Shown here in pieces: positions 1 through 64,000 of a DNA stretch of 64,000 nt. Numbering within the stretch: position 1 is the stretch's first letter; every line of letters begins with the position of its first letter. The notes beneath the pieces are model-generated. The model was given only the letters and a program-made list of their open reading frames with translations, made no database searches and had not been told where the DNA came from. The position numbers and the translations under genes were made by a program. The DNA is from Ischnura elegans (Eukaryota; Arthropoda; Insecta; Odonata; Coenagrionidae). The stretch spans positions 17,254,744-17,318,743 of the forward strand of contig NC_060248.1 in assembly GCF_921293095.1 (NCBI RefSeq), read 5' to 3'.

Positions 1-148
1 CCTGCTTCTCCCTCTCGCAGTGGATTCGCCCGTGGTCTTGGTGGTGGTGGTGGCGGTGGTGGTGTCGTTGGTGGCGGTGACGGCGACCCAACTGGATAGT
101 CGCCCGAAGAAAGGCCTCCATTTGTGTTTTTCTCTCTTCGTCTCGCAG

Positions 149-236
149 GAGAGTCACGAGGTGTTTCGCGAGAGGAGGCTGAAGGGCGGCCGGGTGCGGC
201 TGCGTCGCCCGTGACGACCGCGCCGTGATCGACAAC
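149..236 (+). other. 5' UTR part of first visible exon of the zinc-finger gene
   Basis: A pyrimidine-rich stretch ending in CTCGCAG at 142-148 looks like a 3' splice site, so the exon holding the start codon probably begins at 149, with a further non-coding exon and the promoter left of the window. A second possible acceptor (CTCGCAG) ends at 20. The stretch at 37-85 between them is a GTG/GCG-rich low-complexity run. Confidence 0.55.
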
Positions 237-3200
237 ATGTCGGCCTGCTCGGACGAAGACGACGACGCGATGGGAGGCGGCATGGAGGAAGGCGTCTTCC
301 CGCAGACGGACGACGAGGAGAGCGGCGGTGAGGAGGAGGAAGAGGACGCCCTCGTGGTCGATGAAGACGCCGTCGTGCACTCGGACGGCGAGATGACGGG
401 TGGCGGCGCTGGCGTCGCCCGGTCGGCCGCATCTCGCCACCAGCAGCATCGGCAGGCGACGCCCGGTGCGGCGCCGCTCATGTCGAAGGCGGCCATTATG
501 GTGGGCGGAGGGGTGTTGGCGGGCGCGGCCGGTGGGGGCAGCAGCAGCGGCGACGAGGAGGGAGGAAGCGGCGGCGGCGGCAGCGTTGGGGGCGGAGGGG
601 GTGGGGAGGGGACCTGGCTGCCGCAGTGCAAGATCAAGCGCAACTACATATGCCACTGCAACTACTTCACGCAGAACCCTAGGCTCTACCTCTACCACCT
701 GAGGGATGTGCACGGGGAGAGGATAAGGGTTTACGAGTGCCCGAACTGCCTCTACGCCTCCAAGCACAGCCAGAAGCTCCAGAGGCACATCCACATGGTG
801 CACGTGGTGGGCAGCACCAAGGGCGGTGGCGCCGCGGGCAACAACAGCGGCGGGGGCGGAAGTAACAACGCCACCTCCGGAGGAGCCCCCAAATCGACCG
901 TCTCCGCGAGGAAAGGGGGCGGGGCCTCTTCCGCCGAGAAGAAGAGGCCGGCGGCGGTGCCAGCCATGCCGGCCCTGGGAGGTGCCGCTGCGATCGGGAT
1001 GGTTCCTCCGTCCCAGGCGGCCGCAGTCGACGTGGACGACGAGGAGGAAGCGGAGATGGCGGGGTCAGAGTTCGGGGCCCAGTCGCCCTCATCCTCGTCG
1101 CAGACCTTCAGCTGCTCCGCGTGCTCCTTCTCGAGTCGCAGCCGTTCCCTGGTCATGCGTCACGAGCACATCGCCCACGTCCTCAAGAAGCGATTCTTCC
1201 GATGCGGCAAGTGCTCTTATGCTACGCACGTCAAGGCGCGCTACACCAAGCACGTCAAGTACCACTCAATGCCCATGATTAAGTGCGAGAGGTGCGATTT
1301 CCGGACGCCTTACAAGTGGAACTTGGACCGCCACTGCAAGAATCACCTGAGCGACCCGTCGGCCAACACTCCAGGGGCCTTCCGGTGTCCCATCTGTGAC
1401 TTCTCGGCCGACATCAAGCAGTCCCTCACGGTTCACGTCCAGAACCACCATCTTTCTCCTGAGCAGGTGAGTGTCATTTTTCCCTAACTCTTCACTCCAC
1501 TAGGGTTTATTTTGCACATATTTATTTGCTGCGAAGGCATTTGTTTGGTGGGCGTCACGCATGTTTATATATACATGTGTGTGTGTTGGTTCTATTTTTA
1601 TTCACTCTTCCGAGTGGTTCGAACTCGTGTGTTCACTGCTTTGGACTCATGACTTCGGAAGGCTTGTGTGTCGCCAGCCACTGCTTAACTATTCATAAGC
1701 GACGATGTTAAAATTCATGGAAACGCGGTGACGAATGTTAACGCCGTTTGTTTCCCGAGAGGGTTTCTTCTTTTCCCCACCGTGGGCGATATTCTCCGCA
1801 GTCCAATCCAATATTATCGTACGTTACCAATGCCCTTGATTTTTTTTGCCCCGCAGTAACTCTTACCGACACTAATTTTCACTCGCGATGCTTTAAAATC
1901 CCGCGTACGGTATTTACCATATTAATTTTCTCGGTTAAACTATAATAAGTAGATGTAATGACCGTGGAAGAGCAAGCTTTATGTAGTAAGTAGATACCTA
2001 TCCTTCAAACACACATGCGATCAATGCTCTGGAAGTAATAGCACTAATAGTAACTTATATCGCTAGTTAATCTGTTATTTTCTTCCCAACTGCACGGGCT
2101 ATAATGTCTTTAACTGCCGGTGGATTCAGGGGTAATATTCCTCTTTCGCCTCTGACCTTTTGAGTAACAGATACGCCAGCTGCGCAGAAGCAGGCGCGGG
2201 GTGTCGCACTGGCAAAAAATGGTAGGCTGTGTACATTCAGGCCACCACCAATTAATTGCCGCACTTATTTCTCAGGTTATATCACTGATTTTCGTTAATG
2301 CTCGTATTAAACGATTATAGAATTCCGCACTGAATTCAGCAGCACCAATGCGCATTCGATCGTCGAAATTAATAATTTAGGAGTTGGGAATGGAGGAAAT
2401 AATATTATGAATCGAGAATTTTTTCTCGACGTGTAGTCTTCTGATTTATCATTGCTAAAAGCCTCACTTTTTTTTATCAATTAACGCATTCTGCTGAAGG
2501 TTGTGAGGTGACCAAGTTTGTGCTATATAGGGATAGAATGTCCTAAGAAAATACTAGCTCATTGCACACCTGTGACCTTGCCCGTAAAATTTTCCCGATT
2601 CCCTGTGATACTGCTTTATTTTCTGCGATGCCTCGCCATTGATGCAAACGGAGGTAGTTAGAGGAGGTAAGTCGGGAGAGAATGTTGGGCAAGCTTGTTG
2701 TATGATTGCTGGTCGAAGCACCGTGAGTTGGTGGTACAGAGAGTTACTCACTGTGCCCTCGAAGTCGCCGTCAAAGAGGGACTCAAAAATTTTTTTAGTA
2801 CATTGTAATGCCACTCGATTGAAGTACTATTATCACCCTATTTTTTGCTTTTTGATTTTGAGTTATTCCTCAGTCTTACGATAAAAAAGACTTGTATCCT
2901 GCTGTGGCGGCGTTCAAATTCGTTTTGACAATCGGTCTGTGAAATTGATGGAGGCTTTAAAGAAGTTTTCTGTTGGGAAGAATTTTATACTTCTCAACAA
3001 TCAATACTTTCTATTAATTATTATCTTATTGTATTTTCTATAGTTTCCTTGGCATACGAACTGATCAGTAAAATATTAAGGAGATATGAAAATACTGAAC
3101 ACCTCAATTTGGAGTCTTATGGAAAAAGTTTATTTCCTTATTGTGGAAATTGCGCAGGATAGTGAAATCTCAACAAATCAAATGGAAAAATGCATAGCAA

Positions 3201-6200
3201 TTGTCTTCAACCTTTTAGTACTTTTTAACCCGAGGAAAGATAATTATAAGTGCTGGCATCCACGTAACAAATAGTTTTTGTGAAATAAGTCGGTCAAATG
3301 AAAAAAATGAGAATAACAAGAGGATTCAGAAAAGAAAAAACAAGTGGGTATTGGAAGGAGTAGATTTTAGGTGACTTCAAGTCCCCCCACCACATCAAAT
3401 TTCCCTCTTTAAATCTCAGTGTGGCTCATTGGCTTTCGTTCTATCCATAAACCTTATTCTCCACCTCCCCACCTGCTTCCCAGGCATCCTTCCTCATAAC
3501 ATGGTTTCCAGCATCCTCTCCTCTCATAAGTGTTGTGCTCCGTCCACACTCTGTCTCCTCATCTCCTCTGGATCTTTCCTTACCCTTCCTGCTATTTTTT
3601 GGCCATTCCTTGTTCCTATTTCTCTTCGTCCTTGTCCATATTCTTCATTCTCCTAAATAACCATATCTTGAAAGCCTCCTCCGTTCTTTTCTTGTCATTA
3701 TTAAATGTCCATGTTTCCACACCATGAAGTGTCACATCCCATGAGGCTCTTTAACTAGCCTTTTTAAAAAATTCATCTTATAATCCCTCTAAAAACTTAA
3801 AAAAATACATCAGAATTATTTAGTGATGCAATTTCCATTTAACAAAAAAGATGGTTTTAGTCTACTCTTTTTAATCAATTTTAATCAAAAATGTTTCTAT
3901 TATAGCAAGCCAAACATTTTTGGCAGATTGGTGGAGTAGTGAAATCGGGGGAGTATCCGTGTACTCTAAATTCACTTGCTTTCCCGCAAGCTGCCTCGAG
4001 AACCGGTTCATTGGTATTAGGACTGATTATTAACCAACTAAAATACATAAATAGGTGATCATTGGATTAATTTAATGACTGGGTTCCGCTTATAATTAAC
4101 CTAATTCCCTTATTGTGTGGGGAAAATGAATTCCTGTGCCTTATAATAATAATAATATCTTATTTGCCTAGGAATCAGAAATACATAATGAGAATAATAT
4201 GTACACTGAGGCCTGGGATCAATACTGTAAAATACAAATAGGTATTCATACTTGGATGAATTTAGGTAGAGCTTGATGCATCAGACTCAACAAAAAATGC
4301 CATTTTAGAGGTAGGTAAAAGTAAGATCATAATAGTCTCATTCACTGAGTAGCACAGTTAACTTAAAAAACATTTTGTAAACTGCTTTTAAATATTACAG
4401 TATACAGGGGCGGATCCAGGATTTCTTTCTGGTGGGGGCACAAGCAACGCTGTATCCAGGATTTTCTTCTCAGGGGGGGGGGGGGGGCACAAGGATGCCT
4501 CGTAATAGAGACACATGTTAGAGGGCTCCATTGCTGATTTTTTTGTTTGCATGTAGGGTACATGAATATTGTGACATCTTCTGATAGAGTAACAGTGGAC
4601 ATGAGATTTAAGAGTGAAATATTTTATGCAGACACAGGGTAAGGGCAGGATTTTAATTTTTAAGGTCGCTAAACAATACCTATCCGTTGAGCAAGTGCAC
4701 ATATGCATATCAAATGCAAAAGTTGTAATTCAAGTAACGATAATTTTGAGGGTGTCCCTGATTAAGGGACTGTCCTTGAAATATATATTGTGATTTCTGT
4801 TTTAACTTACGCTCATAATTTTAGGTGCAAGCCCGAGCTGCTCGTCGAAGGAATAAAGTTGGTGCCAGTGATTCTGCAGAGGCAGAAGCAGCTGCGATAT
4901 CTGGCGGAGGAAATATAGACAGTGAAGAAATGGAGTTACTAAGGATGGAGAGGGAAGAGAATTATTTCCAGGTAAACTGGCTTACCATTGTTGTTCCATA
5001 ATCTTGTATTGATTGGCTCAAATGTGAATAGGAGGAGATGCATGAGTGAAAGATGGGAGAATATCTTCAGCTGTTTTTAAAAACAGCTTTTTTAAATTCT
5101 ACTGGAAGATCCATAAATATTTACTTTTACATGGATAAAAATATTTAAGTTATATTTTTCAATTTAAAAGTAAACTCAGAAGGCACGAGGAAGGAGTTTT
5201 TTAATTCTGAAATATTTTTTCATGGGATAAATGGGAATGATACATATTATCACAAAATCATAAAGAAAAGCTTGTCTGCAGTCTTTGAATTTCAGTCAAT
5301 TTAAACCATTATTGTGCTGCTTTCAATCTTCCAATTTAAATTTCCCACTTTCTCATGGTATTTTTTGCAATTAAAAATTTTCAGTTAATTTTTAGTTTAA
5401 ATTTGAAATAATTTTTTTATTAACATAATTACACCAGCAATCTTTAATTCATCATTCTAGTCAACTGTTTATATGATATGTTGATATTTTTGAGTTTGCT
5501 GTTAAATATGCCTTTAATTCATTTTCAGTTTATTTAAATATGATGCATAGATTAGTTTTATTGTGTCCGCTAACTCTTTCTCATACATGTTTACCATGAT
5601 TTCAGGGTGCGACTTATGGTCGAATGTCATTGGACAGCAGTCGCTCTTCACTTCTTCAAACTCCTGATGAACCAACAAGGGTCTCAACACCTTCCTCCTC
5701 TGGATCAAATAAGCTTAAAGTTACCTTAAAGAAAATGCGCGGACCCAGTGCTACTCAGGAGCAGAACGAGAGGCATAATTTCCGAACTGACTTCATCCAT
5801 CCGGATGATATTATTCACAAAAATGGCCAAGTGTACATTAAGACTCTAAAGTGCAATTACTGCAATTTTAAGGCAGCTTGGGATGGTGATATACTGCGGC
5901 ATGAGAGCAAGGCACACGGAATAGAACATCCCAAGCCTATCCCCAAGTCATCCCCCGTAGTGGTGAATAACAAAAAGTGTCCCCGACCAGTGCCGAATCT
6001 TATCCCCATCCAGGGCAAAACTCCAGCTGCCCCAGTTTCACCCTCTGCCTCTACAAATCTTCCCATCTTGAGGATTCCAACTTTAAAGGGTAGGGCCATG
6101 AATGAGGAGGCTCCTTCACAGAATGAAGTTGAGGTCACGATGAGTGACAAGGACATGAATGCCCTCATCAATGCAGAATCTTCGCGGAACAGTGCACTTA

Positions 6201-9200
6201 AGGACTTTGCTTCTCTGATCGGGGACCTTCCTGATGATGCAGATGGCAATTCGAGGCCCAGCACCCCTTCGAAAAATTCAACTGCCGCGGACGGTGGCGG
6301 AGAGGGTGAGGAACCAGCGGGCACGCCTGAGACGGTCAAATCAGATCCAACGAGCATATCCCCTCCCACCCCGAGCAAGAAGACTTGTGCTTCGTTCTTT
6401 GACCGACTGAAAGAGAGGTTACTTGTTGGTGCTGGTGATGGGCTTGTGTGTGAGATATGTGGACATGAATCCAAGTGTCTGTCAGAAAAGGCTCGTCACC
6501 AGAAGCTTCACGACTCGACGCCCGAAGGAACGCAGGTGGAGGACAGCGTGACGCCGAGCAGCACTCCAGGGGAGAAGAACCGGTTGATTCCAGGAGGAAA
6601 TGCAGCCCTGATGGCTCTGTCTTCCACGAGGTGTCAGCACTGTCGGCAAAGGTGTAAGACAAGTGCAGATCTGATGGTCCACCTGCAGTCCTGCCTGAAT
6701 TCCACCAAGGACGATAAGGGAGAGGGCGAAGATGATGAGGAGGATGAAGCAAGGAAAGCTAAGAAAGCAGCTGTGGCATTGGAGGATGAAAAGAGGAAGT
6801 CTCTGAAGGCCCAAGCGGAGGCCGCTAAAGAGGCCATCAAGCAAGCGATCAAAGAAAGCATGGAGGGTGAAGACGATGAAGAGGGAGGGGATGAAGATGA
6901 GGATGAAGGGGAAGATGGGGAACCACATCCAATGGAGAACAAGGTTTTTGTTTGGAACAACTGTGCGCAGTCTGGGGAAGGTTCTGGGAGTGGAGGGATG
7001 GGGACGCAGGCATCTTCAGCATCTGATGGAGAGGGCACTGGTGCACAGAGTGGGGAAGATCTCAGTGGGGCGTACGCAGAGGATGGCGAGGGATTGGTGG
7101 GCGTGGAGACTGCTCCAGGCATCGGAGCAATCACTGGTCGTGGAGGGTTTGAAGGTGGAATCAGTCCTGGAGGGAAAGTGACCATGAAAAAGGTTGGTTC
7201 AGTTAATTTTTCCCATTATTGCATGAGTGCATTGAGCACATCATTGCGAGATGTGCTCAATCCTAAGATGATCTTCATCTTTGGAATTCTACAATGGAAA
7301 GAGTAAATTCTCATGAACTATGTAATAATTATGAGAAATAATGAAATAGGAATTCCTTGTAGTAACCTATGCATGTTCATATAGACCAAACTTGTTGAAT
7401 GTACGAAATAATGAATTATGCATGATATGGTGAATTCATAGTTCATTAACATTTATAATTTGTCAATTCTATTGTCCACATCTTCAGATTTTAGCCTGAG
7501 CCACTTATTACCTATTTGTATTTTACTTTTATGTTATGTCTTGATGAAACTCATGTATGTCTTATCACAGTTATGTTAATACATATAACTATTATCTGTG
7601 TATGTATTTTAGAGTTAGTGCTAATCAGTACTCAATCAGTGCTGAATATCAAGTACATAGTATGATGCTGAAAAATTGTTGACCGTAGAGATCAGCAATG
7701 GAGCTTATGTAAATGACTAACATTTTCAATAGAGATAAATTATAGAAAATATGACTTATATTTTTAATCTGTCAAATATTTTCTTTATGATTGATCTCTA
7801 AGGTATACATACTTATATACTTTCAATGGAACTAGAATGATTGGTATTAGAGAATTTTTCAAATTGTATCGTATTTAGTTTGAATAGGAGTGATACAATT
7901 CTTTTTCACAATTAAATTAAACAATCCATACATTATGAGTCATAAGTTTCCTCATTTTGTACTAGTTTTTACTATTCTTAGTTCATAATTATGGCTTATG
8001 GGTTTAGTCATTACGTGAAGTACTATAATTAGATGCAGCAGTAATGAGTTGCTATTGTCTTACCAGGTCTTCAAGTGTCCTCAGTGTCCTTTCTGGGCCT
8101 CCACTGCCTCCCGCTTCCATGTTCATGCCGTTGGGCACCTAAACCGCAAGCCCTTTGAGTGCTCCGCTTGTGGTTACCGCTCCAATTGGCGCTGGGACAT
8201 CACAAAGCACATTCGCTTGCGTGCTGCATGGGATGAAGCACATCGCAGTCCACCTGAGGGTAGTGATGGGAGTGGTCCCAGAGTGCTCATGACCGATGAG
8301 ACTGGACGTCGCAACTACTCCAAGTACAACCGACACCTGACTGTGGTTCGAGTCCATGAAATGCTATCCTCTGAGCAAGGAACTGGTGGCGAAGGCTCGC
8401 CGCTATCGTCACCCCTGCCTCAAGGGACCCCCGTCGAGAATGGGAAAATGGTGCACAAATCCATGGTGATGCTGTTACCGGCTCCGCCTCGGCTCACGCC
8501 AGCCCCCATACAGGCGGCGAATGTGTCGGAGGACGGTGAGTCCACACCGCCTCTTCTGAGGCCACCTCCTCCCCTTCGTGCTGCAGCCTCGTCAACTGCA
8601 GGGGCAAGGAGACCAAACCTGGTGAATGCAGGCGGTGAGAGTCAGTTGTCAGGGGAGGGAGGGACGGCGCGAGGCGTGAAGAGGCCAGCAACCTCTGTTC
8701 AAGGCGGAGGGGCAAAGGAGGGCGGGAGCACCAAGCGTACACTCTGGAAGTGCAAGAAGTGCAATTACAGGTATGAATATTCACCTTTATCAAAAACTCA
8801 GCTCCCCTCATGACAAAATGAATGGATGCAAGTGATACATACTTAGTAGAAATTGCAAAAATTCAGCTTAGTAAATGAAACAAACTTTGCACATTCCTCA
8901 CTGATTTATATATTCCCCAGTTGATTTTGATGACTAAGCTTCATTTTCCTCCGGCAGCCACAGTTTGTTTCATTCACCATGATTGACTTCTCGGGGCTAG
9001 ATTGGTATTCTCCCAAATGCTTTCTGTCATGCACTATGACTTGTCATCTAATGTTTTGTTCTTATTTTTAAATTAATTTTCAATTAACCTAAGAAAAGAT
9101 TTGATTATGAGTTCTGGGAATGTGCACTTTGCAGCTTCAAATATGATCAAATACATTATCTAATGGCTGTAACAAATCAGCAATTGTCTGTGTTGGACTG

Positions 9201-12200
9201 GATTGAAACGAAAGTTTTCAACAATTTTTCTTTAACCCCATGAAAAAATAATATTAGTATAAGGCATGCAACTAAAATATTTTTTTTTTCAAGCAAATAA
9301 TTTTAAAAATATTAAAGCACTGTAATAATTGTCTTAAAATGTTGGTTTTATCCACTTTTTCCGCGCTAAAATGTTACAACTTGAACGACTATGGCTTGCT
9401 CCCCTCCCCCCTAGTTTTGATCCTGGGTATGCCCTTGATTGGAATTGTGATTTTATTGAATTGGTTTGTGACATAGTGAAGCCTCTATTTTATATTTTTG
9501 AAGAGTCCACCAAATAAAATTACCAATTTAAAGAACAGCAAAATTAGGAAAATTTAATTTGTGTAATCTAGGACGTATGCATTAATTCTATGTAGGAGCG
9601 CAAAACTGTGATTTCAATCTTATTTTCAAGAAATATGTATGTATGTCATTCTCAAAAGAGAGCTTCTCCGTAATTCTACCTGATGTTGCAATGTGGAGGG
9701 TGGATTGAAATAAGCTCTTGTGTATTATTTTTTAATAATATTTTCTTGTATTGCAGGGATGCCAGCCGAGAATTGATATTGGCCCATGTTAGGCAGCACT
9801 ATGCCGCTCCTCAACAACACCCACCATCTCGACCGCCGCCACCTCTGCAACAGCAGCCGAAAACGTACGATAAATCAGAGCAGAAGATGGACATGGAGGA
9901 TGGAGGTGAACCAATGGATATTGGTGGTGATGACCCATTACCAGTGGGCAAGGGAGGCGATATAAAACCATATCAATGTGGCCACTGTGGTCGCATATCC
10001 AATTGGAAGCATGTAATCCAGGTGAGGCTTCCAGATTACCCCGTGTTTCAGTTGAGAAAATCAAGTTTTATAATTGCTTGGCCAAGAGGCTATACGACAA
10101 GTTTTATGTTATCATATTACCTATGTAATTTTTGCCTAATGAATTGTAACTGGACTATGACATGAAATTATATTACAAATTGCTCAGCAACAGTGCTTTT
10201 TATTGACATTAATTATGGTAAACGGAATGCTGGCAAGGCATTTCCTTGATGCATGCTATGTGCATGTTTTAAATAAATTATTTTCTCAGCTATTACCGAT
10301 ATTGTAGATTTGCAGAATGTACGATATTTTTTTTCAGTTCCTCTCTGTGAAATTGTTGTGAATCATCAATTCATGCCGTTTTGGAAGAAATTTTATCCTG
10401 TCCGATTATCAAATTCATTTTATCTGAAGTTTTCCATTGTCTGATGGTAAATGTTATTTCATTATTTCAGAGGCACTGTCGGCTCAAGCACAATGGTGAT
10501 GTGTTGGTCATTGAACATCCAAATACTGTGGAAGAGGACAATATGGACCCATCGAGTGAGTACATAACTATGCATTTATGAGGATACAACTGATTCATAA
10601 AGTAGTATTCAAGTGTGTAAAAAGTAAAGTATAAAATGTAATGCCAATCTCTAATGAGTGAGATACATAAAATAATTAACTAAAGTAAAAAAAACATTGT
10701 ATGATATTACTGATTGACTTTGATTGTGATAACTTTTCTATGATATCCTGAAGTCATAGCTGCTGGAAGTTTTAAAATGCATTACCATGAAACTATGTTT
10801 ACAGTTACATTTATGCTGTTACACTGCTAATAGAGGAATGATTTGTGTAGAAAAAAATGTTAGTATTTGTTCAAGTGGAGAAGATAAAAATTGCACCTAG
10901 TTACACAGATTCCTATGGATTTGTTAGATCTCAAATAGGTTATAAGCTCAGATTTTCACTTTTTTCTTGATTTTTCATTGACAGACTCTTGGAAGTGCGA
11001 TAAGTGTCCTTACCGAGCAGCTGATCTCATTGAGTTGCAGACACATGCCACTCATCATATTCAAAGACCTGGTGCAGTTTTCAAGTGTTCATTCTGCCCT
11101 TACTTTGTCTTTGAAAGGACGTAAGTATTATTTTCTACGTATGCATGTTTTGGAACTAAATTATTTGTAGTTGCATGGTTGTGGTGGTTGATATTGTCAC
11201 TCTCAACATGTTTCAGTCTTCTTTGCATTCTTAATGCTTGATGGTGACTTCACATGTAAACTTTTGCCAATCATGGTTTTCCAGTCAAATCAAAAAAAAA
11301 ACCAGCCCATTGCTCTTGGTATTGTTTCTCGTCTGATTTCAGAGTCTTGATGGGTAATATATTGTGCATGACAGAACTTCTGAAAGAATTCTTGACAATA
11401 AGAAAACCCAGTTACCAGTTACTAATCATGCACTTTTGAGGAGCTATATTTTGCAATTATCTTACTTACAGTGTTCTACCAACACTATGCTAGTATTTTA
11501 AACTATAATGTTCATTAATTCCAGCCTTTCAGGCTTATATAAAAAAAATGCTCTCAGAGATGAGAAAATTTCATGTCGCATTTGCTATTTGAGATATTTT
11601 CTTTATTTGTTAATTTTTTTATCATGTAGCTACGTATTCGTTCTTCTTTTTTAAAAATGATCTCCTACTGCTGTGCAGAATCCTTTGGAATAAATGTACA
11701 TAATTCATTTATAATTTCGTGCTGTAGTTGGAGAGAAGTGACCTTTTGGTCAAGAATGTTATTAAAAGAGCATGCCACCACCAGTTGATAAGTGATGTTT
11801 TTTTTTACAGACATTTGGTGGGGCATATGAGACTTCACACTGAAAGCATGCTATCAAAGTCCTTGGATCATCAAGATGAGCAGGAGGAGCCTACCAAGGA
11901 AGAAATGAAGAAAAATGATGGAAGTGAAGGGGTAAATACTTTATTTTCATTCTGCCTTGTCAATCATGCTTCCCTGAGGTGTTATTTTCGTTTTGGAATA
12001 AGTTTGTCCTTCCTCATGATCGGGACCAATTTGAATCAAGTCATAAGCAGAATAAATACCTTGTCAATGTAAATTCCTATGAGTGGAATGGGATTTGCTT
12101 TTTTTTTGGGGGGGGCTATCAATGTCTAACAATTTTTCCGAAATATAGAGGAGCCTACTCCTCTTTGGGATTTTTCAAGGGAGGCTTAAAGTTTTTTTCT

Positions 12201-15200
12201 CACATAACAGAGCATTAGGCACCCAGAGTGCATCATGAAATATTTCATTCTGAGTTGGTCAGCCCTTGTTGCTCTTGGTACCCTTAACAATTAACTCAGT
12301 GTGCCTAAGAACTGGTTTAGGATTGCTTACATACAATTTACTTTAGGAAATCTCCTCTTAAAGCTACCGTTTTCAAGTCAAGGCAATGACTGCTGACTTA
12401 TCTTGGGGAGTGAGGTCAACTCTTAACAGATATATGGGCCTTATATTGGTGAATTTATGTGCATTCCATAATTCTCAAGTCAGCCAATAGTTTACACATA
12501 AATTTTTACGCCACGTGAAGATTTAAATTGGAGATAATCATTTCTTTATACATTCCCAATTTTTTTTATTGGAAAAAGTTTATGAGTATCATCTATTGAG
12601 GATTAGGGATTTTGTGTTTTGTTTTCTAAACATATTTCTTTTTATTACTTTCAGGGAAAGAGATACAGCTGTGTTGGCTGTCCATATGTCAGTGACAGCA
12701 AAAGTCAGTTCCTCTATCACAAGCAGTTTCACCGGCCCCGAGGAGTATCAATACCTTTCAAATGTTCCTTCTGTTCATATGGTGTATCTCGTCGTCACCT
12801 TCTGCACCAACACCTTCGTGTTCACGGGGTATTTGTCCCACCAAACATGAGAGATGATGAGCCCAGAATCGATGCAACAAAACGATCCTCTGCTTCCCGT
12901 CTCTCCCAGCCTGTTTTGGACACAAGTCGTCTAGCGGATGTTCCTCTGGTGTGGGTTTCACGAGCTGGGAAGTTCCAGAAGATGTTCAAATGCCGTTTTT
13001 GCCCACATGTGAATGTGCGCAAGATAAACATTCAGGAACATGAAAAGATGCATAAACAGCGCAAGACTTTCCCTGTTAACCCCCGGCAGGGTCAACTAAT
13101 GTCTGGGATGGACAGTCCGCAAGGCAACAGCCCCAAGGTTGGGGCGAGCCCTCACAAGTGCCCTCAGTGCAATTACAGTTGCAACAATGCTGGAGTGTTG
13201 TCGGCACATGCAAAAGTTCATCTGGACTCTTATGGGAAAGTTCATTGCCTTGTGGACGTGAATCGTGCTGATGAAGAGCAGATAGCAGAACTGGAGGCTA
13301 ACACAATGATGGGTGGTATGGAACCCTCTGATTCCGATGACGTTGGTGTTACGGTCGGAGGTATGAATAGAAATGCCAATGGTATTGGTGGCACCTCCAA
13401 CAGTAGTGGAGTTGGTGGTTCTGGTGGTATTGGAGGAGGTGTCACCAACAGTGTCATAAGGGGTGGCCAAGCTAGTCCTGAAGAAGATTTTGCCGAGTGT
13501 GCACCTGAAGTACCTGACAATTCAGTCGAATCCCCCGAGGGTCGTGTTTTACATTTCTGCCCGTCTTGCCCCGCTAGGTTTGTTTTCGAGAGAGAACTCG
13601 TAATTCACAGGCGTTTCCATGGGATACGCCTGCCGTTTAAGTGCGAAGCTTGTTCCTATGCTGCGAGGCAGCGTCCTCACCTGTTGGCTCACCTCAAAGT
13701 CCACACCCGTGAGTACCAAGAGAAAAGTGCTGCCCTCATAGCCAACCACTCCGTGTCCTCGCACCATCCACGTCCCCGCATTGCAACAGCCCTCCCCAAC
13801 GATGCCATGAATCCAGAGTCGATGTGGATCGTCGACCCCAAACCTGCACCATCGCCCCAGGTGGCCCAGGAAACCTCCACTGAGGCGCCCCAGAGCACTG
13901 CGAATACCTCTTTGCCAGCCACTCAACCCAATAAGCACTATGCTTGTGACAGATGTCCCGCACGCTTCTTCAAAAGTGTTGCCCTTCAGTATCACCTCAC
14001 TCTTCATGGTGGCCCTGGACCTTACCATTGCCGGACTTGTGATTATGCTGTGAAGACTTATGGCAACCTCGTTAGGCATGAAATGATCCACAGCTCAGGA
14101 GAGACACCAAATAACCGCAACACCTCTGTCAGTCACAACTCTCCAACGATCGTACCCCTCTCTGGGACGGACTTGTTCCGTCAAAGGGAGGCTGCTGGCC
14201 AAGCAGAAAACATTCCAACTTCTCCCACAACCCAAGCCCCTACCCAAGTGACCCCGTCATCTGTTCCACCGACTGTTGATCCCCAATTCGGAACTCTGAT
14301 GCATGGAAACCCTGACTTTATTTATCCAACGTACTTTAAGAATGGTAAACTGAAAGAAAAACGTTACAAGTGCCACAAGTGTCCATCTGCTTTTGAGAAG
14401 CGGGAGCAGTACAAAGTTCACCTTTCCCTGCACGGATCGAAGCAGAGGTACCGCTGTGATAAGTGCGATTACGCTGTCAAGTACTGTGCCAACTACATTC
14501 AACACGTGAGAAAGCATACCAAATGTGAGGAAGCCCGATTGGCTAGGCAGCAACAGCAGCAGCAAAATGATTCAGCTGGTGTGGTTCAGAACTTGAAATT
14601 TGATTCTCCGAGCATGCCAATGCCCGTTACTCCTGCACCCCCTCCTCCTTCCTCCTCCCACTCGTCACCATCCCGCCCAGTCAAGAGCATCGCTCCAGTG
14701 GTTCCTCCTGCATTGTCAATGGCCGAGAAACAGCAGGCCCTCTTGCGACGACTCCGGTTGGAGGCTGCTGGTGCACAAGAGAGAGAGGAGGAGGAGAGGA
14801 GAAAGAGGAACGTCTTCCTCTGCCTGCGTTGCCCGTACAACACGCACCGCAAGGACTCCCTCGAGGCCCACATGCGTCGTCATCCAGGGGCCTCAGAACT
14901 GAGTGTGGGTTCCAGCCAGTTCCCGTGTCCCTTCTGCGACTATGCTGCCCCCCAGTCTCACTTCTTGAGGGAACACATCAAACTGCACTTCAGGGCGACC
15001 AAAACGCTGCCAAAGCCGGAGGCGTACCTCAGCATCGAGAAGATGGAGGTGTGGGAGGGTGAGAACAGAGAAGATGGGAGCTTGATATTCAGGGATACAG
15101 GGAAGGAAGGATTTGAGAGGTTCCTGCCACCGGATGATGGGTCGGAAATGGAGGAGGGTGCTGATGAATCAGGAAGGACGTATGTTGATCCAGAGTCTGG

Positions 15201-15414
15201 TGAGATCTTGCAAGCCTCTGAGGTATCATCGGAAAGCAGTGCTGTGGGGCAGACTGGTGAGGAAGCAGTGGAAGTGAAAGATGAGGATGCAAGTGAAACC
15301 AAAGGAAAAGATTTAGGGGGCGACTGGACTATAGATGTGCTGGATGAGGATGACTCAAGTCGAGATGGGGATGAAGTAGAAAGTAAAGCTATGGAATGCG
15401 CTTCTGTTGATTAA
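237..15414 (+). CDS. giant multi-C2H2 zinc-finger protein (9 coding exons, 2344 aa)
   Basis: Coding exons are 237-1466, 4825-4971, 5606-7192, 8067-8770, 9757-10021, 10471-10555, 10985-11120, 11811-11931 and 12655-15414. Every junction is GT-AG, the phases match, and the sum is 7,035 nt. The start is the ATG at 237; an in-frame GTG at 225 is not needed. About 27 C2H2 fingers are visible: six in exon 1 (near residues 137-190 and 288-400), three in exon 3, two in exon 4, one in exon 7, twelve in the last exon, and three that span introns (4/5, 5/6, 7/8). Linkers between fingers are long and rich in Ser/Pro/Gly or acidic residues, and the N- and C-terminal ends are strongly acidic. Such proteins are nuclear, with fingers that bind DNA, RNA or partners; the target here is unknown. 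Large insect C2H2 proteins of this layout exist (some are loosely compared with REST or ZNF142), but I cannot name the orthologue. The exon 3 donor (AAG|GTTGGT) is weak. Confidence 0.88.
3370..3770 (-). mobile_element. decayed RTE-like LINE 3' coding fragment
   Basis: Read on the minus strand, broken frames give the recognisable C-terminal tail of an RTE-like LINE polyprotein: a degraded LVK...WxVxxYG-ETW-type segment, then KKRTEEAFxMWLFRRM-like residues and a basic stretch. Stops and frameshifts interrupt it, so it is a dead fragment inside intron 1. The family assignment rests only on this motif order, which recurs in the better preserved copies at 39.5, 52 and 55 kb. Confidence 0.5.
4406..4530 (+). 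mobile_element. fragment of hAT-like MITE family X
   Basis: It starts with CAGGGGCGGATCCAGG, the same end as the complete copy at 33113-33319, and shares the following GGGGCACAAG...CCTCGTAATA segment with that copy. It contains an uninterrupted run of about 15 G. No right end was found, so it is a 5' fragment in intron 1. Confidence 0.6.
7193..8066 (+). other. intron 3 of zinc-finger gene
   Basis: AT-rich intron with donor GTTGGT (weak) and acceptor TTACCAG. Exon 3 runs open past the donor to a stop at 7304, so retention would give a truncated protein. I see no mobile element or other gene in it. Confidence 0.65.
8771..9756 (+). other. intron 4 of zinc-finger gene
   Basis: AT-rich intron that splits one C2H2 finger: the CKKCNY half is in exon 4 and the helix and His pair are in exon 5. 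A C-rich stretch near 9395-9440 resembles the end of a hAT-like MITE but has no partner. Nothing else was recognised. Confidence 0.7.
11932..12654 (+). other. intron 8 of zinc-finger gene
   Basis: AT-rich intron with donor GTAAAT and acceptor TTTCAG. A T-run followed by a G-run lies at about 12100-12115. I see no gene or classifiable repeat. Confidence 0.65.
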
Positions 15415-15643
15415 ATGTGATATTTACTTTTCTTCCCAGTAAAAGTATACACTTCTTGGCTTTAAAGCCTGTTGAGTACAATCCGCTGTTTATACATAAA
15501 TATATATTGACTGTCGAAAGATTTTTGTTACCTTTACATATCTGTATGTGACCTTCATAATTATTAATTTAGAGAGGATTTCTCTGTTGTGTGTCTTAAA
15601 GCATTTGTAGCTTTCTTTAAAAACCATCGTAAGCCTTGAAGGT

Positions 15644-15649
15644 AATAAA
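15644..15649 (+). terminator. candidate poly(A) signal of zinc-finger gene
   Basis: AATAAA lies 230 bases after the stop codon, followed by a GT-rich stretch (GTTGTGGATGTCG) as expected for a cleavage and polyadenylation site. Confidence 0.5.
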
Positions 15650-18127
15650 AGTTGTGGATGTCGTTTTAAGATCCCCTTTTAATTTTTACTGTGGTCTTAT
15701 TGCTCTGGGCCTTTTAAAACTGAATTAATCTTTTCCTGCCCATTGAAAGATTATCATCCACAGTTCATGTTCACGAAAACATGTCCTTAGAAAATCTATC
15801 GCAGAGTTGACTGACTGCCAAAGTATTGTATTATTATTTATCTTACTATATAAGTAGTGATTTTTTGTTAATTTAATTATTATTTGAATACGAAGTTCTA
15901 TTAAAATATCTTATTTATATATGATGCAATGTATTTATTTGCTAAAAAAATACTATTTGAGGAATTTATTACACATCAGTTTCTTCAAGAGCAGACAACT
16001 TCTCAATTTGCAGTCTTTCATTGTTTGCTTCATTGAAATTGTGAGCTTTAAGTAATTATACAGTTGGAGTATTTTGGTGAAAATTCTATTTTACTCATCT
16101 ACTGTCCATGGAAAAAAAAGTGTCCCTGAATAGATTCATATATGAAAACCTTGTATTTTGAATTATGTATAGTCAAATATCCAGTCATGTAGTCAGGGTA
16201 AGCATTTTAGCAACTGTTTCAAAGAATATACTAGTATGCTTTGAGCTCTACCACTAACAGCATTTATTTTGCTGGTACATAGTGCATGACTGAAATTTTT
16301 AGAGAATAATGTGTGCACATGACCATTTGCCGATCAGATATTTTCAAAATGCTGCTCTTTTTCTGACTCATAAGTTCCTCTGTGTTACCATCATAAAAGA
16401 ATTAAAAGTAAGATGATGTCCCATATAGTGCAGGGGAGCATTGATGGTTGCCCGTTTTGAAGAGAGGAAGCTGAAGTGGATAACAAAAAATGTATTCATG
16501 ATCATTTGTTAGCACTTCTGAACTTGCTTCAATGTAAACCCCTATCTCTCTCTCTTTTAATCTTTTGTACCCTTTACATTGAAATATTTACCATTTCATT
16601 CTATTTTATTGAGGTACTCATCATTTTGTTTTTCTTTTAATTATCAGTCACAGGAAATGAGTTTTTCCCAGTGGAATTTTTGCACCTTACTAATTTCTCC
16701 TCACTGCTTCAGCAGTTATGATTATCATCAGTCAATAGTCCTGGAAGTGGTTTGATACAGCACTCCATCCTCTAATAGTTTATACATTCATATTTACTTA
16801 ATTCGTCTCTATTTTCCATATCTCAGCAAATAACTATTTTAACAACATTTCCCCACTCCATTAATAATTATTTGGACTATTATATTTTTAATTCATTTTC
16901 AGATTACTTTTTTTGTTTTTATTATTAAAAGTTGGCTTAAATTATATCAATTCACTGCTTGTTCTGTATAGAAAATTTACTTTTTGAGCTGGATTGTCAT
17001 GGAATACCCCTTTTGCGATCTTATTAAGCATACATTCTTTAGCCTTATTTTTTTCAAAAAATATTCTGCACTTCAATAATTATTTATGATAACAGGGTGA
17101 AATTAAACTGGCAGGTCATCTATTAAGTGTTTAAATTCATTCAAGGGAAACATTCACCATGAAAACTCATTTGGCCAAGCAGAAATTTGAACCTGGGTCT
17201 CCATATTGGCAGTAAAGTATGCTTTTATTACACCTTCAAACCAAAAGGTATACATTTCTAGTAGCATACCGGACCAGCAATTTGGAAGAAAGCATCCAAT
17301 TACTGGCTAAGCCAAACAACTTTTTCATGGCAAATTTCATCTTTGGTGTAATTTTGCACCAATGAAGGAGAGAAATGCATAAAGTTGCTCATTACATACA
17401 GTGATTTAAATTGAGGACAAAGGATTAAACAGACACTAAATTTAGCTCAATTGCATAGATAATATACACTGACTAGGTATGACTGACCATCAGCTTTATT
17501 GGGAAAAACGAATGTAATGACATGGTGCTTCTAATCAAATTAGTTTAATTACTCAGTAAGGCATAGGAAACATTATTTAAATGATAAATAACAGTTTGGA
17601 GCATAAATGTTATCACCTTTTTTTAAATGTGAAAGTGACTAGTTAGTCATTGGCTTGAGATCTCTATGCAATTACCCCCAGGCATACTGTTGGTTAGGAT
17701 GTTCCTACTTGACCCTTGTTTCTGTCATTGAATTGAATAGCTCAGGTACTTGAAGTCATCGATGGCATTCGACGATTTTAGAAGTGGGCAATAAGCAAAG
17801 TGTTGCTTGGCCATGCTACCTTTCCCAACTGCAATGGAAGTATGGTGCGGCAAGTTAAGGGATAATTTAAAGGCATAAAGTATTTGGCACACGCATAATT
17901 TAATTTACAAAGCAAAATGAATTCTCAACAGATATTATACAAAATCTCGAAGATAAAAAAAATAGGATGCATAAAAACTTTTAACAAAATCTTAACCTCC
18001 TTATGCCCTTTGAAACATGGAATGCACTGGATCAGTGTGGTAAAACAGTTGTACAAAGGATGATTCATTTTTATGACATTCATGTGGTAGGCACAAGAGC
18101 TTAGTACATTTCTCACGCGATCTTTGT
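15650..18127. other. tail-to-tail intergenic region
   Basis: AT-rich sequence between the stop codons of two convergent genes. It should hold the remaining 3' UTRs. On the minus strand an ATTAAA variant signal (plus-strand 17899-17904) lies about 225 bases after the BCDIN3D-like stop. One tRNA-like SINE fragment is present (17155-17265). No other coding sequence is supported. Confidence 0.55.
17155..17265 (-). repeat. tRNA-derived SINE fragment (candidate)
   Basis: The reverse strand contains a B-box-like GGTTCAAATTT preceded by tRNA-like spacing and followed by a unique tail. It resembles a degenerate tRNA-derived SINE. The full tRNA fold is not present, so it is not called a tRNA gene. Confidence 0.35.
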
Positions 18128-21100
18128 TTACACAGTCACTGCACATGATTGATAAAGAATAATCTTCCTCTTCCATTTTGGTGCTTTATATTCAGATATT
18201 TTTTTGAATCCAGCCTCACACAGAACTTTACTTATTTCATTTTCAATGGCTTCATCACTCCTTAGGGTAAGTTTTGGCAGGAGAGGAAAGCCATCACCTC
18301 CAGCACGAGTGCATCTTCTGGAAAGGAAATAGCATCAATATTTTTAGATTTTTTATTAATGCAGTCCTTCAAAACAGAGAATAATAAGATAATCCTAAAA
18401 TGAAACATGGATATGAAATCACATATGCCTACCAATCATTCATAATATTCCTTTATAAAAAATTCCAATAATTTCCACATTATGGACTCGTGAAATAAAT
18501 AAGCTCTTATAAAAAAATTTTTTTTTAAAACCAGCCTTTATATTTAGATTACAGGGGATGAGCAACGTTTATATATGACACAAAGCAAAAAAACTCAGTG
18601 ACCCCGAAAAACCAAAAGTGACGTATTAAAAAAGTCACTATATTTATTAAATTTTCAGTGAATGGTAAGCCCCCTATGTTTCAAAATGCCACCCCTATGC
18701 TTTTAAATGCCTACCCCTGGGTGGTTAAAGGGGGGTTGGAGAGAAAAAGTTATATTTTCATGTATTGTCATCGGAAATGAAGAAGTGTGCAAATTTTCAG
18801 CGTTTTTGCTTCACAGGAAGTGAGTCAAATTTGAGTTACAAGATTTGTACCAGACAAACAGACAGGTTAGTGAGTTGATATAAAGGCTGGAAAAAAACCT
18901 CCCTCATTCACCCAATTGAGCTTCATCTGAAGGTGAACACCTGATAGGATAATGAGACGTACACGTTAAAATTCCAGTCAAGTAAAACAATATTTTGCAG
19001 GCATCCTAAGGTGAATAAAACTGCATGAATCCTAGCTAAGGATACTTGACAGCTTAGATACACAAGTATATTTGTAGTATATTTCCACCTAACACCATAA
19101 TTATTTTCATCATAGATATGTATGCATTAATGGCATGTAATGTAAGCATTTACGGGATTAGCAAACAGTGAATGGCTATTTCAACAACATGATTGCATAC
19201 AAATTTATGATTGCCTATTAATTACAATAATATAATGTTGAAAAACAAGACAGGTAAATGCTTTTCACAATACGAAGCTATGTTGCTGGTTAAAATCCTC
19301 AAGGGTCAAAGATTTTACAGAGCAGTAATATTAGAAGGAATTTATTGTTGCATATTTCTTACATTTTAACTTGAATTTTGGGGCAATTCATTTTTTTCCA
19401 TTAAGAATGAAGGTCCATATTGTCATACTGCTTCATAGGTATAAAGGATTAAGAAACAGTTGAGAGTACACCAATTGGTGATAAATATCATGTAAATAAC
19501 TTATCGCCACTGTATAATAGCGATTTATAGGGTGACATTTGGAAGAGTGTGGCATAAAAACTTACAAAAAAATTGAAGAAATTTAATGCCCTTTGAAAAA
19601 TTTTCTGCTAACTCACTTCATCACTGATCTATTTTGTCATTAGGGGAACAGCTTTAGCAAAGAAATACAGCAAAGAGACCTCCGATCATACAACGGTGTA
19701 CCCAGTTTCATTTGTCATCCAAAATTAGCTATCCTCCCCAATAATATAACCAACGTATGCTGAAATTCTCATTATTATACAGAATTTACAAAAAACAATA
19801 TGGATGATGAGAAACTGGTAACATCCCTTGGCTACTATGAAAGCTGCTGGACAAGAACGTACTCCCGAAAAAGGGAGTTAGGGGAAAGATGTTACTTATC
19901 ATCCTGAGACTAGAAATTATTTAAATCTCCTTACCAAGTGAGTATCACCATTTTCTCACCTCTTTGCTGCTGAGTAGCATTTCCATAGTTGAGGTTCAAT
20001 CACTATTAAGTTCTTGGCAAGTTTTGCAGACAGAAGAAGCAGTTTGCGAAGACCATTATCTCCACAATTGAGATGAATCCACATTGTCACAGAAAATAAA
20101 AACACTGCATCAAATTTAGTTTCACTGTCCAACTCTTGAACACCAAAGAAACTTCCAACAACCTGTTTTAGTTCTGTCTCATTCATAACATCACAGCATT
20201 CAAAGTGAACTACATCTTTTCTTAAATTTCCTTCCACTGCCCTCAAAATTAAAGTTGGATCCAAGTCCACTCCCAAAATTGAGCAAACTGCATCACAATC
20301 ATGGGATTGCTCAAAACACTGAGCTTTATCTTCATATTCTCCATTGTCCGTGGCTGGTTTAAATTTGAGACTGCTGGATACAAACTCCCATAGAGCCTGC
20401 GTTAGTTCCTGGAGAAAATACAGCTCCATTAAAATATATTCCTCGAAATTAATCCTTGATTGAAATTTAATAACTAGGGCTGATATGGACATTGGCTCTC
20501 CTTTGGCCACGCAACCTGCAATGTTTCTGGCAACTAGTACAAAAGTGCAATATAAAGGTATAAGTAGCTAGCAGTTAAAAAGAGAAGTAAGTACATTCCT
20601 AGCTACTAACCTAATCATCGAGACTTGGCCTCAAAAATTTTGCTGCTAACTGAAAAAAACCTTTCTACCCCAAGCTTTCTGAGTATGTTGCCATGGCTTT
20701 CCAATTCTTTCAATATTAAAAAAATGCAATATGACAGATGGATAGCTCTTATAGGCTAGCTTACAGATGATAAAAAAGTGAAAATATGTAATGACTTTAA
20801 GGGTGCTTCTGTTCATAGGCTTAAATTTAACTAAGCTGTAATATGAACTTCTGTAAGTGTCAAGCACTAACTGTATATGCATTACCTTATGGATGAGAGT
20901 CACCAAAAGTTAATACAATACTCAAGAAGAATTCTTTTCAAATGTAGCCCAAATTCTACATCTATATGGTGCTCGGAAGGGAGGGTTCAACAGCTGAGGC
21001 CATTTGCACCAAATGGAAAGAGTTGCCAAGGAAGGAAGGAGAGCAAGTCAGCATTGTCAGCTGTCTGCTCTAGTAAAAAGCACCGCATGGGTCACAGCTT

Positions 21101-24100
21101 AGAGTCCTATGTGACACAGAGCTCTGCATTTAAGATGCTCTCCACACAGCACTCAATCAGGAATCAGTATTCCACAGAAAAGTCTCCACCACTACAGCAT
21201 TTTGAATCCAAGCAGTCTGGGTTGATTCCAGCTACCAAACCCTATGGGAACAGGGTAGCCCAATGCATAGTGCTACTCTGGCTTTTGTCTGCTGACCAAA
21301 AAGTACCAGCTTTAAATCCTGGCCAGAGCCACCTTCATAGTTTGAGGTGGTCCAATAGAGTACCAAGACCCCTACCCTGAATGTGTAAATTTCACATGCC
21401 TTTAGCAAAGTTCAGAGTGAACTTTGACCTGATTCCTAATTACACCTCAACTCTTATGCAAGGGGAGTTCACCAAGTAATGCAACTCTTTTTTCTGAAAC
21501 GGATTTTTTTATTCATCATTCAAATACGCCATGTTATCATCCAATATTTTAGCTTCACAAGACTATTTTTCAATGTAATCTCCATTCAATACTTTGGCTT
21601 GAAGCCACCTTGAAGGGAGGGCCTGTATGCCAGCATGGTACCTACAATTCCACTGGTCGATGTCGGAACCAACACCGCACTGCATTAATAATTTCTTCAT
21701 CATCCACGTAGAGCATCCCACAGATTGCTTCCTTCATTGGGCCAAACAGATAGAAATCCGCTGGTATTAGATCAGGTCTGTAGGGTGAATGAGGAAGAAC
21801 AGTCCACTGAAGTTTTGTGAGCTCCTCTCAGGTGCAATTCCAGACAGATGGTTCACCATTGCTCTTTTTGGTTTATGGCTACAAATCGAGAAACCCAATG
21901 GGAACAAACTTTTCAATATCCCAACTGATGAAGAATTGTGACAGCACTACCAATGGAGACGTCAAGTTGAGCATTGGAAACGGGTACCCAGGGCAGGTCG
22001 GCAAAGGTTATGCTCCTGAGGGCTGGGAACCAAGTCAGTGACTTTTACGCCTTTATGTCTCAGGAGGGGAAGGACTAAGGAAGGAAAAAGGATAGGAGAC
22101 ACTGCTATGATGAAGCCCGACAATGCCTCCAAGGGAGAGGATAGGAATGGAAGGTAAGGGATATGGAAAAACCTGCGCCACCATCGGGCTGTCAGGGCCC
22201 ACTACTAGCAAAACCATAATTTAATGCGCCAATGAAATTGTAAGATTACTCCTTAATGAACACAATCAATCAATCATTCCATTGGATGTCACGTTGAGCA
22301 GTGAGGTGTTTGATAGTGATCCGTTGATCATCTCCAATGAGAGTGTTCCCACGCTCTGACTTTGCGGGAGTCACAGCTGTACACAGCCGGCCAGCATGCG
22401 GAAAATCTGATAGGTTAGCTTGACCTTGCAGTGATGAATAACATTGCCCAACGACTCACCATGCTTTTGACCACAGGAAGATCACTGTAGGCATTCTGCA
22501 AGCGCCAATGACTATCTGAGATGGCCTGGTTTTCCACCAAAAGAAACTCAATCACTGCACAATATTTGGAACGTACCTACTTTCATTACAGATGCCAATT
22601 TAACAGCTCCATATAGAGCTCTCACCCATCAGAAGTCAATGCAACTATACGAGATGAAGCACGAATGTTTGAAAATGTTCCACAAGAAATGTCAGGTTTT
22701 CTCAACCAAAATTAGCCGAGAAAAAAATGTGTAGCATTACTTATTGAACTCACCTCGTATAATAATCTTCTCCATCTAGACATTATATTCTACAAGCCAT
22801 GACATAGGCCAAAAATTTTTTTAGGAGAGTTACTCGGAGAAGGCACACATTTTACAGGCGGGTATCTTTTCAAGGGTACACACCTAAGACTGAAGGCTTC
22901 ATCTTCCAAACATTTTGGGGGAGTGGGTTTCAGCCCCTTTACCTCCCTCCACTAGGAACAGCCTTGCTATTAGTTTGAACCAGGCAGCTGTTTCTGCATT
23001 GAGATTCTACAAAACTCATCAGCGTAACATTACAAATTCAATCAACTCCTATGACTGTAAAACCGACTTGGCTGAAAATTTTCTTGGGATGTGGGAGGGG
23101 AGAAAAGAGGTGCATACCACTCCCACCAAAAGGGCTTGCATCCCTCACACAAGAATCTCGGCTATTCCTAGGTACAGTTCTAGGGAAAGCTGATAGTTTA
23201 CAGTTGGGACTAGATCAGCCTATTTCCTAGATTCCAGTTGGTGGAAGGGTAGCATGGGCAGGCTAATTTAATAATTTACCCAGCCAACTTGCCTATGGAT
23301 ATCAATGAATTTGAATGCCTCCACAAATAAGAGGGAGTGAGGTGTATGGGGACCTAGTCCCTTCCTCCCAAAGAGCCAACTGTAAGCATGATCCATGCTC
23401 CACTAAAGGTCACATTTGCCTGGCCTTTCTGACGGCCATATCCTCATCCCCTCCCTTCCTTTCTCTTAACCACCCCACACATTTCACCCTCTCTCCCCTG
23501 AGCATTTGAGAGCATGAAATTTCATGAGGACTACAGTTTACAGTACGTCAACCTGATTGCTAAGTTCATCACACAAATGCTTAAAGACAGTGTCCCATAG
23601 TTATTTTTTCATAAACTCTGTATTCATGCAACCTGTTTCATTAATGCGTACACACTATGTCACTCAAGAAGGAAAAAAATGAATTCATTTGGTGCTGATT
23701 GGCTCACAACCACTGGTATTTTTGTGATAAACACAGACTTCTCGTACTATATCATCCATGGTCTCCTTTCTCGCAAGCCAGTAGTGGTATTTTAGGTATT
23801 TTACCTAGTAAAGGAATGGCATTTTCTTAACTTCTATGAGCAATGCCATTGACTCTTGTGACCACTTGGTCATTATGAACACAAAAATTTCTCAGATGAT
23901 TATATTTTTACACATGAGTACAGGGGTGGATCCAGAATTTTTTTTGGGGGGTACAAGGGTCTGATGGGTCTCCCCATATTTGAGATTTAAAACAAAATGC
24001 AGCAATGACTGTATCCGCCTAAGCATGAGTAGGTACATCACTCATATATAGATACATATTACCAATCACCTCAAATTGCAGACTTGTTGAAACTTTCCCT

Positions 24101-27026
24101 GATCTCTTTCGTCAAACGGAGGAAAATATGGCGGTCGACTCCATGCTTGAATTTCTTCCTTCTTGCCAATCTTTGGAAGGCAATTGGTCGAAGTTCGATC
24201 AGTAATCATATTTTATGAAGAGTTTCCATTATTTACTAAAATTTACCAAATTTGCTATGTGCATGTGCAGTACGTCACTCTGGGAGAATTTCTCATGAAA
24301 TATTTATGAAAAAGTTAACCATGGGATACTTCATTGCATTCTTACATTGCTATAATTGCAAAAAATAATGTATAATCATAATTTCATTTCATATGAGATA
24401 TTTTTGGATGTTTTAAATTTTATTAGAAAGTATGAAAATGTGGGAGCCTTAATTCTATATCGAAGGAATCAGCATGGGGCCTATGTATCAAGTCTACAGT
24501 TATCTCCGCCCAAATCAGGGTGGATAGAGGGAATTATAACGCATTAATGGCCGCATACTTGATTTTTACTAAGCGTCAACCTTGGTAGAATTGATTTCTT
24601 TCTCTACTTCTCTGCATTCAACCAATGTTACAGCCATAGAGTAGGAGTATATAAGAAGGACTTCACTTAAATGAATTCATAGCTAGGCAGGATAATGAAT
24701 TAATATATACGTATACCTCCTACGTGTAAAAATTCTGAATCTCATAAAATAGCCATTTAGGTAATACAGTAGATTACATTTAATGGGTCCACCGGTTACT
24801 TGGGGCGGCCACTTAATTGGGTCAGATCTTGAAGAACAGAACCCAATAGAGGAATATCCCAGAGTATTCTCCGCTTAATTGGGACAGCATGCCGCTTTAT
24901 TGGGCCATGAGTCGGCGAGATAGACTCTATACTCGCGACGAAATTTAAATTTTTTGTTTTCAGAATACTACTTTTTTATATTTTCCTCCTTTGATTTTAC
25001 TCTTATTTTCCACAAATGTTCGTATTATTACCCTATTTTGAAAGCTCTTGCTGTTATAGTATCCACAAGAGGATAGGACTTTTCTCTAATAGGGCTTAGT
25101 AAAAAACATTCATTCAGCATCGCCCGAGGCTGTAAAAAATACAATTAACTAAATTGTTATAATTCTTAAAAATGATAATAAATTAACTAAACTTGCTGAT
25201 TTATTAATCAAATTAATAGTTTAATAAACTTGTGTTGCATTATAAACATTCTTTAGTCTTCTTTCTATCATTCCAACGTTTGATTATGCTCGTATACAGG
25301 ATAGTTCGCCTAATTGGGGCAGCCGCTTAATAAAGGCAAAGTGCACAAGTCCCGAAATGTCCCAATTAACCGGAATCTACTGTATATTGGCATCAGTCTT
25401 AGTTATGAAATAATGATTTTACATCAAACCTTCATCAAAAAGTCACAAAAATCAAGGAATATTATATTTTACAATAGGTATATGATCTATCCATGCATGA
25501 AGGTTTAGATGTAAGTCGTTGCAACAATAACCACAACTCTCATCAGTTCATACCACTTTCTCAATGAATAGATTCTACCATCTACAGTCTAAGGTTTTTA
25601 AGGTTCTGTGGTATTAAGGCGGGCATCTTCTAGTTTGCATACCATAAATATGAATGCGGATATATCTAGGAAGATGCCCAAAAGAACTTTCTAAGATTCC
25701 ACACATATCATTTGTCCATGTAGTAGGTAAGCAGGCAGTTTCACTTGAGAATGACGTAGAACAGGTCGAAATCGTTCGTGGAATATTAAAATAAGTATGG
25801 AAAGAACAAAGTGCCTTTATTTTATTTTAAGCTGCAATACATTTATATCTTTTTACCCCCTTAATGCATGACCAAATGAAACCTACTTATTTTCAAGGCC
25901 ACCAGAAATGTGTATTTATTCCGTAGAGTATTCTATACAAAAAAATATTATATTTACCATAGCCATATTGCTAGAATGCTGGGGGAAGGAAATGAACTGC
26001 CTCCTGAAATTGATATTTTTGTCATGAAGGCTACGTAGTTTAAACAATGTTTGAGGTATATTCTTAACTTGATATGAAATGTTTGTCCTTTATTTTTGCC
26101 TTGCCCATTATTGTCGTTCTGATGCATATTTATTTTAATTTTTTATTAAAACTTTTGTCTAGATATTGTATACATATCTTTTCTTAATATGTGATGGGCA
26201 CGTATGCATACAAATTTATGAATTGCACATGTGCAATTCATAAATTTGTGTATTTGGTTCAATAAATAATAACAGTAAAGAAATGGAACAAGCATATATA
26301 AAAATCAACGAACGCATTTCATATGAAGATATGATCAGAGTCATCAATTTAAATTAATGTACGGTCTTGAGTAACACTGTTATGACAGTATTTGACTGTA
26401 TAGGATGAAAACAGGCCGCAGAAATTGAAATGAGACCTTGTCAAAAAGATGGAAATTAAAGAAAAAACAGGAAACGCTGAATATGGCTGGTGAGAAGAAA
26501 GGTATTTTGAGGTGGTAATTAGAAGAAAGACGAGGGAGCTGAAGGAGAATTTGAGGCTAGAGGGAATATGAAGTCGGGAATAAGCAGGATAAATGTTGGA
26601 AGGGATATAAGAGGAAGAAGGAGATAAGGCTTTTGTAAACTTGATGGAAGACAAGGAAATTTGGAGGAATTTCGGCATGATAAATACAGCAAAAATTCTT
26701 GTTTATTTTACTGATATTATGCGTGACCTACACGATGGAGCGACAGGGTCCCATAAGCGAGAAAGGGTCGCATAGATGTTCCATAAGACATAATCTTAAG
26801 GATAAATATGTAATTATCAATGTTGAAATTGGTGGAATACAATACATACTCCAGAATTACAGCCAATATCCAAACATGTGAATCTTCTGCGACGGTCATC
26901 GACCCACCACACATCGGTTGGAAAACCCTCCAATCGCTCCTTTGCCGGATGGAAATCGTAGTAGTTAATAAAATTCCCGTATTTAGAGGCCCCTGGATCG
27001 CTTCCCAGGAACGTTTGCGAAGACAT
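18128..27026 (-). CDS. BCDIN3D: BCDIN3D-like RNA 5'-monophosphate methyltransferase (3 exons, 300 aa)
   Basis: Exons in transcript order are 27026-26850, 20495-19960 and 18317-18128, 903 nt in total. The start is ATG at 27026 and the stop TAA ends at 18128. Family hallmarks are visible: the YGNF...YYDFHPA N-terminal motif, the SAM-binding LDIGCNSG (residues 52-59), the acidic VDLDP (about 135-139), SVTMWIHLN (about 194-202) and EPQLWKCY (about 226-233), then a C-terminal W-K-R-K-IILY. In humans this enzyme methylates the 5' monophosphate of cytoplasmic tRNA-His and of some pre-miRNAs using SAM; that role is inferred here. The length is close to the human protein (about 290 aa). The 6.35-kb first intron is loaded with transposons. 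The acceptor of exon 2 was chosen (CCAATG after GAGAG) because it keeps phase and joins GCNSG to PMSISALV as in relatives. An upstream AG at 20513-20514 would break the frame. Confidence 0.9.
18531..18890. mobile_element. MITE with CCAGCCTTTATAT inverted ends
   Basis: CCAGCCTTTATAT at the left end is matched by ATATAAAGGCTGG at the right, 360 bp apart, inside the last intron of the BCDIN3D-like gene. T-rich and A-rich flanks hide the duplication. The inner sequence has no long ORF. The superfamily is not assigned. Confidence 0.55.
21245..21430 (+). repeat. tRNA-derived SINE copy
   Basis: It shares CTGCTGACCAAA, AAATCCTGGCC (B-box region) and CACCCTGAATGTGT-like blocks in the same order with the copy at 57425-57625. 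This marks a dispersed tRNA-derived SINE. It is diverged and lies in intron 1 of the BCDIN3D-like gene, just outside the mariner element. Confidence 0.5.
21457..22759 (-). mobile_element. degenerate mariner-family DNA transposon
   Basis: The length is about 1.3 kb, as in typical mariners. Imperfect terminal inverted repeats (TGCAAGGGGAGTTCACC.. and TACGAGGTGAGTTCAAT..) both lead into AAGTAATGC and are bordered by TA. Minus-strand fragments give mariner transposase pieces: an N-terminal EQRSVIEFL...HWRLQNAY-SDLPVV helix-turn-helix segment (about 22580-22260), and near the other end WTVLPHSPYRPDLIPADFYLFGPMKEA, which carries the third catalytic Asp, then a DDEEIINAV tail. The middle about 430 bp (about 21840-22260) does not read as transposase and may be replaced or inserted sequence. 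The element is inactive. Confidence 0.75.
23921..24023. mobile_element. short hAT-like MITE (family X)
   Basis: 103 bp, with CAGGGGTGGATCCAG at one end and GTATCCGCCTAAG at the other, flanked by a perfect 8-bp direct repeat CATGAGTA (23913-23920 and 24024-24031). TIR type and 8-bp duplication fit hAT. It is related to 33113-33319. Confidence 0.75.
24767..25382. mobile_element. pogo-like MITE, 616 bp, TA-flanked
   Basis: It begins CAGTAGATTACATTTAATGG and ends CCGGAATCTACTG, with TA on both sides. Internal subterminal repeats of the CTTAATTGGG(A/C)CAG type recur near both ends, as in Tigger/pogo-derived elements. No transposase ORF. It lies in intron 1 of the BCDIN3D-like gene. Confidence 0.72.
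26210..26249. repeat. perfect 40-bp palindrome without spacer
   Basis: The half site ACAAATTTATGAATTGCACA is followed immediately by its exact reverse complement; the centre lies between 26229 and 26230. It lies about 600 bp downstream of exon 1 of the BCDIN3D-like gene in its intron. No TE ends were recognised around it. Confidence 0.85.
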
Positions 27027-28372
27027 TTCTTGATTTTAGCTAAAATGTTTACATGAATTACATTACTCGGTGCTTATCGCGCTTCATTTGTTACATCAAC
27101 TCAAAAAATGGCGGTAACCAACGGGAAATTCGAATAATCTTCCGCAGCATGCTTCGAAACTGTGGTCCCGAATAGCCTCAAGTTAGTATTATCAGAGCTT
27201 CAAGTGACGTGAAAGTTCCTTTGCATAGGATCATTTAAAATTTACTTAATATTCGGTTGCTATACTTATTTTATCCATGATTGTCCGTTCTACTGATACG
27301 AACCAATGTATGTCAGAAATACACAGCTATTTTTTTTAGCGGATTCACTTTAATTTGCATCAAGCTTGAGAACATAATCGAATAATTGTTATATATTAAA
27401 GAAAAAATTGTGTAGGCGATAATACCCATGGTCGGCTATTTACTATTTTATTGATACAGCGGTATTTAATGCGCGATCGAAATCAGCAAACCCTAAAGTT
27501 TTTATTTCTAAAGAAAACTTGCAATTTTCCGCGATTATAAGCTTTTATTCCCGACCTAGGTTTCGATATTACTACATAATTATTAACATACAAAATAGTT
27601 CAAGTGTTTCTTTCAATATGAAAAATTCCACTCCATCACGCTGTTCTTCTAATTTTATCCTCAAGTTTTTGTTTAATTCGCCAGAAAATTGATATAATAT
27701 AAAGTTTCATTCAAAATACTTTTTATAGGTGGATTTTTTTTAGAATGTCCATACGACACTCAGCTTCACGGAAATGGCTCGCAAGGAAACTTAAGTGATA
27801 CGATTTTGCTCCTAGAGTATGGAACATCAACTGTAATTTGTCTCACTCCAGTACAGTTATAACTATTTAGATATTTGGATAGATCTGTTAAGTAATACGT
27901 AAACCTTAGTGAGGATATGCAGAGGTGAATGGCGCAAGAAAAGGAGACGCCTAAGAAGAGCCGATAAAAGGGAGAGAGATTGAGGTGTACAGTGAGTAAC
28001 GGAAAGGCTGGCGAAGAGTCGCTCTGTACGGCTAGGAGAGGTAAACTCTGAGGAAGAAATAGAGAGCATTAGATCGAGACATTTTTAATGCGGGTGTGAG
28101 AAATGTGAGATGGTCGGAGAGGAATATGAAGACGAAAGTTGTAGACAGGGCACGGAAAAGAGAGGTGGCCGCTGTAAGAGATAACTAATAGACTGAGGAT
28201 GCGGATGGACGGCGTGCTCTGAAGGACTGAAAAACATTTATTGGAATAACCGTAGTGTTTGTCCAGTGGCCCGGAAAGGCGGAAGTCCGTGGTTCCATTC
28301 CCAGTGCAGGGGTATTTTTTCTCGTGCTAATTAATGTGAGTTTCACCGTCGTCCCTGCGGCAGGATTGAATA
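27027..28372. other. upstream region of BCDIN3D-like gene
   Basis: Mostly AT-rich single-copy-looking sequence. The BCDIN3D-like promoter and 5' UTR should lie in the first few hundred bases, but I recognise no TATA or initiator with confidence. A purine-rich, GC-richer block (about 27900-28200) reads as broken frames with many Arg/Lys/Glu and may be old LINE-derived sequence. A tRNA-like B-box (GGTTCCATTCCC, about 28293-28304) suggests SINE debris. Confidence 0.4.
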
Positions 28373-29276
28373 GGGTAGTTTCCTTCATCAAAGAAAACGA
28401 AAGTCATTGATTGCGATTCGTTACCCACCATTAATGCATTCATAATATGCAAATTATTTTGTTTTAGAAATCCCAGTTTAGACGAATGTTAATGGTCAAT
28501 TTTAACCTCATTTGAAAAAGGCCAGATTGGCGCCCATGCGATGCCACTCCACGCGACGTCACAGTGACCAAGATGCTATACGAGTAGTCAGGAGTTTTAC
28601 ATCGTCTGAGATCAGGGACGCAGCTAGGAATGAAGGCTGGGGGGTTTAGGTGCAACTAATACCGGGGTGTGTGAGGGTATGGAATACCCACCAGGATAAG
28701 CGGTAGGTGCGAGATTAATTTTAAGTGCGGAATTTAAGGATTAATGGTTCAAAATGGTGAGTTTTACGGCTTTCTGAGGGATATCTTATTAATCCACACA
28801 ATATTCTATTAGTAATATCAATCCAATTAAGTGAAATGGATTAAAGTTAAAAATTTCTCTGAGCTCTGGGGGGGTTATCTCCCAAAACCCCCCTCCTCGC
28901 TGCGCCACTGCCTGAGATAACCAACGCATACATGTAGCACAGAGCTCAGGGAAACATCTCTTAATAATCACTTGTTAAAGTTGCCTACGGTCGGAAAGTT
29001 TCCTTCATTCGATTAGGTAATAATAATCCTTATTTACACAAAGCGCTACCTGCTAGCAGGGTACTCTGCTACCTGCTTGCAGCCTGCATCGTAGTGGCGC
29101 TCATAGCCTCGCACCAAGGTGGCCTCACACAGCGGAAGGACAGAACCAGAATGACGCCACACGGGCTTTTCCCAGCATTCATATTTAGCCGTCGCGTTTT
29201 CGCGCGCTTGAAAATTTTCACTTTTCATGTAATCGCAAAAAAATAGATATCGTCATTTATAAATCTAAAAGCGTGA
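28373..29276 (-). mobile_element. MITE family A, copy 1 (truncated, with hAT insertion)
   Basis: Reverse-oriented copy of the ~660-bp element at 29406 and 40298. Its terminal GGGTAGTTTCCTTCATC is at 28373, preceded by TA. The other end is lost at about 29276 in an ATA repeat, roughly 60 bp short of the terminus. A 298-bp hAT-like element is inserted at 28613-28910. After removing it, the copy aligns with the others along its length. Confidence 0.8.
28613..28910. mobile_element. hAT-like MITE (family B), copy 1
   Basis: The ends CAGGGACGCAGCTAGG and CCTCGCTGCGCCACTG form an imperfect inverted repeat. An 8-bp duplication with one mismatch flanks it (TCTGAGAT and CCTGAGAT), placed exactly where the host MITE copy is interrupted. 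298 bp, no ORF of note. It contains a run of seven G's facing CCCCCC near the right end. Confidence 0.8.
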
Positions 29277-29405
29277 AATAATAATAATAATATTTATTGT
29301 TCTTGGACAAAATTGTCCATTAAGAACATAAAAGATATTACAAAATAAACTTGTACAAAATATATGAGATATTTCCGAATGGAACTTAGCACAACTAAAT
29401 AAATA
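29277..29405. other. spacer between two MITE A copies
   Basis: AT-rich 129 bp starting with an ATA repeat and containing TTCTTGGACAAAATTGTCC followed by AAGAAC, a small inverted repeat. It may be the tail of another insertion that truncated copy 1. Confidence 0.35.
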
Positions 29406-30064
29406 GGGTGATTTCCTATTTCTTTTTTATTGCCTAAATAGAAATATTATTACTCCTGGAGTACGTATTTCACGCTTTTAGATTTTTAAATGACGATACC
29501 TATTTTTCGCGATTAAATGAAAAGTGAAAATTTTCAAGCGCGCTAAAACGCGACGCGTAAGTAGGAATGATGGTAAAAAGTCCGTGCGACGCATTTCTGG
29601 TTCCCCCTCCCGCCTTGTGAGGTGACCTTGATCGAGGCTCTGAGCGCTGATACGACGCAGGATGCTAGCGGGTAGCTGAGTACCTTGCTGGCTGGTAGCG
29701 CTTGGCTTAAAAAAGGTTTATTAATAGCTTATCAACCAAAGAAAGCTTTCCGACCTAAGCCAGTTTTAATAGGTGATTATTAACACATGTTTCCCTGAGC
29801 TCTGTGCCTCATGCATGCATTGGTAACCTCAGACGATGTATAACTCCTATTCTCGTTTAGAAACTAGGTCCCTGTGACGTCACGCGGAGTGGAATTGCAT
29901 GGGCGCCAATCTGGACTTTTTCAAATGAGGATAAAATTTGACCCTTGCCATTCGTCAAAACCGGTATTTCAAAAACCAAATAATTTGTGTATTATGAATA
30001 CACTAATGGTGAGTAACGAATCGCAATCAATGCCTTTCGTTTTCTTTGATGAAGGAAACTACCC
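29406..30064 (+). mobile_element. MITE family A, copy 2 (complete, 659 bp)
   Basis: It begins GGGTGATTTCCTATT and ends GGAAACTACCC, flanked by TA on both sides. It aligns along its whole length with 40298-40958 and, reversed, with 28373-29276. It carries a palindromic TGACGTCA at 29875-29882 and AGGTGACCTTGA (reverse TCAAGGTCACCT). No transposase. TA flanks suggest a Tc1/mariner/pogo-type autonomous partner. Confidence 0.85.
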
Positions 30065-31403
30065 TATTGTTTACTATATTCGTAATAATACCATGTATTG
30101 CATGCGGAAAGGCGAAATAATGGGAATATGCCGTTGGCATATGAAATGGGGACACCAGCCTTTGTTACCTTTCCCACATTGAACTCCGTATTTTATTCTG
30201 AATAAAAGCCTATTTGAATGAAATTATACAACTTTTGTAACTTTCCGCAAATTATTATTAGGTACGGTGCGTTTCGACGTTTAGGCGTCATTTTCGAGTA
30301 CCTACGCCTTAGCATCGAAACGCGTCGTACGTCTGTGAAAATTTATAAAGGTTGTAATATACCTTCATTCAGCATGAATGTTCACCAAGTGAAAGCCGAA
30401 TCGATCGATTTCAAAGCTTACTTTTGGCGTTCAGGCCCAGTGGACCGCACGACGTCAAAAACAAAGTTCGCCACTCTTCTCTTCTTCTGGCCACTTCTCT
30501 TCAATCATTCCGGCCCTCCATTCGTTTGCAGAGCTTCCGTTATGTTATCCATCCACCTTTTCTTCAGTCTTCATCTTGGTTTTCATCCTTTCGGGACCAT
30601 AGAATCGGCTAATTTAGGATATATTTCGTTTTCATCCGTTCCACATGATATTTCATTACTCCATCCTCATCTATCTAATCATATCTATATATCTCATATC
30701 TAAAAATCTATCCAATCTCCTCCCTTGTTATAATCCCACTGTCGCATTGGCCCCAGGGGCGCAGCTTGGGAGGGAGGGTTAAGGCACAGCTAATTCTGGG
30801 TATTTAAAAGGGTATGGAATGCCCGCCAGGGTAAGCGAGAGAGGCGGGTCCCTCCCACAGAAATGTTTCAGGATAAATGGTTCAAAATAGTTATTTTTAC
30901 GGCTTTCGGAGGTACCATAAACCAGGATAACTTTGCCTAAGTGGGACAACTTTGCCAGGTTTTGAAAAATATTGTTTGGTGCCCTACTAAGTTCCCTATA
31001 ACTATCCAAGAAAGGGCCTATGTTTTCATCACACCGAAAAGATATTGAGTGATATACTTTCCACACATTTGTAATCCTACGAGTTTTTTGCAGGTCTTTA
31101 TTAGTGTTTTGTTTTCGTCGCGCCAAAATGAATATTTTGGTAGGCTATTCAAAGTGTCTCGCCCTGCCCATTTTCTCAAACGAAAGTAAAAACTTCTGGT
31201 ATCGTTCAATGGAGCATATAATTTACTTTCAGAATCGCTTTAAATGGTAAAATGTATGCTGTACTTATGTTTAATAATGTAACTTGGTAATGTTGCACCA
31301 GGAAGCGTGGTGGAAAGGTGACAACTTTGCCAACTGACAATATTGTTATTTTTCAAATTCTAGCACACTTTTTCCTAAGGGTGCGTTTTTCATATTCGTT
31401 TTA

Positions 31404-32110
31404 TTGACCGTTCAGATGCCAAGACCCTCTAATATCAAGTTGGGAGGCCGCAGGTATCAAAATTATGATGACACTACGCTGCAACTTGCTGTCACTGCAG
31501 TGATTAATAATGAAATGGGCAGTGGAAAAGCAGCCCTGAAATATAATATTCCACATAGGACCATAGGGTGGTTTCCTGTAATTTTTTTATTGCCTAAATC
31601 GAAAGATTATTACTCCGAGAGTACGTATTTCACGCTTTAAGATTTTTAAATGACAATATATATATTTCGCAATTAAATGAAAAGTGAAAATTTTCAAGCG
31701 CACGAAAACGCGACGGCTAAGTATGAATGCTGGGAAAACTCCATGTGACGTCGTTCTGGTTCCCGCTGACGCAAGTGAGGTGACCTTGGGGCGAGGCTTT
31801 GAGCGCTGATTGATTCGTTTTGTTCTTACACCATCGTCCAATCATTTATGACAACCTTTTGATGTTTCAGAGTTCGCTCATTGTAAAAAATAAATGGAGA
31901 GCCATTCTGACGTACTATAAATTGTGGAACTTTAATAGTTATAAAAATCTCGAAAATAGAGCATTTAAAACGATTTTGGCAAAAATTCTCAGTGCTTTGG
32001 ATGAAGGAGGTAAAATGTACTCAAACCTCACATCAGGATTCGAGGAATATGGCCGTGCCGCTAAATCCCAAAGAAGTTTAGTCTTGAATTCCGTGTGCAT
32101 AGAAAACTGA
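31404..32110 (+). pseudogene. broken pogo-type transposase
   Basis: The N-terminal piece (about 31418-31570) reads GGRRYQNYDDTTLQLAVTAV... then GSGKAALKYNIPHRTI, the psq/pogo-type helix-turn-helix. The later piece (about 31877-32080) reads NKWRAILTYYKL...LSALDEG...NLTSGFEEYGR, the C-terminal end of the DDE domain in pogo relatives. The two are separated by a MITE A fragment and the catalytic DDE core between them is not found, so no active enzyme is encoded. Confidence 0.65.
31566..31810 (+). mobile_element. MITE family A, 5' fragment inside pogo-like element
   Basis: It starts GGGTGGTTTCCTG after TA, then follows the family A sequence through the AAGTGAAAATTTTCAAGCGC segment to AGCGCTGAT, where homology stops. 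The right end is absent, by internal deletion or partial loss together with host sequence. Confidence 0.75.
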
Positions 32111-33112
32111 TCGTAATAACACTCCTACAAGAGTGAGTGCTTCATTTTTGAATTATCATCAAGCCTGTTGCCGTAATCCAAACAAAAGTTCGCCATAGAG
32201 AAGAAGACGGAAAATTAATGAGGCTCCAGGATAAACCATGGAAAAATCACACTTGATCACTTCCAAGCACCTCCACACAGAATCATATTGGAGGAACTTG
32301 TAAATAGAAGAAAAATTATGGGCGTAACCATATTATATTATGTTCAGTGTTTTAAGTTTCTGTGTGTACCTTTCTATATTTAAGAGTTTTCTAAGTTTAA
32401 ATTATTTATTCCATTGCTTTATCGAGGTTTCCGCTGGATATAACTCCGTTGGCAAAGTTGCCCCAGTTCCAGAGAATCTTTGCCAACTATGTTTTCAATT
32501 TTTCTAACGTATAAACTTTTACTCAAGCTGTAATTTTTTCACACATGTTGAAAGTAGAGACCAAGAGTAATGGATGATAATGGTTTTAAATCATTGTCGT
32601 ACATGAACTTACAAGAATGCAGTTGAAAAAGAAAAAAAGTGGCAAAGTTGTCCCGGTTTACGGTATATTTGATTGATATTTACACTATTCTGTAAGTAAT
32701 ACTAATCCATTAAAGTAAAATGGATTAAACTTAAAAAATTATCTGAGTCCTCAGGGGGGTTTTATCCCCCAAAACCCCTCCTCGCTGCGCCAATGATTGG
32801 CCCATTAAAGATTATATAGTTACTGATTTTGACGTTTACTCCTTACTTCATCCGGACAGGACCATATATTTTACTAGCATAAGAACCCGCCTCCCAAAAA
32901 TTAGTAGTTTGCTCAAGTCTTGTTTCCTTGATCTCCAGCTTTGGCAACCATACGGAACTAGATAGATAATAATTAAGTATTGGCAGCGAATGATAAAGCA
33001 ATAACCAAATCATTAATTGGTAATTAATTTCTTCCAAGTTGCGCTAAAAAGTATTATGTTTTTAAAACGGGGAATTCGATGGTGGCTTTACAGCCCGGGG
33101 TGAGCCCCTCGC

Positions 33113-33319
33113 CAGGGGCGGATCCAGGATATCTTTCTGGCGGGGCACTAGCAAGGCCATACCCAGGATTTTATTCTGGGGGGGGGGGCACAAGGATACC
33201 TCGTAATACAAAATGAGCGCAATGAAATTGGTACTGTATTAAAAATCTTGCATATTTTTTAAGGGTCTGGGGGGGGGGGGGCGTGCCCTCGTGCCATCCT
33301 CCCCCTAGATCCGCCTATG
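33113..33319. mobile_element. hAT-like MITE (family X), complete copy
   Basis: The ends CAGGGGCGGATCCAGG and CCTAGATCCGCCTATG form an imperfect inverted repeat. 8-bp flanks CCCCTCGC and CCGCTCGC differ at one base. It contains two G-runs (9 and 12 long). 207 bp, no ORF. Confidence 0.75.
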
Positions 33320-33479
33320 CCGCTCGCAAACAACGCCATTTCTGTATTCCTTACCATCGCAAAACCGCTCCTTCACCTGCGCAATTATGCGCCTTATTTT
33401 TTTTGTTTCTGTTTATATTTGTATACTACGCCATTAAACAAATGATATGCTTCACCAGCATTAAATTGTGATTTCTCAT

Positions 33480-33860
33480 TCATCATCATCATTGATCTCT
33501 TCGCCACAGGTTAACACGGGATTTTGGAGATTATTCGCTTCTTACTTTCGCTGGAAATCACGTTAATGATATCCATATTTTTGTTTCCGTTGCATTTTCG
33601 GTCGTCCCTTTTACCACTGTCTCTTTCACATTCTTCATAAACTGTTCTATATTTTACACCTAAGGTCACCTATTTCACACCTTTTGCCATTCTTCACGTC
33701 CACTTGGCCTTGATGATTGTCTTCATCAGACGATTACGCGGCTGATTAAGTTCGCCATTCTTCTAAGTTTTAAGAAGAATTCTCTTATTTCTCAATCCAA
33801 TCGAGTCACTTATTATCATGTTTAATCCCGTTTCCTTTGTCCAGGCGCACGCCATGACCT
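33480..33860 (-). mobile_element. decayed RTE-like LINE 3' fragment
   Basis: The reverse strand contains GATGAAGACAATCATCAAGG followed by CCAAGTGGACG, a match to the conserved coding segment seen at 39549-40100 and 53579-53790. It ends in a CATCATCATCATTGA repeat like the tail of that copy. No open frame survives. Confidence 0.5.
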
Positions 33861-35469
33861 TAATTTCGGTTTAGTTTATCTTCATTCAGTATTTTCCGCA
33901 TTCCTTATCCACCACATATCCACCGATTAGAGATCTTTCCATCGAGCGCAGCTCATGCGGCAGCGGGGACGGAGGTAGGGAGCTGAAGGGGTTCAAACCC
34001 CCCGAAATGCTTCCCCTCTCTTAATGTCCCCTCCGCCAGAATCGTTTGCCTAGTACACAGCCGCTTAACGATTCTCCAGTGGATGTATAAATTATATGTT
34101 TTAGTCTTTGTCATCCTCAAACTCGTCTTTGATCGTACACGTGGAACTTCATCTATGGATCTCCGGTATAATCTAAGCATATCAACGTGAAATGGATGCT
34201 ACCCGATACAAGGATACTCGATACAAGTGCTTCTCGAATTTCACAAGACCTCTTCTTAATCAATTCTGCTCTTTAAATAACGAGTTTTGGCTATAAATAA
34301 GCCCATTATCGACCGGAAAATATGCGCTTCAAGGTATTGCCTAACGAATGAGTGAGAGAGATAGTCTTTTAGTCAATAAGCTCTTCCTTATCTAAGCTAT
34401 TACATAAACGTATGGACGTTCGCTGTTCGGCAACAAGGAAATTCGCTAATTTTTAAAGTTTTACCCCATAATTAAGCATACACAACTATTTGCCAGCTCG
34501 TGTTGATATTCATGTTGACATTTTACTCAAACGATAACGGTGGAAATTTGGCCGATGTAGGAGACTTTCATCAGATTAATGGTTCTCATGAACTTTTATA
34601 GGTTCTCCTTTTAGAAATACAGACATAAGCCATTTTCTTGCACTCCGATGGCTCCGTGGTATGATCGTATTATACTTAGAGATAGTGGTGATGGCGCATT
34701 TAATTGAACGATGTTACGTATATTTGCACGTTCTGGGCCACGCGGTAGTTATCTTGGTTATTTTTCTTTCGGTGACGTTGCATTGAAATTATTCATATTT
34801 CATATTTTGAAAAAATAAACTTTTCAGATACAAAATGGAGTTTCTCCTTGGCCAAATTAAACTTTGAAAACGGATCGGTGAGATGACTGACAGGAGTTTT
34901 ACGTCAGAGACACAGTAGAAATAGTAAAAAAATGTAAATTTTTGCAAAGAAAGCATCCAATTAAACGAGGTTAATATTTTCATGGTCATATGGCTCCTGT
35001 ATAACGAAAAAATGTATTATGTCAACCCTATACGAGCAAAACTGCAGTTATAATGAGTTCTGCCTAAATGCCGGCATACACTATCGTCCAGTGCCGAAGG
35101 GATACTGTTATTTCGCGGTCGAGATATACATTATTTTTCTCCCATCTAACCGATCTCCTTACGACGGTGAAATCAGCCCCAGCTTATAACATAATTTTTA
35201 CTCCTGCAAATTTTTCGTAATTCGATCTGGTAAAGAATTTAATCGCAGGGGCGGAGATTCTAATAAATGAGTGATAATAGAATCTGGAAATTGGATATGT
35301 CGGTGTGGAGGTAATTTAACAAGAATGAGTCTCACTCGTTATTTTCTTTGAATTTGCTCTTTAAGAACGCAAAATTCTGTCAGTCATAAGTGCAACCCTT
35401 CTTCTGAAGCATGTCAGTCAGACAAGTAACTATTAACAGGTTTATTTAAGAATAATAATCGTGATGATT
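33861..35469. other. intergenic sequence
   Basis: AT-rich, with short GC-richer blocks. A GGGGTTCAAACCCC motif near 33989 resembles a tRNA T-arm, but no acceptor or D-arm partner is present. I find no gene here. Confidence 0.4.
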
Positions 35470-35925
35470 GTATTCTACCTATTGAGGTAGATTTCCATGG
35501 AGTATTTAAGAAGTATTCTGGCAGTTTCCCCTCACTTCATGGACTGCTTGTCACGTTAACAATTAAGTCTACTTCCTTTCATTTAGGTAATCTAAAAATC
35601 CTTTTCAACTACTTCCTCTCTTTCTCTCTCGCTTACCCAACATTCTACCCTCCAACACTGTTTTCAACATCTCCTCCTCCCCTCAGAACTTGCTCTATCC
35701 ATACCTTCTGTCTCCTCCTTATGTAGAAGCTGCCTCTCTTCACCAGCCATGTCCAGCGCTTCGTCGTTCTTCCTCCTCTCCGTCCACTTCACCTTCACCA
35801 TTCTTTTCCAGACCCGCATCTCGAACGACTCCAGTCTTCTCTTGTCCTCCTTCCTTAGATATATGTATGTTTCCGCACCGTAAAGCGCTACGCTCCATAT
35901 CACACTCTTCGATAAACGATGGTAA
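35470..35925 (-). mobile_element. RT-family-1 LINE, 3' fragment
   Basis: The minus strand encodes the C-terminal end SVIWSVALYGAET..LRKEDKRRLESFEM, then KVKWTERRKNDEALDMAGEERQLL with stops, and ends with the 3' UTR ACTCCATGGAAATCTACCTC. That end matches the 3' end of the copy at 38215-38255. A 5'-truncated inverted copy. Confidence 0.8.
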
Positions 35926-36374
35926 ATAACCAGAGAATTTTCAGATTTTTTCATGGATGACTTCAATTCGAAGAAAAGTGGTCATAATCGAGAAAATTAC
36001 CCAGAATCGTTTCTTGACTGCACTCATTTTGGAACATATTCAACTTGGTATGAATATGGAACCAAATTTGACTCATACATTGGTAAAAAAAATGGTCAAT
36101 TGAAAATATGTAGTTGTGGAGATAGATGGAGAAAGTGAGATGCATGATAAGAAGAAACAATGAGAGTAATATGCTATACAATGATAAACCAATTACAAAA
36201 TGATGCCGAATGGGTTAAGGTTTTAATTGATATGGTTTTAACGAGAATTATAACGGATTTCAGGTATTTTATTTCTGGAATTAATATTTACGCAGCAGCT
36301 TTACTTTTGAGTAAAAACTAGATAAATTATAATATTATCAATTTATATTTTAAAATGGAATAAAATATTGTTGG

Positions 36375-38268
36375 TTGATATTAAACACAGAACAGGGCAA
36401 AAGAATGTATAGATTAATTAATAATCGATTACGGCGTGAAACAAAGAGAGCAAGGGAGGCTTGGTGGAAAAGACAGTGTGAGGAAATGGAAAAGTTTCGG
36501 AAGGAAGGAGAGGTAGGCGCGTTATATGCCAAAGTTAAGTCGCTATCGGGCGGCAAAAGAGGACAAGCCATATCTAAAATTTAGGCTAAAGATGGGAGGA
36601 TGCTAACCGAGCGAGAAGAGGTACAGAGTCCATGAAAGGAATACGTGGAGGATCTTTATAATGGAAGAAACAGGCCGGAGAGATTGAATTTTGAGGATGA
36701 AAGTGCAGTCGAGGAGGATAATCTTGGGCCGGGGATATTAGATTCGGAAATAGAGAGAGCACTTCGTGATATGAAGGCTAGGAAAGCAGTAGGCGTGGAC
36801 AATATACCGTGTGAGCTTCTGAAGAATCTAGGGAAGGAAGGTAAGAAAAGGTTTTTCGAACTAGTGCGCAGGATCTATGAGGAGGGATGTTGGCCGGAGG
36901 ATTTCGTGAAGACGGTTTTAATTCCGCTTCCGAAAAAGAAGAAAGCTGTGGAATGCGGAGATTATAGGACTATCAACCTAATATCGCATGCGGCGAAAGT
37001 GGTACTGAGGATATTGAACAAATGAATGGAGGCGAGGGCAAACGAGTATTTGGGAGAAGATCAGTTTGGTTTCAGAAGAGGGAAGTCAACTCGTGGTGCA
37101 ATAGCAATAATGAGGTCCCTCGTGGAGAGGAACCTAGAATATGAGCAGGACGTATATGCGTGTTTCGTTGATTTTGAAAAAGCGTTTGATAGGGTGAACT
37201 GGGTAAAGTTAATGGATATCCCCAAGAGAATAGGTGTAGATTGGAGGGATAGACGACTGATTCGTAATCTGTATATGGCCCAGACTGCGCAAGTGAGGGT
37301 AGCGGACGGAGAATCTGGGTGGGCAAGCATTGGCCGAGTTGTGAGGCAAGTCTGTCCTCTTATCACCGCTGCTCTTTAACGTGTACGCTGAAGAGATGGT
37401 AAGGGAAGCGTGGGATGAGTTAGAAGCTGGAATAAAAGTGGGAGGAATGATGTTCAAATCAGTGAGATTCGCGGATGATCAGGCGTTGATTAGCCAGTCA
37501 GCGAGGGGGCTTCAGGCTCCAGTGGATGCGCTATACGAGCGTTGCGGGGAGTATGGGATGAGGATTAATCACAAGAAGACTAAGGTAATGCGGTTTTGTA
37601 AAGCATCACGAGCGAGGAATGTGAGACTCAAGATAAAGGTGGGTGGTGAAAAACTTGAGCAGGTTGAGCAATTCAACTATTTAGGCAGTACGTTAGATAA
37701 AAACGGATACAGTAGTAAGGACATCAGGAAGAGAAGGAGGCGTTAGCGAAGGAGGCGTTCATGAACAGGAAAGAGCTTCTGAGAGGATCGTTATGTAGGA
37801 GTCTAAAGAAAAGGTTGGTGAAGAGTTTGATTTGGATTGTAGCTCTCTACGGTGCGGAAACGTGGACACTGAGGAAAGAAGACGAGAGAAGATTGGAGGC
37901 ATTCGAGATGTGGGTATGGAGAAGAATGGAGAGGGTGAAATGGACGGAGAGGAAAAGGAACGACGAAGTGCTGGATATGGTTGGCGAGGAAAGGCAGCTT
38001 TTAGATGAGATACGGAGGAGACTGAAGGTATGGATGGAGTTAGCGCTTAGCGGTAAGGGGATGTTGAAAATGGTGTTAGAGGGTAGAATTTTGGGGAAAC
38101 GAGGGCGGGGAAGGAAAAGAATAGGATTTTTAGATAGATTGAAAGAGAGTAGGCCTAACAGTGAATTAAAGAAGGCAGTGCTGGAAGGAAAGGGAGGCTC
38201 CCAGATCACTTCTTGAATACTCCATGGAAACCTACCTTAATCGGTAGAATACTATAATAATAATAATT
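36375..38268 (+). pseudogene. RT-family-1 LINE with broken reverse transcriptase
   Basis: Successive frames read as one non-LTR retrotransposon: a coiled RRETKRAREAWWKRQCEE segment, AVGVDNIPCELLKN, an LIPLPKKKK region, QFGFRRGKSTRGA, the RT motif ACFVDFEKAFDRVNW with its Asp, VRQVCPL, then FADDQALISQ (the YADD-box equivalent), GMRINHKKTKVMRF, QFNYLGSTL and the C-terminal WIVALYGAETWTLRKEDERRLEAFEM...GRGRKRIGF. At least four stops (near 36582, 36634, 37023, 37744) and one frameshift (near 37370) break it. The endonuclease domain is missing, so it is 5'-truncated. The 3' end has an (ATA)n tail. It is RTE/BovB-like in its C-terminus; the clade is uncertain. Confidence 0.85.
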
Positions 38269-38445
38269 ACTTTAGATAATCTGCGTAGCAATTGGCCTCA
38301 ATTTGATGCGTAGATAACTTCAGAGGAAGCAATATTTATTGTACACCAAAGTTTGAAGAAAATATTAGTATTAAATTAATGAGTTCGCCGTGGGACTTCC
38401 ATGAATGAGGAGCTGAATATAATGCATAATACATGCTCCTTCTCC

Positions 38446-39222
38446 CAGTAGCGGATGAAAAAAAAACTCGCTGAGGGCACAAAAGATACCTTGAGTTACC
38501 TTTACTTTTATCGTAATAAAATATCCAAGTACGTGCGAAGTTTCAGAAAGTTTTAATTGAAGTTATTGTACGCACGTACAAGACAATGCTATCTTAAGAC
38601 ATAAAAAAGTTACATTTGTGGTTCTGCAATTTTCGGCAGTTTGGCAAAATAATCTGAGGGGTGTAAGTTGGAGCAAGAATTTTCTTTTCCGTCTAATAGT
38701 AATAGACTTCAGTCTAACCTCAAGTGTAAATATCTCAGGAGCGGCAAGCGGCGGTAACTACTTTCATCCTAGCATTAGGTAAAAAATTAACGAAAAACGG
38801 TGATATTTTTAACAAATCATTAAGTTAATAAAAATACAATTGACTTTAACAAAAGTTCGCTTTTGATTAATTAAAAGAATATCACTATCAATAATCATCC
38901 TCAAGAATTCCAAATTATTAATTGTATTTTATTGCTTGGGCACAAACACTGAACATTTTTGTAAAAATCGCGCACTCAAGTTTTCATAGATTTTATTGAT
39001 TTTTGGCTAGCTATAAAAATTGCATAATTATTTAAAAAAATTAACTCCAGTTTTAGTCGTACATGCCCTGGAAGTTCTAAAATGATGATATATTATTCCC
39101 GGTGCGTGTTGAAAAAGTCGATATTTTGATTTTTGGCCAGATTTTTTCGATTTCAGCCCACTGTGGGGCGGCCCTGAAAGGTGGGGGAGGGGGCGCCCCC
39201 CTTCAATATGTATCCGCCGCTG
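38446..39222. mobile_element. non-autonomous hAT-like element (family C), 777 bp
   Basis: The ends CAGTAGCGGATG and (reverse) CAGCGGCGGATAC are flanked by a perfect 8-bp duplication CCTTCTCC (38438-38445 and 39223-39230). The left part shares GGCACAAAAGATACCTTGAG with a reversed fragment at 41510-41647. No transposase. Confidence 0.82.
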
Positions 39223-39548
39223 CCTTCTCCAGAAGTTGAGGCCAAAAGGCATGGTTGTAGAGATCACTTGGTCGGTCAAATGCCCTCCACACGGATCATT
39301 ACATTAGCCCTCAACAAAATCGGAGTAATTTAGCTGAATTCCAGTGCAGGCGAGGCAGAGTGTTAAACATAAAAATGGCATATGACACAAGTGCGATTGA
39401 AGATTTTATTCGCGAACTTCGTGAAAATATTTCTTCTTGCGTCGGAGTGCAAGCAAAGATGTTTCGCCAATAGAGTATAACAGTACCATAACATTTATTC
39501 TGTAAGATATAAGCTCAAAATCAACAAAAGTAAGATTAATATATTAGT

Positions 39549-40100
39549 ATGCAGCAAAAGAGAGGAGGCTATGAGACACACCTTAAACAAAAAAAACAAA
39601 AGCTTGAAGAGGTGAAGGAGTTTGGTCGCCTAGGAAGCCGAATTACCAATGATGGACGAAGAAAGAAAGAAATGGTCACTGGAACAGTACAGCCAAGGAA
39701 GGCTTTTTACGAGAAAAAGAATCTACTTACAGCTGAAAATACAAGCATAGAAGAGAGGAACACAATTCATTAGATTCCACATAAGAGCGATTTCCTCTAT
39801 GGGAGGGAGGCTTGGGCGTTGATAAGTGCAGAGAAGTCAAGAGTGGAAGCATTCGAAATGTGGTGCTACCGAAGAATGATGAAGATAAAATGGATTGACC
39901 GTGTGAGTAACGAGGAAGAGTTAGAAGAGTGGGAGAAAAGAGAAGCCTCCTGAAAATCTTAAGCAGAAGACGGGAAAACTTAGTTGGCCACATTTTGAGT
40001 CATGATGGCCTGATGAAGACAATCGTAAAAGGACAAGTGGAAGGGACAAAGGGCAAGGGACGGCCCCGAATGAGTTACATAGTACAGGTTATAAAGGAAG
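39549..40100 (+). mobile_element. RTE-like LINE family 2, 3' coding fragment
   Basis: Frames with stops read KLEEVKEFGRLGSRITNDGR..KAFYEKKNLLTAENTSIEERNT, then broken LYGREAW-like and FEMWCYRRMMKIKWIDRVS segments, then LLKILSRRRENLVGHILSHDGLMKTIVKGQVEGTKGKGRPRMSYI. This order is the conserved C-terminus of RTE-type LINE polyproteins. The RT core is absent. Confidence 0.75.
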
Positions 40101-40297
40101 TATTACGATTTATTTCATCCAAATTCTTTAAATGAATAATATTTTTATCTACGCATATAATGTTGCTATTAAATTGAAAATTTGACTCAGTTTCAATAAA
40201 ACAATTTTAAACTTCATTCCATTTTTCGTTACAATAATTTTGAATTTACAAAGCGATATTATCAACAATATCAAAAATGTAAGTTTTTACAACAATA

Positions 40298-40958
40298 GGG
40301 TGGTTTCCTATTATTTTTTTATTGCCTAAATCGAAAGATTATTACTCCTGGAGTACGTATTTCACGCTTTTAAATTTTTAAATGATGATATCTATTTTTC
40401 GCGATTAAATGAAAAGTGAAAATTTTCAAGCGCGCGAAAACGCGACGCGTAAGTAGGAATGATGGGAAAAAAGTCCGTGTGACGCATTTCTGGTTCCTCC
40501 TCCCGCCTTGTGAGGTGACCTTGGAGAGGCTCTGAATGCTGATACGACGCAGGATGCTAGCGGGTAGCTGAGTACCATGCTATCTGGTAGCGCTTGGCTT
40601 AAAAAAGGTTTATTAATACCTTATCAAACGAAGAAAACTTTCCGACCTTAGCCAGTTTTAATAGGTTATTATTAAGACATGTTCCCCTGAGCTCTGTGCC
40701 TCTTGCATGCATTGGTAACCTCAGACGATGTATAACTCCTATCCTCTCGTGTAGAAACTAGGTCCCTGTGACGTCACGTGGAGTGGCATCGCATGGGCGC
40801 CAATCTGGCCTTTTTCAAATGAGGATAAAATTTGGCCCTTGCCATTCGTCTAAACCGGTATTTCTAAAACCAAATAATTTGTGTATTATGAATACACTAA
40901 TGGTGGGTAACGAATCGCAATCAATGCCTTTCGTTTTCTTCGATGAAGGAAACTACCC
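40298..40958 (+). mobile_element. MITE family A, copy 3 (complete, 661 bp)
   Basis: It runs from GGGTGGTTTCCTATT to GGAAACTACCC with TA on both sides and aligns end to end with 29406-30064. It holds TGACGTCA at 40769-40776 and AGGTGACCTTGG. Its left flank and the far inverted end at 41466 can also be read as a larger composite element (see findings). Confidence 0.87.
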
Positions 40959-41324
40959 TATTGTTGTAATTATGCAAAAAAATGAAATTTCGAAGGAAAA
41001 ATTGAAAAAAGTAATAGTAATATACGTATATTTAAATAAAATTATGTTTACACGTGATCATTTCACTGATGTGGAAACAATGAAACGTTGAATTTCCTGT
41101 CAGAAAATCTGTAAAAAAATTTAGTTCCTTGATTGGAAGTTGCCACAAACTTTGTCTTTATGGCATGTTTAATGTCGAATGTATTTTTCTGGTTAGTACG
41201 TTCTAATAGCAACTGTAAAAATTAATAGTATTTATTTAATGGAAATTTTATTACCTTCATGGTTTTTTGGTATGAAAATCCTTGAAGCATTCGGGTATAT
41301 GAAGGGCAACACAGCACTGCAGTT

Positions 41325-41466
41325 TTCGCGCGCTTGAAAATTTTCACTTTTCATTTAATCGCGAAAAATAGATATCGTCATTTAAAAATCTAGGAGCGTG
41401 AAATGCGTACTCCAGGATTAATAGTCTTTCGATTTAGGCAATAAAAAGAATAACAGGAAACCACCC
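41325..41466 (-). mobile_element. MITE family A, inverted left-end fragment
   Basis: The reverse complement of the first ~140 bp of family A, ending in GGAAACCACCC followed by TA. It faces copy 3, giving a 1,169-bp interval (40298-41466) bounded by long inverted repeats. Confidence 0.8.
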
Positions 41467-41509
41467 TATTGTAACTGTTTTATATCATAGGATGGTATCG
41501 TCTCACACA

Positions 41510-41647
41510 AGCGTATTATCAATTTAAATAAAACTTTCTTAAACTTTGTATATGCTTTATTATTTGTCATTACGAAAAAAGTAAAGGTAGCTCAAGATAT
41601 CTTTTGCACCCCCCCCCCCCATTGAATTTTTTCTGTATCTGCTACTG
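41510..41647 (-). mobile_element. hAT-like family C, end fragment
   Basis: Reverse strand begins CAGTAGCAGATACAG, then a run of C/G, then GCAAAAGATATCTTGAGCTACC and further sequence aligning to the left part of 38446-39222. The opposite end is missing. Confidence 0.65.
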
Positions 41648-42299
41648 ACGGTAGCTAACAGCGATTGTAATGCCACGTTTTGATTTTAATTGAATGGCAG
41701 TCGTTGATACTGAAGGAGACGGAATAACCGATGGAAAAAGGGACGCGCGATTCAGAAAATGACAAGTCGAGCTCTCACTCTTTTGGTCCCTGAAAACCTA
41801 TCGTTGGAGCTATCACTCTGAGGGATGGAAGTAGTGATCTTGTGATTCAGGGCTCAGGATTAAGGAAGGGAATTGTTTTGTTTTGGGCGCGTCATTGTGA
41901 GGGAAAAGATTGACGTGTGAAGAGTATAGGTTAGATATAGATATTTCGTTCGCTGAGCTGGGCGGACAACTGGACTCTGAAGACTGAAAAGGGTTTAGAC
42001 GTTACAGATATGGATAGGGACGAGAAAGGAGATGAGTGAGAGGGAAAAGGATTCCGGAAGATTCAAATGGGAGGGTGAGAAAATGATACTGAATTACGGT
42101 TAAGGAAGTACAGGTGAAACGGAAAATGAGGATGGGGCGTGCACTACTATTTTTAGACAATAGTTTCGCCTTTTTAAATATTTACGTATATTTTTTGACT
42201 GAGAGTATCCATATAAGTTCCAAGTGCATTGACCTAAGATGCTCTGCAAGCGGCCATGAAATAATACGTACAGTTATTGTTAGTGTATATAGGAGTATC

Positions 42300-42590
42300 C
42301 GGCGAAACTTCCCGAGTGTCGATATTTCCGCACCGCGAAACGCTACACTCCAGATCAAACTCTTCACTCACCTTTTCTTTAAACTCATACATAACGATCC
42401 TCTCGTGAGCTCCCTACCTGTTCGTGAACGCATTCTTTGCTAATGCAATTCTCTTCCTTATGCCCTTACTGCAGTATCCGTTTTCCACTAATGTGCTGCC
42501 CAAATAGTTGAATTGCTCTACCTGCACAATATTTTGCCCTCTAACTTTAATCTTGAGTCTCACATTCCTATCTCGCGACATAGAGATTGA
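42300..42590 (-). mobile_element. RT-family-1 LINE fragment, minus strand
   Basis: The reverse strand gives degraded versions of VRLKI..KVEQFNYLGSTLVENGYCSKGIRKRIALAK..FTN and VSEEFDLECSVSRCGN (frame-shifted), parallel to 37620-37860 of the copy at 36375. Confidence 0.65.
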
Positions 42591-42789
42591 ATAAATTACG
42601 ATAGGTAACGAAAAATACGAAAAAAATGGGTAGAGAGGGTAGTGTCACGAGGTGGAAAATCATAAGAAAGCCTCGGTCTACGCCAAGTTAAAAGCGTAAA
42701 TAGGTAGAGAATTGTACTTGGAATTTCAAATAGTGAATTGATGGATGGGCTGAAAATTGGAGGACATTAAAAGAAAGGGATGCAGAAAA

Positions 42790-43090
42790 CACGGAAGGTA
42801 ATGCGGTTATTGAACATTTGCATGAAATTAAAACAAGTCACAGAGATTTTAGAGTTTGAAAGAAAAAAATGCTATGGAAAGCAATCATCTCGGAACGAGC
42901 ATTTTAGACGCGGAAATAAAGTCCTTTTCGGATGCGAAGGCAGGAAAAGTGGACATAAGTGGACACGAGAAAAAATCCGCGGAATGTGAGGACGAGAGGA
43001 CTATACGAAACTGCTTTCGCTGCATGCAACTTAGAAAGACAGTGTTACAATAATCACCAGGATCGCTAAACATCTAGTTGGCGAAATAAT
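42790..43090 (+). mobile_element. RT-family-1 LINE fragment, plus strand
   Basis: It reads NHLGTSILDAEIKSFSDAKAGK.. and SAECEDERTIRNC, parallel to NLGPGILDSEIERALRDMKARK and AVECGDYRTINLI in the copy at 36375. A short, decayed, internally deleted fragment. Confidence 0.6.
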
Positions 43091-44320
43091 CAGGTAATTG
43101 AAGTTGGCAGTGCTTTTAATGAGTCTTAATCCGTCGTAAGGCCACTCCTCTCCGGCAAGGAATAATTGAACTTCGCCGTTCGGAAATATGGTTTCATAAT
43201 TTCACCGCACATATAAATCTGAGCTCAGCTCGCCGCTAGCTGAAGCATCTTGGGTTTTGGCTTGGATTTGCGGTAAACAGGCGCTGATTTTCTTTCTACT
43301 GTCCTTCTTTCTCAATCCTATTTGTCTATGTATATTTCATTTATTGATTTAATCTATTAAAAATAGAAATATCCATGCATTTTGCCAAGTTCAGCGCTAT
43401 TATTGAAATTCACCCTGAGCAACAAAATAAAACATGACCATTAACGACTTTGCTCCCGGCTTCTGGGATTAAAGCTGCAGACAAAATTTGGAAAATTCTA
43501 TTGAAAATTTAAGTGACCACGGGGTAATTAAAATATTTGTAAGAACATAAAAAAGACACGACAGGAAAGGAAGGAAAAGATTAATAATCTTATTGTGCTC
43601 TTCGTAAAGAGTCATATGTAGGCAACTATGAGCTTGAAAAACATATCATATTCAAATTATCAAGCGTGAGTAAATTCTGGAAGAAGAAGAATAAATGCTG
43701 GTCACAGTCAAATTATCTTCACATGGGGATGGCAAAGGGCGTGCTTGATCGAATCGATTAACAACTTCTATCAAATAAGTATTAGGAAGTAGAAATACTA
43801 AGAGGAACATTATAAAAACAAAATGTGGTCATACAACCTGTAACTTCATTTAAAAAATCAATCTATGCTAATGATCTGAAAATGTCTCAATATATCATTG
43901 GATTAAGTGAATTGCGGAGAAATTTAGACGGAAGCATTTCCACTGTAAGTGTAGAGGTAGAAAGAAGTAATTTAGATATAGATTTGAAAAAATGTTCACA
44001 TTTTTAATAATATGTATATATTCTTCCTCTTATAATCAAGTAAAAAATTTAATATCCAGAGGAATGATAGTAAATTTTCTTATTTTATTTCTTATTTAGC
44101 CTTGCAGATGTGTGTGCTAGTTCTCCTCTCTGGTACTAGTAATGGTGAAATAAATTTATTTTATTACTAACTTTTAAATTAGAATATAGAAAGGATGATA
44201 CAAGTTCCTTGTGTTAGCCGCATACATGTGCTGTAGATATTTGTAAGGCGCTTAAATAAAGGGTCCATTAGTGTCTCTAACTTTCTATCTACCGATTTTG
44301 AATTTCCCGGACGAGATAAA
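43091..44320. other. intergenic sequence upstream of ZCCHC14-like gene
   Basis: AT-rich, with no supported gene and no resolved mobile element. The short ORF at 43825-44007 has no recognisable family. Confidence 0.4.
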
Positions 44321-44327
44321 GCACGAC

Positions 44328-44414
44328 TATCGATCTGATACATACACTATCGACTGATTATATCGAAGTAATCGATATTACGATTATCGTGGACTTCCGC
44401 CACATCTATCGATA
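44328..44414. promoter_or_regulatory. cluster of DRE-like TATCGAT sites
   Basis: TATCGAT occurs at 44328-44334, a variant TATCGA at 44348-44353 and again at 44361-44366, ATCGATA at 44371-44377, and the full palindrome TATCGATA at 44407-44414, all 140-225 bases before the start codon at 44553. In Drosophila TATCGATA is the DREF/BEAF-32 element of TATA-less housekeeping promoters. Use here is inferred from position and clustering. Confidence 0.6.
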
Positions 44415-44552
44415 TTATGTTATCTCGGTTATCACCAAGCGGGATGCTAAATGGGGATGTTGGACGATATCTTGTTTCAATTCTGTTTATGCTGCATTCT
44501 TATATCAATTTTTTTAGATGTAATAAATAACTAGTATCGATGTTTACTGGAA

Positions 44553-47500
44553 ATGGTGTGTAAAGAAGACGTTGTGACGTGGTTTAAGGAGTCATCTAGT
44601 TACAAACGTATTGATTTAATGTGTAGTTTATTGAATATGTGCATTCCTTTTGAGTTAAGGTTTTTAGGCACATGTGTGGAGGACCTCGGTAAACGAGACT
44701 TTCATGACCTTAGGGAGGCCGAGAATCGTGCAAATAGTTTAACGGTATTAACTGAACTCCGAAGTGTTTCTGATAAACGGACACGACGCAATGTAGCAAT
44801 ATATTTATCGTTACTACATTCTTCTAACCATGGGTGTTCCAATGAATTGTATAGGATACTTTCAAGCTTTGACTGTAGTGAAATTAATAATGTGAGTGCG
44901 GAATCTGATTTAGATGATCATCCCTTGGATGAGTTATTGTTGCTTTATACCATGGCCATAAATCATCCTGCTTTTACCTACGAACAAAAAAGAATATTTG
45001 AAGATATCCTTCTAAAGCTTCAAGAAGAAGAAAACAAAGTGTGCTTGACGAATAATGTTCTTATTTTAGTGAAGTCACCTTTACAGGTATGTCTCTTTAT
45101 TCATGTTCGCTATTTAGTTTTACTTTATGCGACATTGCACATCGTTTTGGACCCAGTCATACTTTATGTTGAGGCTAATGTATTTTCGATGCGTTGTAAG
45201 GCTATAATGAACCAAGTTACTCTATCATTATTTTGCATGCGATAACGTGGGTCGCTTCATATAGATTATTGCTTAAAAGTGTCGAAATTTGAGTGTATGT
45301 GATGATTTAAGTACTTTTTATAGGTTGAGGTAACGACAAGTTCTTCATTCTAACATTAGTTGTGTATTTTTTGTGTAAGAAAATTATGAGACCACATGTA
45401 CCTATACTCATCTTTTTGAATTTAGTGTCTTTAGGAGTTGACTGGGGTATGCATTGGTCTAACAGATTGAAACTTGTATTCACTTATGTGATTTATTTAG
45501 TAATTTACCCAATGACTAATTGAAACACATTAAAGGCCTTTTTCTTATAATTTCTTGTGTTTACCCTTCCCACTTTTCATTTATTTGATCCCAGACATTT
45601 ATCCTTGACTCCTTGACATGACTAATATCTTGACAAAGCTATTGACACATTTGATCTTAATTTCATGTACGATGAACTGCCTGCTTTGTTTCTGTCACTC
45701 GGCATGCATCTTCATGAAGTGTTTCACTGGTGTAAAATTATCATTAATGAACATGGTATCCACCATGGCCGTAGCATGAATCCTGAACTTACATACAATG
45801 GTGACCTTACTGGTAATTGTTATTTATGAGACCATGCTTGCAAAAAAATCGAAATAAGTGTATATTTTTATTGATTAAATTGTGCGCATTAGATTTAGTA
45901 GCAGATCTTGGTTGTGTATCTATTCCGGAGCATAGTTGTTCGGTGTGATTTTAAAGATAGTATATCTGCAAGTCATTCATTTCACTGGCTATGACTGGTT
46001 TGGTGGATTTCAATTGGCTTTTCAATATCTAACCTATTACTTGTAATTTGCTGATAAGTTGTTTACTTTGCATGGGTAAATGTCAGTTTGAGTACCAGTT
46101 TCCTGGATCTTGTGGTGATAAAGATTGTCCAACTTCATTCTGATAGATTACTATTGGTAATAATTACTATGATGGATATGTATTTAATTGGTTTTAGTTG
46201 TTGAAATTAATTTCGCGTGGTTGCCACTTTTTAACACGTATATTAAGAGGATCGGACAATTTTGATTATCTGTTAGTGTTAAAAATGGAAAGGCAAAAAA
46301 TATTAAATATGCATGTCAAACTGAGGTCATACCTTTGAGAAACTGATTTGGTTACTTTGCCATGCTGAAGATTTTCAGTGAAGAATTTTTCCAGGACTAA
46401 GGGTTTTACGACCTAAACAATGGTTGTCTGGGAATAGGAAGTCTTTTCCAATTGATGCAATTGGTAGTGGTCAACAAATATTTTGATTGGGGGAGTATGA
46501 TGGCTTATGGCACTACATATTCTCATGTACTTCTAAGGGTCCTGTTTCAAATGTGACCTTATATACTTTCCCAGAGTATGCATTAATTATCTGCCTCAAT
46601 CTGTCATATGCATTAGTTTGAAGTGTTATGTAACCTTTTGAAGGATCATTTGGGTCAATTGTATGACTGTCAAACCCTCGTAGGGCTCTCTAAAGATAAG
46701 GGGGGTTATTTTATTCCTTTATTCAATCGTCAGTCATCATCGTTTGACAACTGCAACATGTCAACAATCTCTATGAAGCATTCGGCAGGAGCATAATTGA
46801 TCCGCCGATTGACTCTTAATTTAGACAATTCTTCACTTAATATGCGGATTGCTATTTCTCCCTGAAAATTTTCTGAATTAAATTAGAAGAAGAGTTGTAT
46901 TTTTGGAAGAAAATCCTGTAATTAGAAAGTGTTATGACCTAATTTGTGCACTATGTCAACCTTGACGGTAACTGAGATCAGACCTGTGGAGCGTCTTAAA
47001 TTTTAGCCTTGAGTTCTGCTCTTTTGTCAATTTGACATTTCTTAATTTTCTATGCGTTGGCTGAGAAGCGATTTTGTGTCTTCGTTTACATAAGTCTGCG
47101 AAGTGGATACATGAGTTGCATGTAATTACATCTTATACAGTGAATTATTGCCTTTTGTGGATCCTCATTTAATGCTTATGGAGTTAGACTCTCCTATTGA
47201 ACTCTTTATCTCCACAATGCACAACACACACTCAACATTCATTGAACATTAAAGTTCTCCATTCCAAATAATTGTGATGAAATTGCTGTGTAAGTGTATA
47301 GATGTTGACATTTAACCGAGGGTGTGTGTGTGCTTTCAATATCTGAATAGGATGAAGGCTGACGTGATACTGACATTGTTTAAACATTTTTCCCTTCATA
47401 TTTGGAGTTACCAAAGGATTTTTGATCTTGAATATGGAGAAAATACCCTGATATTGTTGCATTTTTAATGTGAAATCCACTAAACACATGCTCACATATG

Positions 47501-50500
47501 TTCATACGTCTCATCTTCTGTGTCATTGTTACATTTCTGTCATAATTTGTACAATTTCTTTAACTGAGGAAGTGTACTTAATCTATTGATGCAAAAACAG
47601 GGTGAGTGTTTCTTCAGAGAAGTCTTCTGGTCCGAAATGTATTTGCTGTATCTTTAGAGGGTTAGGATTCTGTATGGTGTCATTCTCAGAGTCCAAGTTA
47701 AACCACAAAGATAAGATTTTTAGCACTTGTAAGTTTAAGCCTGGTGAAAAAGGGATCCTCTGCCGTAGTCCTATCAGAGTTCTTACCTCAACTTATTTAA
47801 TTAACCTCTAGGATAACAATGTTTTGATGGTGCCCTTTAAAAGTTTAGTACCTTATTAGATATTTCGCTGAATACTTTTGATGCCACCCACCATTACAGC
47901 TTCATGAAGGCCTTTTATCAAGTTTTCTTTAAATTTTGAATGTTTTTACAAATTATCTTTGATTTTTGTGGCTTGGTAAAAAAATTCTAGTTGAGTTAAT
48001 GTTTTTAGCTTATTGAAGCCTTAATTTGAATGGACATTCTCTTGGCATTCTCTTCTTTTTTTGATTTGCATATTTGTCACTCTCTATCACTTGGTATATT
48101 CTTAGTTATTATGCTGGTAGCCTCAGTATTAGTTGTTAATAACAGTGTTACTGATCATTTTTCCGACTGCAATTTACGGTGAATGAAAGTTTGTGATGTG
48201 AAGTGATCCTACGTTGTATTGAAGTGCAGAGAATAACAGTTGCAAAAATATTTTACCATGTGATTTTTTTCTTTATTAATTTTAATTTAATAAAAAAATA
48301 ATTTTACAGCCTGTTTACATTCATTGAAGTTAAAACTGATTGTATGTTACCAATAATGTCAATTAACTGCTAATCATTTTTGTGGTTTTATGCTGAGTTC
48401 TCATTCTTAATTTTAATTGTTTTATTACTGTCTTACTACTTTACTCTTAAAACGTTTTGCATGGGTGCATTTTTATAGATATTTCATTTCAACATGTAAC
48501 TTAATGGCATTAATTCAAACAATGCGTTGATTAATAATCTATTTTGTTTCTGATTGATAGGAAATGGATCCTGCCATGTTAACTTGTGGTGCCAACCAGA
48601 ATGCATACGTCCGACCATATATTACCCCTATTGCTGCTATTCCTGTTGCATGTGGTACGTAGCTTTCTATCATTACCATATGGTTAAGTTAATTATCTTT
48701 TTATTTTTATCCTTCGTTAAAAAATTACATTAGTAACAATTGGTGTTTATTTCACCGTAACTGTAATCTTTATCAGCTATGCAAATATATCGCGGAAAAT
48801 AGCATTTAAATATCTAAAAAGCATTTAATGAAAAATTAGGGATTTCCTTTTATTCTTTTTGTGAACATTAAAATGCTAGAATACTTGGAGACCAGGAAAA
48901 AGTCATTAATGAGGTGCCATCAAATGAAAAAAATGATATTATGGTATCCATCTCTGATTGTAGACAGATGTTGTAAGATTCCAAAAGAGATTTTCATTTC
49001 AATCCACATATTACGTAGGTAATCATGAAAATAATGATCTTTTAGCTGTTGGACGTGCCAGAATTGTAGGTGGTAGAACTTCATGGTTGAACAAGTTTTC
49101 TATGCTGTACCTTTCATCAAAATATTTAACCTCTGTAATATTTGATAGAATTCTTTTACCTCATCCCCTAGCTATCTTAAATATGTACCATTGTGGTTTA
49201 ATTTTTTAAATTTTCGATCTTACACACTCTCAAACAAGGCCATGGCTGGGCCGTATTCGCTATCCATGATTTTTTGTGAGTTAGAGGTACAGAATTATGA
49301 AAAGTTTTTCATGTAAATATCATTCTTTTTTAAATTTAAATGCCAAAGTTATAATGCTTCAAATTTCACACTGAATGCCTAATGGTGCCTTTTATGTTGG
49401 TCCTAAATGTCAGACTTCGGTTGATATGATGTTTTTGTTGTAATTGAAGGGAGTTTGCATGGAATTGAGTTTATTTTGTTGCCTGTATGTTAAATAGCCT
49501 TCAAGCATTGTGGTCATTGCATTCATTTGGTAAACCCTCACAATAATGGGTGTTCACATAGATTTATGAATTAAGCAAAACAGGAAATAATTGATATCTC
49601 TTTGAGGTTCCTGGCATTTTGGATAATTAATCTTAATCTTTGTTCCTTCCAAAAGTCTCGAGACAGAATTTCTTCATCTTAAAGAGATTCATGCATCAAC
49701 AGCTGGGGATATTTTACCTAATGAATTAGAGTTAATGTGGTGAAAGTCTTAGCCACATGTGCATCGTACGTGTCGGAATAACTTTTTCTTTAAGTTTGTA
49801 CTCATGGTGGCAAATATTTTGGTGATTAATTTCTCTGATACACATGTGTCTAATTCTGTTAGAATCCCAGGAAAACAGCTTTAGGATGTTTTGAAAAATA
49901 AGTTGTCTTCTGGGAGAAAGATAGTGGCATTACCACTGCAGCATAGAAAAAAAATGAACCTCCTTCATGCAACAAAAGGTGAAAATTTTGCTGAAAAGCA
50001 TGCTTCAGAGGAGTTGATAATAGAATGCAAACTATGCTTCTTCATCGTTGCATTCACTGAGGGAAATTAACAACCCTTCATGGAACAATGTGGGGCTGAA
50101 GAGGTTCTGGCTCTAAACTTAGGGCAAAATAATCTGCCTCTTAAATGCACTTGCTTCTTCTTCATCTTTCTTCTGTGTCATTTTTTACGTGATTTCCTAT
50201 GGCTATCAAAATATGTGAAGTTGTGGCAATTCATGTAATGTTGGTGCTTTGGAATGCTAGAATCATCATGCTGCAGTGCTCCACAACTGTCAATCTTCCT
50301 TTTTTTAGATATGCTGGTACCATCATTGCTCTTTGCTTGAGTTGTTATACAAAAACCTATCTCTGTGCTGGGTTCATGATGACAGAGGCATTACCGCTGC
50401 GTATTAGAAATAAAGGAGTGAAACTTTGTCAGGATCACTATTATAATTGAGAAGTTTCACAAAGTCAAGCCTGAAGATCTTAGGTGTATTACCACTGCAG

Positions 50501-53500
50501 TTAGGTTCATGCATTGGGAGTAATGAGTCAGAGTCATTGAGAGAAATCTGGCTTGAAAAATGTTATGACTAAGAATTTCAAAGGAGGTAATTGCAAGTGA
50601 AGTGGCTGAGTATTAACCAAGTGTAATCATCAGTGCATGGAATTATTTTGCATTTTAGTTATTCTCGTTGCATAGAATAAATTATAGTGACATGCAATTA
50701 CGACTGCTTTAGATATAACTCGCAGTCCTTGGCTAGCTTTGCTTTCACAGTTGAGTTTTTATATCTAAATGGTTGGCAATAGGTGGCGTAATGTTACTTT
50801 CCAATCTAACTCACTCTCTGGTGCAGTCGTTAAAGTTACACAGCTAGTTACACATTATCGCATAGTCATTCAGGCACAAATTTTTAGTTGACAGGGAATT
50901 CATGTTTTACGAGGTTCTTGATTACTCTTTTTGTTATTTCTCAGTTTTCAAACATTTATCAAAAACAGTGAATTTTCTCAGTAAAAAATGTTATTTTCTT
51001 AATTCTCCTTTTTCATATTTATTTTCCAATGTAGTCATTGAACTAATGGCCATATTTCTCCGAATATAGTCCCCCCCCCCCTAATTTTGAGGCTTCAGTT
51101 TCCAGAAAAGTTAAAAAAATGCGTTTGAATATAGTCCTCCCCTTTACCATGGGCATTTTTGGAAAAAAAGGGGGGACTATATTAAGACACATACAGTAAT
51201 GCCTATTTGTTATTTTGCCTTATTTTGCAGTAAATTTTGATTTTTTAATGCAGTCTGGGTTATTGATGTGGCCAATATGCTCATAGCGTATTATCGCTTT
51301 TCAATTTTAATATTTCTCTGAAACCTGAAATTTTTTTCCTTTACATGAAACTACCTACCATTGAAAATGAAGGGAAATTTCTCAAATGTGTAGAGTTGAT
51401 TTGAACCCTGCTAAGTTGAATTTGGAAAAATTCAGATCGCATTAAAAATTATTCAAGGTAGTTAAATCATTGAATTAATAGTATATTGGCAATCAGTCTT
51501 GCACAGAAAAAATGCCCAAGTATCAAGGCTCCCACTCATTTGTGAAAACCTTAAAACCGTGAATAAGCTGTGAGTTTCATCTGTTCTGAAAAAACCTGGA
51601 AAAAGCCGTGAATTTTGTCATAAAACCTAAAAAATATCTCAAACTTGGTTATTTAACTACGATTGACAAATCAAAAGAAAAGTCGATATGTCGATAATCT
51701 TTCAAGGTCAGTCACGTGCAGACAGTGTCCACGCATGTATCTGCACGAGTATATTCAAAGCGCAATTATTGGTCCGTGTGTCATGAAGCCGGAAGACCAG
51801 TGACCAAAATGTTCATAACCCTGGCAAAAATTCAGACACTTCTTAACTTCCCAGCCACCCTGCTCCCTCCATTTGCCCACTCACAACCTTTAGCCAGCCC
51901 TGAATTACGTTAACGATAGGTGATATCAAGGTGTAATTGGCCGAGGTGTGAGGCAAAGCTGTCCTCTATTAGTGCTGCTTTTTAACGTATACGCTGAGTA
52001 GATGGTAAGAGAAGCATGGGACGAGTTGGAGTGAAAGTGGGAGGAATGATGTGAAAATAGTTAAGGTTGGCGGATGATCAGGCCCTGATTAGCCAGTCAG
52101 TGAGGGGACTGCAGGCTTTAGTGGATGCGTTAGACAAGCGGTGTGAGGAGTATGGGATGAGGATTAATCACAAGAAGACAAAAGTAATGCGGTTTTGTAA
52201 AGCATCGCGAGCGAGGAATGTGGGACTCAAGATAAAAGTAGGGGGGGAAAAACTTGAGCAGGTAGAGCAGTTCAACTATTTGGGCAGCACATTAGAGGAA
52301 AACGGATACAGTAGCAAGGACATCAGGAAGCGAATTCTGCTGGCAAAGGAGGCGTTCATGAACAGGAAGGAGCTTCTGAGAGGATCGTTATGTAGGAGTC
52401 TAATGAAAAGGTTGGTGAAGAGTTTGATTTGGATTGTAGCTCTCTACGGTGCGGAAACGTGGACACTGAGGAAAGAAGACGAGAGAAGATTGGAGGCATT
52501 CGAGATGTGGGTATGGAGAAGAATGGAGAAGGTGAAATGGACGGAGAGGAAAAGTAACGACGAAGTGCTGGATATGGTTGGCGAGGAAAGGCAGCTTTTA
52601 GATGAGATACGGAGGAGACAGAAGGTATGGATGGGAGTAGTACTTAGCAGGGAGGGAATGTTGAAAATGGTGTTATAGGGTAGAATGTTAGGGTTAGGAG
52701 TGAGGGGAAGGAAAAGAATAGGATTTTTAGACAGATTGAAAGGGAGTAGGCCTTACAGTGAATTGAAGAAGGCAGTGCTGGAAGGAAAGGGACGGTCCCA
52801 GATCACTTCTTTTGTACTACATGGAAACCTACCTTAATTATTAGATACTTTCATCGCTGCATCTGCATTCTTGCATCTGTTGTGTTTATTAAATTTTTAG
52901 TTAATATGTGGCTGTAGATTATCATGTGTTCAATATTTCTGCCTTAAATGGCTCATCGGGAGACTGTGATTTTTATAATTTTATCAGAGTGAGGAGCATG
53001 AAATACTCATTATAATTTGTGTAAGGATGCCAATGTTGATTAATTGGTAGTAGTTCCATCTGAGTCTTGGATTCTCATAGATTCACCATAAATGTTATGT
53101 ACTGCTTCAATATTTTCGGGAAGAAAACGGTAAAATTTTGCTGAAAACCTGTGAATGGGAAAACATTGATCAACAAACCAGTGGATCACCATTTGCCAAG
53201 GATAATAATAAAAACTACAATTTTCTACTACATTGCCTATTCGGAAAACTATAAACTGTTGTGGAGATTATCAGATTTCTATGTCCCACCCCTCAAGTGT
53301 GTGCCTCGGAGTGTGATTCTATAAAAAAAAACAAAGGAAGGGATTTTGAGGGTTAGGTTATTGGCCACTGCTTGAATGCATGGCTCTGTTCAAATTTGCC
53401 ACCAGTTCACCCTCTGCATTTTATCTGACATTTTGACATTAAAGACTTTTGGAACGTAGAGTCCTACTGATTTCCTCTCCTTGGGATATATTTGATGAAT

Positions 53501-56500
53501 GAAATTGGGAGGATTGTGCCTTTTTAGTAAATCAGACCTTTCATTGGATTAATATGAGAGAGGTGACGGAATTTTCCGCATCATCATCATTAGTCAACAA
53601 TCCTAAGATTGGTTTGATGCAGCTCTCCATTCCTCTCTCCTATCCTCTAGCCTTTTCATAGCAGCGTATTTCTTCTGTTTTGCATCCTTTGTAGCCTGAC
53701 CTATGTAACTCATTTTGGGGCTGTCCCTTGCCCTTCATCCGTTCCACCTGTCCGTCTACGATTGTTTTCATCAGGCCGTCATGTCTCATAATGTAGCCAA
53801 TTTAACAACAATGTAGTGTTTATGATATTGGAGTATAGGTCATGATAAATAAAATACACATTTGGCCAACGTTTCGGAGATTTATTCTCCTTCCTCAGGG
53901 CTCTTAATTATAATGAATGTTTACAAAGAAAATAAAGAAAATAAATTAATTAAGTGGTTACAAAAATTTTGAATACAATTGTGCAGTACAAATTCATTGG
54001 TAAATTAAAAATTGCATTGCACACAAAATTTCTAACACGCAAAGCAGACTTCTGTACACAAAAATAAAATCAGAAACCCCAAAAAAACTAAAAAGTAACA
54101 TAATATACCACATACCATGCCTCGATTGTAATAGTTGTTACATTGGTCAAACTTCTCAATATTTAAAAAACCGAATATCCCAGCACAAATCATCAATAAA
54201 AAATAAAATCACTCTTTCTGCTCTTGCAAATCACAGTCTAGACTATAGCCATCATTTTGATTTCGAGAACACCAAAATTTTAGACATAGAAACCAATTTT
54301 AAGAAAAGATTATTTAAAGAAATGTTTTACATATCAAAATCAAATAACAGTTGCAATAAAAGATCGGACATAGAACACCTAAGTAAAATTTATTATTATT
54401 TAATTCATCGAAATTAAAATTGTTTAGTATAATTTAGATACCATTTGTTAACAAATGAATCAATATTTATAAGTAACCATGATTAGCCTAGTAACGAAAC
54501 TTTTCTATCACAGGTATGTTGTTTAATTCTGTTCACAATTTTTAATTTACCAATGAATTTGTACTGCACAATTGTATTCAAAATTTTTGTAACCACTTAA
54601 TTAATTTATTTTCTTTATTTTCTTTGTAAACATTCATTATAATTAAGAGCCCTGAGGAAGGAGAATAAATCTCCGAAACGTTGGCCAAATGTGTATTTTA
54701 TTTATCATGACCTATACTCCAAGATCATAAACACTACATTGTTGTAATAATAAGGAAGGTCAGGAGAAGTAACTTTATTCATTGTAGCCAATTTAGTTGT
54801 CCTGTCTTCTGCTTAAGGTTTTTAGAAGAGTTTCTTTTCTTCAATTCTTCTCAGCACTTCCTCGTTACTTACACGGTCAATCCATTTTATCATCAACTAG
54901 GGAGATGAATTATTAATGACAAAACTCATGGTTTTGACATCACAAAAGATCTTAGTATGCGTGGAAGAATCCAAAGAGCATGGAAAGATGTGCAATACAT
55001 TGTAACACCCTGAGATGGAGGTTTAAAAAAATTGAAGGAATTGTATGGATTCCTAGTGGATGAGATTCCTATATCCACTCCAAAATCACTTGCCTGGTAT
55101 TCATTCATTTATAGTGTTGAAATCCTAAGATTCCCCCCATACTGCAGGCCTCCATTTCCTCATCCTTTGCCCCCCAGTTCCTTGACCCCCCTGAGGCTCT
55201 TCTCCCACATATCTTTCTCGATCAAGAAGGTCCCTTCGTCCTCTTATAGGGACTTCTCCATCAATATTTCCTTTCAATATGTTGCCCATGTAAGAGATTT
55301 GTCTCATTAGAGGTTTATCCACAGTTTTCTTTGTAATACAGTGATGCTTAGTGCCCTTTCTTTTCATATTTTTGTATTTGCCTTGTTTACCACCCTATCC
55401 ATCCATTTCATCTTAAGCATCCTCCTTCAGCACCATTTGTCTCAGGCCTGTGATTCTTTTCTGACCAATTTTTCCAATGGTCCAAACTTCTGAACCATAG
55501 TGTGCTACTGCCAACAGGAATGTTTTCAAATACTATTTCTTGGTTATCAATCTTGTGTTCCTTGTGTATATTAAATGCCCTACTTGACAATGATATTCAA
55601 CATGTATTAGCGTTAAAAGGTTGATGATGTAAAGGGAAAAAAACTGGAGCATAGAGCTTTACAATGGAACAAAGAAAAGGGAACATCAGAAGTCATGAAA
55701 GGCAAGTGTTCAAAAGAAAAAAAATATAGTGGCTGGAAGAAGACATTGATGGCAAAATAGGGCATAGCTAAGATAGGTTGAGGAGTTACTATGTAGTTAG
55801 AATGGAAGCATCAAAGATATAAAAGTTCTGAATCTCAGGAAAATTGATAAAAGAGAAACGAAGGAACTTTGATGTAGAGCATAGCAGGAAGATATATGAC
55901 AAAGTGAACAACAAGCAATAATTGAAACAGTGGGGTGAAAGAACGTAGTTTATAGGACAGTGTGCTAAATGGTAAAGGCTGTAAAGTAGAAGGGTGGTAA
56001 GAACACTTTGAACTAAGTTGAAAATGTTATCGTTGCAAAAAGAGGATCAATGATAACATAAGTGACAAGATGGCTGAAGATTCTGAATGATAATGGAAGT
56101 CTGAGAATTGACCAAGAGAATTGACTGAGCTAATACATATAGGAAGAAAGCTCTGCAGTTGATAATCATATTTTGCTAGAGGTTCTTGATATGGAAATAG
56201 AGCTGAACTCTGCTCCTTAAGCATAAAGTATGTGGAATCTTTATGACATTAGAAACGACTTAAGATGGATAGGAAAGGAAAGAGTTGTGTGACTATAATC
56301 CATTGAATTTTAAAAGATGGATTTGTCTGCGTGGTGTCTTGAAAAAAAAGTTTTAATTCCAATTACCGAAACAGAGCAATGGAGTGAGGCTAAAGGACTG
56401 TCATTCCAATTTGTCATGTGGCTACATATGTTATGATGACAGATAACCAACAGAATGAAGTCAGCTTAATGGTGATGAAAACATAGTAGTTAGGTGCCTG

Positions 56501-59500
56501 AAGTACAACTAAGGCCTGTATTCTTAGTCGACCCTACATATCCGTCCCTACATAACAAGAGGCCCCTACATGTGTTTCTCAGTCGACCCTACATGAGTGG
56601 TGGGGGGTGATTCTGTCGTCAAGTTCTCAGAAATGACGTAGATGATGGCACAGCACCAGTTTTCCACTCTGGTTGCGGAATGAGACCTAACTATGTAACC
56701 AAGACTTCAACAAAAGACGTCCAATAATTTTTGGGCGTATTGTTAGGGCTATAGCTCAAGGTAAATAAACAATCAGTGTCGTCCACCAGGTCGTGTCGGT
56801 ACATTAATTATGGCTACAAATACTCTCATATTGTGCCAAAAGTATAATCATATTATCTTTAAATTACTTCAAAAGCGGTATGTACAAGATAGTGATAAGT
56901 ACGGGGCACTTGATGGGTATAATGTGGTTGTATTATTACCTTTCTGCTGTATTTCTGTACATTTTAAAATGGTTAGTGTGAGCTCGTGTCTGTTAATATG
57001 CATTACAACGTGTATTCTTAAATCGGAAGTGATCAGCGGACGAAATTTGGCCACCATGTTTTTGTAGGGTGTAGGGCTTGTTGTGGTACCCTACATTAAG
57101 TAGGGCTCGTTTAGTTCCAAAAGCTTTGTAGGGCTTAATGTGGCGTGTGTAGGGTGAGATCGCTTTATGTAGGGCTGATGACGTATCCAGGGTCGGTTAG
57201 TCCTACAGGGTGGAGTAAGAATACGGGCCTAAGGCGTACATGTATGCTTGTTTCATTGACTTAGAGAGAGAATTTGATTGATTGAAATGGAAAAAATTGA
57301 ATGAATATTATTTATCAATTTAATTGATAGGGAAGACTGGTGCCGATTTTAAAGGGTAAAGGTTTTTTATTTTGGAATTTTTTCTTGAATATTATTTCAT
57401 AACAAAAAGTATGCCACCACATAGAGGGAATGGTAGTCTAATTAGCAGAGCTCCTAGCTGCTGACCAAAGTTTTTTGGGTTCAAATCCTGGCCTTCGGAC
57501 ACTCCACACTAAAATTCTCAAAGCGCAAGGTGGCACCCTGAATGTGTGAATTCACACGTCTGTGGCTAAATCTGGTATACTCTAAGCTCTACCCTCACCC
57601 ATCCAAATCAACCTACAGGTTGAATGACTGTGTGAGTGACTGAGCTACCTTACAGAATAATTGATTTCCTACATTTTTCTTATGGGTTGAGACTTAATGT
57701 GATTCTCTCATTTTCTGTGTTAGCTCCGGATCGCAAGGGAAATCCCACCCATGAGACAGACAATGGTTCTCATGCAAGCATAACCCGCAATGGACCCACT
57801 GCATCGCCGCAGCCCATGTTCCTGACGTGCGTGAGGCCCACCGGATACCCCATGCAGCACACTCGGCAGCTTCACCTGGAAGAGTCCTCGCTTCCCGTCA
57901 CCGTCAACTGTAGATCTGTGCCCTCACCCGCCATCTCCCCCACCCACTCTGCCCACCCCTTGGACGACTCGACCGTCCAGATACCGTGTGCCAACTCCTC
58001 CACCCCGCCTCCCCCTCCCACCTCTAGCCCCACCGTGGTGTCGGCGCGGGGACCACGGAGGAGGCCGCAGTCGTCGTCCCCGGGCGTCGGGGATCCTGCT
58101 GAGCACGAGATGGCCCCGAGAGTGTCCCGAGGCCACAGGGGTGGAGGCAACAGTCAGAGGCGGCCAGCCACGTCACCAAGGAGGCACAATGTGCGGGGCC
58201 GTGGTGGGATAGAGCAGCGAGAGATTAAGGAAATCCCTCGCTACGGAGCGCAGCTGGGTGATGCGGATGAGGTGAAGTCTATTGCATGGTCACCCAAGTC
58301 CTCCTTGCTTACCCCATGCTTTCCAGCTAACATTCTATGATTATGTTCAGGTAGCTAAATATCACCAAGAGTTGGCTTTAAGTTTGGAAGAATTTTGTTG
58401 TGATAATAATTTTTGTTCACCAACATTAAAAATGCTGTAGATATTCCAAAAGATGCGCACTAATTCCTATTTTCTCTTGTGTTGTCTAGAATCCTATTAT
58501 AACCTTTTCTTTTAGCGTGTAGAATATTACTTATTAGGTAAATTATTCAGTTTTATTTTAAGTTTGAAATTTTTGATTATTGTTTTAGTGTAAATTTTTG
58601 TTCTGAGTGTGAATGTAATATTGTTTTTTTTTAATTTTGTGAAGTGGTATACGTGATATACAGCCATTACTTAATTTAAAATACATTAGCGCAACAACTG
58701 AGTGCTGCTTATGTGCAGTGAATGCCAAAGCAGAGTAAGACAAGTCAATATTTTTGTGAGGAGTTAAATTCTCTTATTTACCAGTGTATCAATATCTGTG
58801 TTAGCTTTTTTTCTCCTTGATTAAAAAGAATGTAAATTTAAAATATCCTAATGATAGAGTTAGTATAAATGCATGCTTGGAAAATAGAGAAGAATAATAA
58901 TTGTGATTTGCCTTGGGAAAAGTAGTAAATTTTTGGATGTACCCATTACATACTTTTTATAACATGGTTTCAAATTGGATGTTAATGTGAATGTTGTGAA
59001 TTGGTAGGAGCCATTGTTTTCTCATATAATCCTTTGGTAAAGTCTTCCTACTTTCCATGTTCATGGCATGAACAATGTTACTATTACATGCTTTACCATA
59101 ATTATGTGCATATATGATTTATCTACTCAATATAACTTGATATCCCTGTTACCAGTACATCGTTCTTCTCTCTGAGATTTACACTAATGTACAATGCAAA
59201 ATACCTTTTGCTGCAGTGGTTTTGTTTAGAGTTAGTTGAATTTTGTCCTCATGTTAACTGTTTATTTTTGCCTTTTTTAGGGTCCAGAAGAATCATCTAC
59301 TGTTGATTCTGATGCCACTGATAGTCAACAGAATGCCGATCAGTCAGATGCGCAGCATATCACCAATTGCCTTGTGCCATCTGTCCTGGCTCCACCTCTG
59401 CCTTTGAGTGATGCTGCTCCCAAGGTGAATGACGCAGCACACTTGAACAACTCCTCTCCTCCCACGCCCCAGTTGGAAGAAGCTCCTCTGCCCAAAGGTC

Positions 59501-59524
59501 GACTCTGCCCTTTGGAAGAAGGAG
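44553..59524 (+). CDS. ZCCHC14/ZCCHC2-like protein, N-terminal part (4 exons, continues past window)
   Basis: Exons are 44553-45086, 48561-48654, 57724-58271 and 59281-59524. Phases match (0, 1, 0) and the last donor GGAG|GTAAGA leaves phase 1, so the gene continues beyond the window. The first exon encodes VVTWFKESSSYKRIDLMCSLL, ELRFLGTCVEDLGKRD and a LLLLYTMAINHPAFTYEQK stretch, closely matching the conserved N-terminal domain of vertebrate ZCCHC14/ZCCHC2. Exons 3 and 4 are Pro/Ser/Arg-rich and look disordered, with an RGRGG-type basic stretch. In vertebrates ZCCHC14 (SAM domain plus a C-terminal CCHC knuckle) recruits TENT4 poly(A) polymerases to RNA. Neither the SAM domain nor the knuckle is inside the window, so that role is inference. 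The start ATG has a good context (GAAATGG). Intron 2 is 9.1 kb and packed with retroelements. Confidence 0.85.
45087..48560 (+). other. intron 1 of ZCCHC14-like gene
   Basis: AT-rich 3.5 kb, donor GTATGT, acceptor TTGATAG. I recognise no mobile element or nested gene. Confidence 0.7.
48655..51061 (+). other. first part of intron 2, ZCCHC14-like gene
   Basis: AT-rich, mostly unique-looking sequence after donor GTACGT. Pieces near 49900-50460 repeat phrases such as TGGCATTACCACTGC/GGCATTACCGCTGC and may be old duplicated sequence. No gene supported. Confidence 0.45.
51062..51184. mobile_element. short palindromic MITE with C/G-run ends
   Basis: GAATATAGTCCCCCCC at the left is mirrored by GGGGGGACTATATT at the right, and the GAATATAGTCC motif recurs inside. 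About 123 bp; no clear duplication. It contains a run of 12 C. Confidence 0.55.
51935..52845 (+). pseudogene. RT-family-1 LINE, 3' half copy
   Basis: It begins inside the RT domain (IGRGVRQSCPL, with early stops), then an open frame of 203 codons from ADDQALISQSVRGLQ through QFNYLGSTLEENGYSSKDIRKRI and SLIWIVALYGAETWTLRKEDERRLEAFEM to QKVWMGVVLS, ending at a TAG. The 3' UTR ends ATGGAAACCTACCTTAATTA. It is close to base-for-base with 37430-38255, so this is a younger copy. Confidence 0.85.
53871..53898 (-). ncRNA. hammerhead-ribozyme-like core, left pLTR
   Basis: On the minus strand: CTGAGGA, a stem GGAGA/TCTCC closing a five-base loop, then GAAAC. This is the order of the hammerhead catalytic core (CUGANGA, stem II, GAAA). 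It is the mirror copy of 54652-54679. Stems I and III were not resolved. Confidence 0.6.
54061..54417 (+). pseudogene. GIY-YIG endonuclease fragment of Penelope-like element
   Basis: The open frame runs from the left arm region to TAA at 54415-54417. It reads IIYHIPCLDCNSCYIGQTSQ (the IY..YIG pair of the nuclease, with the Cys-x2-Cys preceding it), RISQHKSS, LANHSLDYSHHFDFENTKIL and ETNFKKRLFKEMFYISKSNN..NKRSDIEHL. The conserved Arg, His and Glu positions of the fold appear present. No start codon and no reverse transcriptase upstream, so it is a 3' coding remnant of a truncated insertion. Confidence 0.8.
54652..54679 (+). ncRNA. hammerhead-ribozyme-like core, right pLTR
   Basis: CTGAGGA at 54652-54658, stem II GGAGA (54660-54664) with loop ATAAA and TCTCC (54670-54674), then GAAAC (54675-54679) and GTTGGCC. 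It fits the minimal hammerhead found in Penelope-like terminal repeats; position 5 of the core is G where U is usual (CUGAUGA). Confidence 0.6.
55100..55610 (-). mobile_element. decayed RTE-like LINE 3' fragment
   Basis: Broken minus-strand frames read LLAVAHYGSEVWTIGKIGQKRI, then KMKWMDRVVNKANT-like and QRKLWI..HMGNILKGNIDGEVPIRGRRDLL: the same motif order as the other RTE-like C-termini but a diverged family. Confidence 0.6.
55620..57310 (+). mobile_element. heavily decayed LINE reverse-transcriptase copy split by a MITE
   Basis: Purine-rich plus-strand sequence with scattered RT-like phrases. After removal of 56513-57229 the flanks join as ..TTKAYMYACFIDLEREFD-LKW, matching the RT motif YACFVDFEKAFDRVNW at 37150-37200. 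Many stops; an old copy. Confidence 0.5.
56513..57229. mobile_element. PIF/Harbinger-like MITE, 717 bp, TAA duplication
   Basis: The ends GGCCTGTATTCTTAGTCGAC and (reverse) GGCCCGTATTCTTACTCCAC, flanked by TAA on both sides (56510-56512 and 57230-57232). Subterminal CCCTACA/TGTAGGG blocks recur many times. 3-bp TAA duplication and G-rich TIRs fit PIF/Harbinger. The internal 85-codon ORF (56810) has no transposase motif. Confidence 0.78.
57425..57625 (+). repeat. tRNA-derived SINE copy
   Basis: A-box-like TAGTCTAATTAGCAGAGC and B-box GGTTCAAATCC at tRNA spacing, then the shared body CACCCTGAATGTGTGAATTC. Partner of the copy at 21245-21430. It lies just before exon 3 of the ZCCHC14-like gene. 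Confidence 0.6.
58272..59280 (+). other. intron 3 of ZCCHC14-like gene
   Basis: AT-rich intron, donor GTGAAG (GAG|GTGAAG) and acceptor TTTTTAG. The reading frame runs on to a stop at 58338. Nothing else recognised. Confidence 0.7.
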
Positions 59525-59775
59525 GTAAGAGATTGCACTCGGTCAGACCTTTCCATTTCGTGGTTGTGTGAATTTTTCACTATGTATTTCAGTATTCCTG
59601 TTAACCTTTAAAGACCTTGCTTGCCTGTTCTGGCATGAGGAAAACATGCTCTATGTACTTGGTGGCTAACTTTGATCCACTCCAACTGAGAACTTTGTAG
59701 TTGGTGGAGAAGGCTTTTCTAGAATGGTAGTCTAGTGTCTCTTAGATGGAAAAGCTGGGATTTTTTAATTAAATA

Positions 59776-60000
59776 CAGTCGGATCCGGATTTAAGGTCTT
59801 CGCATTTAACGTTTTTCCGCATTTAGCATTTATTTTTTCGGGTCCCGATTCATTCCCTATTAGGACAATGTAAAAATTATCCGTATTTAGTGTTTCTGCA
59901 TTTTGCATTTTTCCGCATTTATGGTCGTAAAAATTTGTCCCGCTCAAGATTTTTTTGCCCGATTTAACGTTTTTTCATGACGGTTCATCCAAATCTTCGA
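59776..60000 (+). mobile_element. single pogo-like element end (candidate)
   Basis: CAGTCGGATCCGGATTTAAGG-type start (first 20 bases only cited) after TA, followed by repeated CGCATTTA(A/G)CGTTTTTCCGC phrases, as in Tigger/pogo subterminal regions. No matching inverted end was found in the window. Confidence 0.45.
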
Positions 60001-60331
60001 ATTTATGCTCATCAACAAGAACAGTCTCATGAAAGTTTACCAAGAGTCGATAGAATCTACCGGGGAACGCTTCTTTAACTGCTGTCTTCCGCGAGCGCAG
60101 CGCTGCGACCTTCAACTCGCAAGTTGGGTGATTTGTCTTCTTGTAAAGTTTCGCTCCCCTTCTGATCCAAACACCAGGCACTTTTTGTATCAGATCCGAT
60201 CTAATGGAGCAAAGTCATCCCTTAATAACCTCGAACTACCTTATCCTTCACTTCCTGAACTTGACTTCGATGATACGTGACGACTGATGACACGAGTTAT
60301 CCTCCGAGGGCCGCTACAATAATTAGGGATG

Positions 60332-60431
60332 AGTCGATTCCAAATGTCGATTCTCGATTCCACCGATTCTCGGGCACGGAATCGGAATCGAGAATCGATC
60401 GCCTAAAGTCGATTCCGATTCCATCGATTCC
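60332..60431. repeat. TCGATTC/GAATCGA repeat array
   Basis: About ten copies of TCGATTC or its complement in 100 bp in mixed orientation, following TTAGGGATGAG. It looks like a transposon subterminal region. A 10-bp GGCCGCTACA occurs on both sides (60309-60318 and 60479-60488). Confidence 0.5.
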
Positions 60432-60477
60432 AGGAAGATAAATGTTTTGAGCATAGACTATAAGTTTGGGGCATAAA

Positions 60478-61203
60478 GGCCGCTACACACCTAAGCGGCC
60501 GCGGTGTCAGCCTTGCCCGCGCGGAGGATACGCCCGGCTCGCGGGTGCTGCGACGAACATACCTAAGCGGCCTCGGAAACTTGAAAATGTCGGCAAGAGC
60601 GACAAACCGACGAACCCTGAAATGGCGCGTGTTCATGAGCAACTCTCAGAGAAAAAAAAATTGGAAACCTCGAGATCGGGAAGCAATGCATGCGTTTTCC
60701 GTTCTTTTATTAACCGCAGGTCAGGGCAAATCAAATTATTGCGATTATGAATCACATTCGAAGAATTCATCTGAACCACCAATTTTAAAGTATAATAGAT
60801 CGAAATATATTTTTTTATTTTCGAATGATATTTGAAGTCTGATGATAATAAAAACGTGCAGAGAGCGAGTTTTCCTGTGAAAAAAGTTTCTTATAAATAC
60901 GCGCTGATAGCGTTTTAGGTTTTTTTATATACGTAACTTTTTTAGACTAACACGCGTCTGCGTCAATATTAAAAAAATTAGACACATTCGCGTTTGTATA
61001 GCCCAGTTTCATCAATGCAACCCTTGAGGAAGTTGATACTTGCTTGGCATAAGCCGCCGCGGCCTCTGGGCGGACTCGACAGGTTGCGTTCGCCCGCCAC
61101 CGCGCACCCGCCAGGCTGCTCTAGTATGTATGGACGCAATGAACGCTACATTATTTGTTTAGCCACCGCGGCCAAACGAGAATGTAGCCACCGCGGCTAT
61201 TGT
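60478..61203. repeat. GC-rich element with GCCGCGG-type ends (candidate)
   Basis: GCCGCTACACACC..GCGGCCGCGG at the left and CCACCGCGGCC..TGTAGCCACCGCGGC at the right form a loose inverted arrangement around an AT-rich middle. The GC content is unlike the surrounding intron. No duplication was established. Confidence 0.35.
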
Positions 61204-61210
61204 TATTTTT

Positions 61211-61320
61211 AGGGATGGTCGGATCGGATACCTCGGATCCAAATATCCGCGGATATTGCCCTTCATCGGATACATCGGATCCAAAGTCGCGGAAGACATC
61301 GGATCTGGATCCGAAATTTT
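61211..61320. repeat. TCGGATCC/ATCGGATAC repeat array
   Basis: AGGGATGGTCGG followed by repeated CGGATC-type units in both orientations over about 100 bp. Similar in design to 60332-60431 and probably another transposon end. Confidence 0.45.
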
Positions 61321-61586
61321 AAATAATAGCTTCAGTGAATGCAACGCCCTATCAGGGTGGAAAGAGTTCCGATTCTCTCTCCGAATGCGTCGTCGTATGC
61401 GATTCTTGTCCTACTCATGAACCGTTTTGTTTGAAAGCTCTCGCAGAGGTTGAGAGTATAGTTTCAGCCGTGGCCATGATTTTCAAGCCAGAAAATAAAG
61501 GCAACATACGACTGGCACATAGTGTGACTCTTCCCAAGAGATTGAACAATCATCGGAGGAATCTCAGCGCCGTAGGATAATAACTA

Positions 61587-63462
61587 CAGTGCAACCTCGA
61601 TATAACGACACCCCACGGTGCACTAATAAACACTCGCTATAGCGAATTGTCGCTTTACCGGAGGTGGAGCAAATACTAGCCAATATACCTGTTGCGAACT
61701 GATATACAGGAACAGGAGTGGCACGGCGACAGATAAACATCTATCCGATAAACGTAAGCATAAATCCAGACGAAAGGCGATGTTTTTTTGCATCACTAAA
61801 TTTCCTTACTCAAGCAACGACTAACTATTCAAACAATTTATAAGCGCCGCACTGAATAAAAATCATGGAATGCATTGTTTCGTCAATCATTATGCCAATG
61901 CACAACCAACAAAGCCATTTTTCTATGCACTTAATTAGTTCATTCACGTGATCATTCTATTATTTTGGTATTTTCCACTGAAAATTCAAAAATTAACTGA
62001 TAAAACAGTATCGCGGTTATTTAATGCCTAAAATGTTTCCATTGGTGTATGTTTATTGTTTCTGTACGTTAAGCGGCAGTGATGTGAAATAACGCATTAC
62101 ATTTGTTTCTACAGGCGGAAACGGTGGAAGGTTGTATAAAGTTCCCGCCTTGGAAGACTTTTTCTATCAAATAATGTAATATCTTCATTATCAACGGTAA
62201 AAAGGTTGCTAAGCTTGAAAAATGATGTGATTTAAATTGCCGTTGTTGAAAAAAAGTTTCTTTTAGTGTGTTACGCTCGCGACGTATTTGAAATAATACA
62301 CCGAGTTTACCACGGCACTGCAAACGAGAGTTAGTTGTTCTGTGAGTTCTTCCAGCGGCTACCAGGAGATGCTCGGCTACCCACGTGACAGAAGAAAGCG
62401 CCAGTACGACTCCGACCACTGACGCGAATAGTTCACCCTTGTAAATCCGCAACGGAGAATAAATACGTCCATCCGGACAATTCACGCTGAGTATCATTGC
62501 TTCGTACATCCAACATCATCGCTAAGGTGCACTATCTACCTTTAGAGGCATCATTGCAAGAAATACCTCATACTGCAAGGGTTTTGTTGGGGAGTTGTAT
62601 GTAAAAAAGTTCCGTTTCTTCTATGTTATATGACGCGGGGAATACTTCTAAAGATACTTATGATCGGAGTCCTTTCTTCCACGACTTCGGGTTTACACCG
62701 GAGGCATCACCAGCAATTATGAGGGGAGATAACGCTTTGGTGCTTCGCATTAGTATAATCAACCTTCTGCACTCTTAAAATTCTCGATTCGCAATCTATC
62801 CCTGAAATATTCCGCTTTAGGCTTGGGCGTAGCCCCTTTCTCAGAAGTTCCCTCAGATTTGAATGGGCAAAACCACCCGAGCAAAGCTCCTTATAACTAT
62901 TCATCGTCTGCATTCCTTGGGCGCTTCTGTTTTTTTTAATTTTGCAGAGCAAATAGGAAGATAAATTAATTTCGACACCCTTATATTACTCCTTTATTTT
63001 TATTTTCCCGCTTAGACGTGTTTGGTGTTTTTTTGGCCATGGTGACTGCCATCAAATGCTTTCTATTCACGCAACTCACGGACGTGCGGGTATGCTGCCG
63101 ACTGCTTTCTGCCGCCCGAGGAACAAAAGAAGATGAAGCATTCGCGAATGCTAATGCCACAATATTTTCACCAAAATGAACTACTTATTTATCGAACGAC
63201 AGTTTACCACATAAATTTGAGACTGAGCACTCCATTAACTTCATTTCTAACAGATCGCTAGCAATTACAGAGGTTAAGGAGTCTTGATGAAAGTCTTCCG
63301 GCGGTGAAACCCTCGCTATGGCGAGAGCCAACACCAAAAGGGTCTCGTAAAAACGAATTTTTTAACACGCTTATTATAGGGTCAATTGACGGTGCATCGA
63401 GTATGTCTCGTTATAGCGATAGTGTCGCTATAGCCCGTACTCGCTTTAACGAGGTTCCACTG
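61587..63462. mobile_element. pogo-like element, 1876 bp, TA-flanked
   Basis: It begins CAGTGCAACCTCGATATAAC and ends GTTAAAGCGAG-type inverse (..CTCGCTTTAACGAGGTTCCACTG, key part cited), with TA on both sides. Further subterminal GCTATAGCGA repeats lie inside each end. No transposase motif was found in the ORFs inside, so it is probably non-autonomous. Confidence 0.72.
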
Positions 63463-63464
63463 TA

Positions 63465-64000
63465 CGTCAAAAGTAACTACGTCGCAGATTTCAGAAAACC
63501 ACCCTCGGCCGTCCATCAGCCCGTGCCTCTGTTGTTTTTTTTCGTATCCAAAATCACACGGACCAAAAATCATTGTCTTCTAAGGAGAATATCAAATCAC
63601 ATGAAAAAAATTGAAGCGTGTTTCATCCCTAACTCGTCGCACCAACTGACCTTTTTTGGCCTTCCTGCTTCAATTCTCCGTTTCTAGACGACAACTGCTA
63701 GGAGAGTGACTTTCTGGGCCCGAAGATATCTTGATAGCTTCGACAATTAGATGATATGCACGAGATTTAAAAAAGAATGAGACACATTCCTGACGATATT
63801 TATGTTTATTTTTCAGCTCTAATTGATTGCCACTCAGTTTTCTATCTAAAATTCTACAATTACACTTTACTGATATGCAACATTGTCCAAACAGCATAAT
63901 TTTCAATGAAACAAGCGCAGCATTAACCCCTCAAACAATTAGAGACGGATTGGAAACGCCAACTACATATACCACGTAGCGCACTTCGCTTTGAAGGCAA
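63465..64000. other. intronic sequence to the window edge
   Basis: Unassigned sequence inside the continuing intron 4 of the ZCCHC14-like gene (intron begins at 59525). No exon with supported splice sites was recognised. Confidence 0.4.

Follow-up and report, generated by a model that had tools for sequence, protein, structure and literature searches.

Among the closest known counterparts of the insertion studied here are Pen2 and Pen2a of Adineta vaga. In the excerpted text of PMC3846280 these elements have, like our copy, inverted pLTRs of ~200 bp, a 31-bp tail on one of them and a short target duplication; also as here, 5′-truncated members lie within inverted 212-bp pLTRs and one insertion went into a retrotransposon with a known relative. 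The same excerpts favour self-priming on an antisense template. A second counterpart is Poseidon of Anolis carolinensis (PAc), which in the excerpted text of PMC11167929 resembles our element in combining a reverse transcriptase with a GIY-YIG domain and in having two start sites that bound the tail. In vitro, according to these excerpts, PAc cuts and extends both target strands with a preference for ATT, and the steps after the first extension are left unproven.

For the insertion route of Penelope-like elements, and for their inverted pLTRs and odd tail, self-priming was favoured in a 2013 paper, and a 2024 paper left the steps beyond the first extension unproven. Here we analyse a window of 64,000 nucleotides from Ischnura elegans (NC_060248.1, positions 17,254,744 to 17,318,743) that holds one such insertion, together with its sister copies across the host genome. 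Among the openly licensed papers searched, none was found to state that each insertion has one tail, to offer the double-primed reading or to report the target polarity described below.

Materials and Methods

The host genome (1.72 Gb, 110 contigs; the window lies on contig C3) was searched with three parts of the window copy. The arm query gave at least 47 matches (40 of 427 first-look candidates scored), which were grouped into 36 loci, window included; this is set 1, and its query did not contain the tail. Set 2 consists of 19 tail-query loci additional to those already collected and, being selected by the tail, informs only on the tailless second end. Set 3 holds four near-full copies. An out-of-sample set of 13 head-to-head endonuclease pairs was taken from the endonuclease-fragment matches (at least 150 matches; 150 of 11,687 candidates scored) and was chosen before the ends were seen; ten of these pairs belong to family 1 and three to a second family, after removal of an apparent duplicate and of two pairs that set 1 already contained. 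The second family is about 70% alike in the endonuclease, and five short copies of it, which came from a query holding part of the tail, were added along with one full-length copy. The ruler for all family-1 comparisons was sister copy L044, on which the reference ends at 2957. Informative cells are sites where variants occur in at least two elements.

Results and Discussion

The initial annotation of the window described a Penelope-like insertion whose 210-bp inverted arms differ by about one mismatch, with a GIY-YIG fragment in the middle, an extra 37-bp tail confined to the right side and a target duplication of 13 bp. All of these features were recovered (Table 1), the arms differing as inverted copies at a single position, 53827. 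The unduplicated middle contains the truncated C-terminal coding end and a 3′ untranslated part; the first codons of the open frame lie within the left arm, and sister copies match the frame from residue 5 on. Elsewhere in the window, the arm, middle and tail gave only weak short matches. Dozens of host-genome loci have this layout, and therefore it is not a product of chance.

Table 1. Coordinates of the insertion, its parts and its target repeat within the window.
Feature	Position	Strand	Basis or remark
Whole insertion plus both target duplications	53792-54795		
Insertion itself, inside a repeat	53805-54782		
Left copy of the 13-bp target duplication, TGTAGCCAATTTA	53792..53804		Exact direct repeat; single site in paralogue 39880-40098
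Left arm, tailless, read as N-start cDNA, 210 nt	53805..54014	-	209/210 complementary to 54536-54745; outer end within the family's N interval
Unduplicated middle, read as inner part of the longer T-start cDNA	54015..54535	+	Aligns to reference copy L044 from position 2193 onward
Open frame, 137 aa, stop codon included; GIY-YIG endonuclease domain, 5′-truncated	54004..54417	+	Pfam PF01541, E 1.4e-7
Right arm, sense orientation	54536..54745	+	Inverted copy of left arm
37-bp tail, start site N to start site T	54746..54782	+	Right side only
Right copy of the target duplication, TGTAGCCAATTTA	54783..54795		Exact repeat of left copy
G adjoining the duplication on the tail side	54796	+	Base after the putative nick priming the tailless strand
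Minimal hammerhead-like motif, right arm	54649..54686	+	Inverted copy in left arm, 53864-53901; core CTGAGGA, hairpin, GAAAC
Target-repeat paralogue without the insertion	39880..40098	-	~84% alike to the flanks

The insertion had further been proposed to be recent and to split a LINE copy whose pre-insertion site is known. The recent date is supported, and so is the empty site, as the paralogue aligns unbroken across the joined flanks. The LINE label is likely but weakly shown: the split repeat gave one tblastn match, of 20 aa at 45% identity (E 9e-5), to the C-terminal part of the reverse-transcriptase frame 52061-52675. An RVT_1 match lies within that frame, and a LINE-type reverse-transcriptase region is present in the window in two copies, 37425-38045 and 52024-52642, which are 87 to 96% alike (two pieces reported). 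At 28369-41447, repeats of 40-220 bp that are 76 to 96% alike cluster in both direct and inverted orientation.

Sister copies in the host genome, where the initial annotation had suggested looking for full-length copies, include ones with a reverse transcriptase. In L044 an 840-aa frame matches both RVT_1 (E 8.4e-8) and GIY-YIG (E 1e-6), which bears out the Penelope-like identity; we take the motifs of this reverse transcriptase to resemble those of Penelope and telomerase. In family 2, L068 matches RVT_1 at 7.1e-8, its GIY-YIG match (E 1.9e-4, 22.1 bits) falling just below the 22.6 cut-off. The window copy keeps the GIY-YIG part only, the reverse transcriptase part being absent, and it is a young, 5′-truncated Penelope-like retrotransposon, a known kind of element, cut short inside its endonuclease-coding end. 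Solved structures included no relative of the GIY-YIG fragment or of the 840-aa protein, and a viral collection gave one distant GIY-YIG frame, apparently not from a Penelope-like element. Inverted arms and a target duplication are also what a fold-back DNA transposon with terminal inverted repeats would leave, the reading that the initial annotation had reserved for full-length relatives with a DDE transposase or without a reverse transcriptase. The sister copies carry reverse transcriptase and GIY-YIG in a single frame, their arms differ in length and the tail always makes one end the longer, and we give a fold-back transposon practically no credence.

In the full copies L064 and L065 the order is direct pLTR, tail, 42 bp, reading frame and pLTR, so that in the full-length L065 the tail is situated between the 5′ pLTR and the frame. 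The tail measures 37 bp in the window copy and about 40 in family 2, and the target duplication is short and variable (13 bp in the window copy, mostly 12-13 across the family). The hammerhead-like motif has GCC/GGC closing pairs in its predicted fold and lacks helix III; a similar motif occurs in family 2. An Rfam search gave no hammerhead match up to E 10, only three chance-level matches. A hammerhead-like core without helix III has been described for Penelope-like elements (PMC6155905, in excerpt), and the hammerhead of PAc likewise lacks stem III (PMC11167929, in excerpt).

Several sister copies have arrangements of their own. Eleven loci (L045, L048, L050, L051, L052, L054, L057, L059, L061, L062 and L063) are copies of ~290 bp with a break at ruler position 2823 in both arms, to which 2660-2690 is fused in some; they form a non-autonomous derivative family, and some are almost perfect palindromes. 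Head-to-tail arrays were seen in family 2, with three matches each: L069 (G000:C6:85308263-85312563), a member of a tandem of 3003-bp units, has its matches 3003 bp apart, and in G000:C4:30722509-30728764 they are about 2996 bp apart. Around 3965, L014 reads on beyond T into what comes after the tail in full copies and is therefore part of a tandem or longer unit. Four full copies (L066, L067, G000:C3:138853909 and C4:134289968) are near-identical, with flanks common to L066 and L067 (the two read), and all but one are found no more than ~0.6 Mb from a contig end (C7, C3, C6), as if such copies had spread via end-region duplication.

The outer ends of the insertions fall at two fixed places. 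In the 40 two-armed family-1 copies, 40 outer ends lie at reference 2908-2927 (N, tailless) and 40 at 2950-2957 (T, tailed) with none between, two narrow intervals ~37 nt apart. Moreover, the two are paired: at 59 of 78 loci an N end is combined with a T end and a target duplication, T+T and N+N were found at none, and the remaining 19 are atypical or without a clear N+T pair. In set 1, two arms of >25 bp are present at 24 of 36 loci, and all 24 have exactly one tail and a 12-15 bp duplication around both arms. A Fisher test of duplication against two arms (24/24 vs 2/12, P 2.6e-7) is a weak comparison, since its comparison class is mixed (L014) and several stretches are short. In set 2, 16 of the 19 loci show both ends and all 16 carry one tail, as expected of a set chosen by its tail; 14 are two-armed, L049 has an 18-bp tailless arm recognised by eye, and the other end of L060 is L101. 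Set 3 gave one N and one T end in 2/4 copies, L066 and L067 sharing flanks and having no clear second arm. The out-of-sample pairs were N+T in 11/13 cases, with duplications of 12-17 bp and no T+T or N+N; in the other two, C2:137829567 joins T to a start ~39 nt before N, with a duplication, and C4:34021131, which lacks a duplication, combines T on the right with a left arm whose end is at reference 2685. All six further family-2 copies were N+T (duplications 12-14 bp). The one-sided tail, reported by the initial annotation as a peculiarity, is the rule in this genome. By comparison, the excerpts of PMC3846280 call the tail 'optionally present' in Adineta vaga, whereas it sits at exactly one end in 59/59 N+T pairs here.

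Several loci depart from this pattern. Four loci have a duplication with one typical and one atypical end (L027, L055 and C2:137829567, T plus other; L040, N plus other), in L058 and L060 the start lies ~10 nt inside the N interval, and L044, L065 and L018 contain extra internal inverted or repeated pieces that go beyond a simple two-cDNA model.

Penelope-like copies are numerous, with 427 first-look arm candidates, and opposite copies might thus have been juxtaposed by two independent insertions or by later recombination. In all 59 pairs, however, the two arms lie within a single duplication, the duplications of the 40 aligned family-1 copies all differ from each other, and the two arms share variants. 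The two arms of an element carry the same variant in 19 of 23 informative cells, whereas 500 mispairings gave 8% agreement on average and 31% at most. Such juxtaposition is therefore a reading we regard as exceedingly improbable; the shared variants indicate instead that both arms were copied from RNA of one source.

Inner ends behave differently from outer ends. Of the 24 two-armed set-1 copies, 10 have the longer reach in the T arm and 11 in the N arm, while in 3 the two are within 15 nt. Fixed outer ends combined with widely variable inner ends point to the arms being two independent cDNAs, and a 'pLTR' length taken from one inverted pair is then the length of the shorter cDNA only. The initial annotation had treated the inverted pLTRs as a unit, a view that the fixed outer and variable inner points of the sister-copy arms do not support; the 210 bp of the window copy would be merely the length of its shorter cDNA.

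Self-priming, in which the inner end of one cDNA or antisense RNA folds back and primes an outward copy of the same strand, was put forward for rotifer Penelope elements in the excerpts of PMC3846280 to account for head-to-head arms with palindromes at the joint, and the near-equal arms of 3/24 copies together with the many short copies would suit it. A self-copied arm, however, is always the shorter and cannot hold sequence that the longer strand lacks. In 11/24 copies it is the shorter arm only that carries the tail, which excludes self-copying there from a sense or an antisense template alike. Nor does self-priming predict a fixed tailless end or one tail per insertion. Overall we judge it very unlikely. 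In contrast to the inverted repeats of Adineta vaga, ascribed to self-priming in those excerpts, the arms here have variable inner ends and duplications of mostly 12-13 bp.

The combination of fixed outer and variable inner ends would also be expected if run-off copying acted on antisense transcripts whose 5′ ends lie at either N or T, the outer ends being template ends; bidirectional promoters are suggested in the excerpted PMC3846280. Run-off leaves unexplained why each insertion has one N and one T, how the outer ends are spread through microhomology with the target, and the target polarity described below, and in the excerpts of PMC11167929 the anole element starts, rather than stops, at the tail borders. 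We consider run-off very unlikely.

Inner joints were examined in 27 cases. Nine of them are direct, and each of these overlaps by 1-3 nt (mean 2.33 vs 0.84 for random joints, P 0.0013). The other 18 have apparent inserts, some seemingly copied from nearby and others possibly mismatches to the ruler. To judge from their sequence, these joints resemble products of microhomology-mediated end joining. Inversion and target duplication are also the products of L1 twin priming, in which both strands prime, and both would be expected if the same process had acted here on a single RNA. The two cDNAs of L1 twin priming cover adjacent RNA segments, whereas the arms here are overlapping copies of one segment from nearly the same start; an L1-type origin seems to us more doubtful still than run-off.

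The target sites are informative as to how the two strands are cut. Duplications in the 40 family-1 copies measure 12 bp in 22, 13 bp in 10, 14 bp in 4, 11 bp in 2, and 15 and 9 bp in one each, which would fit a fixed 12-bp stagger with chance or microhomology at the ends. In the first 22 clean 12-bp cases, the base next to the duplication on the tail side, immediately beyond the putative N-priming nick, is G in 16, against 6.2 expected when the selection of clean cases is allowed for (P 2e-5). At the mirror position, beyond the putative T-priming nick, a G on the other strand is found in 6/22. This rule was noticed on those 22 sites, and its validation is limited to ten more sites, drawn from family 2 and the out-of-sample pairs, one of which (C2:137829567) is without a standard N end; there the counts are 10/10 and 6/10. 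Pooled, they are 26/32 vs 12/32, with discordant sites 16 against 2 (P 0.0013). Inside, the sites are mirror-like, with A at position 4 in 20/32 and T at position 9 in 23/32. The window copy agrees with the rule by its G at 54796; having a 13-bp duplication, it is outside the 32 counted. The polarity of G at the nicks implies that the target decides which side receives the tail.

We therefore return to two cDNAs from one RNA source and propose that the window copy was inserted by double target-primed reverse transcription of a 5′-truncated Penelope-like element, a reading to which we give a probability of about three in four. The double priming itself we infer, from the fixed ends, variable inner joints, single tail, shared variants and polarity that can be read in the copies. 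The element's protein would cut both target strands, with nicks 12 bp apart, and each 3′ end would prime its own cDNA on element RNA of one source. One cDNA would begin at start site N and the other at T, ~37 nt further along the RNA, thereby adding the tail. Each would extend to an independent length (in the window copy, 210 nt for the N cDNA and about 768 nt for the T cDNA), after which the facing cDNA ends would be joined, often with short microhomology or filler, and gap filling would leave the duplication.

As to the order of events, the simplest reading would be that the G-flanked nick comes first and primes N, T then being the free start site for the second strand. For Penelope-like elements we tentatively favour an ordered, asymmetric double cut by an endonuclease that would act as a dimer on an AT-rich, quasi-palindromic site: the G-flanked half-site would prime N, the partner nick 12 bp away would then prime T as the only free start, and the inverted pLTRs would be the overlap of two cDNAs, with no element module behind them. 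In both families (window 54706-54765; L069:3330-3400, minus strand) GACCTA.ACTCC precedes N and GGTCA follows it (in the window, then GGAG). Pairing of these segments over start site N is conceivable; RNA folds spanning N and T were no stronger than those of shuffled sequences. According to the excerpts of PMC11167929, the PAc start sites in vitro showed no difference between the strands, in contrast to the strict N+T pairing of the genomic insertions here, with their G-flanked nick on the tailless side. Strict alternation is therefore not a feature of the assay as those excerpts present it.

Conclusions

The kind of element found in the window is known, and apart from the pLTR label the initial annotation described it well; the worth of this copy lies in what its sister copies reveal about mechanism. 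One young insertion with a known empty site, taken together with these copies, provides sharp rules to which every proposed mechanism has to conform: an N end paired with a T end, a 12-bp stagger, a one-sided G-flanked nick, shared variants and microhomology joints. These rules can be checked wherever a genome carries elements of this kind, and also with the in vitro system already published.
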